From: SAR116 cluster bacterium AG-325-F22
GTDB taxonomy: Bacteria; Pseudomonadota; Alphaproteobacteria; Puniceispirillales; Marisalimonadaceae
Direction: 5' to 3'
NCBI GenBank assembly: GCA_003282885.1
Contig: QBYJ01000001.1
Coordinates: 53,625-117,624 of the forward strand
DNA: 64,000 bases
Shown here: positions 1 to 64,000 of the stretch, one piece after another
Position numbering within the stretch: position 1 is the stretch's first letter
Layout of the letters: each line of letters begins with the position of its first letter
Made by a program: the position numbers and the translations under genes
The notes under the pieces: model-generated
Seen by the model: the letters and a program-made list of their open reading frames with translations, nothing else
Told to the model about the DNA's origin: nothing
Databases searched by the model: none

Positions 1-219
1 TATTAAAATTGGTTTCCTTCCGTATTTATCTGAAAATGGTCCAGACAAAATTTGTCCAAGAGCTAAAAAAATAAAATATAAGGTCAAAACAAGCTGAGTG
101 TCAGAAAATGAAACATTTAAGTCATCTTTAATAAGAGTTAATGCTGGTGAGATTATAGTCATACCTATAACAGGAACGGCAACTATTACTGCCAACAAAT
201 TAATATTCGGCTTTAACAA
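1..219 (-). CDS. Partial MFS transporter (Bcr/CflA-like), N-terminal portion, runs off the left edge; probable TTG start
   Basis: Minus-strand translation reads (M)LKPNINLLAVIVAVPVIGMTIISPALTLIKDDLNVSFSDTQLVLTLYFIFLALGQILSGPFSDKYGRKPILI, typical MFS TM1-TM2 with the GPFSDKYGRKP motif. Not in the ORF track because it is truncated. Confidence 0.65.
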   Translation of the reverse strand, partial: MLKPNINLLAVIVAVPVIGMTIISPALTLIKDDLNVSFSDTQLVLTLYFIFLALGQILSGPFSDKYGRKPILI

Positions 220-268
220 AGATTACCGCCATTCTTGCTAAGTTAATGTTTATTGTTAAATTTAAAGA

Positions 269-679
269 TTAATTATTTTCAACTTCGTGGACTTCGATTA
301 CATTTCCGTCTGGATCATAAAAAAATATTTGTTTCCAGCCTGCTACTGCAGTTTCACCCCAATCTGAAAAATTAACGCCTAATTCATTAAGATGTTTTTT
401 AAAGGCTTCTAGATCATCAGTTCTATAAGCTATGTGTCCTTTTTCTAAAGGATTTATAGAATGACCAGTTTTAAAGCAAACATCTAAATCTTTTTCAGCA
501 AGATGAGTTTGTATTTTACCATCTGAAACGAAAGCAACATTACCTGAGTATCCTTTTTTCTTCTCTAAAATTGGTAAATCTTGAGTTTCAGTTTTAAGTT
601 TCATAACTTTTAAGTAGAAATCATTCATTTCATCTACTTTATCAGAAGATAAGTTAAGGTGATGCAATTCAATTTTCAT
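269..679 (-). CDS. VOC/glyoxalase family protein
   Basis: MKIELHHLNLSSDKVDEMNDFY... ending FYDPDGNVIEVHE, a VOC fold signature. ATG at 679 preceded by AAGG is preferred over the track start at 691. Confidence 0.8.
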   Translation of the reverse strand: MKIELHHLNLSSDKVDEMNDFYLKVMKLKTETQDLPILEKKKGYSGNVAFVSDGKIQTHLAEKDLDVCFKTGHSINPLEKGHIAYRTDDLEAFKKHLNELGVNFSDWGETAVAGWKQIFFYDPDGNVIEVHEVENN

Positions 680-767
680 AATAACCTTCAAACTAATTAA
701 AATCTTATTTAAAGTTAATTTTATCCTATTAACAAGTTAAAAAAAACTAATAAAAATTGTTAGAAAA

Positions 768-844
<77 letters not shown>

Positions 845-917
845 ATTAACAGGTAATTTGATAATTAAAGGGTGTAATGATTTAGGTCAAGAAAAGAATA
901 TAAATTAAATAAAATAT

Positions 918-1439
918 TCAGTTAACTTTTCTAAATTGTGAAGAAATAAAGAAAATTCTATATTTAAGTAAAATTTCAAATAATAAACTAAATAGAAGTG
1001 TACTTATTAAAGTGTTTGTAAAAAAAGGAATTGCCATTATATAACATTTTATTAATCCTTGAACATTTGGCTCATAAAATGAACTACCAAACCAAACACC
1101 AAAATTAGAAATCATAAAAAAACCTAGAGCTCCAAAAAGTGACAGTACTATCCTTGAAACCGTTCCATTAGAAAATTTAGATAAAATAGTAATAAAGGCT
1201 AAACTGCCCCAAGTCCATATTAACAAGCTATGAAACCCTATAAAAAAGTCAGTTATTGCATAGCCTAATATAAAAAAAGGAACAAACCAAAATCCAAAAA
1301 TAGTTGGGACATATATAGCAAATGCTATGACAGGTGAAAAGTTAGGTGGATGTGGAATATATCTAAAAAAAAACAATAAAAAACATAACACCAAAAATGA
1401 AGGAAGTTTTTTTTCTAATAAGGATTTTTTAAATTCCAT
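918..1439 (-). CDS. Small polytopic membrane protein resembling DUF6580; possible vitamin B12 uptake component
   Basis: Very hydrophobic, 173 aa, with the RYIPHPPNFSPVIAFAIYVPTIFG motif. Starts 2 bp after the stop codon of the riboswitch-controlled TonB receptor. Confidence 0.65.
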   Translation of the reverse strand: MEFKKSLLEKKLPSFLVLCFLLFFFRYIPHPPNFSPVIAFAIYVPTIFGFWFVPFFILGYAITDFFIGFHSLLIWTWGSLAFITILSKFSNGTVSRIVLSLFGALGFFMISNFGVWFGSSFYEPNVQGLIKCYIMAIPFFTNTLISTLLFSLLFEILLKYRIFFISSQFRKVN

Positions 1440-1441
1440 CT

Positions 1442-3247
1442 TTAATACTTGCTCTCAATCCCTGCTAAAAAGGTGAACCCAGGCACTCCGTAATTTCTAT
1501 TAACTTCATAATCTTGATTAAGAATGTTATTAAATTTAAAATAAGAAATCAAATTTTCATTTAAATTATAATTAATTGATGAGTTTACTAGAGTAAAAGC
1601 AGGCAGCTCGTTCATACTAGTATCATAAGCTCTTTCTTGATATATGAGGGAAATGTTAGTATTTAAATCTTTATTAAAATTGTAATTTAAGCTTGAATTT
1701 AACTTGTGCATTGGGACTAGAGAACTTTTTGCTGATGAAGAGCTATTTTTGTCACTGTCTGTAAATGTATAAGAGGAAAATAATGAAAATTTATCATCAA
1801 AGAATTGTTTAGCTAATAACTCATATCCCTGTATTTCAGTTTTTCCAATACCTTGGTAATATCCACTACTATATGCTATTTCATTATCAATATTTCCCGT
1901 AAAATAAGAACCAGAAAAGGTGAATTTTTTATTAAAATTTTTGTAATCAAACCCTATTTCTTTGTTGGTTGTTTCTTCTGGTTTTAATTTTAATACACCA
2001 TCTTTTAAATTATTTCCTTCGTAAAGAGAAGGTGGCCTATATCCAGTAGCATTTGATAATTTAAATCTTAAATTTTTGGAAATGTCATAACCTATTTGTG
2101 CTCTATAACTATCGTGCTGATCATATAATTGATCTTGATCTCTTCTCAAAGATAAATCTAATAGTAATTCGTTCGAGGGTTGAAACTGAGTTTGCAAAAA
2201 AATTGCATTAGATTCTCTTTTTTCTCTTACATTGGATATTTTATATTTTATATTATTATGTTCAGCACCAAAGCCTATTAGATGTTTACCAAAAAAATTT
2301 TTTTGGACTACATACTCTACTGTGTGTTTCTTTGAACTTTGATCTGAATTATAACTTCCTGCAGTTCTTCTGTTAACTCGGGTTGGATTATATTTTATCG
2401 CATGATTAATATCATCACCAGTAACAAACTCCCATTGCACCGAACCTGATTGAGTATTGTTTTTAGAAAAATCATTGTTGTCAGTTTGATTATATTTATC
2501 ATATTCGGATTTTGAGCTAGAATCTCTAAAAACAAAACTGACTTTGTTTTTTTCTGATTTTAATTGTCCTTTTAAAGTCACATTTGCGTAATTATAGGCA
2601 TCATTTTCTTCATTCTGTCCTTCCACGTTACCTGATGAAATTCCATCACTATGATAAACATTTGTATTAACACTTAACTTGTAATTATTTTTTCCCAATG
2701 AATAGTATGTACCTGAATACATGCTGTTGTTAGATCCATACTCATTTTTTTGTGAAAACTGTTTTTTATTATACTTTCCGTCTTTAGTTGTAACAGCAAT
2801 AAGGCCTCCCGCAGCTTGCGAACCATGTATAGAACCTTGGGTGGATTTAAGAATTTCAATTTTTTTAATGTCTCCTATGGATATATCTTGAAGATATGTT
2901 TCAGATTGAGTTCCAGTAGGATCAGAAATATCTAATCCATCAACAGTAACTTTTAAATATTTTTTGGCAAACCCTCTCAAAAAATAAGATGGCGTGGAAC
3001 CTACACCCCCAGTAGATGCAATGCCCAGACTAGTATTACCATTTAATAATTCAATTATATTTGTAGCAGAAGAATTCTTAATATCTTCCTCAGTAATAAC
3101 TGATATAAAAGAGTTTGTTTTGCTTATGTCCTGAGCAATTCTGGACGGTGTAATAACAATTCTTAATGATTCTATATCTTCAGAAAATGAATTGGAAATT
3201 GGAAATAGTGATAATATTAAATAAAAAAAGAATGTACGTGTAATCAT
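1442..3247 (-). CDS. btuB: TonB-dependent outer-membrane receptor, predicted cobalamin receptor (BtuB-like)
   Basis: Signal peptide, plug domain (ITEEDIKNSSATNIIELLN...GSIHGSQAAGGLIAVTTK), beta-barrel with C-terminal aromatic region. Cobalamin riboswitch upstream; SD GGAGG before ATG at 3247. Confidence 0.85.
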   Translation of the reverse strand: MITRTFFFYLILSLFPISNSFSEDIESLRIVITPSRIAQDISKTNSFISVITEEDIKNSSATNIIELLNGNTSLGIASTGGVGSTPSYFLRGFAKKYLKVTVDGLDISDPTGTQSETYLQDISIGDIKKIEILKSTQGSIHGSQAAGGLIAVTTKDGKYNKKQFSQKNEYGSNNSMYSGTYYSLGKNNYKLSVNTNVYHSDGISSGNVEGQNEENDAYNYANVTLKGQLKSEKNKVSFVFRDSSSKSEYDKYNQTDNNDFSKNNTQSGSVQWEFVTGDDINHAIKYNPTRVNRRTAGSYNSDQSSKKHTVEYVVQKNFFGKHLIGFGAEHNNIKYKISNVREKRESNAIFLQTQFQPSNELLLDLSLRRDQDQLYDQHDSYRAQIGYDISKNLRFKLSNATGYRPPSLYEGNNLKDGVLKLKPEETTNKEIGFDYKNFNKKFTFSGSYFTGNIDNEIAYSSGYYQGIGKTEIQGYELLAKQFFDDKFSLFSSYTFTDSDKNSSSSAKSSLVPMHKLNSSLNYNFNKDLNTNISLIYQERAYDTSMNELPAFTLVNSSINYNLNENLISYFKFNNILNQDYEVNRNYGVPGFTFLAGIESKY

Positions 3248-3260
3248 AATTGCCTCCAAC

Positions 3261-3291
3261 AAAAAAATAATTTAGAGAGCCTAAGCCCTCT
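3261..3291 (-). terminator. Intrinsic terminator of the cobalamin riboswitch expression platform
   Basis: Minus strand AGAGGGC-TTAG-GCTCTCT hairpin followed by AAATTATTTTTTTG, just upstream of the btuB SD. Confidence 0.75.
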
Positions 3292-3344
3292 GCTATTTTG
3301 TCGCTAGACGAAATATTACACGTGCCATCTACTCTACCCGGAAG

Positions 3345-3520
3345 TTGACAAAGCGACTGTGTATGGCAGGTCTCCTGGCTCATGCATCACAGTTTAGGTA
3401 GCCTTCCCAGATATGTGATCCAGTGACATATTACCCTTACTCAGCATTTACAGTTGCGGGGACAGCTTCGGCTTACAATTCATATGAATTACCAAATTCC
3501 CATTTTAAGCTTGAAGAAAT
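3345..3520 (-). promoter_or_regulatory. Cobalamin (AdoCbl) riboswitch
   Basis: Minus strand has GGGAATTTGGT...GCCGAAGCTGTCCCCGCAACTGTAA...GTCACTG...GGGAAGGC and a perfect B12 box AGCCAGGAGACCTGCCA at 3364-3380. Confidence 0.95.
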
Positions 3521-3596
3521 CTTCGAAGCACCATAAACATTTTATTATTAGTTTAAATAACCTTAACATTGCAAGTACTAAATTATATTTTTTAAA

Positions 3597-4424
3597 ATGA
3601 AAAAATTATCAATTATTGGAAATGGCTATACAGCTAAATTTTTATCTAAAGAAGCTTTAAAAAAAGATTTTGAAGTTTCTATAATTACACGAAATATTTC
3701 AAATCCAAAAAAAAATGTCCATTATTTTAATTATTATGATTCTAAAAATATTGCAGAAAAACTTAGTAAAGAAAATATAATTTCAACAGTCCCTCCAAAT
3801 GAACTGGGTTTAGATCCAATTATCCAAAATTATAAAAAATCGATTGCATTAAATAAAAAAAAAATTATCTATTTTTCTGCAACATCAGTTTATGGAGAAG
3901 GAGAAATAGATGAAGATACAAATCCTGATCCCAAACATAGTAGAGGTATAATTAGACTGAATGCCGAAGAAGAGTGGATTAAAACCAATTGTAATGCTTC
4001 AATTTTTCGAATTGCAGGTATATACGGTCCCAGAAGACATCCTATGATTAGATACTTGGAAGGAAACAATGAAATTCTTGTTAAAAAAAACTATGTTCCA
4101 AATAGAATTCACGTTGAAGACTTATCTTCAGTAGCTATTCAATTTTTAGTTAAAAATCTAAACAATAAAATAATAAATATATGCGATCAAAACAAAATTA
4201 GTAGTTATGATGCTGTAAAATACGTTACAGACAGATTAAAATTAAAAGAACCGTTGATAATTAAATATAATCCAAATAAGGTTTCTGATAGTTTGAAATC
4301 TTTTTATGAGTTTAATAGAATTATCAAATGTAGAGTTATAGAAAATGAACTCAAATATAAATATAAATATCCAGATTATGCAAAAGCTTTACTTACTTTG
4401 ACTAAAAAATTAATTAAAAAATAA
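3597..4424 (+). CDS. NAD-dependent epimerase/dehydratase family protein (YeeZ-like SDR)
   Basis: MKKLSIIGNGYTAKFLSKEA Rossmann start; YFSATSVYGE and FRIAGIYGP motifs. Confidence 0.75.
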   Translation: MKKLSIIGNGYTAKFLSKEALKKDFEVSIITRNISNPKKNVHYFNYYDSKNIAEKLSKENIISTVPPNELGLDPIIQNYKKSIALNKKKIIYFSATSVYGEGEIDEDTNPDPKHSRGIIRLNAEEEWIKTNCNASIFRIAGIYGPRRHPMIRYLEGNNEILVKKNYVPNRIHVEDLSSVAIQFLVKNLNNKIINICDQNKISSYDAVKYVTDRLKLKEPLIIKYNPNKVSDSLKSFYEFNRIIKCRVIENELKYKYKYPDYAKALLTLTKKLIKK

Positions 4425-4444
4425 ACAAATCTAGGATATATTCT

Positions 4445-5221
4445 TTGTCAAAATTCTCTAATAATTATCATAAAGTAACCTTCATTAAACATTGGACAGA
4501 TAGTTTATTTTCTTTTCGTATTCAAAGACCACAAAATTTTAGATTCAGATCTGGTGAATTTGTAATGATTGGCTTATTGAATGAAGAGGATAAGCCAATA
4601 TTAAGGGCTTATTCAATCGCATCACCTAGTTGGTCAGAAGAATTAGAGTTTTATTCAATTATAGTTAAAGATGGTCCTTTAACTTCAAAATTAAAGAATA
4701 TAAAGATAGATGATGAAATAATTATGATGCCTAAATCAACTGGTACACTAGTTTTGGATGCATTAAAACCTGGCAAAAGGCTATTTTTATTCTCGTCAGG
4801 AACTGGTTTTGCACCCTTTGCCTCACTTATAAGAGAGCCAGAAACATATGAAAAATTTGAATCAGTAGTTGTAACTCATACCTGCAGAACTGTTCCTGAA
4901 CTAGCTTATAGCCAAGAAATAATTGATGAAAGTAATAATGACGAAATTATTAAAGAATTTATTGAAAATAAATTAATAAGTTATCATTCTACCACAAGAG
5001 AAGATTTTACGAATAATGGAAGAATAACTGAATTAATTAGCACTAATAAAATTTTTGATGACCTTAAAATTAACAGTATATCCTCTGATGATAGATTTAT
5101 GTTTTGTGGTTCAATGGGCTTAAACAATGATTTAAAGGCTATAATGGTGAAACATAATTTACAAGAAGGAGCAAATAATAGCCCAGCCGAATTTGTTTTA
5201 GAAAAGGCTTTTGTAGGCTAG
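4445..5221 (+). CDS. fpr: Ferredoxin--NADP reductase, TTG start
   Basis: FRFRSGEFVMIGL, RAYSIASPSWSEELEFYSI, FSSGTGFAPF, and C-terminal EFVLEKAFVG typical of Fpr. Confidence 0.85.
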   Translation: MSKFSNNYHKVTFIKHWTDSLFSFRIQRPQNFRFRSGEFVMIGLLNEEDKPILRAYSIASPSWSEELEFYSIIVKDGPLTSKLKNIKIDDEIIMMPKSTGTLVLDALKPGKRLFLFSSGTGFAPFASLIREPETYEKFESVVVTHTCRTVPELAYSQEIIDESNNDEIIKEFIENKLISYHSTTREDFTNNGRITELISTNKIFDDLKINSISSDDRFMFCGSMGLNNDLKAIMVKHNLQEGANNSPAEFVLEKAFVG

Positions 5222-5222
5222 C

Positions 5223-5942
5223 TTACCATTTTTCTACGTCAGGCCTTAGCTCTACGTCAAATGACCAAGCTGAGCGTTTTTGTTGTGATATTCTATAAAT
5301 TTCTTCTGCTATATCTTCTGGTTGTGCAAATTCTATTTCGTCTTTATTTTTTTGATGTTCAATCCTACTTCTGGTCCATGGAGTATTAATTGATGCGTCT
5401 ATAGTTACATATGAGACGTGAATACCTTTTGGGCCAAAATCACGAGCTAAAGATTGTGCTAAAATCCTCTGAGCAGCCTTGGTAGGTGCAAAATATGGTG
5501 TCATAGCAACCCCCCTATGTGCAGCAGTATTTCCAGTAACTATGATTACTCCTTTTTTATTTCTTAACATATCTGGTATCAAAAAATGAGCCAAATACAT
5601 AAGAGAGGTTGTATTAATTCGAAAGTTTTTTTCTAACCATTCTGGTTTTCCGTTAAGTAAATATTCAAAATTTCCTTTAACCGCATTATGAATTAGTACT
5701 TCTGGAGAGCCCATTTCATCTTTTATTTTTTTACATATGTTTTCTAATAAAGTTAAGTCTGATACATCACAGATATAGCCTTTAGAGTTTGGTAATTCTT
5801 TTTCAAATTTAAATAACCTTTCACTAGATCTAGCTAGCATTGCAATTCTATAACCTGCTTTAGCGAAGCGTCTAGCCGTAAAGCCTCCAGTGCCTTCCCC
5901 AAGTCCAGTAATCAAACATACGGGCTTAGTAACATTTGTCAT
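5223..5942 (-). CDS. Short-chain dehydrogenase/reductase
   Basis: CLITGLGEGTGGFTARRFA glycine motif; NTAAHRGVAMTPYFAPTKAA with YxxxK-like active site. Confidence 0.8.
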   Translation of the reverse strand: MTNVTKPVCLITGLGEGTGGFTARRFAKAGYRIAMLARSSERLFKFEKELPNSKGYICDVSDLTLLENICKKIKDEMGSPEVLIHNAVKGNFEYLLNGKPEWLEKNFRINTTSLMYLAHFLIPDMLRNKKGVIIVTGNTAAHRGVAMTPYFAPTKAAQRILAQSLARDFGPKGIHVSYVTIDASINTPWTRSRIEHQKNKDEIEFAQPEDIAEEIYRISQQKRSAWSFDVELRPDVEKW

Positions 5943-6038
5943 ATTGTATCTCCGAAAAGAAAATAAAATTCATATTAAAAATAAGTATTAATTCTTATGA
6001 TGCAAATAATTAAAGATTGAAAAGTTTTATAACTATAA

Positions 6039-6114
6039 TGGTGGGCGGTGACGGTCTCGAACCGCCGACATTCTCGGTGTAAACGAGATGCTCTACCAAC
6101 TGAGCTAACCGCCC
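6039..6114 (-). tRNA. tRNA-Val (UAC), CCA encoded
   Basis: Reverse complement GGGCGGTTAGCTCAGTTGGTAGAGCATCTCGTTTACACCGAGAATGTCGGCGGTTCGAGACCGTCACCGCCCACCA; loop TTTACAC. Confidence 0.95.
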
Positions 6115-6207
6115 ATTTATTTTAAGTTTATACGTAATTTTAATAAAGTTGACAACTATGAACTTATTTATTTTGCTATAATATATATTGATTGATATAA
6201 GAGGCTA

Positions 6208-6744
6208 ATGTTGAAATCAAAAGTAAATGAACAGCCAACAAATTGGATAATAGAACAAATAAAACTAAAATCCCTAAGAAAAAAAATCCAAATATTGGAT
6301 TTTGCTAGTGGAAATGGAAGAAATAGTATTCATTTAGCAACAAAAAATAGAATAATAACGGCCATCGATAAGGATAGTCAGAAACTAAATAACTACAAAA
6401 ATTTTAATTATATCAATACGATTTGTTTTGACCTTGAAACTAATAAAAAATGGCCATTGAAGGATGAATATTACGATATTGTCATTGTTGTAAATTATTT
6501 ATATAGACCCAAAATTAGAGAATTATTGAAGTTATTAAAAAATGGTGGGTATTTATTTTATGAAACTTTTTCAGTTGGCAACGAAAGATATGGTTCACCC
6601 AAAAATCCAAATTATTTATTAAAAAACAGAGAGCTAACCAATCTGTTTAGTAAGGAAAACGAGATATTGAGTTATTTCAACGGAAAAGTGATAGAAGAAA
6701 AAATATCAATCAAACAAAGGTGTATTATAAAAAAGACGTCTTAA
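6208..6744 (+). CDS. Class I SAM-dependent methyltransferase
   Basis: ILDFASGNGRNSIHLA motif I; YDIVIVVNYLYRP motif. Confidence 0.75.
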   Translation: MLKSKVNEQPTNWIIEQIKLKSLRKKIQILDFASGNGRNSIHLATKNRIITAIDKDSQKLNNYKNFNYINTICFDLETNKKWPLKDEYYDIVIVVNYLYRPKIRELLKLLKNGGYLFYETFSVGNERYGSPKNPNYLLKNRELTNLFSKENEILSYFNGKVIEEKISIKQRCIIKKTS

Positions 6745-6757
6745 ATAAGACGTCTTT
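6732..6757. terminator. Bidirectional hairpin terminator between convergent genes
   Basis: Perfect 12-bp inverted repeat AAAGACGTCTTA-AA-TAAGACGTCTTT with flanking A/T tracts; includes the stop codon of the upstream gene. Confidence 0.8.
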
Positions 6758-6778
6758 CTAAAATTATAAAATTTTTAA

Positions 6779-7054
6779 TTAATTATTTACTGCATCCTTT
6801 AATGGGCTTCCAGCTTTAAATTTTGGTTGCTTAGAGGCTTTAATTTGAATGGCTTCTCCAGTTCTTGGGTTCCTACCAGTAGTAGCAGCACGGTTAGCCA
6901 CAGAAAAAGTCCCAAAACCAACTATACGCACATCACCACCTGATTTTAGTGCTCCAGTGATAGATTCAAATACACTGTCAACAGCTTTGCCAGCGTCTAC
7001 CTTTGTAAGACCTGATGCGTCAGCAACACTTGCAACTAATTCATTTTTATTCAT
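6779..7054 (-). CDS. hup: DNA-binding protein HU
   Basis: MNKNELVASVADASGLTKVDAGKAVD...GFGTFSVANRAATTGRNPRTGEAIQIKASKQPKFKAGSPLKDAVN. Confidence 0.95.
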   Translation of the reverse strand: MNKNELVASVADASGLTKVDAGKAVDSVFESITGALKSGGDVRIVGFGTFSVANRAATTGRNPRTGEAIQIKASKQPKFKAGSPLKDAVNN

Positions 7055-7162
7055 TCGTACCTCCATTAAATAATTTAAGTTTAATAGTTATAAACGATAT
7101 AACGTTATTAGACTAGTAAATAAAGCTAATTAACACAAAGAAAATAATAAAAATAATACGAA

Positions 7163-9553
7163 TTAATGTGAAATATTTGTTTTATCTATTATGTTGTTAT
7201 CGCTAGTCGAACTTAAATTACTTACATCTAAAACATTTAATTTTTTAGGTGAATGAACTAAAGCGTTTTCAATAACTTGATCAATAGATTCTACAGCTAT
7301 AATATTTAACTGATCTTTTATATTGTCAGGTATTTCTATTAAATCTTTTTTATTATCAATTGGGATTAAAACTGTTTCCAAACCACCTCTTTTCGCGGCT
7401 AATAGTTTTTCTTTTAGACCACCTATTGGAAGGACTCTACCTCTTAATGTTATCTCACCGGTCATGCCGATATTACTTTTAATTTTTATTTCCGTTAACG
7501 CTGAAACAATACTGGTTACCATAGCAACACCTGCTGACGGGCCATCTTTTGGAGTAGCACCCTCTGGGACATGAACATGTATATCATTTTTTTCTAAATC
7601 AACAGGATTTAATCCGTAAGATAAAGCCTGTGATTTTATAAAAAACTCAGCTGCTTGCACTGACTCTTTCATAACATCACCCAATTTTCCAGTGGCAGTA
7701 ACTTTGCCTTTACCTCTTACTTTTACAGATTCAACGGATAATAATTCACCTCCAACTTCTGTCCATGCCAAGCCTGTTGTTATACCTACAAGATTATCTT
7801 TCTCGATTTCTAGCCTTTGATAAATAGGAACACCCAATATTTCAGTTACATTTTCTTTGGTGACTCTAATTGATTTAGCTTCTTTTTTTTCTATCAAAGT
7901 GACTACTTTTCTAGTTAATTTAGCTAATTGTCTTTCTAAACTTCTAACACCTGCTTCTCTTGTATAAGATTGGATTATAATTTTCAGAGCTTCTTCATTG
8001 ATAGAAAATTCAGTTTTTTTAAGTTTACAATTGTTCATTTGTTTTTTTATTAAATGTCTTTTTGCTATTTCTAGCTTTTCATCTTCTGTGTAACCAGATA
8101 ATCTGATTACTTCCATTCTATCTAATAAAGCTTGTGGCATATTTAAGGTATTGGACGTTGTAATAAACAACACCTTAGACAAATCATAATCCACTTCTAT
8201 ATAATGGTCTTGAAATGTTTTATTCTGTTCGGGGTCAAGAACTTCTAATAACGCAGAAGAAGGATCACCTCTATAATCATTACCTAATTTATCTATTTCA
8301 TCTAATAAGAATAATGGGTTGATTGCAGAAGCTTTTTTCATTCCATGTACAATTTTGCCTGGCAAAGATCCTATATAGGTTCTTCGATGTCCTCTTATTT
8401 CAGCTTCATCTCGAACACCACCCAACGCCATTCTTATATATTCTCTTCCTGTAGCTTCTGCGATTGATTTTCCTAAGGAAGTTTTACCTACTCCCGGAGG
8501 TCCCACTAAACATAAAATAGGTCCCTTAATTTCTTTAGTTCTTTTCTGAACAGCTAAAAATTCAATAATTCTGTCTTTAACTTTTTCCAACCCATAATGA
8601 TCATTATCTAAGATTTTTCTGGCTTTCTTTATATCTGATTTAACCTTATTGGTTATAGACCAAGGGATTGAAACCAACCAATCAATATATGAACGAACTA
8701 CAGTAGCCTCAGCACTCATTGGACTCATATTTTTTAATTTTTTTAGTTCAGATAATGCTTTTTCTTTAGCTTCTTTTGATAAATTACGCTTATTTATCTT
8801 CTCTTCAATTTCATCAAAGTCATTTTTTCCATCTTCAAATGAACCTAATTCTTTTTGAATAGCTTTTAATTGTTCGTTCAAATAATATTCACGTTGTGTT
8901 TTTTCCATCTGAGTTTTGACACGGCTTCTTATTTTTTTTTCAGAACTTAAAATATCAATCTCATTCTTAATTTTTAGTAATAATTTTTCTGCTCTCTCGA
9001 CAGGTTTGATTATTTCAAGAAAGGATTGTTTTTCATCAATGCTAAATACTAAGTGATTAATAATTGTGTCTGTTAATGTGTTTTGGTCTTTTATATCAGA
9101 TATTGTCGCTAATATATCAGAGCTTATCTTACCATTTAATTTAGCATATTCATTAAACAAATCTAACAAATTAGAGGTTGTTTCATTACCACCATCTATT
9201 AATGATTCTTCCTTTTTAATTAAAATTGAATCCGTACTCAAGTAAGCATCAGATACTTTAATATTTTTTACAACACATCTAGAATTACCTTCAACTAAAA
9301 CTTTCACTGTTCCGTCAGGGAGTTTTAGCATTTGAAGTATATTACCTGTAGTACCGACTTTATATAAATCTTTTTCTTTTGGATTTTCAATAGAAGGCTT
9401 TTTTTGAGTTAACAAAATTATTTCTTTATTTTCTTCCATAACTGCTTCAATAGCATTAATTGACTTTGTTCTTCCGACAAAAAGGGGCGCAATCATGTGA
9501 GGGAATATTACTATATCTCTTAGGGGTAATATGGGGTAGGCAGTTTTAGTCAA
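7163..9553 (-). CDS. lon: ATP-dependent protease Lon
   Basis: Full-length Lon: LPLRDIVIFPHM, LVGPPGVGKTSLGKSIA, catalytic PKDGPSAGVAM. Confidence 0.98.
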   Translation of the reverse strand: MTKTAYPILPLRDIVIFPHMIAPLFVGRTKSINAIEAVMEENKEIILLTQKKPSIENPKEKDLYKVGTTGNILQMLKLPDGTVKVLVEGNSRCVVKNIKVSDAYLSTDSILIKKEESLIDGGNETTSNLLDLFNEYAKLNGKISSDILATISDIKDQNTLTDTIINHLVFSIDEKQSFLEIIKPVERAEKLLLKIKNEIDILSSEKKIRSRVKTQMEKTQREYYLNEQLKAIQKELGSFEDGKNDFDEIEEKINKRNLSKEAKEKALSELKKLKNMSPMSAEATVVRSYIDWLVSIPWSITNKVKSDIKKARKILDNDHYGLEKVKDRIIEFLAVQKRTKEIKGPILCLVGPPGVGKTSLGKSIAEATGREYIRMALGGVRDEAEIRGHRRTYIGSLPGKIVHGMKKASAINPLFLLDEIDKLGNDYRGDPSSALLEVLDPEQNKTFQDHYIEVDYDLSKVLFITTSNTLNMPQALLDRMEVIRLSGYTEDEKLEIAKRHLIKKQMNNCKLKKTEFSINEEALKIIIQSYTREAGVRSLERQLAKLTRKVVTLIEKKEAKSIRVTKENVTEILGVPIYQRLEIEKDNLVGITTGLAWTEVGGELLSVESVKVRGKGKVTATGKLGDVMKESVQAAEFFIKSQALSYGLNPVDLEKNDIHVHVPEGATPKDGPSAGVAMVTSIVSALTEIKIKSNIGMTGEITLRGRVLPIGGLKEKLLAAKRGGLETVLIPIDNKKDLIEIPDNIKDQLNIIAVESIDQVIENALVHSPKKLNVLDVSNLSSTSDNNIIDKTNISH

Positions 9554-9621
9554 GACGATATCCTCTATTTTATATTGGTTAGATGATATTTTTTTTAAAA
9601 ATTACAAGTCAAAATAATATT

Positions 9622-10890
9622 TTATAATGAATTATTAATTTCTTTTGACTTTTTTTCGTGAACTAAAAGAGGTTTACTACCCTTTAATACTACATCTTCA
9701 TTTATAACAACTTCATCAATGCCTGGTTCTGAAGGAAGTTCAAACATTGTATCCATTAAAATATTTTCAATAATTGATCGTAATCCTCTTGCTCCAGTCT
9801 TAAGACTTATAGCTTTTTGCGCTACAGCTTTGAGGGCATTCTCTCTAAATTCAAGTTTAGTATTTTCCATTTCAAAGAGTTTTTGATATTGTTTAACAAG
9901 AGCATTTTTTGGTTTTGTTAGAATTGTTACTAAAGCATCTTCATCAAGATCTTCAAGAGTTGCTAAAACAGGTAAACGTCCAATAAATTCTGGAATAAGT
10001 CCATATTTAACCAAATCTCCAGGTTCTACATCTTTTAGAACATCGGAACCAGTAATATCTTGTGAATTAACAATTTCTGCTCCAAAACCAATTGAAGATC
10101 CTTTGTTTCTATTAGCAATTAACTTGTCTAAACCTGCAAAAGCTCCACCACATATAAAAAGTATATTAGTTGTATCTACTTGAAGAAACTCTTGTTGAGG
10201 ATGTTTTCTCCCACCTTGTGGAGGTACAGCTGCTATCGTGCCTTCCATGATTTTAAGTAAAGCCTGCTGTACGCCTTCCCCACTTACATCACGTGTTATA
10301 GAGGGATTTTCTGATTTTCTTGAAATTTTGTCAACTTCATCAATGTATACAATACCTTTTTGAGCTCTCTCAACATTATAGTCTGATGCCTGAAGTAATT
10401 TTAAAATTATATTTTCAACATCCTCACCAACGTAGCCAGCTTCAGTAAGTGTTGTTGCATCAGCCATAGTGAATGGCACATCAAGAATTTTAGCTAAAGT
10501 TTGAGCAAGCAGAGTTTTTCCACAACCTGTTGGTCCAACTAGAAGAATATTTGATTTAGAAATTTCAATATCATTCATGTCTAAAGTATTTGTTAATCTT
10601 TTATAGTGATTATGAACAGCAACGGACAAAACTTTTTTAGCTTTTCTTTGTCCAATTACATAATCATCTAATATTTTACAAATTTCAGTTGGCGAGGGTA
10701 TTCCGTCTTTATTTTTAGTTATTGAGGTTTGATGTTCTTCTTTAATTATGTCCATACATAATTCAACACATTCGTCACATATGAAGACTGTAGGTCCAGC
10801 AATTAATTTTTTAACTTCGTGCTGACTTTTTCCACAAAATGAACAATATAAAGTTGTTTTATTTTTACTTTCATTTTTTTGTTCATCCAT
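9622..10890 (-). CDS. clpX: ATP-dependent Clp protease ATP-binding subunit ClpX
   Basis: Zinc-finger [12 protein letters not shown]...[32 protein letters not shown]. Confidence 0.98.
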
Positions 10891-10973
10891 CTCATTACCT
10901 CACTTATTGATTTATCAGTCTATTATTCTATCCGTTTTGTTTAAAATGCAATATATAAAAACTTTTATTAGTT

Positions 10974-11612
10974 TTATTTAGCATTTGGTCTTTTATCAAC
11001 AACTTCATCTATCAAACCAAGTTTAAGAGCATTGTCAGGGGATAAAAATGTATCTCTATCCATTAAAGTCTCAATTTCTGCAATTTTCTTGCCAGAATGC
11101 TTGACATAAATACCATTTAATCTAGTCCTTAAGTTAATTATTTCTTTCGCGTGTATTTCTATATCGCTAGCTTGACCTTGAAACCCTCCTGATGGCTGAT
11201 GCGTCATTATCCTTGCATTAGGCAAAGAGTATCTTTTGTTTTTAGCACCTGCTGTAAGTAATAAAGAACCCATACTTGCTGCTTGCCCAATACATACAGT
11301 TGAGACGTCTGGTCTAATATATTCCATTGTGTCATATATAGATAATCCAGAAGTTACCACTCCACCTGGAGAATTAATATACATAGAAATATCTTTTTTT
11401 GGATTTTCAGCTTCTAGAAATAATAATTGGGCACATACTAATGAGGCAATATTATCATCAACTGGTCCAACAAGAAAAATTATTCTTTCTTTTAAGAGTC
11501 TAGAGTAAATATCATATGATCTTTCGCCTCTGCTTGTTTGCTCAACAACCATAGGAACAAGTGCGCTTTTTTCATTTATTGAAGAAAGTGAATTAGAAAA
11601 ATTTTCAAGCAT
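10974..11612 (-). CDS. clpP: ATP-dependent Clp protease proteolytic subunit ClpP
   Basis: [40 protein letters not shown]. Confidence 0.98.
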
Positions 11613-11648
11613 AATTAATAAGGTCTCCTTTAAAAATTTTTAGTAGGG

Positions 11649-13100
11649 TCATGTTTGTAAGCTTTTTTTACTTACCTTTTTAGTTGGTTTCTTAAATTTA
11701 TTTTTTTCAACCACTTTGTTTGATTTTTTTGCTTTCTGTGCTTCTTTATTTAAATCAAGTTCTTCATCTTTGTAAAGTTCTTCAATAGAAACAATCTTTT
11801 CTTTTGTATTTGCTAACTCTAAAATAAAGTCAATAATTTTATCCTCAAAAATTGGCCCTGATAACTGTTGTTGAGAGTCAGGATTGTTTTTAAAAAAATC
11901 CATAACTTGTTTTTCTTGTCCGGGGTATTTTTGTATTTCTTTCATCATTGCATTTCTAGTGTCTTCTTCTTCCACTTTTATATTATTTTTTCTACCAATT
12001 TCGGATAAAAGAAGACCTAATCTGACTCTTCTTTTAGCAATTTCTTTAGCATCTTGCTTTTCTTCTTTTTTCATACCCTTATCAGGTTCAACATCTAGGT
12101 TTTCTTCATTGTCTTTAGAATGATTATCTGGTTTAGCGTTAGGGTTCATGGCTTTACATATATTGATGTATTCTTGTTTTTCCAAAGTTTCTGGAAGATC
12201 AAATGAAACGCTATCAGCTAATTTGTCTAGAATTTGTCTTTTAGACTTTTCTCTACTTGCTTGATCGTGTTGTTTATTCATTTGATCAGAAACAGCTGAT
12301 TTTAAAGATTTTAAATCTTCCATACCTAAAGTCTTGGCAAATTCGTCGTTAATGACCAAATCAGTATCTTCTTTAATTTCGTTTATAGTTGTCTCAAAAA
12401 TAGCTTTTTTCCCCGCTAAATTTTTTGCTTGGTAATCATCTGGAAAAGTAACATTCACATCCACTTTTTTTCCAACTTTGTATCCTATTAAGCCTTCTTC
12501 AAAACCTGGAATAAAAGAATTAGATCCAAGTTTTAGGTTATGACCTTTAGCTTCTCCTCCTTCAAAAGGAATTCCATTAACTTTTCCCAAAAAATCAATT
12601 ACAACTGTATCACCTTTTTTTGAAGGTCTATCTTTTTCAATCGTTTTAGTTCCAATATTTTCTTTTGCTATTTTTTCAACAGCATCATTAATCTCTTTGT
12701 CGGTAATTTTGACTGTTAGTTTAGTAATCTCTAGATTTGATAGGTCTGGAATTTCAAATTCAGGCATTATTTCAACCAAAAGTTTTGCCTTTAGATCCTC
12801 TCCTTCTTCAAATGACGTTATTTCTATTTTAGGTTGTGATGAAGGTGTAAGATTGTTTTTCTCCATTGTATCTTTGGTCGCATTATCTACAGATTCTCTA
12901 ATAACCTCACCTAAGACTTGTTTACCAAATCTATTTTTTACAACTGATACTGGGACTTTGCCTGGTCTAAATCCAGGTAGATTTGCCTCTTTAGCAATGT
13001 TAGCAAGTTTTTTGTTGACTAAATTGTTTATCTCAGAATTACTAATGACAACTTCAAATTCGCGTTTAAGACCTTCAGATAAAGTTTGTGTAATAGCCAT
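11649..13100 (-). CDS. tig: Trigger factor
   Basis: MAITQTLSEGLKREFEVVI...LPGFRPGKVPVSVVKNRFGK; FKBP domain. Track start (13274) reads through tRNA-Leu; the real ATG is at 13100. Confidence 0.95.
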   Translation of the reverse strand: MAITQTLSEGLKREFEVVISNSEINNLVNKKLANIAKEANLPGFRPGKVPVSVVKNRFGKQVLGEVIRESVDNATKDTMEKNNLTPSSQPKIEITSFEEGEDLKAKLLVEIMPEFEIPDLSNLEITKLTVKITDKEINDAVEKIAKENIGTKTIEKDRPSKKGDTVVIDFLGKVNGIPFEGGEAKGHNLKLGSNSFIPGFEEGLIGYKVGKKVDVNVTFPDDYQAKNLAGKKAIFETTINEIKEDTDLVINDEFAKTLGMEDLKSLKSAVSDQMNKQHDQASREKSKRQILDKLADSVSFDLPETLEKQEYINICKAMNPNAKPDNHSKDNEENLDVEPDKGMKKEEKQDAKEIAKRRVRLGLLLSEIGRKNNIKVEEEDTRNAMMKEIQKYPGQEKQVMDFFKNNPDSQQQLSGPIFEDKIIDFILELANTKEKIVSIEELYKDEELDLNKEAQKAKKSNKVVEKNKFKKPTKKVSKKSLQT

Positions 13101-13138
13101 ATCAGTATCAAACTCCTTATATAATAAAATTTTAATTT

Positions 13139-13223
13139 TGGTGCGGGCGAAGGGACTTGAACCCCCACACCTTTCGATACAAGAACCTAAATCTTGCGCG
13201 TCTACCAGTTCCGCCACGCCCGC
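13139..13223 (-). tRNA. tRNA-Leu (UAG), CCA encoded
   Basis: Reverse complement GCGGGCGTGGCGGAACTGGTAGACGCGCAAGATTTAGGTTCTTG...GGTTCAAGTCCCTTCGCCCGCACCA; class II variable arm. Confidence 0.95.
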
Positions 13224-13304
13224 AAAAAACGTTATTGTTTTATTTAAAACAATTGCTAACTTAGGAATGAACAAAGGTCAAGTTAGAATAATTAGAAATT
13301 AAGT

Positions 13305-13382
13305 TGGGGCGAGTGACCGGCTTCGAACCGGCGACCTCAGGTACCACAAACCCGCGCTCTAACCAACTGAGCTACACCCGCC
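13305..13382 (-). tRNA. tRNA-His (GUG), with encoded G-1, C73 and CCA
   Basis: Reverse complement GGCGGGTGTAGCTCAGTTGGTTAGAGCGCGGGTTTGTGGTACCTGAGGTCGCCGGTTCGAAGCCGGTCACTCGCCCCA; loop TTGTGGT. Confidence 0.95.
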
Positions 13383-13481
13383 ATATAAATTAAATAATTA
13401 TTTAAAAAGATAAAAATAGTTTATTTAATTTAATGAATGTATAAGTATTTAATATTATTTAAATAATCAAGGTTTTATTAA

Positions 13482-14654
13482 ATGAAGAATTTTTATAATA
13501 TGGCCACTAGAAATAATAATCTTGGCACAGAAACAGCTTTCACAGTTTTGGCAAAAGCCAATAAATTAGCTTCGGAAGGTAAAAATATTATAAATCTAGG
13601 TATTGGTCAGCCAGACTTTCAAACACCAGAGCACATAGTAGAAGCAGGAATAAAAGCCCTTAAAGATGGGCATCACGGATATACACAATCAATTGGAATG
13701 CCTATATTAAGAGAGGCTGTGTCGGATGATATTAATAGGAGGCATAATGTAAAAATTTCTCCTGACAATATTATAATTGTACCCGGTGGGAAAGTCATAA
13801 TATTTTTCTCTGCTATGTTAATGGGAGAAAAAAATAAGGAAATTTTGTACCCTAATCCAGGGTTTCCAATTTATGAATCAGCAATTAATTATTCTGGTGC
13901 TAAGGCAATTCCCTATGAATTAAGTGAAAATAAAGGATTTTCTTTTTCAGCTGATGATATTCTTAAAAAAATCACTCAAAATACAACTCTTATTATAATC
14001 AATAGTCCAGCAAATCCAACAGGGGGCGTTGTTCCAAAGTTTGAACTTGAAAAACTTGCTAAGGGATTAGAAAAATTTCCTAATATAGTGTTAATGAGTG
14101 ATGAGATTTATGATCAATTCTGTTTTGGAGATAACAAATTTACATCAATGCTAGAATTTTCTGAAATAAGAGATAGACTTATAATTCTGAATGGATGGTC
14201 TAAAACTTACGCAATGACTGGATGGCGCCTTGGTTATGGAATATTTCCAAAAAAGCTTTATGAAGTTGCTGAAAAATTAGCTGTAAATATACATTCATGT
14301 GTAAATGCTTGTGCTCAATATGCTGCAATAGAAGCCCTAAATGGACCCCAAGATTGCGTTGAAGAAATGAATCAAACTTTCAAAAAAAGAGCGATTTTAA
14401 TGTTCTCAAAATTAAATGAAGTTAAAGGATTTAATTGTCAAAAACCAAATGGAGCCTTTTATTGTTTCCCTAACATTAGAGGAACTAATAAAAGTTCAAT
14501 TGAAATTCAAAATTTACTACTTGATAAAATTGGAGTAGCAACTGTAGCTGGTACTTCATTTGGCAAATTTGGTGAAGGTTTTATTAGATTGTCTTGCGCC
14601 AATTCTGACGACGCAATTGAAGAAGCAATATCAAGAATAAAGAGTATTTTTTAA
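13482..14654 (+). CDS. Class I/II PLP-dependent aminotransferase
   Basis: INLGIGQPDFQTPEHI, NSPANPTGGV, LNGWSKTYAMTGWRLGY (PLP lysine). Confidence 0.9.
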   Translation: MKNFYNMATRNNNLGTETAFTVLAKANKLASEGKNIINLGIGQPDFQTPEHIVEAGIKALKDGHHGYTQSIGMPILREAVSDDINRRHNVKISPDNIIIVPGGKVIIFFSAMLMGEKNKEILYPNPGFPIYESAINYSGAKAIPYELSENKGFSFSADDILKKITQNTTLIIINSPANPTGGVVPKFELEKLAKGLEKFPNIVLMSDEIYDQFCFGDNKFTSMLEFSEIRDRLIILNGWSKTYAMTGWRLGYGIFPKKLYEVAEKLAVNIHSCVNACAQYAAIEALNGPQDCVEEMNQTFKKRAILMFSKLNEVKGFNCQKPNGAFYCFPNIRGTNKSSIEIQNLLLDKIGVATVAGTSFGKFGEGFIRLSCANSDDAIEEAISRIKSIF

Positions 14655-14755
14655 AAATTAATGCCTAATTTTTAATCATAATTTTTAATATTTTTAAACA
14701 ATTTAAATACAATTTTGATAAAAGTTATTTTAAATATAATTAATAGTAAAAATAG

Positions 14756-15103
<348 letters not shown>

Positions 15104-15121
15104 ACATATATGGAGTTAACT

Positions 15122-16531
15122 ATGTCAGATGCAAAATCTATTATGAACATTATAAAGGAAAAAGAAATACAGTTTGTAGATCTTCGATTTACTGACCCTA
15201 GAGGTAAAATGCAACATTTATCTCAACACGTTAGTACAATTGATGAGAAATCTCTAGCCGAAGGTTTCATGTTTGATGGTTCGTCTATTGCTGGTTGGAA
15301 AGCTATAAATGAATCTGATATGAAATTAATGCCCGATTGTACAAGAGGAATTGTCGATCCTTTTTTCTCACAACCTACTTTATCAATTTTCTGCGATGTT
15401 TTAGATCCTATATCTGGCAAACCATACGAAAGAGATCCTAGGTCTACTGCTAAACAAGCTTTGGAGTATATGGATTCTATAGGGGTTGGGGATACCGCTT
15501 ATTTCGGTCCTGAACCAGAGTTTTTTGTTTTTGATGACGTGAAATTTGAAGCCGAAATGAATTCTTCATTTTACAAAATCGATTCATCAGAAGGTCCATA
15601 TAATTCTGGTAAAAATTTTGAAGAAGGTAACATGGGACATAGACCAGGTATTAAAGGTGGATACTTTCCTGTTCCTCCAGTCGATTCTGCTCAAGACTTA
15701 AGAAGTGAGATGGTTCTATCATTAGTTGATATGGGAGTGCCAATGGAAAAACATCACCATGAGGTAGCTCCATCACAACATGAACTAGGTATGATGTTTG
15801 GAACTTTAATTGAAACAGCAGATAATGTTCAGCTTTATAAGTATGCGGTGCATAACGTTGCTCATTCTTTTGGGCAAACAGCGACTTTTATGCCTAAACC
15901 CGTTGCGGGCGACAATGGCACAGGTATGCATACACACCAATCAATATGGAAGGATGGGAAACCAATGTTTGCAGGTGATAAATATGCTCAATTATCACAA
16001 ACTTGCTTACATTACATAGGTGGTATCATAAAACACGCAAAAGCCATTAACGCTTTTACAAATCCTTCTACAAATTCCTACAAAAGATTAATACCTGGGT
16101 TTGAGGCTCCCGTAATTTTAGCATATTCAGCTAGAAATCGTTCTGCTTCATGTCGTATTCCTTTTACAGATAGTCCAAATGGAAAAAGAGTTGAAGTTAG
16201 ATTTCCTGACGCAACTGCTAACCCTTACCTTGCTTTTTCTGCCATGCTCATGGCTGGATTAGACGGAATACAAAATAAAATAAATCCTGGGGAAGCTATG
16301 GATCAAGATTTATATGAACTTCCAGCCAGTGAACTCACAAATATTCCTACAGTTTGCGGTTCATTAAGGGAAGCTCTTGATTCTCTAGCTAATGATATGT
16401 CTTTTTTAACTAAAGGCAATGTTTTTACAAAAGATCAAATTGAAGCATATATTGAATTAAAAATGGAAGAAGTTGTTCAATTTGAACATGCTCCTCATCC
16501 AGTCGAATTCAAAATGTATTATTCAAGTTAA
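15122..16531 (+). CDS. glnA: Glutamine synthetase type I
   Basis: [56 protein letters not shown]. Confidence 0.97.
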
Positions 16532-16533
16532 TA

Positions 16534-16563
16534 AAAAAAACCTTATCTTCATAAGGTTTTTTT
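16534..16563 (+). terminator. Rho-independent terminator after glnA
   Basis: AAAAAAACCTTAT-CTTC-ATAAGGTTTTTTT directly after the glnA stop. Confidence 0.9.
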
Positions 16564-16636
16564 ATTTCAAAACAAGTAAGAAATTGGTAGATATTATAAC
16601 ACTACTTTTAAACTTTCCTGTGTGTTGTAACTACAT

Positions 16637-18598
16637 ATGAATAAAACACTACTTAATAATGATTATAATGCTGCAGAAATTGAGGTTTTAGAAGGTCTCG
16701 AACCTGTAAGACATAGACCTGCAATGTATATAGGTGGTGTAGATAACAATGCTTTGCATCACTTAGCAATTGAAATAATTGATAACAGCATGGATGAAGT
16801 TGTCGCAAAACATGCAACAATTATAAATGTTCAACTTTCTGTTGATAATACTATTTCTATTTCAGACAATGGCAGAGGTATACCAATTGATAGTCATCCA
16901 AAGTTTAAAAACAAATCAGCATTAGAAATTATAATGACAACACTGCATGCAGGAGGAAAGTTTTCAAATAAAAATTATATAACATCCGGAGGTCTTCATG
17001 GAGTTGGAGCATCAGTTGTTAATGCTCTTTCTTCTTTTTTAAAAGTTCAGGTAACTCGCAAAGGTATTATTTATGAACAACAATTTTCAAAGGGTTTTCC
17101 TACAACAAAACTCAATAAAATAGGATCAACAAAAAAATCTAATGGTACTTCCATTTCATTTAAACCAGACACAAGTATATTTGGTGAAAATAATTTATTT
17201 AACCCTGACAAGCTCTTTAAAATCTTGGAATATAAAGCTTATCTTTTTGGTGGTGTTAAAATAAATTGGGAATGTGAATCAATTTTGATTAAAGAAAATA
17301 GCAAAACACCAAATTTTAAAAGTATATGTTATAAGAATGGTATAATTGATTATATTCAATATAAAACTTTAACAATTCCGATGTTTTCTTCATCTACTTT
17401 TAACGGAAACGTAAAAATCGAAGATGAAAATGTAGAATGGGTAATTGTTTGGCTTACAAAAAGTGAAACCAGTTTTATAGAAACTTTCTGTAATACTGTT
17501 CCAACACCTCTTGGTGGCAGTCATGAATTGGGATTTAGACATGCTTTAACAAAAGGTATAAGAAATTTTGCGGATATTAAGGGATTTAAAAAAGCTAATG
17601 AGCTCATTTATGATGATCTAATACATTCAACTGGTTCTATTTTATCAATTTTTATAAAGGATCCTCAATTTCAAGGACAGACAAAAGAAAAACTCGTAAA
17701 TTCTTCAAGTACTAAACTTGTTGAAATTGCCATAAAAGATAGATTTGAAACTTGGTTATCAAGTAATCTTGCAATAGGTGAGGCAATATTAAACCGTACT
17801 ATTGATAATTATGAAGAAAGAAAACGAAAGAAAAAAGAAAAAGATATCTCTAGGAAAACAATATCCAAAAAAATCCGTTTGCCCGGAAAATTAGCTGATT
17901 GTACTAGTGATAAATTTGAAGAATCTGAACTTTTTATTGTAGAAGGTGATAGTGCCGGAGGGTCAGCCAAACAAGCACGTGAGAGAGTTACGCAAGCGGT
18001 ACTGCCGCTTAAGGGTAAAATATTAAATGTCGCAAGTGCATCAAGTGAAAAAATGTCTCAAAATCAAGAAATTAGTGACTTAAAACAAGCTATTGGATTG
18101 GAACAAATAAAATCAAATAATATTGAAAATCTAAGATATAATAAAATTATAATTATGACAGACGCAGACGTTGATGGAGCACATATTGCTGCTCTATTAT
18201 TAACTTTTTTTTATAATAACTTTCCTGAAATTATAGAAAAAGGCCACTTATATCTTGCCCAGCCTCCTCTGTATAGAATTACACATAATGGACAGTCTGA
18301 ATATGCCCAAACAGAAGAAAGGAAAAATGAAATTGTGAATAAAAACTTTTCTGGTAAGGGAATTGTAAGTCGCTTTAAAGGTTTAGGAGAAATGCCTCCA
18401 TCACAATTGAAAGAAACAACAATGTCTTCTAAAACAAGAAAACTTTTAAAAATCACCATACCTAAAAGAGATATTGATGAAGCTGATCAAAGAAGATCAG
18501 TTGATGAGTTAGTAAATATACTGATGGGGAAAAAACCAGAACTTAGATTCAAATACATTAAAGAAAATGCAAATTTAGTAAATAATTTTGACATCTAA
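16637..18598 (+). CDS. parE: DNA topoisomerase IV subunit B
   Basis: GHKL ATPase (EIIDNSMDEVVAKHA, SDNGRGIPID, SGGLHGVGASVVNALS), TOPRIM EGDSAGGSAKQAR, DADVDGAHI. Confidence 0.93.
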   Translation: MNKTLLNNDYNAAEIEVLEGLEPVRHRPAMYIGGVDNNALHHLAIEIIDNSMDEVVAKHATIINVQLSVDNTISISDNGRGIPIDSHPKFKNKSALEIIMTTLHAGGKFSNKNYITSGGLHGVGASVVNALSSFLKVQVTRKGIIYEQQFSKGFPTTKLNKIGSTKKSNGTSISFKPDTSIFGENNLFNPDKLFKILEYKAYLFGGVKINWECESILIKENSKTPNFKSICYKNGIIDYIQYKTLTIPMFSSSTFNGNVKIEDENVEWVIVWLTKSETSFIETFCNTVPTPLGGSHELGFRHALTKGIRNFADIKGFKKANELIYDDLIHSTGSILSIFIKDPQFQGQTKEKLVNSSSTKLVEIAIKDRFETWLSSNLAIGEAILNRTIDNYEERKRKKKEKDISRKTISKKIRLPGKLADCTSDKFEESELFIVEGDSAGGSAKQARERVTQAVLPLKGKILNVASASSEKMSQNQEISDLKQAIGLEQIKSNNIENLRYNKIIIMTDADVDGAHIAALLLTFFYNNFPEIIEKGHLYLAQPPLYRITHNGQSEYAQTEERKNEIVNKNFSGKGIVSRFKGLGEMPPSQLKETTMSSKTRKLLKITIPKRDIDEADQRRSVDELVNILMGKKPELRFKYIKENANLVNNFDI

Positions 18599-18663
18599 AT
18601 AATTAGCTTACAGATAATTTAGTTTCACAATTAGTAAATTTAAGTAAATTAATTATAATTAAT

Positions 18664-19962
18664 ATGCAAGGAAAAGACGTGAATTTTGATGAACTAGGCT
18701 TATGCAAAGAAATTATATCTGCTATCAATGAAAAAGGTTATAAAAATCCTACAGAAATTCAAAAGAAAGCTATACCGCATATCTTAATGGGTAGAGACAT
18801 ATTAGGTTGCGCACAAACTGGGACTGGTAAAACCGGTTCTTTTGTCATGCCTTTAGCTGAAATGTTAAATTGCGGAAAGTCAAAGTCAAGAATGCCTAGG
18901 TCACTCATATTAGCCCCTACAAGAGAGTTAGCTATGCAAGTAGCTGAAGAGTTTAATTTTATCAATCAATTTCTTAAGCTTCAAATGGCATTGTTAATTG
19001 GTGGTGTCTCATTCACTGAGCAAGATAATAAATTAGGTAAAGGTGTTGATTTACTTATAGCAACCCCTGGTAGACTTTTAGATCATATGGAAAGAGGTAA
19101 AGTTATAATAAAGGACATAAAAATACTTATAATAGATGAAGCTGATCGAATGTTGGACATGGGTTTTATTCCCGATATAATGAAAATTAACAAATTATTA
19201 CCAAAAATCAGACAAACTTTATTTTTTTCCGCAACCCTATCTAATGAAATAATGAGTATTGGTAAAAATTTATTAATTAACCCAAAAGAAATAACAGTTC
19301 ACCCTTATTCATCAACCTCTTCGAATATAGATAGTTATTTTTTTCAAACTCATAATAAAAATAAATTGGATAGTCTTAAAACTTTACTAAATATTGATTC
19401 ATTTAAAAGCGCGGTAATTTTTTGTAATAAAAAAAATGATATTAATAAAGTAAATTCATTTTTAAAAAAAAATAATTATAGGACTGTTTGTCTTCATGGT
19501 GATATGGATCAAAGTTCAAGAACTAATTCTCTTCAAGAGTTTAAAAACAAGTCTGCTGATATTCTTGTTGCAACTGATGTTGCTGCAAGAGGAATTGACA
19601 TAAAAGATTTAAGTCATGTTTTTAATTATGACGTTCCAAAAAATCCTGAAGATTATGTTCATCGTATTGGAAGAACTGGAAGAGCTGGAAAAAAAGGTAA
19701 GGCATATACTATATTTGATGAAAATGACGAAAAAAACATTTTGTTGATAGAAAAACTAATAAAAAAGCAAATAAAAAAAATAAATCTAACAGATATAGAT
19801 TTTAAAAAACATAAACTTGATATAGAAAATCCTAAGTTAAAAATAAATTTAAATAAGAAAAACGTCAAACATAATCATAAATTTAAATTATTACCTGTTG
19901 AGAATTTTGTAAATTTCAAAGAAAGTGGTATAATTCCTGAATTTTTAACCAAAAAAAACTAA
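18664..19962 (+). CDS. DEAD-box ATP-dependent RNA helicase
   Basis: CAQTGTGKTGSF, PTRELAMQV, DEADRMLDMGF, SATLS, HRIGRTGRAGKKG. Confidence 0.95.
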   Translation: MQGKDVNFDELGLCKEIISAINEKGYKNPTEIQKKAIPHILMGRDILGCAQTGTGKTGSFVMPLAEMLNCGKSKSRMPRSLILAPTRELAMQVAEEFNFINQFLKLQMALLIGGVSFTEQDNKLGKGVDLLIATPGRLLDHMERGKVIIKDIKILIIDEADRMLDMGFIPDIMKINKLLPKIRQTLFFSATLSNEIMSIGKNLLINPKEITVHPYSSTSSNIDSYFFQTHNKNKLDSLKTLLNIDSFKSAVIFCNKKNDINKVNSFLKKNNYRTVCLHGDMDQSSRTNSLQEFKNKSADILVATDVAARGIDIKDLSHVFNYDVPKNPEDYVHRIGRTGRAGKKGKAYTIFDENDEKNILLIEKLIKKQIKKINLTDIDFKKHKLDIENPKLKINLNKKNVKHNHKFKLLPVENFVNFKESGIIPEFLTKKN

Positions 19963-22559
19963 ATTAAGGCTTTTTCAATAATCTCTGACAAATCATCTGA
20001 AGGCTGTTTGTCAGAAATCTTTTTAAGTACCTTCCTAATTTTATTTTTTCTATCTTCATTATAATGCTTAAATCTTGTAAGTGGTAAAATTAATCTGGCT
20101 GCTACTTGTGGATTTCTTTTATCAATAATACTTATTTGTTCAGATATAAAGTTATATCCAGATGAATCTTCAGCGTGAAAAAGTAAAATATTTTCTTTTT
20201 GAAAAGTGCCTAATACAGATCTTAATTTGTTAGGGTTTTTAATATCAAATGACTTATGTTCCATTAATTTCTTAATATAATTAATGCCTTCATCCTCAAA
20301 ATTGAGAGAAGACATCATTTCAAACCATTTCTCTAATACTAAATCATTATTACTCCACTTCAGATAAAAATTATTTAAATATTTTAATGCTACTTTTTTA
20401 TCACTTAAACATAAACACTTTAAGCCCGCAATGGAAAGCGTCATATTATTACTTGTTGCAATTTTTTTGCTGATCTTGGTTCCTATTTCACTATCTATCA
20501 ACATTAAATATTTTAGTATTTTTTCTAGGAATGCTCTTTTCCCTACAGATTCATTGTTTTCGATTCCACTATCAAAAATCTTGAATGCTAATTTTTCTAG
20601 GATATCTTGCAAATTTTTTGCAATTGACTTTATGAGTTCTATTTTTCTTAAATACACATCAATTGGATCAGCAATTTCTAATAAGTTCTCATATGAATTT
20701 CTAGATGGTAATTCCAAAAAGAGTGCCATTAAAGAAAAATCAATAGTTTTATTTAATAATAAATCTTTTAATGATTTAGTAAGAGATTTAACTGTAGATT
20801 TGTTACGAAAACAGTCTAAATATAAATTTTGAATTGCATCCCATCTATTAAAAGAATCATTGTCAAATTTAAGTATGTGAATATATTCATTAACGTTTAA
20901 ATCAGTTTCTAATATTACTGGAGCAGAAAACTCTCTTAAAAGCGAGGGTACAAGGTTTATTTCATTAGTAGTTACTTTAACACTATCTTCACATTTAGTT
21001 AATAAATAAACATGTTCATAACTTAATTTTGAATTATTTAATTTAAATTTAACAAAGTTACCTTCTTTATTTAAAAAAGATATTTTAATAGGTAGTGGTA
21101 AACTAGTTTTTTTATCATTTATTCGTTGAAAAAAATTAAGTTTGATTCCAGAACTTTTTATCTCTCTGCAAATATTTACAGTTGGTGTTCCTGGTTGAGA
21201 ATACCATTTTTTGAATATTTTTAAATCCAATTTACTACCTTTGGTAAGAGCGTCTATAAAATTTTCACACGTTACTGCTTTACCGTCATAACTCTTAAAA
21301 TAAACATCCATTCCTTTTCTAAAACGCTTTTCACCAAGGTAATTGGATATCATTCGAATAATCTCTGCTCCTTTTTCATATACAGTAGGTGTATAAAAAT
21401 TGTTAATCTCAAAATAACTTTCCGGCCTTATTGGATGACAATTGGAGCCAGCATCTTCAGGAAATTGTATAGATCTCAGCAGTAAAACATCTTCTATTCT
21501 TTTAACTCCTTTTTGGTTCATATCTGCAGAAAACTCTTGATCTCTAAAAACTGTTAATCCTTCCTTTAAAGTTAGTTGAAACCAATCCCTACAAGTAATT
21601 CGATTGCCGGTCCAGTTATGAAAATATTCATGCGCAACTATAGCTTCTATATTTTTAAAATCACTATCTGTAGCTGTTTTATCATCAGCAAGAATAAACT
21701 TTGAATTAAAAATATTTAAGCCTTTATTTTCCATTGCTCCCATGTTGAAATGGCTGACTGCAACTATCATAAAAGTATCCAAATCGTATTCTAATCCATA
21801 TTTTTTTTCATCCCAACTCATGGCATTTTTTAGGCTTTTCATTGCATATTTTGTAAGAGATTTATTTCCAAGTTCAGTAAATATTTTGATCATAATCTTT
21901 CTATTCGAAAAAGTTGTAAAATTAGATTCATAAAATTCTAAATTACCAACAACTAAAGCAAATAAATATGAAGGTTTTGGAAAAGGATCATGCCAAAGTT
22001 TAAAATGTCTCTCATTTTTTTTGGATCCCTCCTCAATCAAATTACCATTTGAAATTAACGTATTAAATTTATTTGAGGACTCAATTTTTACAGTAAATTT
22101 ACTTAAACAATCTGGTCTGTCTGGAAACCATGTTATTTTTCTAAATCCTTCTGGTTCACATTGAGTACAAAACATATTATTAGTTTCGTATAATCCTTCC
22201 AAAGAAGTGTTATCTTTAGGAAAAATTTTTACTTCAGTGGAAATTTTTAGTGAATTCGCATTATCTGGAATGGGTATTGAAACAATTTCATTATTTTGTT
22301 TTAAATTATCAATTTTTATATTTAAAGTTTTTATTTCATCAATAATTAATAAAAACTTCTTTGTAATTAAATTTAATCCATTTAATTCGATTGTATTGTT
22401 CAAACAAAAGTTTTTAATTATATTTGATTTGTTTTTTTTAAATATAATTTGAGATTTTACAATTGTATAATCTTCAAAAATTAAAAATTCAAGATTAGTA
22501 TCTTCAGGCAACCATTTTAAGGGCTTATAATCTAAACGCTTTTTAATAAGCCGCATCAT
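19959..22559 (-). CDS. pepN: Aminopeptidase N (M1 family)
   Basis: GAMENKGLNIFN, HEYFHNWTGNRITCRDWFQLTLKEGLTVFRDQEF zinc site; start reassigned to MMRLIKKRL. Confidence 0.95.
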   Translation of the reverse strand: MMRLIKKRLDYKPLKWLPEDTNLEFLIFEDYTIVKSQIIFKKNKSNIIKNFCLNNTIELNGLNLITKKFLLIIDEIKTLNIKIDNLKQNNEIVSIPIPDNANSLKISTEVKIFPKDNTSLEGLYETNNMFCTQCEPEGFRKITWFPDRPDCLSKFTVKIESSNKFNTLISNGNLIEEGSKKNERHFKLWHDPFPKPSYLFALVVGNLEFYESNFTTFSNRKIMIKIFTELGNKSLTKYAMKSLKNAMSWDEKKYGLEYDLDTFMIVAVSHFNMGAMENKGLNIFNSKFILADDKTATDSDFKNIEAIVAHEYFHNWTGNRITCRDWFQLTLKEGLTVFRDQEFSADMNQKGVKRIEDVLLLRSIQFPEDAGSNCHPIRPESYFEINNFYTPTVYEKGAEIIRMISNYLGEKRFRKGMDVYFKSYDGKAVTCENFIDALTKGSKLDLKIFKKWYSQPGTPTVNICREIKSSGIKLNFFQRINDKKTSLPLPIKISFLNKEGNFVKFKLNNSKLSYEHVYLLTKCEDSVKVTTNEINLVPSLLREFSAPVILETDLNVNEYIHILKFDNDSFNRWDAIQNLYLDCFRNKSTVKSLTKSLKDLLLNKTIDFSLMALFLELPSRNSYENLLEIADPIDVYLRKIELIKSIAKNLQDILEKLAFKIFDSGIENNESVGKRAFLEKILKYLMLIDSEIGTKISKKIATSNNMTLSIAGLKCLCLSDKKVALKYLNNFYLKWSNNDLVLEKWFEMMSSLNFEDEGINYIKKLMEHKSFDIKNPNKLRSVLGTFQKENILLFHAEDSSGYNFISEQISIIDKRNPQVAARLILPLTRFKHYNEDRKNKIRKVLKKISDKQPSDDLSEIIEKALI

Positions 22560-22569
22560 AGTAAAGTAG

Positions 22570-22968
22570 TTAACTTTCTCTTGTAGTAGTATAAGCCAAA
22601 TTAGAGTGCTCTTCACAATAGGGTCGACCTGGCATTATTGATGTGCCACAAAAAGAAAAACCAGGCAATTTAGGGTCACCAATCGGCCAACAACAACGAT
22701 TTCTAGACCACTCGACTTCTCTGAGTGAAATTTTAAGGGGAAGTTCTTTATTAGTGTTAAGATTAGAAACAACTTTATTCTTCCTAGGATCCCCAGATTT
22801 TGAAATTGGTGAATTCCTTTTTGGTAGCCCTAGTCTATGGGCCTTGCCAGCAATTGCATTTCTTGAAACACCTAATTTGAGACCTATTTTAGTAATAGGT
22901 AAACCTTCATCCCATAATTTAATTAATTTTTCTAATTGTTTTTTGTCCCAAACAGAATTGTTTTCCAT
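22570..22968 (-). CDS. gcrA: GcrA-family cell cycle regulator
   Basis: VWDKKQLEKLIKLWDEGLPITKIGLKLGVSRNAIAGKAHRLGLPKR... and C-terminal CCWPIGDPKLPGFSFCGTSIMPGRPYCEEHSNLAY. Confidence 0.93.
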   Translation of the reverse strand: MENNSVWDKKQLEKLIKLWDEGLPITKIGLKLGVSRNAIAGKAHRLGLPKRNSPISKSGDPRKNKVVSNLNTNKELPLKISLREVEWSRNRCCWPIGDPKLPGFSFCGTSIMPGRPYCEEHSNLAYTTTRES

Positions 22969-22976
22969 ATATTTTC

Positions 22977-23777
22977 CTACAATTTACCAAATTTTAAAAA
23001 ATCACCTACCAAATCGATTTGACTTTCTATCATATATTTTCCATGATGAATAGACCGTCCCAAAGATTTTGCATGTTTTAATAATTCAGTCTCTTCTGGT
23101 TGCATAATTATATCAGCAATCACAGCATTAGTTGAGCTTCTTGTTATATCAAAAGGAAGTTTATCTGTTGTTTTAAGACCTAAGCTTGTTGCATTTATTA
23201 TAATATCACTATCAGCTAATGAATAATCATTTACTGGGTGAACCTCAACTTTTAAAAAATCATATTTAGCCTCTATTTTGTTTTTCAAATGAATAGCTTT
23301 GTTTATGTCTCTGTTAATTAATTTTAAAGATTTTATTTGTTCACTAGCCAGCGAACACCCAATTGAAACAGCGGCACCACCCGCTCCAAAAAGGCAAACA
23401 CTTTTATTTTTTAAAGAATAATTTTGTCCAATAAAACCATTTATAAACCCTTGGCCATCAAAGTTATTTCCAATTAATTTTCTATCTTTGTCAAATTTAA
23501 TCCAATTAACTGCACCTGTAAATTTTGCGTCTGGCTCAAGATAATCACATAATTTAGATATAATTTTTTTATGTGGAATTGTAATGGTCATACCTTTAAA
23601 ATTTTCAATTAATTTTAGTGAAGTTATAACGTTTTCCAAATTATCTTCTTTTAAATGAATTGGTATCATAACCGCATCAATATTTTTCTTATTAAAAATT
23701 GAAGTAAATAATGTAGGTGCTTTTACATGATCAATTGGGTCAGCAATACAACCATATATTTTAGTTGTTCCTAACAT
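22977..23777 (-). CDS. aroE: Shikimate dehydrogenase
   Basis: YGCIADPIDHVKAPTLFTSIF, GMTITIPHK, LFGAGGAAVSIG. Confidence 0.85.
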   Translation of the reverse strand: MLGTTKIYGCIADPIDHVKAPTLFTSIFNKKNIDAVMIPIHLKEDNLENVITSLKLIENFKGMTITIPHKKIISKLCDYLEPDAKFTGAVNWIKFDKDRKLIGNNFDGQGFINGFIGQNYSLKNKSVCLFGAGGAAVSIGCSLASEQIKSLKLINRDINKAIHLKNKIEAKYDFLKVEVHPVNDYSLADSDIIINATSLGLKTTDKLPFDITRSSTNAVIADIIMQPEETELLKHAKSLGRSIHHGKYMIESQIDLVGDFLKFGKL

Positions 23778-23780
23778 TAA

Positions 23781-24164
23781 TCATTCTTGTTCTATTTTTT
23801 TAAAATTTAAAGATGCCGAGTTTATGCAATAACGTAAACCTGTGGGCTTTGGCCCATCTTGAAAGACATGACCCAGGTGTGCATTACAATTTAAACAATG
23901 AACTTCAATTCTTTGCATAAAAAAAGAATTATCTTTTTTTTCGCCTATCACACTATCTGAAACAGGTTTGAAAAAAGCTGGCCATCCTGTACCAGAGTCA
24001 TATTTTGTTTTACTTGAAAAAAGGATTGTATCACAACAAATACAGGAGTAACTCCCTGCTTCTTTTTTATCCCAATAAGCACCAGAAAAAGCTGGTTCTG
24101 TTCCATGTTGTTGTGTAACTCTGTATTGTTCATCACTTAATTTGTTATTAATATTAACCATCAT
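23781..24164 (-). CDS. msrB: Peptide-methionine (R)-S-oxide reductase
   Basis: YRVTQQHGTEPAFSGAYWD, CDTILFSSKTKYDSGTGWPAF, VHCLNCNAHLGHVFQDGPKPTGLRYCINSASL. Confidence 0.95.
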   Translation of the reverse strand: MMVNINNKLSDEQYRVTQQHGTEPAFSGAYWDKKEAGSYSCICCDTILFSSKTKYDSGTGWPAFFKPVSDSVIGEKKDNSFFMQRIEVHCLNCNAHLGHVFQDGPKPTGLRYCINSASLNFKKIEQE

Positions 24165-24207
24165 CTAGGCCTAAAATAGTTTAATTTTTTTTTATCAAAT
24201 AAAAGAG

Positions 24208-24828
24208 TTAATTGACAGTCTTTTTTGTGTTTAGAATGTTTTTAACAAAAATCACTCTCGTTAAAAAAGTGATCCAACATAATATACCAAAAAGATATGC
24301 AATGTAATTAAAGAATTCATGGAATAATAACATCATTGTAAAAAATATGATTGTCTCAAAACCTTCCGTAATTCCACTTGAATAAAAAAAAGATTTTTTT
24401 TGCCCGTCTGAAATTGAAATTTTATTTTTCTCTATAATCCAAGCAGTTGTCAAAAAAGTTGATTGAGTTCCGACAAAACTTAATACCAAAAAACATACAG
24501 AATAAGAATAATTTAAATCTACAAAAATAAAGGCAATAGGAAATGATGAATAGAATAAAAAATCTAAAATAATATCGTAAAAGGCGCCAATATCACTTTC
24601 TCCCTTAATACGTGCAATTGCACCGTCTAGTCCATCACAAAATCTGTTTAAGAAAAGGAAGATTATCGCATTAATAAATAGAGATTTGATTATAAGGTAC
24701 AAACAGCAAATACCAAAAAAAAACCCTATAAAAGTAACATGGTTTGCTTTTACACCTAATTTAATAAACTTTTTTGCTATTGCAGTTAAAGTGGGTTTTA
24801 AAATTTTATTTAGTTGAGAATCAATCAT
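24208..24828 (-). CDS. CDP-alcohol phosphatidyltransferase family protein
   Basis: RFCDGLDGAIARIKGESDIGAFYDIILDF matches the CDP-OH-P transferase signature; multiple TM segments. Confidence 0.9.
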   Translation of the reverse strand: MIDSQLNKILKPTLTAIAKKFIKLGVKANHVTFIGFFFGICCLYLIIKSLFINAIIFLFLNRFCDGLDGAIARIKGESDIGAFYDIILDFLFYSSFPIAFIFVDLNYSYSVCFLVLSFVGTQSTFLTTAWIIEKNKISISDGQKKSFFYSSGITEGFETIIFFTMMLLFHEFFNYIAYLFGILCWITFLTRVIFVKNILNTKKTVN

Positions 24829-24845
24829 CTATATTTACGTTATAT

Positions 24846-25880
24846 CTAATTTATACTTTTGCTAGGAATAATAAAAAGTTGTTTTGGATAAATTAAATCA
24901 GGATTTACAATTTTATTTTTATTAAGATTAACAATATCAATATAACGATTCCCTACACCAAGTCTTTGATAAGCTATATTCCAAAGAGCATCCCCTTTTT
25001 GGACAACTACAAAAGTTTTACCATTAGCATTTTGAACGGTTTTTCCACTAATTATGATTGAATTTTCGGATAAGACCTTACCATTTTTTCCTAATAAAAC
25101 TGCAAAAACCTTTTGTTTACCTGCAATAAGCTTACCAGGTATTGATAAGGTCCACTCGTCATTAATAATCTTAGTGGAAGAGGTGTCTTGTCCAGAAAAA
25201 CCCGCATTTATTTGTACTCCATTGTGGGCCTCTCCTGATAAAACTAATTGCCCTACCTTTGTATCATGGGTAATAGCCAAAATTGCAATATATGGATCCC
25301 TTTTATCTTCGTTAATATTTATTTCTTTTTCTTTACTAATTTCTTTTCTGCTATTTAAACCTGGAGCTTGTATTACTTTGGCACCAAGTTTCCCTTCACT
25401 ATCAACTATGGCAACAATAGGAACATCTTTTATTCCACCAGTTACATTTATAGCAACTGACTTATTAGCTATCACAACTTTATTATCTTGAGTGGTTTGT
25501 CTAAAAGATAAAAGATATTCTCCTGCATTGAGCAGTTTTTCAGGAACTGCTACAAAATCTCCAATTTTGTCACTGGTAGTTACTGCAATAACTTGCGCTC
25601 CAGAAATTATTTCCACCTTAGAGTTTGGTAAACCCTTGCCAGCAATAACAAGGCTTCCATCTGGCCTAACTCTTACCACTTCAAGTTTTATCGTTTCTGC
25701 AGTTTGATTTCTTGTTGTAGGTTTAATTTCTATTGGTTTTGCGTCAACACCCTCTTTTACTAAAGGAACAATTACCTCTTTTTTTTCTTCAATATCTTGT
25801 TGATAAAAAACAATTAGTAAAGCTACAATAGCTAGTAATGTCCCTACTAACAAAAAATAAACAACTTTGGAAAATTTCAT
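24846..25880 (-). CDS. Membrane-anchored LysM domain protein
   Basis: N-terminal TM, beta-rich repeats, C-terminal FVVVQKGDALWNIAYQRLGVGNRYIDIVNLNKNKIVNPDLIYPKQLFIIP LysM. Confidence 0.85.
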   Translation of the reverse strand: MKFSKVVYFLLVGTLLAIVALLIVFYQQDIEEKKEVIVPLVKEGVDAKPIEIKPTTRNQTAETIKLEVVRVRPDGSLVIAGKGLPNSKVEIISGAQVIAVTTSDKIGDFVAVPEKLLNAGEYLLSFRQTTQDNKVVIANKSVAINVTGGIKDVPIVAIVDSEGKLGAKVIQAPGLNSRKEISKEKEININEDKRDPYIAILAITHDTKVGQLVLSGEAHNGVQINAGFSGQDTSSTKIINDEWTLSIPGKLIAGKQKVFAVLLGKNGKVLSENSIIISGKTVQNANGKTFVVVQKGDALWNIAYQRLGVGNRYIDIVNLNKNKIVNPDLIYPKQLFIIPSKSIN

Positions 25881-25971
25881 AAAAAAACCTTAGGCTAATT
25901 AATTTTATTACATTAAAATAAATAAAACTAACATACAATTTTTAATTATTTGTGATTAAATTGGAGTAATC

Positions 25972-26532
25972 TTGAAAAAAAGTATTTGTGTTTTTGGTGG
26001 CTCAGTTTCTGGAAAAAACATAGAAAATGAAAAAGCAGCTAAAATTATTGGTAAAATAATTGCTGAAAATAATTTAAATATAATTTTTGGTGGTGGTGAG
26101 AATGGTATTATGGGAGCAGTTGCATTATCAGGAATACAAAATGGTGCAAAAACAACAGGTATTATCCCAAATTTTTTATTAAAAAAAGATCTTTTAAGCC
26201 CCACTCACTCTAAAATTTTTAATACTAAACTAATTAAGACCAAGACTATGCATCAAAGAAAAAAACTTATGTATAACAAATCTGATGGTTTTTTAGTTTT
26301 ACCAGGTGGAATTGGCACATTAGATGAATGTTTTGAAGTTTTAACATGGTGCCAATTAAGTCAAATTAAAAACAAAAATGTAGGTATAATTAATTTTAAT
26401 GGGTATTGGAATCCTCTTATTAATTTAATAAACCACATAATTGAAGAAGAATATATGGGGCCAAATAATTTAAAATATTTTGAAGAAATAAAAGATATAA
26501 AGACCCTCAAAATTTTTCTAAAAAATATTTAA
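25972..26532 (+). CDS. LOG family protein (TIGR00730-type), TTG start
   Basis: ICVFGGSVSG, LVLPGGIGTLDECFEVLTWCQL (PGGxGTxxE). Confidence 0.93.
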   Translation: MKKSICVFGGSVSGKNIENEKAAKIIGKIIAENNLNIIFGGGENGIMGAVALSGIQNGAKTTGIIPNFLLKKDLLSPTHSKIFNTKLIKTKTMHQRKKLMYNKSDGFLVLPGGIGTLDECFEVLTWCQLSQIKNKNVGIINFNGYWNPLINLINHIIEEEYMGPNNLKYFEEIKDIKTLKIFLKNI

Positions 26533-26610
26533 TTAATCAAATAATTTATGTATGTATAAATAATAATAATCATTTCAAAACAACGTTTCAAAAAGTAATA
26601 AGGGAAAAAT

Positions 26611-27975
26611 ATGTTAGATCTAATAAAGATAGCTAAGATAGAAGCTGAAGGCGGTGACTTAAAATCCTATCTAAGTAATCTATATCAAGAAACTGAAATA
26701 AGACCAAATGGCTATCCAAATGCTACAGTGTGGAAGGGTGGAAATCACGACGGAATTGTAAAACCAATATGTCATTCATTAACTGATGCCTATGCATTAT
26801 TAGGAACTATTGCAGCCACAGATATTTTAAATCTTCCTTTTTATGCTGTGCCGATGTGGTCTCAAATCCGTCATGATACAGAACTAGAAGCTTTAAGTTG
26901 GTTTGGAAATATGAAAAACACTTCAATCAAATGGTCTACTGCTGGTGATGCTTATGTTAGTGACAAAACTGGAAAAAAAGTGGTTGTTATGGGTAAGTCT
27001 GGAAATGCTCCCTTAAGAACTCAGGCAGGTGTGTATTGCAACGTTCGTCCATACGGCCCAATAACAGTTGTAAGATGTATGCCCTGTCTACCTTATTCGC
27101 AAGATAAATCTAAGTTTAGTGTAAATGAGAAAACGGGCATCGTTCATACTGAAATGAATACGCCTGGAGTACAAATGGCTTATGCATGTCGCCTTTTTTT
27201 AAAAATGGTTAATGACACTGGAAAATTGGGAAGAGTAGCTTTCAAACCTACTCAGGCTATGGAGGATGGTATAAATGCAGGCCTTCTTATTTGGCTACTT
27301 GAGGAAACAAAATTTGAAATTGGTAGGAAATGGGCTGTAAATGCATATCAAGAACATAAAACAAATATTGATAAAATAATATCTCTGCTACCTAAAGACT
27401 TTAAAGAAGGCATGGAAAATTGGTCTGGTAAAATTGAACAACACATTGCAGACACAAATTATGGCTTATTAGTATGGGATATAATTAATAATCAAGAATG
27501 CATTGTCCTAGCAACAGACTTAGATGGAGATAGATTGACTGACTTGTTAGCAGATATTTCAGATCCTCTTAGAGAATTTGGGCAAAAAGTGCTTGATTAT
27601 GTAAAAAGTGATCTAAAAATGGATATAGCTTGGCAGTCAATGGGTTATAAAACAGGAAATGGTAGAGATATGACATCAGTCATGTATAGAATGGAAGGTT
27701 CACCTATACACGAACAAACCTTAGGATCAGCTGATGCGATGTTATTAAGGCTTCTTGATGGAGATGAGACCTTGGGGGGAACAAAAAAACCATATGACCC
27801 TAGAATTCACTTTGTACTGATAAGAGACGCATATATAGACGCTAATCCAGAGAATACAAAACTTAAAAAGTGGCTAGACAATGCTCTTAACGCATTTGAT
27901 GAAATATATGGACATAATAGACCTGGTTTTATAGACGGATATAGAAAATTAAAAAGTTCTATTACTCCTTGGTAA
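26611..27975 (+). CDS. Protein of unrecognised family (454 aa)
   Basis: Long ORF with good codon structure; SD-like AAGGGAAAAAT ATG; motifs such as CHSLTDAYALLGTIAATDI, VVMGKSGNAPLRTQAGVYCNVRPYGPI and TDLDGDRLTDLLADISDPLREFG that I cannot assign. Confidence 0.85.
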   Translation: MLDLIKIAKIEAEGGDLKSYLSNLYQETEIRPNGYPNATVWKGGNHDGIVKPICHSLTDAYALLGTIAATDILNLPFYAVPMWSQIRHDTELEALSWFGNMKNTSIKWSTAGDAYVSDKTGKKVVVMGKSGNAPLRTQAGVYCNVRPYGPITVVRCMPCLPYSQDKSKFSVNEKTGIVHTEMNTPGVQMAYACRLFLKMVNDTGKLGRVAFKPTQAMEDGINAGLLIWLLEETKFEIGRKWAVNAYQEHKTNIDKIISLLPKDFKEGMENWSGKIEQHIADTNYGLLVWDIINNQECIVLATDLDGDRLTDLLADISDPLREFGQKVLDYVKSDLKMDIAWQSMGYKTGNGRDMTSVMYRMEGSPIHEQTLGSADAMLLRLLDGDETLGGTKKPYDPRIHFVLIRDAYIDANPENTKLKKWLDNALNAFDEIYGHNRPGFIDGYRKLKSSITPW

Positions 27976-27980
27976 ATAAA

Positions 27981-29153
27981 TTATTTATTTAGTGCAGGTT
28001 CTAACCTATCCATAATTTCAATTATAAAAGTATCTTTTGCGGCAAAACAGATCCTAAGATGTCCTTCACCAGATGCTCCAAAAGCTATACCTGGTGCTAC
28101 ACCAACATTTGTTTCTAAAATTAATTTCTTAGCAAAATCTAGTGAATCATTAATACCTTTAACTTTAAAAAATGCATAAAATGCTGCTTCAGGAATACTA
28201 CATTCAACTTTTTTCCAATTCACTAACCTATCAAACATAATATCTCTAGATTTTTTTAAATTTTTTCGTAGTTCAAGAGTAATAGTTTTATAATTCTCTA
28301 ATGCTGAAACCAAACCATTTTGAAGAAACTCAGGAACACCTGTTGTCGTTATTTGAACCAACTTAGCAATATGACTTCCAAGCTCTTCTGGGTGGGTAAT
28401 CCAACCTATTCTCCATCCTGTCATGTTAAAGCTTTTTGAAGCAGAATTAATTACTATCAATCTATCATTAGGTTTTGAAAGTTCAAGGAAGCTAGGCGAT
28501 ACAAAATCATTGAATGTTATCTGATGATAAACTTCATCAGATATTAGCCAACAACCTAAGTGACGTGTATAATTTAATAATAATTTTTGTTGTTCTTTAG
28601 GCATAACCCAACCTGTTGGATTTCCTGGGCTGTTCACAAATACCATTTTTGTTTTTGCGGTAATTGAGTTTAGTAATAAATCAAAATCAATTACCCAATC
28701 TCCATTTTTCAATTCTAGTGAAATTTCTTTTATATTACCTTTTTTTAGTAAAACAGAAGATCTGATATTAGGCCACACAGGACCAATCATAACAACTTCA
28801 TCTCCATTACTGACTATTAAATCGCAAATTAGTCTAAGCCCCATCATACCACCAGTAACCACGCTATGATTTTCTGGCTTAGTATTTATATTGAAAACTT
28901 CATTCATATACTTTGTAATTTCAGATCGAAGTTTAGGTGTTCCATTTTGATAGGTATAAAAAGTTTTACCCTCATTCAAGGCATTTATGCTTTTATCATA
29001 TATTAATTTACTAGTTGGAGTATCACCCTCTCCGAACCAGGCAGGATAGACGTGTTTACCAGTATCTTTTGTATATTTTCTTCCAAAGTTTGCTATTTCC
29101 ATGATTGCTGTTTCTTTAAAAGAAATAATTTCTTCATTTAATTTTTCTAACAA
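27981..29153 (-). CDS. Class I/II pyridoxal-phosphate aminotransferase
   Basis: NSPGNPTGWVMP, LIVINSASKSFNMTGWRIGW. Confidence 0.9.
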   Translation of the reverse strand: MLEKLNEEIISFKETAIMEIANFGRKYTKDTGKHVYPAWFGEGDTPTSKLIYDKSINALNEGKTFYTYQNGTPKLRSEITKYMNEVFNINTKPENHSVVTGGMMGLRLICDLIVSNGDEVVMIGPVWPNIRSSVLLKKGNIKEISLELKNGDWVIDFDLLLNSITAKTKMVFVNSPGNPTGWVMPKEQQKLLLNYTRHLGCWLISDEVYHQITFNDFVSPSFLELSKPNDRLIVINSASKSFNMTGWRIGWITHPEELGSHIAKLVQITTTGVPEFLQNGLVSALENYKTITLELRKNLKKSRDIMFDRLVNWKKVECSIPEAAFYAFFKVKGINDSLDFAKKLILETNVGVAPGIAFGASGEGHLRICFAAKDTFIIEIMDRLEPALNK

Positions 29154-29161
29154 TGCAAACT

Positions 29162-31834
29162 CTATAAATGTTTATTAATATATTTTTTTAAACTTTCAAT
29201 AGCCAACAGAGTGTTTTCTGGTGATGAACCTCCAGACTGGGCCATATCAACTCTTCCACCTCCACCTTTACCACCTAAAATAGTCGAAACTTCTTTTACC
29301 ATTTCTACTGCACTTATCTTCTCAGCTAGTTTCTTTTCTACTGCAATAACTAAGGATGCTTTGCTATCAATTTTACTAATGAGGCAAACTATGTCAGATT
29401 TATTGTTTTTAATTAACTTTTCAGCATTTGATTTTAATTCTTTAATTGCTAAATCATCAAATATTATATACTCAAAAATAATTCCCTTTATTGTTTCTTT
29501 GACAGAGTTATTTTTTTCAGTTGTGGTTGGGTTCTTTTTTAGACGTTTTAACTCCTTGTTAATTCTTTGATTTTCTTTAATTAATTGTTCAACTTTTTTT
29601 TCTACTTGATTATTGTTAGTTTTCAATAGATTTGATATGCTTGTAACTTTATGAATCTTATCATTATAAAACTTTACTGCTGCAATATTTGTTACAGCTT
29701 CTATTCGACGTACTCCAGAAGAAACACCTGTTTCAGAAATAATTTTAAAAGATAAGATCTCTGAAGTTCTTTTAACATGAGTGCCACCACACAGTTCAAC
29801 TGACCAAGCATCTCTCTTTGCATCATCACTTTTGCCAATTGAAACCACTCTAACTTTTTCCCCATACTTTTCTCCAAAAAGAGCAATCGCACCTCTTTTA
29901 ATAGCATCGCTTGGATTCATAATTTTAGTTAAAACATCATCATTACAATATATTCTAAAATTAACTTCATCTTCAATATCCATTATTTCTTGTGTAGAAA
30001 TTGGATTTGGATGACTAAAATCAAACCTTAATTTTTCTTGTGTAACCAGAGAACCTTTTTGAGCGACATGATCACCTAATTTTTGTCTTAGTGCTTCATG
30101 TAGCAAATGTGTTGCTGAATGATGAGAGCATAATTGTTTTCTGTGATCTAATTCGATTAATTGTTTAACAATATCACCGCTTTGTAAGTTTCCTGATAAG
30201 ACTTCAATAGTTGAAATAAATATATTTTTATTATTTCCAATATTAATTTTTTTGGTTTTAAGAACATTTGCCTTAAATCCCACTCCTTCCAAGCTTCCTT
30301 TATCTGCAATTTGTCCACCGGATTCTGCATAAAAAATGGTTTTGTTAAAAACGACATCAACCTTGTCACCAAATGAAATATTTTTTACTATTTCATTATT
30401 TTTAATAATTAAATTAATTTGAGTTTCTAAGAAAGTATTATCATATCCTTGGAAATCTGTACTAGGAAGTTTTAATAAAAGCTTTAAAATTTCTTGATCA
30501 TATTGCTTATCACCCGATCCTGACCATGCTTGTCTAGCTTTATTTTTTTGGTTATTCATTGAACTTTCAAATCCTGAATGATCTACTGTCCATCCATAGG
30601 ACCTTAATACATCTTCAGTTAAATCTATTGGAAAACCATAAGTGTCATATAATTCAAACGCTTTTTCACCAGATAGAACACCTGAGGACACTTTATCGTC
30701 TATTTCGTTCAATAATAATCTCATGCCTCTATCCAAGGTATCTTTAAACTTGATCTCTTCGTCACGAATTGTTTTTTTTATGATTAATTTTTGAGTTATT
30801 AATTCAGGAAATGCTTCACCCATTTCTTTAATTAAATATTCTACTAATTTATATATAACCGGATCTAATGCACCAAGCATATGCGTGTGACGCATGGCTC
30901 TTCTCATTATTCTTCTTAAAACATAACCTCTTCCTTCATTACTAGGTAATACACCCTCAGCAATTAAAAATGACATTGACCTTAAGTGATCTGCAACAAC
31001 TCTATGAGATATAATATTATCTGTATTTTGATCCGTGCTAGTTAGAAATGCTGAAGAGTTTACAAGATTTTTCATCATATCTGTTTCATAATTATTATGA
31101 GTATTTTGTAATAGTGCAGATATCCGTTCTAACCCCATGCCTGTGTCAATACTAGGTTTTGGTAAACTAATTCTTTCATTATTAGAAATTTGTTCATATT
31201 GCATAAATACCAAATTCCATATTTCAATAAACCTGTCCCCGTCCTCATTTTTAGAACCAGGAGGACCACCTTCAACTTTATCACCGTGATCATAAAATAT
31301 TTCAGAGCATGGACCGCATGGACCTGTATCACCCATACTCCAAAAATTATCACTAGTTTTAATTTTAATTATCTTATCATCTTTAAAACCAGAAATTTTT
31401 TTCCACAGCAATTCAGCTTCTTTGTCATTATGGAAGATAGTTACCATTAATTTTTCTTTTGGGATTGCGTATTCTTTTGTTAATAATTCCCACGCTTGAT
31501 AAATGGCTTTTTCTTTAAAATAATCTCCAAAAGAAAAATTACCTAACATTTCAAAAAACGTATGATGCCTAGCTGTCCTGCCAACATTCTCAAGGTCGTT
31601 ATGCTTTCCGCCTGCTCTCAAGCATTTTTGAGATGATACAGCTTTATTATATTCTCTGTGTTCTAGACCAGTAAAAATATTTTTAAATTGTACCATACCA
31701 GCATTTGTGAAGAGCAGTGTAGGGTCATTCTCTGGGACTAAATTACTAGAAGATATAACTTGATGATTGTTTTTGTTAAAATAATTAATAAAAGTTTTTC
31801 TTATTTCATTAACTGAATTTTTTTGGTTAATCAT
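29162..31834 (-). CDS. alaS: Alanyl-tRNA synthetase
   Basis: MINQKNSVNEIRKTFINYF...DPTLLFTNAGMVQFK, HHSATHLLHEALR, CGGTHVKRT. Confidence 0.97.
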   Translation of the reverse strand: MINQKNSVNEIRKTFINYFNKNNHQVISSSNLVPENDPTLLFTNAGMVQFKNIFTGLEHREYNKAVSSQKCLRAGGKHNDLENVGRTARHHTFFEMLGNFSFGDYFKEKAIYQAWELLTKEYAIPKEKLMVTIFHNDKEAELLWKKISGFKDDKIIKIKTSDNFWSMGDTGPCGPCSEIFYDHGDKVEGGPPGSKNEDGDRFIEIWNLVFMQYEQISNNERISLPKPSIDTGMGLERISALLQNTHNNYETDMMKNLVNSSAFLTSTDQNTDNIISHRVVADHLRSMSFLIAEGVLPSNEGRGYVLRRIMRRAMRHTHMLGALDPVIYKLVEYLIKEMGEAFPELITQKLIIKKTIRDEEIKFKDTLDRGMRLLLNEIDDKVSSGVLSGEKAFELYDTYGFPIDLTEDVLRSYGWTVDHSGFESSMNNQKNKARQAWSGSGDKQYDQEILKLLLKLPSTDFQGYDNTFLETQINLIIKNNEIVKNISFGDKVDVVFNKTIFYAESGGQIADKGSLEGVGFKANVLKTKKINIGNNKNIFISTIEVLSGNLQSGDIVKQLIELDHRKQLCSHHSATHLLHEALRQKLGDHVAQKGSLVTQEKLRFDFSHPNPISTQEIMDIEDEVNFRIYCNDDVLTKIMNPSDAIKRGAIALFGEKYGEKVRVVSIGKSDDAKRDAWSVELCGGTHVKRTSEILSFKIISETGVSSGVRRIEAVTNIAAVKFYNDKIHKVTSISNLLKTNNNQVEKKVEQLIKENQRINKELKRLKKNPTTTEKNNSVKETIKGIIFEYIIFDDLAIKELKSNAEKLIKNNKSDIVCLISKIDSKASLVIAVEKKLAEKISAVEMVKEVSTILGGKGGGGRVDMAQSGGSSPENTLLAIESLKKYINKHL

Positions 31835-31905
31835 TATGCTAGACTGTATTATTAAGTTTAACTCTTGATAACACCAATCTAGCAAAAATCAAATCTACAA
31901 TACAT

Positions 31906-32976
31906 TTATTTTTCTTCTTCAGAATTTTGTTGCTCTGGATTCATTAAAATCTCTTCAACTAAAACAGAATTACCTTTTATTTTATCTTCTATTTCTAAAG
32001 CAATTTCAGTATTTTCGTTCAAGAAATTTTTAGCGTTCTCTCTTCCTTGGCCAATTCTTTGATCATTATAAGAAAACCATGAACCAGACTTTTCTATTAT
32101 ATCCGCAGACACACCTAAATCAATTATTTCACCATTTTTAGATATACCTTCACCATACATAATATCAAATTCTACTGTTCTAAAAGGCGGAGCTACTTTA
32201 TTTTTAACCACTTTAACTCGCGTTTGATTACCAATTATGTCATCTTTATCCTTGATTGCGCCTATTCTACGGATATCAAGTCTAACAGATGCATAAAACT
32301 TAAGCGCATTTCCTCCAGATGTTGTTTCTGGATTACCAAACATAATGCCAATTTTTTGTCTAATCTGATTAATAAATATAACTAAACAATTAGACTTAGA
32401 TATAGATGATGTTAATTTTCTCAATGCTTGACTCATCAATCTAGCTTGAAGCCCCATATGACTGTCACCCATATCACCTTCTAATTCAGCTCTAGGCACT
32501 AAAGCAGCAACAGAATCAACAACTAAAACAGATATAGCTCCTGATCTTACTAATGTGTCAGCTATTTCTAGTGCTTGTTCACCTGCGTCAGGCTGTGAAA
32601 TTAGCAAATCATCTATATTAACTCCTAATTTTTTAGCATATACTGGATCTAAAGCATGTTCAGCATCTACAAACGCGCATGTCCCACCTGCTTTCTGCGC
32701 TTCAGCTACAACATGTAAAGCCAGGGTTGTTTTACCAGAACTTTCAGGTCCATATATTTCTACAATTCTTCCCTTTGGTAAACCACCAATACCTAACGCA
32801 ACATCAAGTCCAAGAGAACCAGTAGAAATTGCTTGAACATCCAAATTTTCTCCAGATGTACCTAATTTCATGACTGAACCTTTTCCAAATGCTTTTTCAA
32901 TCTGTCCAATAGCAGATTCTAAAGCTACATTTCTTTCTTTATCTTGATTAGACATTTTAATTACCTCAGCATTCAT
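31906..32976 (-). CDS. recA: Recombinase RecA
   Basis: [57 protein letters not shown] precedes ATG at 32976; ATG at 32955 is an alternative. Confidence 0.98.
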
Positions 32977-33075
32977 TATTTACCTCCTTACTGACATATG
33001 GTTTAAATAGTTTCAACCATAAACACTTACATTGAAGTATAAATTATATTCACCTTTTGTTCTTATGTCAAATAT

Positions 33076-33090
33076 GTTCTTGGTTTGTTC
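33076..33090. promoter_or_regulatory. Putative LexA (SOS) box of recA
   Basis: Plus strand GTTC-TTGGTTT-GTTC, the alphaproteobacterial GTTC-N7-GTTC direct repeat, about 100 bp upstream of recA. Confidence 0.75.
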
Positions 33091-33103
33091 TAATTATCTA
33101 AAA

Positions 33104-33595
33104 TTACGCATCTTTATGAATTTTTTCCATTTTCTCATGTCGCTCTTGCGCGTCAACACTCAAAGAAGCTATTGGTCTGGCTTTTAATCTCCCAAGACCT
33201 ATGGGTTCACCAGTATCTTCACAATAACCATATGTTTTTAAATCAATTCTTCTTAAAGCCTCATCAATTTTGCTAATTAGTTTTCTTTCTCTATCACGTG
33301 TTCTTAATCGAATAGATGCGTCTGATTCTACTTGTGCTCTATCAGCTATATCAGGTCTTTGTAAACCTTCTGTAGAAAGATTATCTTTAGTATCTGTAGC
33401 CTCATTAAGTAAATCTAATTTCCAACTTGTAAGTTTTTGTCTAAAAAACTCTAATTGTTTATCATTCATAAATTCTTCATTATTATTAGGTGTATAATCT
33501 TCGGGAAGTAATATTCTATTGCCTAAAATACCACCTCTATCTGCACCTTTGCCAAAAGTTTCATTTTTTGATTTCTTAATTTTTGATGAACCCAC
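33104..33595 (-). CDS. dksA: DksA-type RNA polymerase-binding protein with degenerate zinc site
   Basis: LDLLNEATDTKDNL...LRTRDRERKLISKIDEALRRIDLKTYGYCEDTGEPIGLGRLKARPIASLSVDAQERHEK. Confidence 0.92.
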   Translation of the reverse strand: MGSSKIKKSKNETFGKGADRGGILGNRILLPEDYTPNNNEEFMNDKQLEFFRQKLTSWKLDLLNEATDTKDNLSTEGLQRPDIADRAQVESDASIRLRTRDRERKLISKIDEALRRIDLKTYGYCEDTGEPIGLGRLKARPIASLSVDAQERHEKMEKIHKDA

Positions 33596-33787
33596 TTTTA
33601 ATATCCATTTAGTAAATAATTAATATTCACTTTTATATAAAATCTCTAAAAAAATTCAAGTGTAATGATAAAAATTTAAAAAATTTTTAAAAGTGCTTTG
33701 ATATTAATCTTTTTGTTAATTACATAAAAAAGTTGAAAATAAATAGTTTGATATTACTTTATATCTAAAAGCAGTTAGAAGTAAAAA

Positions 33788-35008
33788 TTGAACTATTCAG
33801 AAACATTTAAGGCATCAATCAATAAGTTGAAATCTGAAGGTAGATACCGGCATTTCAATGAAATTGAAAGGCATGCAGGCCTACATCCAAAAGCTTCTTT
33901 GCGAGTTAATTCTATAAATTCTGACATTATAGTATGGTGTTCAAATGATTATTTAGGAATGAGTCAAAATAATCTAATCATTAATTCTATGGTTAATGCT
34001 GTTAAAAGCATGGGAACAAGTTCTGGAGGAACAAGAAATATTTCTGGCAATAGCTCTGCAATTGTCGACTTAGAAAAAGAATTAGCAGTTTTACATGGTA
34101 AAGAAAAAGCAATAGTATTTTCTTCTGGATATGTGGCTAACGAATCAAGCATTAGTACCTTACTACGTATATTGAATGATGTTGTTGTTTTCTCTGATGA
34201 AAAAAATCATGCCTCTATAATTAATGGTATAAAAAAATCAAATGTAACAAAAGAAATTTTTAGACATAATGACCTAGATCATTTAGAAAAATTGATTAAA
34301 AATTATCCTATTGAAAAACATAAAATTATTATATTTGAATCTGTTTATTCAATGGATGGAGACTTTGGTGACATTGAAAATATAGTCAACATTGCAAAAA
34401 AACATAATGCACTAACTTATTTAGATGAAGTACATGCTGTTGGTATGTATGGAAACACTGGCGCTGGTATAGCTGAAATGATGAATTTACAAAATTCGAT
34501 AGATATAATCCAAGGTACACTTGGCAAAGCTTACGGGACTATGGGTGGTTATATCTCATCTTCTCAAGAAGTTTGTGATGCGATCAGAAGTTACGCTAGC
34601 GGTTTTATTTTTACTACAGCAATGCCACCTGCACTTGCAAAAGCTGCAACTGTATCTATTAAATATTTAAAAAATTCAAATTATGAGAGAATTTTACAAA
34701 AACAAAAAACAACTACGCTTAAGAAATATTTATCAAAACAAAACATCAATTATTTAGATCACAACTCACATATTGTACCAGTAATGGTTAACAATCCAAT
34801 TAGATGCAGTGAAATAAGTAATATATTGCTAAATGACTTTGGACATTATATTCAACCTATTAACTATCCCACAGTTCCAAAAGGTACAGAAAGACTTAGG
34901 ATTACCCCAGGACCTCTTCATACAGATAAAATGATATCTGATTTAACTATCGCACTTAAACATGCATTTAACAAAACAGAAAATATTGTATATAAAAAAT
35001 ATGCATAA
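33788..35008 (+). CDS. hemA: 5-aminolevulinate synthase, TTG start
   Basis: VWCSNDYLGMSQN, GTSSGGTRNISGN, YLDEVHAVGMYG, QGTLGKAYGTMGGY. Confidence 0.95.
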   Translation: MNYSETFKASINKLKSEGRYRHFNEIERHAGLHPKASLRVNSINSDIIVWCSNDYLGMSQNNLIINSMVNAVKSMGTSSGGTRNISGNSSAIVDLEKELAVLHGKEKAIVFSSGYVANESSISTLLRILNDVVVFSDEKNHASIINGIKKSNVTKEIFRHNDLDHLEKLIKNYPIEKHKIIIFESVYSMDGDFGDIENIVNIAKKHNALTYLDEVHAVGMYGNTGAGIAEMMNLQNSIDIIQGTLGKAYGTMGGYISSSQEVCDAIRSYASGFIFTTAMPPALAKAATVSIKYLKNSNYERILQKQKTTTLKKYLSKQNINYLDHNSHIVPVMVNNPIRCSEISNILLNDFGHYIQPINYPTVPKGTERLRITPGPLHTDKMISDLTIALKHAFNKTENIVYKKYA

Positions 35009-35029
35009 AAATTTATTAAGAGCTTTAAA

Positions 35030-36061
35030 TTGGCTATAATTGATAAACCTAAAGATCACCCGTTATTTCCTGATAAATCTAACATTGGTATTCTATTAGT
35101 TAATTTAGGCACTCCTGAAGGAACTGATTACTGGTCAATGAGAAAATATTTAAAACAATTTTTAATGGATAAAAGAGTTGTAGATATTTTTAGACCGCTA
35201 TGGTGGTTAATACTAAACGGGCCTATATTAACCTTTAGACCTTCAAAATCCGGCAAAGCCTACCAAAAAATCTGGGATAAAGATAATCACGGATCCCCCC
35301 TAAGAAAATTTACAATAAATCAAACAAGTAAATTAAAGAAAATTTTTGAAAGTTATAAGAATATTTCAATTGAATATGCAATGAGATATGGGACACCTGA
35401 GATTGAGAAAACACTCAACAAAATGACTAAAAATGGCTGTTCTAAAATTCTTCTAGTTCCTTTGTACCCTCAATATGCGGCTAGTACTTCTGCAACAGTT
35501 AAAGATGAAGTTTTTAAGTGGATGTTAAAACAAAGATGGCAACCTGATCTTAGAACCATAGCTCCTTGGTTTGATAATCATAACTATATTAAAGCTTTGG
35601 CCGAGACAGTTAAGAAAAATGTTATAAATAAAAATAAACTAGACAAATTAATCGTATCTTTTCATGGTATCCCTAAGAGATATTTTATGGCTGGAGACCC
35701 TTATCATTGTCATTGTATAAAGTCAGCTCGACTTCTAAAGGAAGAGCTTAAATGGCCAGATGACAAAATTTTAGTAACATTTCAATCTAGATTTGGACCT
35801 GAACCATGGCTTCAACCTTATACTGACGAAACAATTATAGACCTAGCTAAACAGGGTCAAAAAAATATTGCTGTTGTCGCTCCAGGATTTATATCAGATT
35901 GTTTGGAAACACTTGAAGAAATTAATGTTGAAGCAAGAGAGTTATTTATTGAAAATGGCGGGGAAAGTTTCGAATATATTCCATGTCTAAATGATAATGA
36001 ATATTCAATAAAATTCTTGGAATATATTATTAAACAAAACCTTCTTGGGTGGAACTCTTAG
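35030..36061 (+). CDS. hemH: Ferrochelatase, TTG start
   Basis: GILLVNLGTPEGTDYWSMRKYLKQFLMDKRVVDI, LYPQYAASTSATV, SFHGIPKRY, VVAPGFISDCLETLEEI. Confidence 0.95.
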   Translation: MAIIDKPKDHPLFPDKSNIGILLVNLGTPEGTDYWSMRKYLKQFLMDKRVVDIFRPLWWLILNGPILTFRPSKSGKAYQKIWDKDNHGSPLRKFTINQTSKLKKIFESYKNISIEYAMRYGTPEIEKTLNKMTKNGCSKILLVPLYPQYAASTSATVKDEVFKWMLKQRWQPDLRTIAPWFDNHNYIKALAETVKKNVINKNKLDKLIVSFHGIPKRYFMAGDPYHCHCIKSARLLKEELKWPDDKILVTFQSRFGPEPWLQPYTDETIIDLAKQGQKNIAVVAPGFISDCLETLEEINVEARELFIENGGESFEYIPCLNDNEYSIKFLEYIIKQNLLGWNS

Positions 36062-36148
36062 ACAATAAATTAGTTTTTTTTGATTATATATAATTATAAA
36101 GTTGCTATTTACATTTTATATATAAACACTTATAAATCAGTTATCTAT

Positions 36149-36222
36149 GCGGGTATTGTGTAGTGGTAAGACCTTAGCCTTCCAAGCTAATGACGCGAGT
36201 TCGATTCTCGCTACCCGCTCCA
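36149..36222 (+). tRNA. tRNA-Gly (UCC), CCA encoded
   Basis: GCGGGTATTGTGTAGTGGTAAGACCTTAGCCTTCCAAGCTAATGACGCGAGTTCGATTCTCGCTACCCGCTCCA; loop CTTCCAA. Confidence 0.95.
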
Positions 36223-36240
36223 TCGAATATTAAAATAATA

Positions 36241-37116
36241 CTAAAATTGATTTTTTGTTTTTATTAAAAAATAGGTGCAAAGTAAGCTTATTATAATAAT
36301 CGTTCCGCCAAAAATTGTGTTTAATGAAGGATCTTTATCATACCATAAAAAATTTAATATTATTGAAATTGGTGGAATTAAATAGAGAAATAATGAAGCT
36401 TTATTAGCTCCAAAGTAACCAACTGCATAAGTCCAGGTTAAATAACCTATTGTTGTAGGAAATAAAGACAGCCACAAAAAAGCTATTTGTACTTCACTAT
36501 TAGAATTAATTATAAAATAAAATGTTTCTGGAAACCAAAAAATCATAGGTAAAGTTCCAAATAAAATCGTATAAGCAGCTGAAGTTATAGCTCCATATAT
36601 TAAAACCAACGGTTTTAATATATGGAAATAAATAGCAGTTAAAATTGCTGCAAATAAAATTAATGTTGAACCACTACCAAATTCTAATCCACCTTCTTGA
36701 TCAATAGAAATTATACATACACCTAATAAACAAAAAAAGACACATGACCAATGAATGAATGAGACTTTTTGTTTTAAAATCAAAAAGCCTATTAACACCG
36801 TAAACAAAGGATTACAATTTACTATGAAACTACTAGCACCAGCTGATACATTTTGCTGACCATAATTTAAAAATAAATTATATAAAAAAATACCTACAAA
36901 TCCTGCAATGAAATATCTAAAAAAATGATTTAACCTAATTTTCTTCTTATAATTGAAAACACACCACAATAATGAAATGAATGCCGCTAAAGAAAATCTA
37001 CCTGCACCCAAAATTAATGGAGTGGAAGTTTCTAGTATAAATGACATTACAGGAAAAGAAGAGCCCCAAAAGAAAATAGTAGAAAAAATTGCCAAAATTG
37101 GAGCCGTGTTTTTCAT
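36241..37116 (-). CDS. EamA/DMT family transporter
   Basis: About 10 TM segments with two repeated halves; FFWGSSFPVMSFIL...PLILGAGRFSLAAFI. Confidence 0.85.
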   Translation of the reverse strand: MKNTAPILAIFSTIFFWGSSFPVMSFILETSTPLILGAGRFSLAAFISLLWCVFNYKKKIRLNHFFRYFIAGFVGIFLYNLFLNYGQQNVSAGASSFIVNCNPLFTVLIGFLILKQKVSFIHWSCVFFCLLGVCIISIDQEGGLEFGSGSTLILFAAILTAIYFHILKPLVLIYGAITSAAYTILFGTLPMIFWFPETFYFIINSNSEVQIAFLWLSLFPTTIGYLTWTYAVGYFGANKASLFLYLIPPISIILNFLWYDKDPSLNTIFGGTIIIISLLCTYFLIKTKNQF

Positions 37117-37139
37117 ATATGTGGCACTTTATTAGTTTT

Positions 37140-37865
37140 CTAATTTTTTGGAAGAGATAATTTACCAAAAACATTATATTTTATTAACAGACTTTTAATA
37201 TAACCATTATCAATATTCTTTTTGATAAATTTATTAATAAAATTTGCAGCTTCTGTATTATTTAATTTACTACCAATACATTGATTAATATATGTAAAAC
37301 TTTCATCTAAAATCAAACAATCTTTAGTTTTTTTAATATCGTCAGAAAGTTTGGGTCTTAGTCCAGCTAAAACTTCATATTGCTTTTCCTGAAAAATTGA
37401 AAAAGATTCATCAATTGACTTCGCTCTAATTAAATCTGCTTTTTTTATATTTTCGGTTAACCATAGGTCATAAGCACTTCTTTCTGCTACAGCTATTCTA
37501 ATTCCTTCATTATCAATATCTTTTATAGTGTTAAAATTTAAATGTTTTCTTACTAAAAAGGTTGATTCTATTAATGTATAAGGACAACTAAAGTTAATAG
37601 ATTTTGCTCTTTCTGGCTCATTAGCAATATTACCAATATCCCATTTATCTTCAAAAATAGCATCTGCTAATTCTCCAGGCCCAGAGAATGCAATCAATTC
37701 AATATCAACACCTAATTCATGAGCTAAAGCTTTTGCCATATCAGGAGAAACTCCATGAGGATCTCCATTAGCTTCTTTACCAGTAACTAATAAAAAATTA
37801 CTCATATTTATAGCAGCTCTTAGATAACCTCTTGGAGCAAGTTGTTTTATTATAATTTCTGACAC
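37140..37865 (-). CDS. Type-3 substrate-binding-fold protein without a signal peptide
   Basis: LAPRGYLRAAINMSNFLLV...GVSPDMAKALAHELGVDIELIAF...WDIGNIANEPERAKSINFSCPYTLIESTFLV; GTG at 37865 is a possible start (track start 37910). Confidence 0.75.
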   Translation of the reverse strand: MSEIIIKQLAPRGYLRAAINMSNFLLVTGKEANGDPHGVSPDMAKALAHELGVDIELIAFSGPGELADAIFEDKWDIGNIANEPERAKSINFSCPYTLIESTFLVRKHLNFNTIKDIDNEGIRIAVAERSAYDLWLTENIKKADLIRAKSIDESFSIFQEKQYEVLAGLRPKLSDDIKKTKDCLILDESFTYINQCIGSKLNNTEAANFINKFIKKNIDNGYIKSLLIKYNVFGKLSLPKN

Positions 37866-38074
37866 TACAAACCTTTTAAAATTATTGATAAGTATTACAC
37901 TTTTACTCATTTGAAAAAAGAATAATTAAATAATATCTATTATAGTCAATCTCTTATTTGTTTTTTTTTGATTAATGATTAGGCAATTTAATAAAGAATA
38001 TTATAATTTTAACGCATTTTTTTGTAAATATTTAAAAATACCATATGTTCTTTTTGTCGATTTAGGGGGTAATT

Positions 38075-39376
38075 ATGGTTTGTTTTTCCAATTTTTTTAA
38101 TTTTACTAAAAATTTTTTAATTATAGTTGTTTTTAGTATTTTTTCTTATCCAGCATTTGCAGAAATAAATAATGGTGATACAGCTTGGGTACTAACATCA
38201 ACAGCATTAGTTTTATTTATGACTTTACCCGGTTTGGCTTTATTTTATGCAGGACTAGTTAATTCTAAAAACGTTGTTTCAGTATTAATGCAACATTTTG
38301 CCCTTGCCTGTATGGTGTCAGTTATATGGGTGATTTTAGGATATAGTTTAGCTTTTTCTGAAGGAAATGAATGGATTGGAGGATTTAGTAACATTTTTTT
38401 GAATGCCATGGATGTTAACAGTCCATCTGGAAGTATTCCCGAAAGCCTGTTTGCCACTTTTCAGATGACTTTTGCAATTATAACACCCGCTTTAATGATA
38501 GGTGCTTTTGTTGAAAGAATAAAATTTTCAGCAATGCTTATCTTCTTAAGTATGTGGTTATTAGTAGTTTATGTTCCGGTTACTCATTGGGTATGGGGTG
38601 GAGGTAAATTATCTTCTTGGGGTACAATGGATTTTGCAGGAGGAATTGTTGTGCATGCAACTGCTGGAACAGCCGCTTTAGTAACAGCTTTAACGCTTGG
38701 AAAAAGAAGAGGTTTTCCAAAATCTATAACACCTCCGCATAGCCCTATTTTAACAATGATAGGAGCTTCAATGTTGTGGATTGGATGGTTCGGGTTTAAT
38801 GCTGGGTCTGCTTTAGGTGCAAACGGAGGCGCAGGAATGGCGATGCTAGTTACTCATATATCAGCAGCTACTGCATCATTAGTTTGGATGTTTATAGAAT
38901 GGAGAAGATTTGGCAAGCCCTCTTTAATAGGTATCGTTACTGGAATGGTAGCTGGTTTGGCTACTGTAACTCCTGCCTCCGGTTATATAGGTGTTCCTGG
39001 TGGTTTAATTTTAGGTTTCTTTGGCGGTTTGTTTTGTTATCTAGCTGTAGATTATATTAGAGGCAAACTTCAAATTGATGATAGTCTTGATGTATTTGCT
39101 GTTCACGGTGTGGGAGGAATATTAGGTACACTGCTAGTAGCATTTTTAGCGACATCAACTTTTTCAGGCTTAGGACTAGCTGAAGGTCAAACTGCACTTT
39201 CTCAATTTTTTGTTCAACTTAAAGCTGTTGTTTTAACTGTTGTTTGGACTTCAGTTTTTACATATTTAATATTAAAAATAACTTCATTCATAGTGCCACT
39301 TAGAGTAGATGAGCAAGAAGAAATCGAAGGTTTAGACTTGCGCTCTCATGGTGAAAAAGGATATCATTCGGATTAA
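38075..39376 (+). CDS. amtB: Ammonium transporter
   Basis: Signal-like N-terminus, GLALFYAGLVNSKNVVSVLMQ, AGGIVVHATAGTAALV, FAVHGVGGILGTLL. Confidence 0.97.
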   Translation: MVCFSNFFNFTKNFLIIVVFSIFSYPAFAEINNGDTAWVLTSTALVLFMTLPGLALFYAGLVNSKNVVSVLMQHFALACMVSVIWVILGYSLAFSEGNEWIGGFSNIFLNAMDVNSPSGSIPESLFATFQMTFAIITPALMIGAFVERIKFSAMLIFLSMWLLVVYVPVTHWVWGGGKLSSWGTMDFAGGIVVHATAGTAALVTALTLGKRRGFPKSITPPHSPILTMIGASMLWIGWFGFNAGSALGANGGAGMAMLVTHISAATASLVWMFIEWRRFGKPSLIGIVTGMVAGLATVTPASGYIGVPGGLILGFFGGLFCYLAVDYIRGKLQIDDSLDVFAVHGVGGILGTLLVAFLATSTFSGLGLAEGQTALSQFFVQLKAVVLTVVWTSVFTYLILKITSFIVPLRVDEQEEIEGLDLRSHGEKGYHSD

Positions 39377-39387
39377 GGATTAACATT

Positions 39388-39726
39388 ATGAAATATTTTG
39401 TTGCTATAATTAAGCCTTTCAAATTAGACGATGTCAGAAATGCTTTAACAGAGATTGGAGTTGAAGGTTTGACAGCCTCTGAAGTTCGTGGGTTTGGCAG
39501 GCAAAGAGGTCAAACAGAAATTTATAGAGGAGCGGAGTATAGCGTTTCGTTTGTTCCAAAACTCAAAATTGAAATAGCTGTCCCAGATGAAATGCGAGAT
39601 GCAGTTCATGAAGCCTTACTCCAAAGTGCTTCTACTGGACAAATAGGAGATGGAAAGATATTTGTTTTAGATCTCCACAGCGCGACCAGGATAAGGACAG
39701 GAGAAACTGAAAATAATGCATTATAG
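39388..39726 (+). CDS. glnK: Nitrogen regulatory protein PII paralogue
   Basis: [17 protein letters not shown]...GRQRGQTEIYRGAEYSVSFVPKLK; directly downstream of amtB. Confidence 0.95.
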   Translation: MKYFVAIIKPFKLDDVRNALTEIGVEGLTASEVRGFGRQRGQTEIYRGAEYSVSFVPKLKIEIAVPDEMRDAVHEALLQSASTGQIGDGKIFVLDLHSATRIRTGETENNAL

Positions 39727-39729
39727 GTG

Positions 39730-40854
39730 TTAATTATACCACTCATCTATGACACTTCTTTCTTTCTCAAAGTTTAGATGTTGTATTTTTGTTTTCAATA
39801 ATATTTGTTTATTTCCTATTCGTTGAACGGCCCATACTGCAGCACCTCTTACTAAAGACGATTTATCGTTCATCAATAAATTAATTAGACTAGGCACAAG
39901 CTTTTCATTTTTACTATTGCCAGTGGCTATACAACAATTTCTTATAAACCGATCTCTTCCTATTCTTTTGATTGGAGACCCTGAAAATTCATTCCTGAAA
40001 TCTTGATCAGAAAGTTTTAGCAATTTTTTTAAATCAAAATTATATTTATTATCATTAAATTTTATCTCTTTAGTCTTCTTTGCATATTTATTCCAAGGGC
40101 AAATTGCTAAACAATCATCACATCCAAATATTTTATTTCCAATCGCCACTCTATATTTTTTTGGAATTATACCTTTATTTTCGATCGTTAAGTAAGAAAT
40201 GCACTTTGTTGCGTCTAACTTATTTGGTGCATCAAATGCTTTAGTTGGGCAGATATCAATACATTTACTGCAGGAACCACAATTATTATTCTCAGGAGCA
40301 TCATACTCAAGTGATTTATTTATAAGAATCACACCTAAAAAAAGCCATGAACCAAAGTCTCTAGAAACTAAATTAGTATGTTTTCCTTGCCATCCTAATC
40401 CAGCTTTTTCAGCTAATGGTTTCTCCATAATTGGAGCAGTATCAACAAATACCTTAATTTTAGTTTTATTTTTTGTATTTAATTTAGAAATTAATTTGCT
40501 AGAAAGTACTTTAAGTCTTCCTTTTATAAGATTATGATAATCCTTTCCTTGGGCGTATATTGATATATTTCCAATATTCTTATAATTATTTTTTTCTAAG
40601 GGGTTAGTTTTAGGACCATAATTTAAACCAAGGATTATTGCAGATTTTGCTTCTTCCCATAAATTAATAGGAGATTTTCTTCTTTCAAAAGTTTTTTCCA
40701 TCCATTTCATTTCACCATGAAAGCCTGAATCAATGAATTCTTTTAATCTCAGAGCAGCCGACTTCGGTAGTTTAGCATCTGTAATTTTACATACGTCGAA
40801 TTCAAATTCTTTTGCTAAATCTTTAATTAATTTATTTTCTATATTTTTTTTCAT
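39730..40854 (-). CDS. queG: Epoxyqueuosine reductase
   Basis: Two 4Fe-4S motifs CGSCSKCIDICP and CDDCLAICPWNKY; VDTAPIMEKPLAEKAGLGWQGKHTNLV. Confidence 0.95.
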   Translation of the reverse strand: MKKNIENKLIKDLAKEFEFDVCKITDAKLPKSAALRLKEFIDSGFHGEMKWMEKTFERRKSPINLWEEAKSAIILGLNYGPKTNPLEKNNYKNIGNISIYAQGKDYHNLIKGRLKVLSSKLISKLNTKNKTKIKVFVDTAPIMEKPLAEKAGLGWQGKHTNLVSRDFGSWLFLGVILINKSLEYDAPENNNCGSCSKCIDICPTKAFDAPNKLDATKCISYLTIENKGIIPKKYRVAIGNKIFGCDDCLAICPWNKYAKKTKEIKFNDNKYNFDLKKLLKLSDQDFRNEFSGSPIKRIGRDRFIRNCCIATGNSKNEKLVPSLINLLMNDKSSLVRGAAVWAVQRIGNKQILLKTKIQHLNFEKERSVIDEWYN

Positions 40855-40870
40855 TCTAAAAAAATTTCAG

Positions 40871-43043
<2,173 letters not shown>

Positions 43044-43058
43044 TACTTAACAATCTAG

Positions 43059-43994
43059 TTATTCAAAAATTTGAATAACACCCACAACATCATTAATTTT
43101 ATTTTTAACTATTAAACATTGAACTTTTGCTTCTCTCATTCGATTTTCAGCCAATTGTAAATTATCAGTTTCAAGTGCAGTCAAAGGATTTTTATTCATT
43201 AAATCTGCTGCTTTTAATTCAGAAAAATTACTTTTGTCAATTAAAGCCCTTCTTATATCACCGTCAGTGATCACACCCTTTAAGTTTTCTTTAGTACCAA
43301 CTAATGCCAGACCAAGACGTCCTTCAGTCATTTTAACTAATACATCTTGAACACTAGAATCTTGGCAAGTAAAAGGTAAGTTGCTTTGCTTCATTTCATC
43401 TTTTACTGACGAAAGCAGTCTCTTTCCTAATGAACCACCTGGATGAGTTAATGCAAAATCCTCTTGCTTAAAATTTTTTAATTCCATTAATGAAACTGCT
43501 AAAGCATCCCCTAACACCATAGTTATCATTGTAGAGGTAGTAGGAGCTAAATTTAATGGACAAGCCTCTCTATCTACTGAAGTATCTAAAATAATATCTG
43601 CTTTAGATGCCAAAGTTGAATCTTTTACACCTGTAAGGGCAACTATAGTAACATTAAGTCTTTTAAAGGCTGGTATGAGTGCAATAATTTCTCCTGTTTC
43701 ACCAGAATACGAAATCAACAACACTATAGATTTTTTTTGAACTTTTCCTAAGTCACCGTGAATAGCTTCAGCAGGATGAAGAAAAATGCTTGGTGTTCCC
43801 GTAGATGCGAGAGTGGATGATATTTTTCTTCCAACAAGTCCTGACTTGCCCATGCCACAAATTATTATATGCTCATTAGTTTTATTCATCAATTCAATTG
43901 CTTTAGAAAATTCATCTCCAAGCATCTTTTCAAATCTTTCTATACCTAACTTGTAAGCTTGGGTTAAGCTAAGTGCTGTTTCTATTGCTTTCAT
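43059..43994 (-). CDS. kdsD: Arabinose-5-phosphate isomerase (KpsF/GutQ/KdsD), SIS plus CBS domains
   Basis: GMGKSGLVGRKISSTLASTGTPSIFLHPAEAIHGDLG; CBS pair KGVITDGDIRRAL. Confidence 0.93.
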   Translation of the reverse strand: MKAIETALSLTQAYKLGIERFEKMLGDEFSKAIELMNKTNEHIIICGMGKSGLVGRKISSTLASTGTPSIFLHPAEAIHGDLGKVQKKSIVLLISYSGETGEIIALIPAFKRLNVTIVALTGVKDSTLASKADIILDTSVDREACPLNLAPTTSTMITMVLGDALAVSLMELKNFKQEDFALTHPGGSLGKRLLSSVKDEMKQSNLPFTCQDSSVQDVLVKMTEGRLGLALVGTKENLKGVITDGDIRRALIDKSNFSELKAADLMNKNPLTALETDNLQLAENRMREAKVQCLIVKNKINDVVGVIQIFE

Positions 43995-44032
43995 TTTAAT
44001 CACCCTTTAATATAAAGATGTTTTAACTTGAA

Positions 44033-44827
44033 ATGATTAAAAATGCCATAAAAAGGGTGAAATCTTTGAAAATTCACTTTCACATAGCAAAAAATAAAAA
44101 AGCTAAAATAGTAGCGGACGAACTTCTTAATTTGTACGGACAGGTAGAACTTTCTAAAGCAGAAGTAATTGTTGCAGTTGGAGGTGACGGGGCGATGCTT
44201 GCTGCTATGAGAGAAAGTATTACATACAATATACCTGTTTTTGGACTCAACAGAGGTAATATTGGTTTTTTAATGAATGAATTTCAAAAATTAAATTTAA
44301 TTGATAGATTAAAAGATGCAAATGAAATAATTGTTCACCCTCTAGAAATGATAGTGATTGACTCTAAAAATAAAAAGCATGTTGAACTTGCTATTAATGA
44401 AGTCGCTATTTTTAGAAGAACTCATCAAAGCGCAATAATCTCCATAAAGATTGATAATACAGAAAGATTGAATGAGTTAACTTGTGATGGCGTTATGGTA
44501 GCAACACCAGTGGGATCTACTGCTTATAATCTTTCTGCTCATGGTCCAATCTTACCAATTGGATCAGAACTTCTGGCATTAACTCCTATAAGTCCTTTTA
44601 GGCCTAGAAGATGGAAAGGCGCATTAATTAAAAATAAATCTGTGGTTGAATTTAATATAATCAACTCAAAACTTCGCCCAGTTAGCGCTAGTGCTGATGC
44701 TAAAGAAGTAAAGAATATTGAAAAAGTGTTTGTTTCTCAAAAACATAATATTAACTTGCGCATTCTTTACGATAAGACCAACAGTATGGAAGATAAATAT
44801 TTAAAAGAACAATTTTCGATTGGATAA
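44033..44827 (+). CDS. nadK: NAD kinase
   Basis: VAVGGDGAMLAAM, GLNRGNIGFLMNEF, CDGVMVATPVGSTAYNLSAHGPI. Confidence 0.95.
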   Translation: MIKNAIKRVKSLKIHFHIAKNKKAKIVADELLNLYGQVELSKAEVIVAVGGDGAMLAAMRESITYNIPVFGLNRGNIGFLMNEFQKLNLIDRLKDANEIIVHPLEMIVIDSKNKKHVELAINEVAIFRRTHQSAIISIKIDNTERLNELTCDGVMVATPVGSTAYNLSAHGPILPIGSELLALTPISPFRPRRWKGALIKNKSVVEFNIINSKLRPVSASADAKEVKNIEKVFVSQKHNINLRILYDKTNSMEDKYLKEQFSIG

Positions 44828-44829
44828 AA

Positions 44830-46626
44830 TTAGTTCAACTGTTCTTGTTGTCTCAACCACATTTCTGCATAAAGGCCATTTTTCTTTATAAGTTCTTTGT
44901 GACTTCCTTGTTCTGCTATAATACCGTTCTCTAAAACAATAATTTTATCTGCATCTATAATTGTTGATAATCTATGAGCTATAACCAGAGTAGTATTTTT
45001 ATTAGATAATTTTTTGAGAGATTTCTCTATTGATTTTTCTGTTTTTGAATCTAAAGCAGATGTTGCTTCATCAAAAATAAAAATTTTGGGATTTTTAAGA
45101 AGAGCTCTTGCTATGGCAACTCTTTGCTTTTCTCCTCCTGAAAGTTTCAGACCTCTTTCACCAACAATCGTGTCATACCCTATATCTAAGTTAGCAATAA
45201 ATCTGTCAATAGATGATAATTTTGCTGCTTTATTAATTTCTTCTATAGATGCTCCAGGCTTAGAATAAGCAATATTATACTTTATAGTATCATTGAATAA
45301 GACTGTATCCTGAGGAACAACTCCAATTTTAGATCTTAATGAACTTTGAGTAACGTCTTTTATATTTTGGTTATCTATCGAAATAATGCCAGAAGAAGGA
45401 TCATAGAATCTAAATAGAAGTTTAGAAATTGTAGATTTGCCAGCTCCAGTAGGACCAACTATAGCCACTTTATGACCTGGGTTTACAACAAAACTTAGGT
45501 TTTTTAAAATTACCCTATTTCCAAATGAAAATTTTATATTTTTAAACTCTATTTTGCCGCTATGTATATCAAGATCATAAGCATTTTCTTTGTCGACAAT
45601 ATCTGGCATCTCATCAACTAAAGCAAACATCCTACCAATGTCTAATAAAGATTGTCTAATCTCTCTGTAAACAAAACCTAAAAAATTCAAGGGTAAATAT
45701 AACTGTAACAAAAAAGTATTTACAACTACAAAATCTCCAATTGACATTTTTTCACTTGCAATATCTTCTCCAGCCATTCCCATAATTAGGAAGAGACCAA
45801 TCGCAATTATTGCTCCTTGACCAATGTTAACAACTGATAAGGAAGCCCTAGCTTTAACAGCAGAATCTTCATATGATTTCATTGCATTATCAAATCTATC
45901 AGCCTCTATTTTTTCAGAATTAAAATATTTTACAGTTTCAAAATTTAACAAACTATCTATGGCTTTTGTAGATGCATTTTCGTCAGCAAGATTCATTTTT
46001 CGTCTAATTCCAATTCTCCACTCAGTTACCTTTATTGTATAAACAATATAAATTATGACTGTTGTTACAGTAACTGCTGCATACGCCAAGCCGAATGTTG
46101 CCCATAAAACTATGGCTACTGCTATTAATTCAACTAAAACAGGAACAATTTCAAAAGCTGCGAACCTTAATAAAAATTCTATCCCTTTAGATCCCCTATC
46201 AATAGCCCTTGTTAAACCGCCAGTCTGCCTATTAAGATGAAAAGAAAGAGACAAACTATGCAAATGCTGAAAAGCTTTTAATGCAGCGCCTCTTACTGCT
46301 TTTTGAGCAACTCGTGCAAAAACGAACTCTTTTGCTTCATCAAAAAAAACTTGTCCAAGCCTAGCTAATGCGTAAGAGCCTATAACAAACCAAAGTAGAT
46401 TTAAATTTACTTGTTTTCCATCGGATACAAGATCTACAGCTTTCCCATATAAAAATGGTGTATAAACTGTTACTATTGTTGCTAAAAATAAAAAAATAAA
46501 TGCTAAGAATATCCTCAAAGGCATTTCTTTATTGCCTTTAGGTATAACAAATCTTAGCAGTTCTTTTAGTGTTTTTAGTGGAGTTAAAATTTTAGTATTT
46601 GAAAAAAATGCATTAGCATTTTTCAT
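44830..46626 (-). CDS. ABC transporter ATP-binding/permease (Atm1-like)
   Basis: TM domain plus GPTGAGKSTISKLLFRFYDP, LSGGEKQRVAIARALLKNPKIFIFDEATSALD; ETVKYFNSE motif of Atm1/HMT1 family; next to the suf genes. Confidence 0.9.
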   Translation of the reverse strand: MKNANAFFSNTKILTPLKTLKELLRFVIPKGNKEMPLRIFLAFIFLFLATIVTVYTPFLYGKAVDLVSDGKQVNLNLLWFVIGSYALARLGQVFFDEAKEFVFARVAQKAVRGAALKAFQHLHSLSLSFHLNRQTGGLTRAIDRGSKGIEFLLRFAAFEIVPVLVELIAVAIVLWATFGLAYAAVTVTTVIIYIVYTIKVTEWRIGIRRKMNLADENASTKAIDSLLNFETVKYFNSEKIEADRFDNAMKSYEDSAVKARASLSVVNIGQGAIIAIGLFLIMGMAGEDIASEKMSIGDFVVVNTFLLQLYLPLNFLGFVYREIRQSLLDIGRMFALVDEMPDIVDKENAYDLDIHSGKIEFKNIKFSFGNRVILKNLSFVVNPGHKVAIVGPTGAGKSTISKLLFRFYDPSSGIISIDNQNIKDVTQSSLRSKIGVVPQDTVLFNDTIKYNIAYSKPGASIEEINKAAKLSSIDRFIANLDIGYDTIVGERGLKLSGGEKQRVAIARALLKNPKIFIFDEATSALDSKTEKSIEKSLKKLSNKNTTLVIAHRLSTIIDADKIIVLENGIIAEQGSHKELIKKNGLYAEMWLRQQEQLN

Positions 46627-46651
46627 GAAAGTTACCTTTTAATATTTATTT

Positions 46652-47002
46652 CTATTGAACTACGGTAAAGCTTTCACCACAACCGCAACGGGCGATTTCA
46701 TTTGGATTCGAAAACTCAAAACCCGAGCTAAACTTTTGTTCTTTATAATCCATCTCAGATCCAATTAAAAACATAATTGCCGCTGGATCAATACATATAA
46801 CAATGTCTTTAGAAATAATTTTTTCTTCGAAGGGTTTTATTTCTGTGGCATACTCAACGTTGTATTTCATTCCTGAACAACCGGCAGTTTTAATACCAAT
46901 TCGAAGCCCTATTACTTCTGATTTAGTATCTTTCATTAGTGTTTTAACCCTATTAGCAGCAGCTTCGGTTAAGGTTAATAATGGCTTATTTTTATTAGTC
47001 AT
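46652..47002 (-). CDS. sufA: A-type iron-sulfur carrier (SufA/HesB family)
   Basis: GLRIGIKTAGCSGMKYNVEY...RCGCGESFTV. Confidence 0.93.
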   Translation of the reverse strand: MTNKNKPLLTLTEAAANRVKTLMKDTKSEVIGLRIGIKTAGCSGMKYNVEYATEIKPFEEKIISKDIVICIDPAAIMFLIGSEMDYKEQKFSSGFEFSNPNEIARCGCGESFTVVQ

Positions 47003-47020
47003 TATAAACTCCCTCAAAAA

Positions 47021-47437
47021 TTAATGTATATCAAGAGCCATTTTTGCATCTTCACTCATTCTATCCTTTGTCCAAGCAGGTTCCCATACGAGTTCGACTT
47101 CAATTAAACCTACATCATCTATCTTCGCAATTGTATCAGCAACTTGTCCAGGCATTTCTCCAGCGACGGGACAACCTGGAGCTGTGAGAGACATTTTAAT
47201 TTTAATATCATTATTTTCTAATAAATTAATATCATAAATAAGACCTAAATCATAGATGTTAACTGGTATTTCTGGATCATAAATAGTTTCAATACATTTT
47301 ATGACTTCTGAAAGTTCTATTTTTCTAGTATATATATTATTTTTTTTACCAGCTTTTGCCGTAAATGGTGCATGCAGATCAGAAGATGTATGATGTGGCA
47401 TAAATGCTGATAAAGGAAGATTTTCAGAATCACTCAT
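47021..47437 (-). CDS. sufT: SUF system protein with DUF59/MIP18 domain (SufT-like)
   Basis: IETIYDPEIPVNIYDLGLIYDINL...LTAPGCPVAGEMPGQV...VELVWEPAWTKDRMSEDAKM. Confidence 0.9.
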   Translation of the reverse strand: MSDSENLPLSAFMPHHTSSDLHAPFTAKAGKKNNIYTRKIELSEVIKCIETIYDPEIPVNIYDLGLIYDINLLENNDIKIKMSLTAPGCPVAGEMPGQVADTIAKIDDVGLIEVELVWEPAWTKDRMSEDAKMALDIH

Positions 47438-47438
47438 T

Positions 47439-48662
47439 TCAAACACCGAAGATTTTTTTTACTTTATTTAAAGACTTAGCTAATTTATCAAAGTCTTCTA
47501 TTGTTGAATATGCACCAACAGAAGCCCTAGTTGTAGATACTAAATTAAATGCATCCATTAATGGTTGTGCACAATGATGACCAGCTCTTACAGCTATACC
47601 CTCCCTGTCAATAATTGTTGCTATATCGTGTGAATGGGCACAATCCATAGTGAAGGAAACCACCCCTGTTTTACTAGGGGCTTTTCCAAAAACTTTTACG
47701 CCGTCAATAGAATCTAATAAGGCGGTCCCATAATCTATTACATTTTTTTCATGAGCCCCAATTTTATCAATACCAACTTCTAAAACCCAATCAATTGCTT
47801 CCCCCAAAGCAATTGCTTCTACAATAGGTGGTGTACCTGCTTCAAATCTCAGAGGAGGATCTGCAAAAGTTGATTTTTCGATTCTAACTACATCTATCAT
47901 ATCTCCACCACCTAAAAAAGGCGGCATTTCTTCTAATATTTTATATTTACCAAACAGTATGCCAATACCAGTAGGTCCATACAACTTATGACCAGAAAAA
48001 CAATAAAAATCGCATCCTAAGTCAACCATATCTACCTTTTCATGAATAACACCTTGGCACCCATCAACAATACTAATTGCACCACAATCTTTAGCAATTT
48101 TACAAATTTCCTTAACTGGGAAAGTAGTTCCTAAAACGTTAGACACGTGCGGGAAAGCAATAACCTTAGTTTTATCAGTAACTAATTTTTTTATAACACC
48201 TGCATCAAAATCCATATTAGGATCAACATTAGCTGCAATAATACTTGCACCTTTCTGTTCTGCAATAAGTTGCCAGGGTACAATATTTGCATGATGTTCT
48301 GCAATTGTGATTATTATTTCATCTCCAGGTAATATATTTTTTATTCCCCAGCTATATGCAACTAAATTTATTGCCGCTGTAGCACCTGAGGTAAAAACAA
48401 CTTCATTTTCATTACAATTTATAAAGTTTGCTACTTTTTTTCTGGCACTCTCATAACTAGAAGTAGCCTCTTCAGATAATTTATGAAGACCTCTATGAAC
48501 ATTTGAATAATTAAATGAATAATTTTTATTTATAGCTTCTAAAACTTTTCTAGGTTTTTGCATTGATGCAGCAGAGTCAAGGTATACAAGTGGTTTATTC
48601 CAAACTTGTCTATTTAAAGCTGGAAATTGGCTTCTAATGTGCTGTAAGTCATAAGGTTTCAT
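47439..48662 (-). CDS. sufS: Cysteine desulfurase SufS
   Basis: YLDSAASMQKPRKVLEA, FSGHKLYGPTGIGILFGK, VRAGHHCAQPLM. Confidence 0.95.
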   Translation of the reverse strand: MKPYDLQHIRSQFPALNRQVWNKPLVYLDSAASMQKPRKVLEAINKNYSFNYSNVHRGLHKLSEEATSSYESARKKVANFINCNENEVVFTSGATAAINLVAYSWGIKNILPGDEIIITIAEHHANIVPWQLIAEQKGASIIAANVDPNMDFDAGVIKKLVTDKTKVIAFPHVSNVLGTTFPVKEICKIAKDCGAISIVDGCQGVIHEKVDMVDLGCDFYCFSGHKLYGPTGIGILFGKYKILEEMPPFLGGGDMIDVVRIEKSTFADPPLRFEAGTPPIVEAIALGEAIDWVLEVGIDKIGAHEKNVIDYGTALLDSIDGVKVFGKAPSKTGVVSFTMDCAHSHDIATIIDREGIAVRAGHHCAQPLMDAFNLVSTTRASVGAYSTIEDFDKLAKSLNKVKKIFGV

Positions 48663-48666
48663 TTTA

Positions 48667-49926
48667 TCATTTTTCTTTGGTTATAATTGAGGATAAGGCT
48701 AATTCAGCCTCTTTAAACACAAAATCATGTAATGAATTATCTACAGATTGATTGATCATATCTTCTAAAAAGGCTTTAATAAGTATTTCCCTAGCCTTAT
48801 CCATAGGCACACCTCTACTGTTAAGATAAAATAGTTGATCATCATCTAATTCGCCAACTGTGGCACCATGCGCACAGATCACATCATCAGCATAAATTTC
48901 TAGTTCGGGTTTAGCATTAGCACATGCAGTATCAGATAGTAAAATAGCTCTACTCATTTGTTGGCCATCAGTTCTTTGAGCATCTTGTTCTACTCTAACC
49001 TTACCTTGGAAAACACCTGTTGATTTTCCACCAAGGACACCTCTTACAATTTGTTTAGAAGTACAATCTGGTACATCGTGATAAATTGCTGTAGTTAGAT
49101 CGTGATGCTGTTTGTTACAAGATATATAGATACCGTTAAGGTTTAATTTTGCATTACGACCATTTAAATAAGCATGTGTTTCTGAACGAGTAAAAATCCC
49201 GCCTTTTATCAAGGAAAACGAATTTAAATAAGATTCTTTAGACAAATAAACACAATTAGCAGATAAATTATATGTTTTTTCATTATCATTAAATATTTTT
49301 ATAGAATTTAAAGAAGCTTTATTTCTTAATTCTATAAGCTGCAATGGCATTGCCAATGAAGTTAAATGATTAAATCGTTCAATTAAATATAAACTACTAT
49401 TTTTTTCCAATTCTAAATATAAGACTGGATGAACTGATTGGCTGTCTTCACCACCTTCATATATAATTTCAAAAAAATCTTTAACTTTTGTATCTTTTGA
49501 TACTGTTAATTTCATTATTGATGGAGTGCAAGATAATGAAACATTTGTAGAGGGATGATCACTTAAATTACTTTTTTTTATTTTTTGCAAATACTTTAGA
49601 CTTTCACTATCACTTAGAACTGACAAATTAACCCCTGAAGGCAATTTAGAAGACAAATCTTCACGATAAGCCCCGTCAATAAATTGAATAATTTTTGATC
49701 CAACAAGGTTTGATGTATTATTGTTATTCTTTTTTAAATTAGGATTTATAGGTTTGATTTTTTTTCTAGATAAAGATCCTAATCTACTTAATCTCCATGT
49801 TTCTTCTCGAGGACTAGGCCAACTTTTAAAATCATTACATGCTATTTTTCTAAAGTTCGTGTCTTCATACTGATTAGTATAATTTTTGATAGAATTGATA
49901 TAATCGTCTTTAATACTATGCCGCAT
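48667..49926 (-). CDS. sufD: Fe-S cluster assembly protein SufD
   Basis: SufBD-core motifs GVFQGKVRVEQDAQRTDGQQMSRAILLSDTACANAKPELEIYADDVICAHGATVGELDDDQLFYLNSRG. Confidence 0.95.
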   Translation of the reverse strand: MRHSIKDDYINSIKNYTNQYEDTNFRKIACNDFKSWPSPREETWRLSRLGSLSRKKIKPINPNLKKNNNNTSNLVGSKIIQFIDGAYREDLSSKLPSGVNLSVLSDSESLKYLQKIKKSNLSDHPSTNVSLSCTPSIMKLTVSKDTKVKDFFEIIYEGGEDSQSVHPVLYLELEKNSSLYLIERFNHLTSLAMPLQLIELRNKASLNSIKIFNDNEKTYNLSANCVYLSKESYLNSFSLIKGGIFTRSETHAYLNGRNAKLNLNGIYISCNKQHHDLTTAIYHDVPDCTSKQIVRGVLGGKSTGVFQGKVRVEQDAQRTDGQQMSRAILLSDTACANAKPELEIYADDVICAHGATVGELDDDQLFYLNSRGVPMDKAREILIKAFLEDMINQSVDNSLHDFVFKEAELALSSIITKEK

Positions 49927-50668
49927 TAATTAAACCTGAGTAACCATTTTTTTCAACTTCAAGAGCTAATTCTGGGCCACCTGACTTGATAATGACACCG
50001 TCAGACAAAATATGAACAAAATCGGGAACAATATGATCTAATAACCTTTGATAGTGTGTAATAACAACAATAGCATTATCATTATTCCTCTGTGCATTAA
50101 CACCATCGGAAACTATTTTGAGGGCATCAACGTCTAGACCTGAGTCGGTTTCATCTAAAATAGAGACTTTTGGTTTAAGCATTGCCATTTGTAAAATCTC
50201 AAACCGTTTTTTTTCTCCACCAGAAAACCCAACATTTACAGCTCTTTTTAACATTTCGTCTTTGACATACATTTTTGAAGCTTCTTTCCTTGCTTCCTTA
50301 ACAAAGGCTAAATGATCGAGTTCCTCTTCGCCTAAAAATTTCCTTCGTGAGTTAACCGCCTCTCTTAAAAAACTCATTCCTCCAACACCGGGCAGTTCAA
50401 CAGGATATTGAAAAGCCAGAAACAAACCAGATCTTGCTCTTTCATCTGCTTCCATTTCAGATAAAGAAATTCCATCTAATAAAATTTCTCCTTCTTCTAA
50501 CTCATATCCATCTCGTCCTGCTAACATATAAGATAAAGTACTTTTACCAGAACCGTTAGGTCCCATGATTGCGTGAACTTCTCCTTTGTTAACAGATAGA
50601 GAAACCCCATTGAGAATATTTTTATCATCAAGTTTTAGATGAGCATTTTTGATTTCGAGTAATGACAT
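49916..50668 (-). CDS. sufC: Fe-S cluster assembly ATPase SufC
   Basis: GPNGSGKSTLSYMLAG, NVGFSGGEKKRFEILQMAMLKPKVSILDETDSGLDVDAL. Confidence 0.97.
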   Translation of the reverse strand: MSLLEIKNAHLKLDDKNILNGVSLSVNKGEVHAIMGPNGSGKSTLSYMLAGRDGYELEEGEILLDGISLSEMEADERARSGLFLAFQYPVELPGVGGMSFLREAVNSRRKFLGEEELDHLAFVKEARKEASKMYVKDEMLKRAVNVGFSGGEKKRFEILQMAMLKPKVSILDETDSGLDVDALKIVSDGVNAQRNNDNAIVVITHYQRLLDHIVPDFVHILSDGVIIKSGGPELALEVEKNGYSGLINAA

Positions 50669-50702
50669 ATCAATTCCATTTAAAAATAATTTATTAGTTC
50701 GG

Positions 50703-52154
50703 TTAACCCACCGAACCCTCTAAACTTATTCCGATTAGTTTTTGGGCTTCTACTGCAAACTCCATTGGCAACTCTTTCATTACTTCTTTACAAAATCCAT
50801 TTACAATTAATGATGTAGCTTGTTCAGTATTAAGGCCTCTTTGAAGACAATAAAAAAGTTGATCTTCAGAAATCTTTGAGGTGGTAGCTTCATGTTCAAC
50901 TCTTGCTGATGGTGTGTGTTGGTTTATATAAGGAACAGTGTGAGCTCCACACTGATCTCCAATTAACAAAGAGTCACATTGTGTAAAATTCCTTGAACCC
51001 TTAGCGTTTTTTTGAATTTGAACTTGACCTCTATAAGTATTCTGAGCTTTACCTGCTGAAATTCCTTTTGAAATAATCGTGGATTTAGTATTCTTGCCAA
51101 TATGTATCATTTTAGTTCCCGTGTCAGCCTGTTGCGCGTTATTTGCCACAGCTACAGAATAAAATTCTCCAACTGATTCGTCCCCTCTTAGAACACAGGA
51201 TGGATATTTCCATGTGATTGCTGACCCAGTTTCGACTTGTGTCCATGATACTTTTGATCTTTTGCCAAGACAATTACCTCTTTTTGTAACAAAATTATAG
51301 ATTCCACCTTTTCCATCTTTATCGCCTGGATACCAATTTTGAACTGTTGAATATTTTATCTCTGAGTCATCCATAGCCACTAATTCAACGACAGCAGCAT
51401 GCAACTGATTTTCATCTCTTTGTGGAGCAGTACAACCTTCTAAGTATGAAACATACGCATTATCTTCAACTATAATCAAAGTTCTTTCAAATTGACCTGA
51501 ATTTTGTTCATTTATTCTAAAGTAAGTTGATAACTCCATTGGACATTTCACACCTTTAGGGACATATACGAATGATCCATCGGTAAAAACTGCAGAATTA
51601 AGAGCGGCATAATAATTATCACTTATAGGTATAACAGACCCAATATATTTTTTTACAAGGTCTGGATGATTTTGAACTGCTTCAGATATTGGACAAAAAA
51701 TAATACCTTTGTCAGCAAGTTTTTCTCTAAAAGTTGTAGCTACTGAGACTGAGTCAAAAACGTAATCAACCGCAACACCTGCCAAAACTTCCTGTTCTTT
51801 TATTGGAATGCCTAGTTTTTCGTAGGTTTTCAGCAACTCAGGATCTACCTCATCAAGACTATTTAGTTTAGGTTTAGCTTTAGGTGCTGAGTAATAATAT
51901 ATATCTTGAAAATCTATTTTTGGAAAATTAACCATTGCCCAATTAGGTTCATCCATAGCTAACCACTTCTTGTAAGCCTTTAATCTCCAATCTAACAACC
52001 ATTGTGGCTCTTTTTTCTTCTTCGATATAAATTTTACTATATCTTCACTTAAACCTAGTGGAGCTTTTTCAGCTTCAAGTTCAGTTACAAAACCATACTT
52101 ATACGAGCTGGCAACTTCTTTTACTTTGTCAATTGTTTCTTGAGTGGCTACCAT
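50703..52154 (-). CDS. sufB: Fe-S cluster assembly protein SufB
   Basis: [65 protein letters not shown]. Confidence 0.97.
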
Positions 52155-52165
52155 TTAAATTCCTT

Positions 52166-52645
52166 TTAATTAATTGTATTAACTACAATTTCTTTTTTAC
52201 CCTCAGTTATAAAAGGGTTTCCAAAGTTAAGTAGATCATTTAATGAAATATCGTTAAGTGTTTTTCTAATAACATCATTAACTTTATTCCACTTTCCTCC
52301 TAAGAAGCAAATATTACTCGCTTCACAATTATTTTCTGAATTGTCGACACATGCAGTCAAAGTAATAGGCCCTTCTAATGCTTCTATAATTTCAACCACA
52401 GATATTTCCGAAGATTTTCTATTTAAAGCGTATCCACCTAAAGCCCCACGATGAGCACTAATTAAGTCACTTTTGGATACAATAATTTTTAAAATTTTTT
52501 GGACTGTATACAATGTTAAACCAGTTTCTTTTGATAATTCTGAAGCTGACATTGGGAAACCTGATTTAAGTGATAACATTCCAAGACATACAACAGCGTA
52601 ATCAGTCATTTTATTAAGTTTTATCATTTTAGACATATAGTACAT
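52166..52645 (-). CDS. Rrf2-family Fe-S regulator (IscR-like), heads the suf operon; start uncertain (52645, 52636 or 52627)
   Basis: KMTDYAVVCLGMLSLKSGFPMSASELSKETGLTLYTVQKILKIL..., three-cysteine motif CVDNSENNCEASNIC. Confidence 0.92.
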   Translation of the reverse strand: MYYMSKMIKLNKMTDYAVVCLGMLSLKSGFPMSASELSKETGLTLYTVQKILKIIVSKSDLISAHRGALGGYALNRKSSEISVVEIIEALEGPITLTACVDNSENNCEASNICFLGGKWNKVNDVIRKTLNDISLNDLLNFGNPFITEGKKEIVVNTIN

Positions 52646-52656
52646 TAATAGTACTA
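52638..52656. promoter_or_regulatory. Candidate operator: perfect inverted repeat at the Rrf2/suf start
   Basis: TAGTAC-ATTAATA-GTACTA directly overlapping the candidate start-codon region. Confidence 0.5.
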
Positions 52657-52679
52657 ATTAAAGATTAAATTAGAAAAAA

Positions 52680-53081
52680 TTAATTTCTGACTTCATTTCT
52701 CAAATGATATTTTCCGTGATCCATTCCACTAAAAATTTCTTCCAAATCAGGATGTTCCAAAGGGCCATTCTCACCATCACCCACTAAATTTTGTTGAGAC
52801 ACATATGCAGTATAAAACGTTTCAGTATTTTCTGCCATGAGGTGGTAGTATGGTTGTTCTCGAGATGGTCGTATTTCTGCAGGTATAGATTGATACCATT
52901 CTTCTGTGTTAGAGAACTCAGGATCAACATCGACAATTACCCCTCTAAATGGATAAATACGATGTTTAACGATATCACCTATGTTAAATAAAGGGTCTTT
53001 ATATACTTTTATTTTTTTTGATGAGTTTGAATTAGAAGTTAAACTTACTTTTTTCTCATCGTTATTTTTTTTTATCGACAT
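52680..53081 (-). CDS. hspQ: HspQ-like heat shock/hemimethylated DNA-binding domain protein
   Basis: FNIGDIVKHRIYPFRGVIVDVDPEFSNTEEWYQSIPAEIRPSREQPYYHLMAENTETFYTAYVSQQNL. Confidence 0.9.
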   Translation of the reverse strand: MSIKKNNDEKKVSLTSNSNSSKKIKVYKDPLFNIGDIVKHRIYPFRGVIVDVDPEFSNTEEWYQSIPAEIRPSREQPYYHLMAENTETFYTAYVSQQNLVGDGENGPLEHPDLEEIFSGMDHGKYHLRNEVRN

Positions 53082-53117
53082 CTTATACCTTTTGAATTCC
53101 GATATAATAAATGGGAA

Positions 53118-53303
53118 CTAAACTTTTGATTTAACTTTTAAAACCTGCTTACCATTATACATGCCAGTTTTAAGATCGATATGATGCGGTCTGTGCAACT
53201 CACCTGTATCTTTGCTTTCTACGAAAGCATCGGGACTTAGAGCATCATGAGAACGTCTCATACCTCTTCTTGATCTAGTTATTTTACTTTTTGGTACTGC
53301 CAT
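53118..53303 (-). CDS. rpmF: 50S ribosomal protein L32
   Basis: [22 protein letters not shown]...; real start 53303, not 53390 (which runs into tRNA-Ala). Confidence 0.95.
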
Positions 53304-53346
53304 AATGAACTCTCTGATAAAAATTCTTATTAAAATCATTAGTGTA

Positions 53347-53422
53347 TGGTGGAGCTGGACGGGATCGAACCGACGACCTCCTGCTTGCAAAGCAGGCGCT
53401 CTCCCAATTGAGCTACAGCCCC
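53347..53422 (-). tRNA. tRNA-Ala (UGC), CCA encoded
   Basis: Reverse complement GGGGCTGTAGCTCAATTGGGAGAGCGCCTGCTTTGCAAGCAGGAGGTCGTCGGTTCGATCCCGTCCAGCTCCACCA; loop TTTGCAA. Confidence 0.95.
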
Positions 53423-53558
53423 TTACACTTCACTTTTGTTAAATATCCTTTGATCTTCATATCGTCAAGAAATATTATGTTTTAGAACCAAAATTATTAA
53501 CAATTTTTAGAAATTAATATATGTATATTAGCCTAATAATTTTATTTTAAGGCGAATA

Positions 53559-54551
53559 ATGATTTATGGAAAAATTAAAACAGAATCATCACTAAATGGC
53601 ATCTTGTCATCTTCATTAGTGTTATATGAAAACAATGACATAATTAAAATTAAAAAAGGGACAATAATAAATGAAAATTTAATTAATTTGTTATTAAAAA
53701 ATAACATTAAATCAGTAACTTGTGCCAAACTAAATGAAGACGACGTTGAAGAAAATAAAGCTGTTTACAAAATTTCAAAAAATATTTTAAATAATGAGCA
53801 ACCTAATTTAACTATTCAAGATCCAAGACAAGGTAGATGTAACATAATATCAAATATCAATGGATTGTTGGTATTCGACCCTGAACAATTATTTTTAATA
53901 AATTCTGTAACAGATGAAATTGGTGTTGCGAGTTTAAAATCTTATTCATATGTAAAAAAAAATCAAGTAATCGCGTCAATAAAAGCTATTCCTTTCGCAA
54001 TAAATAAAGAAATTTTAAAAAAAGTAATAAAAACATCAAATAATTGTTTTAAGGTTTTTCCTTTCCTGAAAAAAAATGTTCACTTGATTCAAAGTCGGAA
54101 TCAAAACACCCTTGAAAAAGTTCTAGAAAAAACTGTAATTACTACAAAAAAAAGATTACTTAATTGTGGTATTACTAAAATCATAGAAAAGGTATGTGAT
54201 CATGAAATAAAATCATTATCATCGGAAATACAAGAGAGTATTAATGAAAATGCAGATTTAATTTTAGTTTTTGGAGCATCCGCCATATGTGATAAAAATG
54301 ACGTTGTCCCAAAATCTTTGAAAAAAAATAACGGAAAGATTTTACGTTTAGGAATGCCTGTAGAACCTGGAAATTTAATACTCCTAGGAGAGATTAAAAA
54401 TGTAAATAAAAAAGTTTCTTTTATAGGTATGCCTGGTTGCGCTCGATCCCCGAAAGAAAATGGAGTGGATTGGATATTATGGCGATTTTTTTGTGGATTA
54501 GGAATCTCTAATAATAGTATCAATTATTTGGGAAATGGTGGATTATTATGA
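53559..54551 (+). CDS. Stand-alone molybdopterin-binding (MoCF-like) domain protein
   Basis: NADLILVFGASAICDKNDVVPKSL..., GMPVEPGNLILLGEI, FIGMPGCARSPKENGVDWILWRFFCGL; resembles the N-terminal half of MoCF-nucleotidyltransferase fusions. Confidence 0.75.
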   Translation: MIYGKIKTESSLNGILSSSLVLYENNDIIKIKKGTIINENLINLLLKNNIKSVTCAKLNEDDVEENKAVYKISKNILNNEQPNLTIQDPRQGRCNIISNINGLLVFDPEQLFLINSVTDEIGVASLKSYSYVKKNQVIASIKAIPFAINKEILKKVIKTSNNCFKVFPFLKKNVHLIQSRNQNTLEKVLEKTVITTKKRLLNCGITKIIEKVCDHEIKSLSSEIQESINENADLILVFGASAICDKNDVVPKSLKKNNGKILRLGMPVEPGNLILLGEIKNVNKKVSFIGMPGCARSPKENGVDWILWRFFCGLGISNNSINYLGNGGLL

Positions 54552-54922
54552 AACAAAACTTCTATAAAATATACCACAATTCAAGATGTTCAAAATCAAG
54601 AAAAGCTTTGGAATTACTAAAGTTGAAAACTGAAAATTACAAAATTATAAAATATTTAGAAGTTGGAATTGATGTAAACGAACTATCATCAATAATAAAT
54701 TCAAAAGACATTCCAAAAGATAATTTGATAAGAAAAAATGAAATTACTTTTAAAAATTTAAATGTAAGCGAGATTGAACTAAATAAAAATAAAATTAAAA
54801 AACTTATTATTGAAAACCCTATCTTATTACAAAGACCGTTAATTACTAAATATATAGGTGGCATGTTAGTTAAATCATTAATTGGACGACCACCTGAAAA
54901 GGTAAACTCCTTATTTAATTAA
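54548..54922 (+). CDS. ArsC/Spx-family protein (arsenate reductase-like)
   Basis: IYHNSRCSKSRKALELL active-site motif; LLQRPLITKYIGG; GRPPEKV. ATGA overlap with the upstream gene. Confidence 0.85.
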   Translation: MKQNFYKIYHNSRCSKSRKALELLKLKTENYKIIKYLEVGIDVNELSSIINSKDIPKDNLIRKNEITFKNLNVSEIELNKNKIKKLIIENPILLQRPLITKYIGGMLVKSLIGRPPEKVNSLFN

Positions 54923-54925
54923 GGT

Positions 54926-55930
54926 TTAGTTTTTTTTATTCCTAATATTTGGAATTCCAATATGTGATTCATTTTTTAATTTTGACAATTCAATTTGTTT
55001 TTGACGTTCTTTAAACTTTTGTTTTTGTTTTTTATTTGAGACATTATAACAATAATGACAACTTTCACCTTGTACAAAAAATTTATGCTTTTTATCCTCT
55101 TCACTAATAGGCATTCTGCAAGCAAAACACATATCATAATTACCTAATTTTAAATTGTGTTGAACAGAGACTCTATAATCAAAAACGAAACAGCTACCAT
55201 TCCATTTACTATGTTTCTCAGGAATTTTTTCAAGATATTTTAATATACCTCCTTCTAAATGAAAAACATCTTTAAAGCCCATTGATTTTAAATAGGAGGT
55301 AGACTTTTCGCATCTAATACCTCCTGTGCAAAACATTGCAATTTTTTTATTTTTAATTTCAGGATCTTTTTTAATTAGGTTTTCAGATACCCACTTTGGA
55401 AATTCTCTAAAGTTTTTGATATTTGGGTTTAAAGCGTTCTCAAAAGTCCCAATAGATACTTCATAATCATTTCTTGTATCTATTAACAATAGATTTTTAT
55501 CTGAAATTAATTCATTCCATTTTTCAGGTTCAATATATTTCCCTACTGTATAATTTGGCGAAATATTTTTTATTCCTAAAGTTACAATTTCTTTTTTTAA
55601 TTTAATTTTCATCCTAAAAAATGGATTTTTAGGGGCCAAGGAAAATTTAGGCTTGAGATCGGTAAAATTTTCAATCTTACAAATATTTTCTAAAGCTTCC
55701 GATATTTCATTTTTTTTACCAGCAATAGTTCCATTTACACCTTCATTAGCTAACAGAATAGTCCCTTTAATCTCTGTTCTAGATAGAATTGAATTCAATA
55801 GAGTTTGTAAATAAATAAGATTGACTACATCAAAAAATTTATAAAAAGCAACTACAATATAAATATCATTATTTATAATTTTTTTTTCATTAGACTTTAA
55901 GAAATCTTGATAATCTAATTTTGGACACAT
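54926..55930 (-). CDS. trhO: tRNA uridine(34) hydroxylase / rhodanese-like protein (YceA family)
   Basis: Rhodanese loop MFCTGGIRCEKSTSYLKSMGFKDVFHLEGGILKYLE; C-terminal CFACRMPISEEDK...ESCHYCY. Confidence 0.92.
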   Translation of the reverse strand: MCPKLDYQDFLKSNEKKIINNDIYIVVAFYKFFDVVNLIYLQTLLNSILSRTEIKGTILLANEGVNGTIAGKKNEISEALENICKIENFTDLKPKFSLAPKNPFFRMKIKLKKEIVTLGIKNISPNYTVGKYIEPEKWNELISDKNLLLIDTRNDYEVSIGTFENALNPNIKNFREFPKWVSENLIKKDPEIKNKKIAMFCTGGIRCEKSTSYLKSMGFKDVFHLEGGILKYLEKIPEKHSKWNGSCFVFDYRVSVQHNLKLGNYDMCFACRMPISEEDKKHKFFVQGESCHYCYNVSNKKQKQKFKERQKQIELSKLKNESHIGIPNIRNKKN

Positions 55931-56044
55931 TATATTTCATTTATTCTGATAATTTAAAAAAAAATAATACAAATCAATTAAATTAGAATATACGTTAAAA
56001 CATCATATTATTGAATACTAAAGTTTTTAGAATGGAGTTTTACA

Positions 56045-56491
56045 ATGTCTGATATTGTTTTGGAGCAAATAACATTAGAAAAAGCAAATCTAATCATCAA
56101 AAATGCAATCAGTAAAGCAAGAGAAATAAAAATTAATCCTATTATGGTTGTTCTTTTAGATCACCGAGGTGCAATAAAGGCATGTTCTGGTGAAGATGGA
56201 ATAAGTAGTTTACGTTTTCAAATAGCCCATGGAAAGGCTAATGGTGCATATCAGATGGGTATGGGTTCAAGAGCATTGTTTAATAGAGCAGAACAACAAG
56301 CTTATTTTATAAATTCTGTGAACGCTCTTACAAATGGGGCTTTAGTTCCTGTTCCAGGGGGTGTGTTAATAAGAGACAAAAATAATAACGTTGTAGGATC
56401 TCTAGGAATTTCTGGTGATACATCGGATAATGACGAAATTGCAGCAGTTTCAGGAATTGAGTCAGTGGGATATAAAGCGGATATAGGATAA
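56045..56491 (+). CDS. GlcG/HbpS-family (heme-binding-like) protein
   Basis: PIMVVLLDHRGAIKACSGEDG...GALVPVPGGVLIRDKNNNVVGSLGISGDTSDNDE. Confidence 0.88.
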   Translation: MSDIVLEQITLEKANLIIKNAISKAREIKINPIMVVLLDHRGAIKACSGEDGISSLRFQIAHGKANGAYQMGMGSRALFNRAEQQAYFINSVNALTNGALVPVPGGVLIRDKNNNVVGSLGISGDTSDNDEIAAVSGIESVGYKADIG

Positions 56492-56496
56492 AGTTT

Positions 56497-57156
56497 TTAA
56501 AAATAACTCAAAATTAAAATTGGAGTTATAATAAAAATATATATTAGCAGTATACCTTTTAATGATTTCTCATTTATGGGTCTCACACTTTTTTGATTTA
56601 TTCTTGTATATCCGTCAGTCATTCTTTGTATAATTTTATGTTTTTTTATAATTTGATAGTATAAAATAGCCAAAATATGAGTTCCTACCAAAAAATATAA
56701 AAAAAAGTGAAATACATTATGAATATCTGTCCAGAAATATACATAGTTAGGCACCAAATGAGCAAGTGGTGCATCATATAAAACGTCATCACTTGAAAAC
56801 AATCCTGAAATGGATAATGCCATTAGGACAATTATAAAAGTTAAAGTTGAGAAACTACCAAGAGGAGTTCTTATTGATTTATTTTGATTATTTTTTGAAA
56901 ACTGCGTTAATGATCCTTTTATAGACATATTAAAGCTTTCAAATTTTGAATAGTAACTTCCAATAAATCCCCATAAAATTCTAAAAAAGATTAAACCTAA
57001 AAGAGAAACACCAAAATATTGATGTATATTTAACATATCTAATTTAGCTGAGATATAAGAGCCTATGACAAGAATTATTAGAATAAAGTGGAATACTCTT
57101 AGAGAAAGATCCCAGACTTTAACTTGATTATCTTTTTTTTGATCTGTTTGATACAT
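56497..57156 (-). CDS. Cytochrome b561-family protein
   Basis: VWDLSLRVFHFILIILV, HQYFGVSLLGLIFFRILWGFIGS, HNVFHFFLYFLVGTHILAILYY histidines in TMs. Confidence 0.9.
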   Translation of the reverse strand: MYQTDQKKDNQVKVWDLSLRVFHFILIILVIGSYISAKLDMLNIHQYFGVSLLGLIFFRILWGFIGSYYSKFESFNMSIKGSLTQFSKNNQNKSIRTPLGSFSTLTFIIVLMALSISGLFSSDDVLYDAPLAHLVPNYVYFWTDIHNVFHFFLYFLVGTHILAILYYQIIKKHKIIQRMTDGYTRINQKSVRPINEKSLKGILLIYIFIITPILILSYF

Positions 57157-57196
57157 TTATATGATGAACGCTTAAAATTAAATTGAAAGGATAAGA

Positions 57197-57835
57197 ATGA
57201 ATTTAAGATGGAATAACAATATGAAAAATTCATTTTACAGTATTATTAAAATTGATGAAAGCTTTAAAAAAGTATTTGAACAATTTGGTTTACCCCTTAA
57301 TCGTACAATCAAGGAAGGTTTTGAGAGCCTTGCTAAGATTATAATTGGACAACAAATTTCAACTAGAGTGGCAAAATCTCTTAGCGATAAATTAAAAAAA
57401 GATGGTATGTTAAATGAAAAGAAGATGTCTGAGGCCAGCATAGAACAATTAAAGCTTTATGGGTTATCTTCTCAAAAATCATTTTATCTAAAAAATTTAG
57501 CAACACTAGTAATTAAAAATGAAATTAATTTTGATTATCTCAACAAACAAAAAAGTGATGAAGTTACAAATTTATTAATAAAAATTAAAGGAATTGGACA
57601 TTGGACAATTAATAATTATAAAATATTTGCTCTACAAGATACAAACGCTTGGCCATCTGCTGATTTAGCCCTGCAAGAAGCTGTTAAACTATTAAAAAGT
57701 TTGAAAACCAGACCAAGTGAAATAGAGATGGAAAAAATTGGAGGAATGTGGAAACCTTATAGGGGGGCAGCAGCTTTATTTTTATGGCACTTTTATAATA
57801 AAGTAAAAATAGAAAAAGCAGACTTTAAATTATGA
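57197..57835 (+). CDS. DNA-3-methyladenine glycosylase II-like (HhH-GPD)
   Basis: LAKIIIGQQISTRVAKSL; IKGIGHWTINNYKIFALQDTNAWPSADLALQEAV (HhH plus catalytic Asp). Confidence 0.88.
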   Translation: MNLRWNNNMKNSFYSIIKIDESFKKVFEQFGLPLNRTIKEGFESLAKIIIGQQISTRVAKSLSDKLKKDGMLNEKKMSEASIEQLKLYGLSSQKSFYLKNLATLVIKNEINFDYLNKQKSDEVTNLLIKIKGIGHWTINNYKIFALQDTNAWPSADLALQEAVKLLKSLKTRPSEIEMEKIGGMWKPYRGAAALFLWHFYNKVKIEKADFKL

Positions 57836-59625
57836 TAAATTCAAAAAAACTTTTTTACTTAATTGATTTAGCAAGAAAATGTAATAAATGTGCAATGTTG
57901 CATTTTCAAAATCTTAGTATTAATCAGGTAAAGTATAAAAATGATAACTCTCCATTTACTCAAGCAGATCTTGAAGTTAATAAAATAGCCGTTAATGGAA
58001 TAAAAAAACTTTTTCCAAAAGTAAAAATTGTTAGTGAAGAATTTAAGAGATCTCAGAAATTCTTCCAAAACAATAATATTTTTTGGTTGATTGATCCAAT
58101 CGATGGTACCAAAGAGTTTATAAATAAGAAGCCAAATTTCACTGTAAATTTTGCTCTTATAAAAAATAATTCACCCATATTTGGAATAATATCACAGCCT
58201 TACACTGGTAATATTTGGTATAACTTTAAAGGTAAGGCATGGAAATTAGAAAAAGAGCAAGATTTTGAATGTTCTCAGCTCATACAATGTAATAAAATTG
58301 ATTATAATAATGTAAAAATTTTAAGTAGCTCTAATCACAGATCAATAGAGTTAGAAAAATGGATTTCTGTTGTTAATCCTATTTCAGATCAAGATATTGG
58401 CTCTAGTATAAAGTTTTGTTATTTGGCTGAAGGCAAAGTAGATTTTTATCCTCGTACTTCCTCAACTATGGAGTGGGATATTGCAGCTGGACATAGTATT
58501 CTGAAAGCAGCCGGTGGAAATGTTATTTCCCATTCAGGTATTGAAATGAGATACGGTAAAGAACATTTTAAAAATAAAAATTTCTTAGCATGTGGCCTTA
58601 CTAATAATTTACCATGTAAGTTTATATTGAATCTTAATAATACTTATAACGAGAAATATGAAATAGATTTAAATTTGGGGGTAAAGGCTTTAAATCAAAA
58701 AGAACTTATAGCTTTTCCTACCGAGACTGTTTACGGAATTGGGGCAATAGGAAATAGTAAAAAAGCTATTAAAAGTGTTTATTCTGCTAAAGATCGTCCA
58801 TTAAACAATCCTCTAATCGCACACACTTTTAACAAAAGCGAAGCTGAAAAATTTGTTGAATTCACAAATATTGCACATAAATTAACCAATAAATTCTGGC
58901 CAGGTCCACTTACTATAATACTACAAACAAAAAAAAATAATATATCAAAAATATTATCACAAGGTAAAAGTAGTCTTGGAATAAGGGTTCCATCTCACCC
59001 CGTAGCGCTAGACTTACTTGAAAGAGTGAAAATTCCAATTTTAGCTCCAAGCGCAAACAAGTCTGGTGGTGTTAGTCCAACAACTGCTAGACATGTTTAT
59101 GATGATTTTGGCCCAAAATTGCATGGTGACGGTTGGAAACTTTCTAGGATAATTGATTATGGCTCTTGTGAAATTGGAATTGAATCTACTGTTGTTGATT
59201 GTCGTGGTGAAAACCCTATTCTTTTGAGACACGGTTATATAACTACTGAGATGATTTTTGATGTTCTTAAAACTAAAGTTTTAGATCTTAAAAGCAATGT
59301 AGAGATGATTTCTCCTGGATTATTAAAAAGCCACTACTCCCCAAATGCGAACGTATATTTAAATCAGACTTCGAATATGAAAAATAGTGGCTGGTTAATA
59401 TTTGGGAACATTCCAAAGTCATTGCAGAAAAAACAAAATCTGTTTAATTTAAGCCCTAATAAAAATTTAATACAAGCAAGTTATTTACTATTTTCAGGAT
59501 TACGTTACCTAGATACATGTGGTGTCGAAAATATTCAAGTAATGCCAATACCCAACAAAGGAGTTGGAATTGCTATAAATGACCGATTGAAAAGAGCGTC
59601 TTATAAAAAAGAACTTATTAATTAG
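57832..59625 (+). CDS. Fusion protein: 3'(2'),5'-bisphosphate nucleotidase (CysQ-like) + threonylcarbamoyl-AMP synthase (TsaC/Sua5-like)
   Basis: N-terminal IMPase-fold motifs VSEE, WLIDPIDGTKEF, WDIAAGHSILKAAGG; C-terminal AFPTETVYGIGA, AKDRPLNNPL, FWPGPLTIIL, PSANKSGGVSPTTARHV, ESTVVDC, SPGLLKSHYSP, in one uninterrupted 597-codon frame. Confidence 0.93.
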   Translation: MINSKKLFYLIDLARKCNKCAMLHFQNLSINQVKYKNDNSPFTQADLEVNKIAVNGIKKLFPKVKIVSEEFKRSQKFFQNNNIFWLIDPIDGTKEFINKKPNFTVNFALIKNNSPIFGIISQPYTGNIWYNFKGKAWKLEKEQDFECSQLIQCNKIDYNNVKILSSSNHRSIELEKWISVVNPISDQDIGSSIKFCYLAEGKVDFYPRTSSTMEWDIAAGHSILKAAGGNVISHSGIEMRYGKEHFKNKNFLACGLTNNLPCKFILNLNNTYNEKYEIDLNLGVKALNQKELIAFPTETVYGIGAIGNSKKAIKSVYSAKDRPLNNPLIAHTFNKSEAEKFVEFTNIAHKLTNKFWPGPLTIILQTKKNNISKILSQGKSSLGIRVPSHPVALDLLERVKIPILAPSANKSGGVSPTTARHVYDDFGPKLHGDGWKLSRIIDYGSCEIGIESTVVDCRGENPILLRHGYITTEMIFDVLKTKVLDLKSNVEMISPGLLKSHYSPNANVYLNQTSNMKNSGWLIFGNIPKSLQKKQNLFNLSPNKNLIQASYLLFSGLRYLDTCGVENIQVMPIPNKGVGIAINDRLKRASYKKELIN

Positions 59626-59632
59626 GAAAAAA

Positions 59633-61090
59633 ATGCAACAAACACTTTTAGATATTGATCTCAGAACACTCAATCTAAAAAACCCGCCTATCTTTAATAA
59701 AGATGATCATCACAAATACGTGAATGACTGGCGAGGACAATATAAAGGGCAAGCTGCAGCTGTATTAAAACCTATAAATACAGAAGAAGTTTCTTCCATT
59801 TTAAGATTTGCCCATGAAAATAATGTTGATGTTGTTCCTCAAGGCGGAAATACAAGCCTTTGTGGGGCAGCAACTCCAGACGAGAGCGGAAGATCTATAA
59901 TTATTTCGTTAGAGAAAATGAATATTGTTCGACAATTTAATAAAGCTGCTCAAACTATTACTGTTGAATCAGGCATGATATTATCTCAAATTCATGAAAT
60001 AGTAGAAAAAGAAAATTTGTTTTTTCCACTAAGTTTAGGTGCTCAAGGTTCATGCATGATTGGTGGCAATTTATCAACAAATGCTGGTGGTGTAAATGTT
60101 TTGAAATATGGTAATACAAGAGAGCTTTGTCTTGGCTTAGAGGTGGTTTTACCAGATGGCAAAGTAATGAATTTACTTTCGGAACTCAAGAAAGATAATA
60201 CTGGATACGATTTAAAAAATATTTTTATTGGAGCTGAAGGTACCCTCGGGGTAATAACTGCAGCAACTTTAAAACTTTTTCAATTACCAAAAATGATCTC
60301 TACATTATTTGTAGAAGCAGATAGAATATCAAATGCTATAGAATTACTTAATGTTTTCAAGTCTTATTTTCCAGATAGAATTGAGTCATTTGAACTTATG
60401 CCAAAAGTTTTTTGGCAAGTTGCAAAAAATAATATTGAAAAAATTAAAATGCCCCTAGAAAAAATACCTCAGATGGGCGTCCTGATAGATATTTCTAGTT
60501 ATTCTAAGGATGACACTTTTCCAAACGATAAAGGTGAAATTCCAACAATTAAAACAATTGAGAACGTCCTTGAAGAATGTTTTGAAAAAAACATAATATC
60601 TGATGCAACTATTTGTAAAAATGAAAATCAAAGTAAATCGTTATGGTCAATAAGAGAAGCTGCTGCTGAAAGTGAAAAAAAAGAACTTGAAAAATCAAAC
60701 TTAATTAAATGTTTAAAACATGATATTTCTCTACCTGTTGAATCTATAGACGATTTCCACAAAGATGCGCAAAATATGATTTCAAATTTTTTACCTAAAT
60801 TAAAGACTATCTTTTTCGGACATTTAGGTGACGGTAATCTACATTACAATATTTTTGGAAATGGATCATTACCTGACGGATTTAAAGGTAAAAGTGTTGA
60901 TTTAACTAACAAGCTTTATGAAATTGTACATAAATACAATGGATCATTTTCTGCCGAGCACGGAATTGGTCAATTAAAAAAGAACAACCTAAAAAACCAT
61001 AAGAATGACGTTGCCTACTCACTTATGAAAATTATCAAAAGTCAACTAGATCCAAAAGGAATAATGAACCCCGGTAAAGTTTTGTTTTAA
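59633..61090 (+). CDS. FAD-binding oxidase/dehydrogenase (GlcD/D-2-hydroxyglutarate dehydrogenase-like)
   Basis: VVPQGGNTSLCGAA, GGNLSTNAGGVNVLKYGNTRELCLGLEVVLPDG, HLGDGNLHYN, SAEHGIGQLK. Confidence 0.92.
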   Translation: MQQTLLDIDLRTLNLKNPPIFNKDDHHKYVNDWRGQYKGQAAAVLKPINTEEVSSILRFAHENNVDVVPQGGNTSLCGAATPDESGRSIIISLEKMNIVRQFNKAAQTITVESGMILSQIHEIVEKENLFFPLSLGAQGSCMIGGNLSTNAGGVNVLKYGNTRELCLGLEVVLPDGKVMNLLSELKKDNTGYDLKNIFIGAEGTLGVITAATLKLFQLPKMISTLFVEADRISNAIELLNVFKSYFPDRIESFELMPKVFWQVAKNNIEKIKMPLEKIPQMGVLIDISSYSKDDTFPNDKGEIPTIKTIENVLEECFEKNIISDATICKNENQSKSLWSIREAAAESEKKELEKSNLIKCLKHDISLPVESIDDFHKDAQNMISNFLPKLKTIFFGHLGDGNLHYNIFGNGSLPDGFKGKSVDLTNKLYEIVHKYNGSFSAEHGIGQLKKNNLKNHKNDVAYSLMKIIKSQLDPKGIMNPGKVLF

Positions 61091-61148
61091 AGTATAATAA
61101 TTTGATTTAAGATTTAACAAATATTCTTTAAGTATAAAAAGGTAAAAA

Positions 61149-63293
61149 ATGAAATTTTTAAAAATATTTTTTGTTTTAATTTTGTTTCTCCCTGGAGAGA
61201 TATTTGGAGATGATAATAAAAATATATCATCAGGTAGTGATGATGTTAAATTCTCAAGTGACAATGTAGAAGTAGATGAAAAAAATAAAATAGTGACTGC
61301 ATTAGGTAATGTTTTAATAATTAATGCCTCTAGGAAAATTGAAGCTGACAAAGTTACTTATGATCAAATTTCCGATACCGCTATTGCTGTTGGTAATGTT
61401 ATGTTAACAGAAAAAGATGGTTCTATATTTGAAACAGATAAAGCGGTTTTAAAGAATGAATTTAAATCGGTTTTAGCTATACCACTTTTTGGAAAGCTAG
61501 CGGACAAATCAAGTATTAGTGCTGAAAAATTGGATAAAAATGATTTTGGAGAAAGTTTTTTTTATGAAGGAATGTATACTGCTTGTGAATGTGACTTTAA
61601 AAAAAATGAAACACCAATTTGGAGACTAGAATCTAAAGAAATTAAACATGATCCAAAAACGCAAACTATTTACATTAAAAATGCTGTAATGAAAATATTT
61701 TCTTTGCCTATTTATTATGTTCCATATTTAAGTTTTGCAGATTGGACTGTAAAACGACGTTCGGGTTTTTTAACACCTGTTTATGGATATTCAAAAAAAA
61801 ATAGATTTAATCTTAAAATTCCATATTACTATGCCCCTGAAAATGATCCTACTTGGGACATGACATTTACTTCTCATCAAAATGGAAAAACAGGACACGC
61901 TGACCAATTAAATATTAGAAAACAATATGAAAATTCTTTTTTGGAAACAAATATTTATAAAGGAAATCTAGATACAAATAAATCTAATGGGGACAATGTA
62001 TTTGGCATTAATTTAAAGGCATCATCTGACTTGAAATATAATTGGAATATGAAGCTTGAGGCTAAATATGCAGATCAGGAAACTTTCATGAGAAGATATG
62101 GATTTGATGGAGATTCAAGATATAAAAGTTATGTGGAATTAGAAAAAAATAATGAAAACTCAATTTCGTTTATTGAAATATATAATATTCAAAATCTCGA
62201 TGAGAAAAGTAGCAATAACGAACCAATATTAGCTCCATCAATATCACACCATATTTTTAATAGTAGCAAAAAATATAATTACGATATTAAATTCAAGGCT
62301 CATTCAATCTATAATGACGAAGGCTATGATATTAAAAGATGGTCTGGGATTGGGAAAATTAATAAAAAATTAGATCTTACGAATATCTCTTTAGAAGCAG
62401 AGACAAATATAGGCGTGGACTTATATTCAATTCAAGGTAGACCTTCATCTGATACTAATGATAACAGATACGTTGACAGGATATCTTCAGGATTTTCTGT
62501 TGCTGCGAGTAATCAATATGGATTTATTAACGATCTATCTCACTTTATTATAGAACCTAAAATTCAGTTTAGCTCTGTTTTTTCATCTGATAGAACTGAG
62601 GAAATTCCAAATAGAGATTCTGCAGAATTCAAATTAGATCAATCGAATTTATTTTTAAATAATCAATACCAAGGAAGAGATAATATACAAAGAAATGACA
62701 GAATAAATGTCGGCATTACCTCATTCATTACGACTGAAAACTTAGGTGATCTAAATTTCTTTATAGGACAAAGTCAAAAAGTTAGTGGTACTCAAAAAAA
62801 TCTAACCATGCCCAATGAAGACAGACAATCCCATATTGTCAACTCAATAGACTGGATGCTAAGTGAGACATATAAATTTTCATGGTTTTCTCTAAATGAT
62901 CACCATAATTTAAAATCAGACACGTCAGAATTTAGTTTTAGCGGTTTCTTTGAGGGATGGAACTATTTAGCTAACCATAGATCAGTTGATGGAGGATTTA
63001 TTTCTAACAATGTCGATCGAGAAGAATTAAAATTAGAATTATCTAAAAATTTTTCAAACTGGAAAACTAGTTATTCAAGAACATATGACTTAAATGATAA
63101 CAAAGAAGAGCTAGTTTCAGAAAATTTAGGGTTAGAGTACAAAGATTTTGGCTATGCTTTTGGAAACTGTCTAACTATTTTATTAAAATATAAAAGTACA
63201 AGTAAAATTGTAGATAGAGACTTAATTCCAGAAGATTCTATTTATTTAACTTTTAATTTTAGAAATTTAGGTGCTTACGATTGGCCACTATAA
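61149..63293 (+). CDS. lptD: LPS-assembly protein LptD-like
   Basis: Signal peptide; OstA-like domain (SSDNVEVDEKNKIVTALGNVLIINASRKIEADKVTYDQ); MKIFSLPIYYVPYLSFADWTVKRRSGFLTPVYGYS; beta-barrel C-terminus. Confidence 0.9.
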   Translation: MKFLKIFFVLILFLPGEIFGDDNKNISSGSDDVKFSSDNVEVDEKNKIVTALGNVLIINASRKIEADKVTYDQISDTAIAVGNVMLTEKDGSIFETDKAVLKNEFKSVLAIPLFGKLADKSSISAEKLDKNDFGESFFYEGMYTACECDFKKNETPIWRLESKEIKHDPKTQTIYIKNAVMKIFSLPIYYVPYLSFADWTVKRRSGFLTPVYGYSKKNRFNLKIPYYYAPENDPTWDMTFTSHQNGKTGHADQLNIRKQYENSFLETNIYKGNLDTNKSNGDNVFGINLKASSDLKYNWNMKLEAKYADQETFMRRYGFDGDSRYKSYVELEKNNENSISFIEIYNIQNLDEKSSNNEPILAPSISHHIFNSSKKYNYDIKFKAHSIYNDEGYDIKRWSGIGKINKKLDLTNISLEAETNIGVDLYSIQGRPSSDTNDNRYVDRISSGFSVAASNQYGFINDLSHFIIEPKIQFSSVFSSDRTEEIPNRDSAEFKLDQSNLFLNNQYQGRDNIQRNDRINVGITSFITTENLGDLNFFIGQSQKVSGTQKNLTMPNEDRQSHIVNSIDWMLSETYKFSWFSLNDHHNLKSDTSEFSFSGFFEGWNYLANHRSVDGGFISNNVDREELKLELSKNFSNWKTSYSRTYDLNDNKEELVSENLGLEYKDFGYAFGNCLTILLKYKSTSKIVDRDLIPEDSIYLTFNFRNLGAYDWPL

Positions 63294-63327
63294 GAGATTA
63301 ATAAAGCACTCAATAAAATTTAAAATA

Positions 63328-63900
63328 TTAATCAAAAACATATATAAATTTTTTAAGCATGTTGTTTGCCAGATTAAAATTTATATTCTTTGGCACCTTG
63401 AAAAGAGCTTGTCTTCCACAAATCTCGTAAATAGGAATAATTTCTTCAATAATATGATAATGAGGCCTATTGTTATAATCATCAAATATTATTATGCTAT
63501 TAGTTTTTGCGTTGATTAAGCTATATAGAAAACAAGCGACCCTAAAACGACCATCAATCAAAACCACATCAGCTTTTTGTTTAAAATTCCAAACATTGCT
63601 AATATAATCAATAAAACGGTCCCTATAATAATATGATTTTGGTCGTCCCCAATTTTCTAAATCGCCTAAGTTTATCCAGTTTATTTTTATTCTTGAACTT
63701 TTATTTGCAACCTTAATGGTATCTATCCATTTCTTGTCTGTATCTACACAAATTATATTTGATTGTGTGTTCTCTAAAACCCAATTGGTTGATGCCCCAA
63801 CACCATACTCAAAATAAAAATTACATTTTAATAAATATTTTTTAAAAAGATTGTCATCTCCGTCAAAAATAATATTTTTTTCCTGTGTCCCTTTTGACAT
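63328..63900 (-). CDS. Putative SAM-dependent methyltransferase-fold protein
   Basis: FYFEYGVGASTNWVLENTQSNIICVDTDKKWI resembles motif I/II; DVVLIDGRFRVACFLYSL. Confidence 0.6.
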   Translation of the reverse strand: MSKGTQEKNIIFDGDDNLFKKYLLKCNFYFEYGVGASTNWVLENTQSNIICVDTDKKWIDTIKVANKSSRIKINWINLGDLENWGRPKSYYYRDRFIDYISNVWNFKQKADVVLIDGRFRVACFLYSLINAKTNSIIIFDDYNNRPHYHIIEEIIPIYEICGRQALFKVPKNINFNLANNMLKKFIYVFD

Positions 63901-64000
63901 TATTTATTTAAATCTCTGATTATTGCAAAAAAATTAAACCAATAAAAACGTAATTTGCCTAATAAAGTTTTATTCGTTTTAAGTCGGTTATACTTGTCAA

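Follow-up and report, generated by a model that had tools for sequence, protein, structure and literature searches.

A CysQ-type phosphatase fused to Sua5 in a low-GC family of SAR116 marine bacteria

Fusions that contain a YrdC-like domain are known from TobZ and HypF, in which it is joined to a Kae1-like domain (PMC9654439). The partner there consumes the adenylate that the YrdC-like domain makes. The fusion analyzed here also contains a YrdC-like domain; in contrast, its phosphatase partner lies outside that reaction sequence. Both halves have solved relatives. Specifically, the C-terminal half resembles the Sua5 of P. abyssi (6f87) and the TsaC2 of T. maritima (9d3h), with which it is 30-32% identical in structure alignment and shares the KxR and SxN of YrdC, the Thr/Ser/Arg threonine site, the PG...HY gating loop and the SUA5 domain, whereas a CysQ-type phosphatase in front is found in the fusion only and its loop has Leu in third position where P. 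abyssi Sua5 has Met. The N-terminal half has its nearest solved relative by sequence, and its best phosphatase match by fold, in the CysQ of B. thetaiotaomicron (3b8b). The two share the DPxDGTKEF, SEE, GSSxK, YPR and EWDxAAGH motifs and differ in that the protein studied is joined to Sua5 and scores slightly under the TIGR01331 cut-off.

At the level of gene order, the closest counterpart is the unfused cysQ-sua5-FAD-oxidase arrangement of another SAR116 family and several alphaproteobacteria, which has the same order and homologous neighbors but consists of two open reading frames with a 4-nt overlap or a stop and short spacer between them. A literature search returned no mention of CysQ with Sua5 and fusion, or of CysQ with YrdC; two papers that mention CysQ and threonylcarbamoyl deal, judging by title and abstract, with different topics. 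In the literature searched, the fusion is apparently undescribed. The novelty lies in how domains of two known enzyme families are combined, and not in a new system.

A CysQ-type and a Sua5 half in one reading frame

The window, the whole 64,000-nucleotide stretch of SAR116 cluster bacterium AG-325-F22 that was analyzed, has a GC content of 30.5% and holds the fusion gene at 57832..59625 on the + strand, with 597 codons from ATG and no internal stop. Pfam recognizes Inositol_P at residues 10-237 (163.8 bits), Sua5_yciO_yrdC at 286-468 (170.2) and Sua5_C at 470-590 (67.3), all far above the respective cut-offs of 27 (PF00459), 25.1 (PF01300) and 22.9 bits (PF03481), and the motifs DPIDGT, EWDIAAG and SPGLLKSHYSP fall at residues 88-93, 214-220 and 494-504. 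A preliminary description of this DNA had read a single uninterrupted 597-aa CysQ-TsaC/Sua5 frame, and these data bear it out. The gene call rests on Pfam and NCBIfam matches and on 40 distinct full-length fused orthologues, and in the protein a CysQ-type domain (residues ~1-256) is connected through ~20 linker residues to an entire Sua5 with YrdC and SUA5 domains (283-590).

Upstream lies an HhH-GPD DNA glycosylase gene (PF00730; 57197..57835, +), whose last 4 nt (57832-57835) are also the first of the fusion gene, and downstream an FAD-linked oxidase gene (PF01565 and PF02913; 59633..61090, +) begins 7 bp past the fusion stop. These coordinates agree with the earlier reading, and its proposal of one operon is supported as an operon-like cluster. 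The glycosylase is a neighbor kept order-wide and overlaps the fusion by 4 nt (or 1 nt) in all fused loci of the window's genus that have both genes; the oxidase is a conserved sua5 neighbor across the SAR116 order and in many alphaproteobacteria. Elsewhere in the window, another gene with a likely role in tRNA modification (54926-55930, -) lies at a distance of ~2 kb and encodes a UPF0176_N and rhodanese protein that is TrhO/YceA-like; TrhO/YceA is a tRNA U34 hydroxylation factor. A 330-aa open reading frame at 53559-54551 (+) has no Pfam match, and its C-terminal part looks molybdopterin-binding-like by eye only.

The CysQ-type 3'(2'),5'-bisphosphate nucleotidase domain (57832..58599, +; residues ~1-256; PF00459, TIGR01331) has the metal site of the IMPase fold (E, DPxDGT, WD), and the metal ligands E69, D88, D91 and D216 are invariant in the 40 fused orthologues. 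Among IMPase-like proteins a serine before Glu-Glu marks CysQ, with Gly in other groups (PMC5516325). The N-terminal half carries this serine, as VSEE in the window protein, and the S and first E are invariant among the fused orthologues. All 40 also retain GSSxK and the YPR arginine. The candidate 5'-phosphate contacts S192, K194 and R208 are likewise invariant, and H169 is N in 9/40; all four are presumed to face the 5'-phosphate of PAP by analogy with the Hal2 structure. In NCBIfam the half is nearest to CysQ, and its 216.0 bits in TIGR01331 stay below the equivalog cut-off of 228.8, as do those of six other fused members (203.7-226.7); unfused CysQ proteins reach 213.7 and 228.5 bits in the SAR116 family f2 (see below) and 265 in a standalone copy of family f4. 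Since the cut-off is missed, the half is named CysQ-type and not certified as a CysQ equivalog. An identity as HisN, IMPase or SuhB was rejected (TIGR02067 HisN, 122.5 vs 275.15; PRK10757 IMPase, 53.5 vs 332).

The Sua5 half consists of a TsaC/YrdC-like catalytic domain (58678..59235, +; residues 283-468; PF01300), followed by the active-site loop and SUA5 C-terminal domain (59236..59601, +; residues 469-590; PF03481), and it passes TIGR00057 (L-threonylcarbamoyladenylate synthase) with 165.9 bits against a cut-off of 123.2. With the roles of ATP-site, threonine-site and gating-loop residues taken from PMC10321239, all three sites are present. The KxR...SxN residues K320, R322, S407 and N409, the threonine-site residues T297, S452 and R466 (T33, S181 and R195 in Pa-Sua5 numbering) and P495, G496, H501 and Y502 of the PG...HY loop (495-502) are invariant in the 40 fused orthologues; the Met position, third in the loop, is Leu, Gln or Met among relatives.

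Across both halves, 20 of 21 catalytic, metal-binding, ligand or loop positions are invariant in the fused orthologues, the exception being H169, and no catalytic position is among those that separate fused from unfused proteins. Pairwise dN/dS is ~0.12-0.27 for the CysQ half, ~0.08-0.27 for YrdC and ~0.07-0.36 for the SUA5 domain, and as judged from these sequence comparisons both halves are under purifying selection. An AlphaFold model of the fusion (mean pLDDT 92.6, pTM 0.91) suggests a defined packing of the domains rather than beads on a string. This packing is tentative because a second model, of a distant member with a thinner alignment of fused rows only, reached a pTM of 0.54 and gave no such packing. 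In Foldseek the halves were matched separately, Sua5 (9d3h, 6f87) ranking ahead of CysQ (3b8b), with no match across both halves among the 50 matches listed.

Distribution and origin of the fusion

Relatives were drawn from four families of SAR116 (Puniceispirillales), the window's own family (f1) and three others (f2, f3 and f4). All four genera of f1, which is probably the GTDB family AAA536-G10, contain the fusion, with 40 distinct full-length proteins at 48-91% identity and two further copies cut at contig ends (G065, G029), and no intact unfused Sua5 was found in any f1 genome examined. In the window's genus, 29 of 40 genomes have a PF01300 match, one each and always the fusion gene (broken in G030, at a contig end in G029). 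The other 11 are incomplete assemblies, and all five of those tested lack the neighboring FAD oxidase as well. Loss of the fusion was rejected for G009, since its FAD oxidase is missing too and the assembly probably lacks the locus. This genome has a separate CysQ (L063, C2:15500-22500), 36% identical, in a cysD-cysN-cysQ cluster that is followed by polysaccharide-type genes; it perhaps serves sulfation.

In G030 the fused gene is broken between the domains at contig joins (L060, C53:1-6000; L061, C29:9000-15000). The contig with Sua5 starts with a cysS that is 38-41% identical to the genus cysS and has a GC content of ~0.40-0.43 vs ~0.3; a native cysS is present at another place in this genome. 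Sua5 on that contig is fused in frame to an unrelated peptide of ~170 aa. With a foreign cysS next to an own copy elsewhere, a natural fission was rejected as less likely than a chimeric contig, which this probably is.

No fusion was found in f2, f3 or f4, nor did a stop-free match across both halves occur outside f1 in the class samples (386 and 385 genomes, mostly shared between the two) or in a phylum sample of 398 genomes. In 11 alphaproteobacteria of the class sample both halves lie in one frame with a stop between them. Of 60 class loci inspected in detail, none is fused, and cysQ stands immediately upstream of sua5 in 8 of 49, a count that leaves out the other 11 loci, which had been picked because a single match covered their two halves. 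In high-GC alphaproteobacteria, Sua5 was also seen within long frames that run from stop to stop; these contain no CysQ domain and were dismissed as fusions. In plasmid records no place was matched by both halves. A scan of 84,980 genomes with short exact peptides returned only AG-893-L10 (91%, a SAR116 single-cell genome) and SCGC AAA536-K22 (84%); convergent fusions in other phyla are possible, because such a scan is blind to distant ones. As such, the preliminary description's impression of a non-standard architecture holds for the genomes sampled, in which the fusion occurs in one family only.

Outside this family, the two genes offer a plausible picture of the state before fusion. In ten f2 loci, cysQ is a gene of its own that immediately precedes sua5, several pairs having a 4-nt overlap (L053, L055, L056) or one in-frame stop and a spacer of 9-33 nt, and cysQ-sua5 adjacency also occurs in other alphaproteobacterial families. 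In f3 and f4 the order glycosylase-sua5-FAD oxidase is retained and cysQ lies elsewhere. Pairs with cysQ and sua5 in the same frame, separated by one stop and 0-33 nt, were seen in L064-L072 of the class and L049-L052 of f2; the frequency of the former is not a rate, because a match across both halves was the basis for selecting them. Some read-through product from one-stop pairs is conceivable. The unfused 4-nt overlaps and same-frame one-stop pairs may show pre-fusion stages, from which a merger would require the loss of a stop and a start only.

The trees are compatible with this. Fused proteins form one clade in both (support 100/100 for CysQ, 90/78 for Sua5), with the genera grouped alike; deeper placement is uncertain because low GC biases letter composition. 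In the CysQ tree, the standalone CysQ proteins of f3 and f4 and a second f2 copy (L144) form a clade of their own, and it is plausible that the ancestor had one sua5-linked and one free cysQ. The stem leading to the fused clade is long for the CysQ half (1.33 changes per column, CysQ tree) and shorter for the Sua5 half (0.33), which may mean that the former evolved faster at about the point when the genes fused. Because the fusion is limited to one family and cysQ lies upstream of sua5 in many alphaproteobacteria, the comparisons indicate a single origin from a coupled pair of operon genes, in a streamlining lineage of low GC. Locus GC is 27-30% in f1 and f3 and 48-61% in f2 and f4, and SAR116 is split into a low-GC subclade (AAA536-G10, GCA-002684696), streamlined and with short intergenic spacers, and a high-GC subclade (PMC8547437).

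Predicted activities and competing explanations

By Mg-dependent chemistry of the IMPase type, the N-terminal half would hydrolyze the 3'-phosphate of PAP (pAp) to AMP and phosphate. The C-terminal half is predicted to turn threonine, bicarbonate and ATP into threonylcarbamoyl-AMP (TC-AMP) and pyrophosphate, after which TsaD and its partners would move the threonylcarbamoyl group onto tRNA A37. These two activities are most likely independent. Quite probably, the protein is a bifunctional housekeeping enzyme that formed when two coupled, adjacent operon genes fused at the base of the low-GC SAR116 family. Such a fusion would provide co-expression and fixed stoichiometry and would fit genome compaction rather than a new pathway.

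It had been proposed that the fusion links removal of a sulfur-assimilation by-product with t6A, both halves handling related nucleotides. The genomes of the genus do not support this idea. A PF01507 search gave strong matches in 13 of 40 genomes, the three examined proved to be CysD (ATP sulfurylase; one in a cysD-cysN-cysQ cluster), and no PAPS reductase was identified; G030, which is 100% complete, has no PF01507 match and retains the CysQ half. PAP and TC-AMP belong to different reactions with only AMP/ATP in common, and no tie of PAP removal specifically to t6A was found in the genome evidence. AcpS releases PAP from CoA. The enzyme occurs in most genomes of the set and, with TsaD, in the genus. 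That PAP comes from coenzyme A metabolism as well is documented (PMC8268124). Because G030 keeps the CysQ half, CoA metabolism yields PAP and AcpS is widespread, PAP removal is likely needed even without assimilatory sulfate reduction.

The two halves meet in an interdomain linker (58600..58677, +; residues ~257-282) in the former cysQ stop and sua5 start region, which has no conserved internal start codon and agrees with the earlier junction estimate of 58.61-58.68 kb. A stop or frameshift missed there, a risk raised in the preliminary description, could mimic a fusion, given that the window genome is an incomplete draft and that relatives outside the family have a stop between the two genes. 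The chance of this is negligible, since the same intact frame recurs in 40 distinct orthologues of four genera, spanning the identity range given above, with the linker codons in frame in all 40; an assembly error is thereby ruled out. An internal start or proteolysis might instead split the product and free Sua5. The linker is indeed variable, with one invariant position within 259-282 and a helix predicted at 262-269, L025 has an in-frame TTG with an SD-like sequence, and L028 and L036 have isolated in-frame ATGs. However, an ATG or SD-like start is absent from the 40 codons before FPTETV in 37 of the 40 orthologues, and a split product is very improbable.

A functional coupling, in which the fusion would link PAP (or AMP) levels to t6A synthesis, deserves somewhat more weight and is still unlikely. 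PAP could bind near the Sua5 nucleotide site, an inhibitory nucleotide could be removed where TC-AMP forms, or a defined interdomain interface could be involved. PAP is known to inhibit nucleotide-handling enzymes such as Orn (PMC8268124), and one AlphaFold model (pTM 0.91) packs the domains. The fusion is kept across all four genera of f1, and cysQ and sua5 recur as neighbors in several alphaproteobacterial families; both facts could reflect a functional link, for which compaction alone has no need. On the other hand, PAP and TC-AMP share no reaction sequence, the genes are apart in f3, f4 and many other alphaproteobacteria, the linker is poorly conserved and confident packing is absent from the second model. 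Slightly less probable again is a change of substrate in the CysQ half, from PAP to a different phosphate ester, with Sua5 remaining normal. Such a drift could have occurred because the seven fused members scored, the window protein among them, all miss the TIGR01331 cut-off, if narrowly, and because the stem is long; the Asn at H169 in nine orthologues points the same way. Yet the CysQ-type Ser-Glu-Glu motif (PMC5516325) is present along with GSSxK and the arginine of YPR, unfused f2 CysQ proteins score equally (213-228 bits), CysQ is the best solved relative, and the HisN model falls far below its cut-off.

The fusion is a warning to annotators, because either half alone misnames the protein. 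t6A is near-universal, and across this family of abundant, mostly uncultured marine bacteria Sua5 occurs here only as part of a fusion. At the speculative end, and with low probability, PAP or AMP at the CysQ site might tune TC-AMP synthesis, such that CoA/ACP or sulfation metabolism would set the rate of t6A formation; if so, the conserved cysQ-sua5 pair of other alphaproteobacteria would mirror the same link. Taken together, the fusion and the recurring gene pair provide a lead for an unrecognized link between PAP clearance and t6A, and at least a record of how compact genomes merge coupled operon genes.
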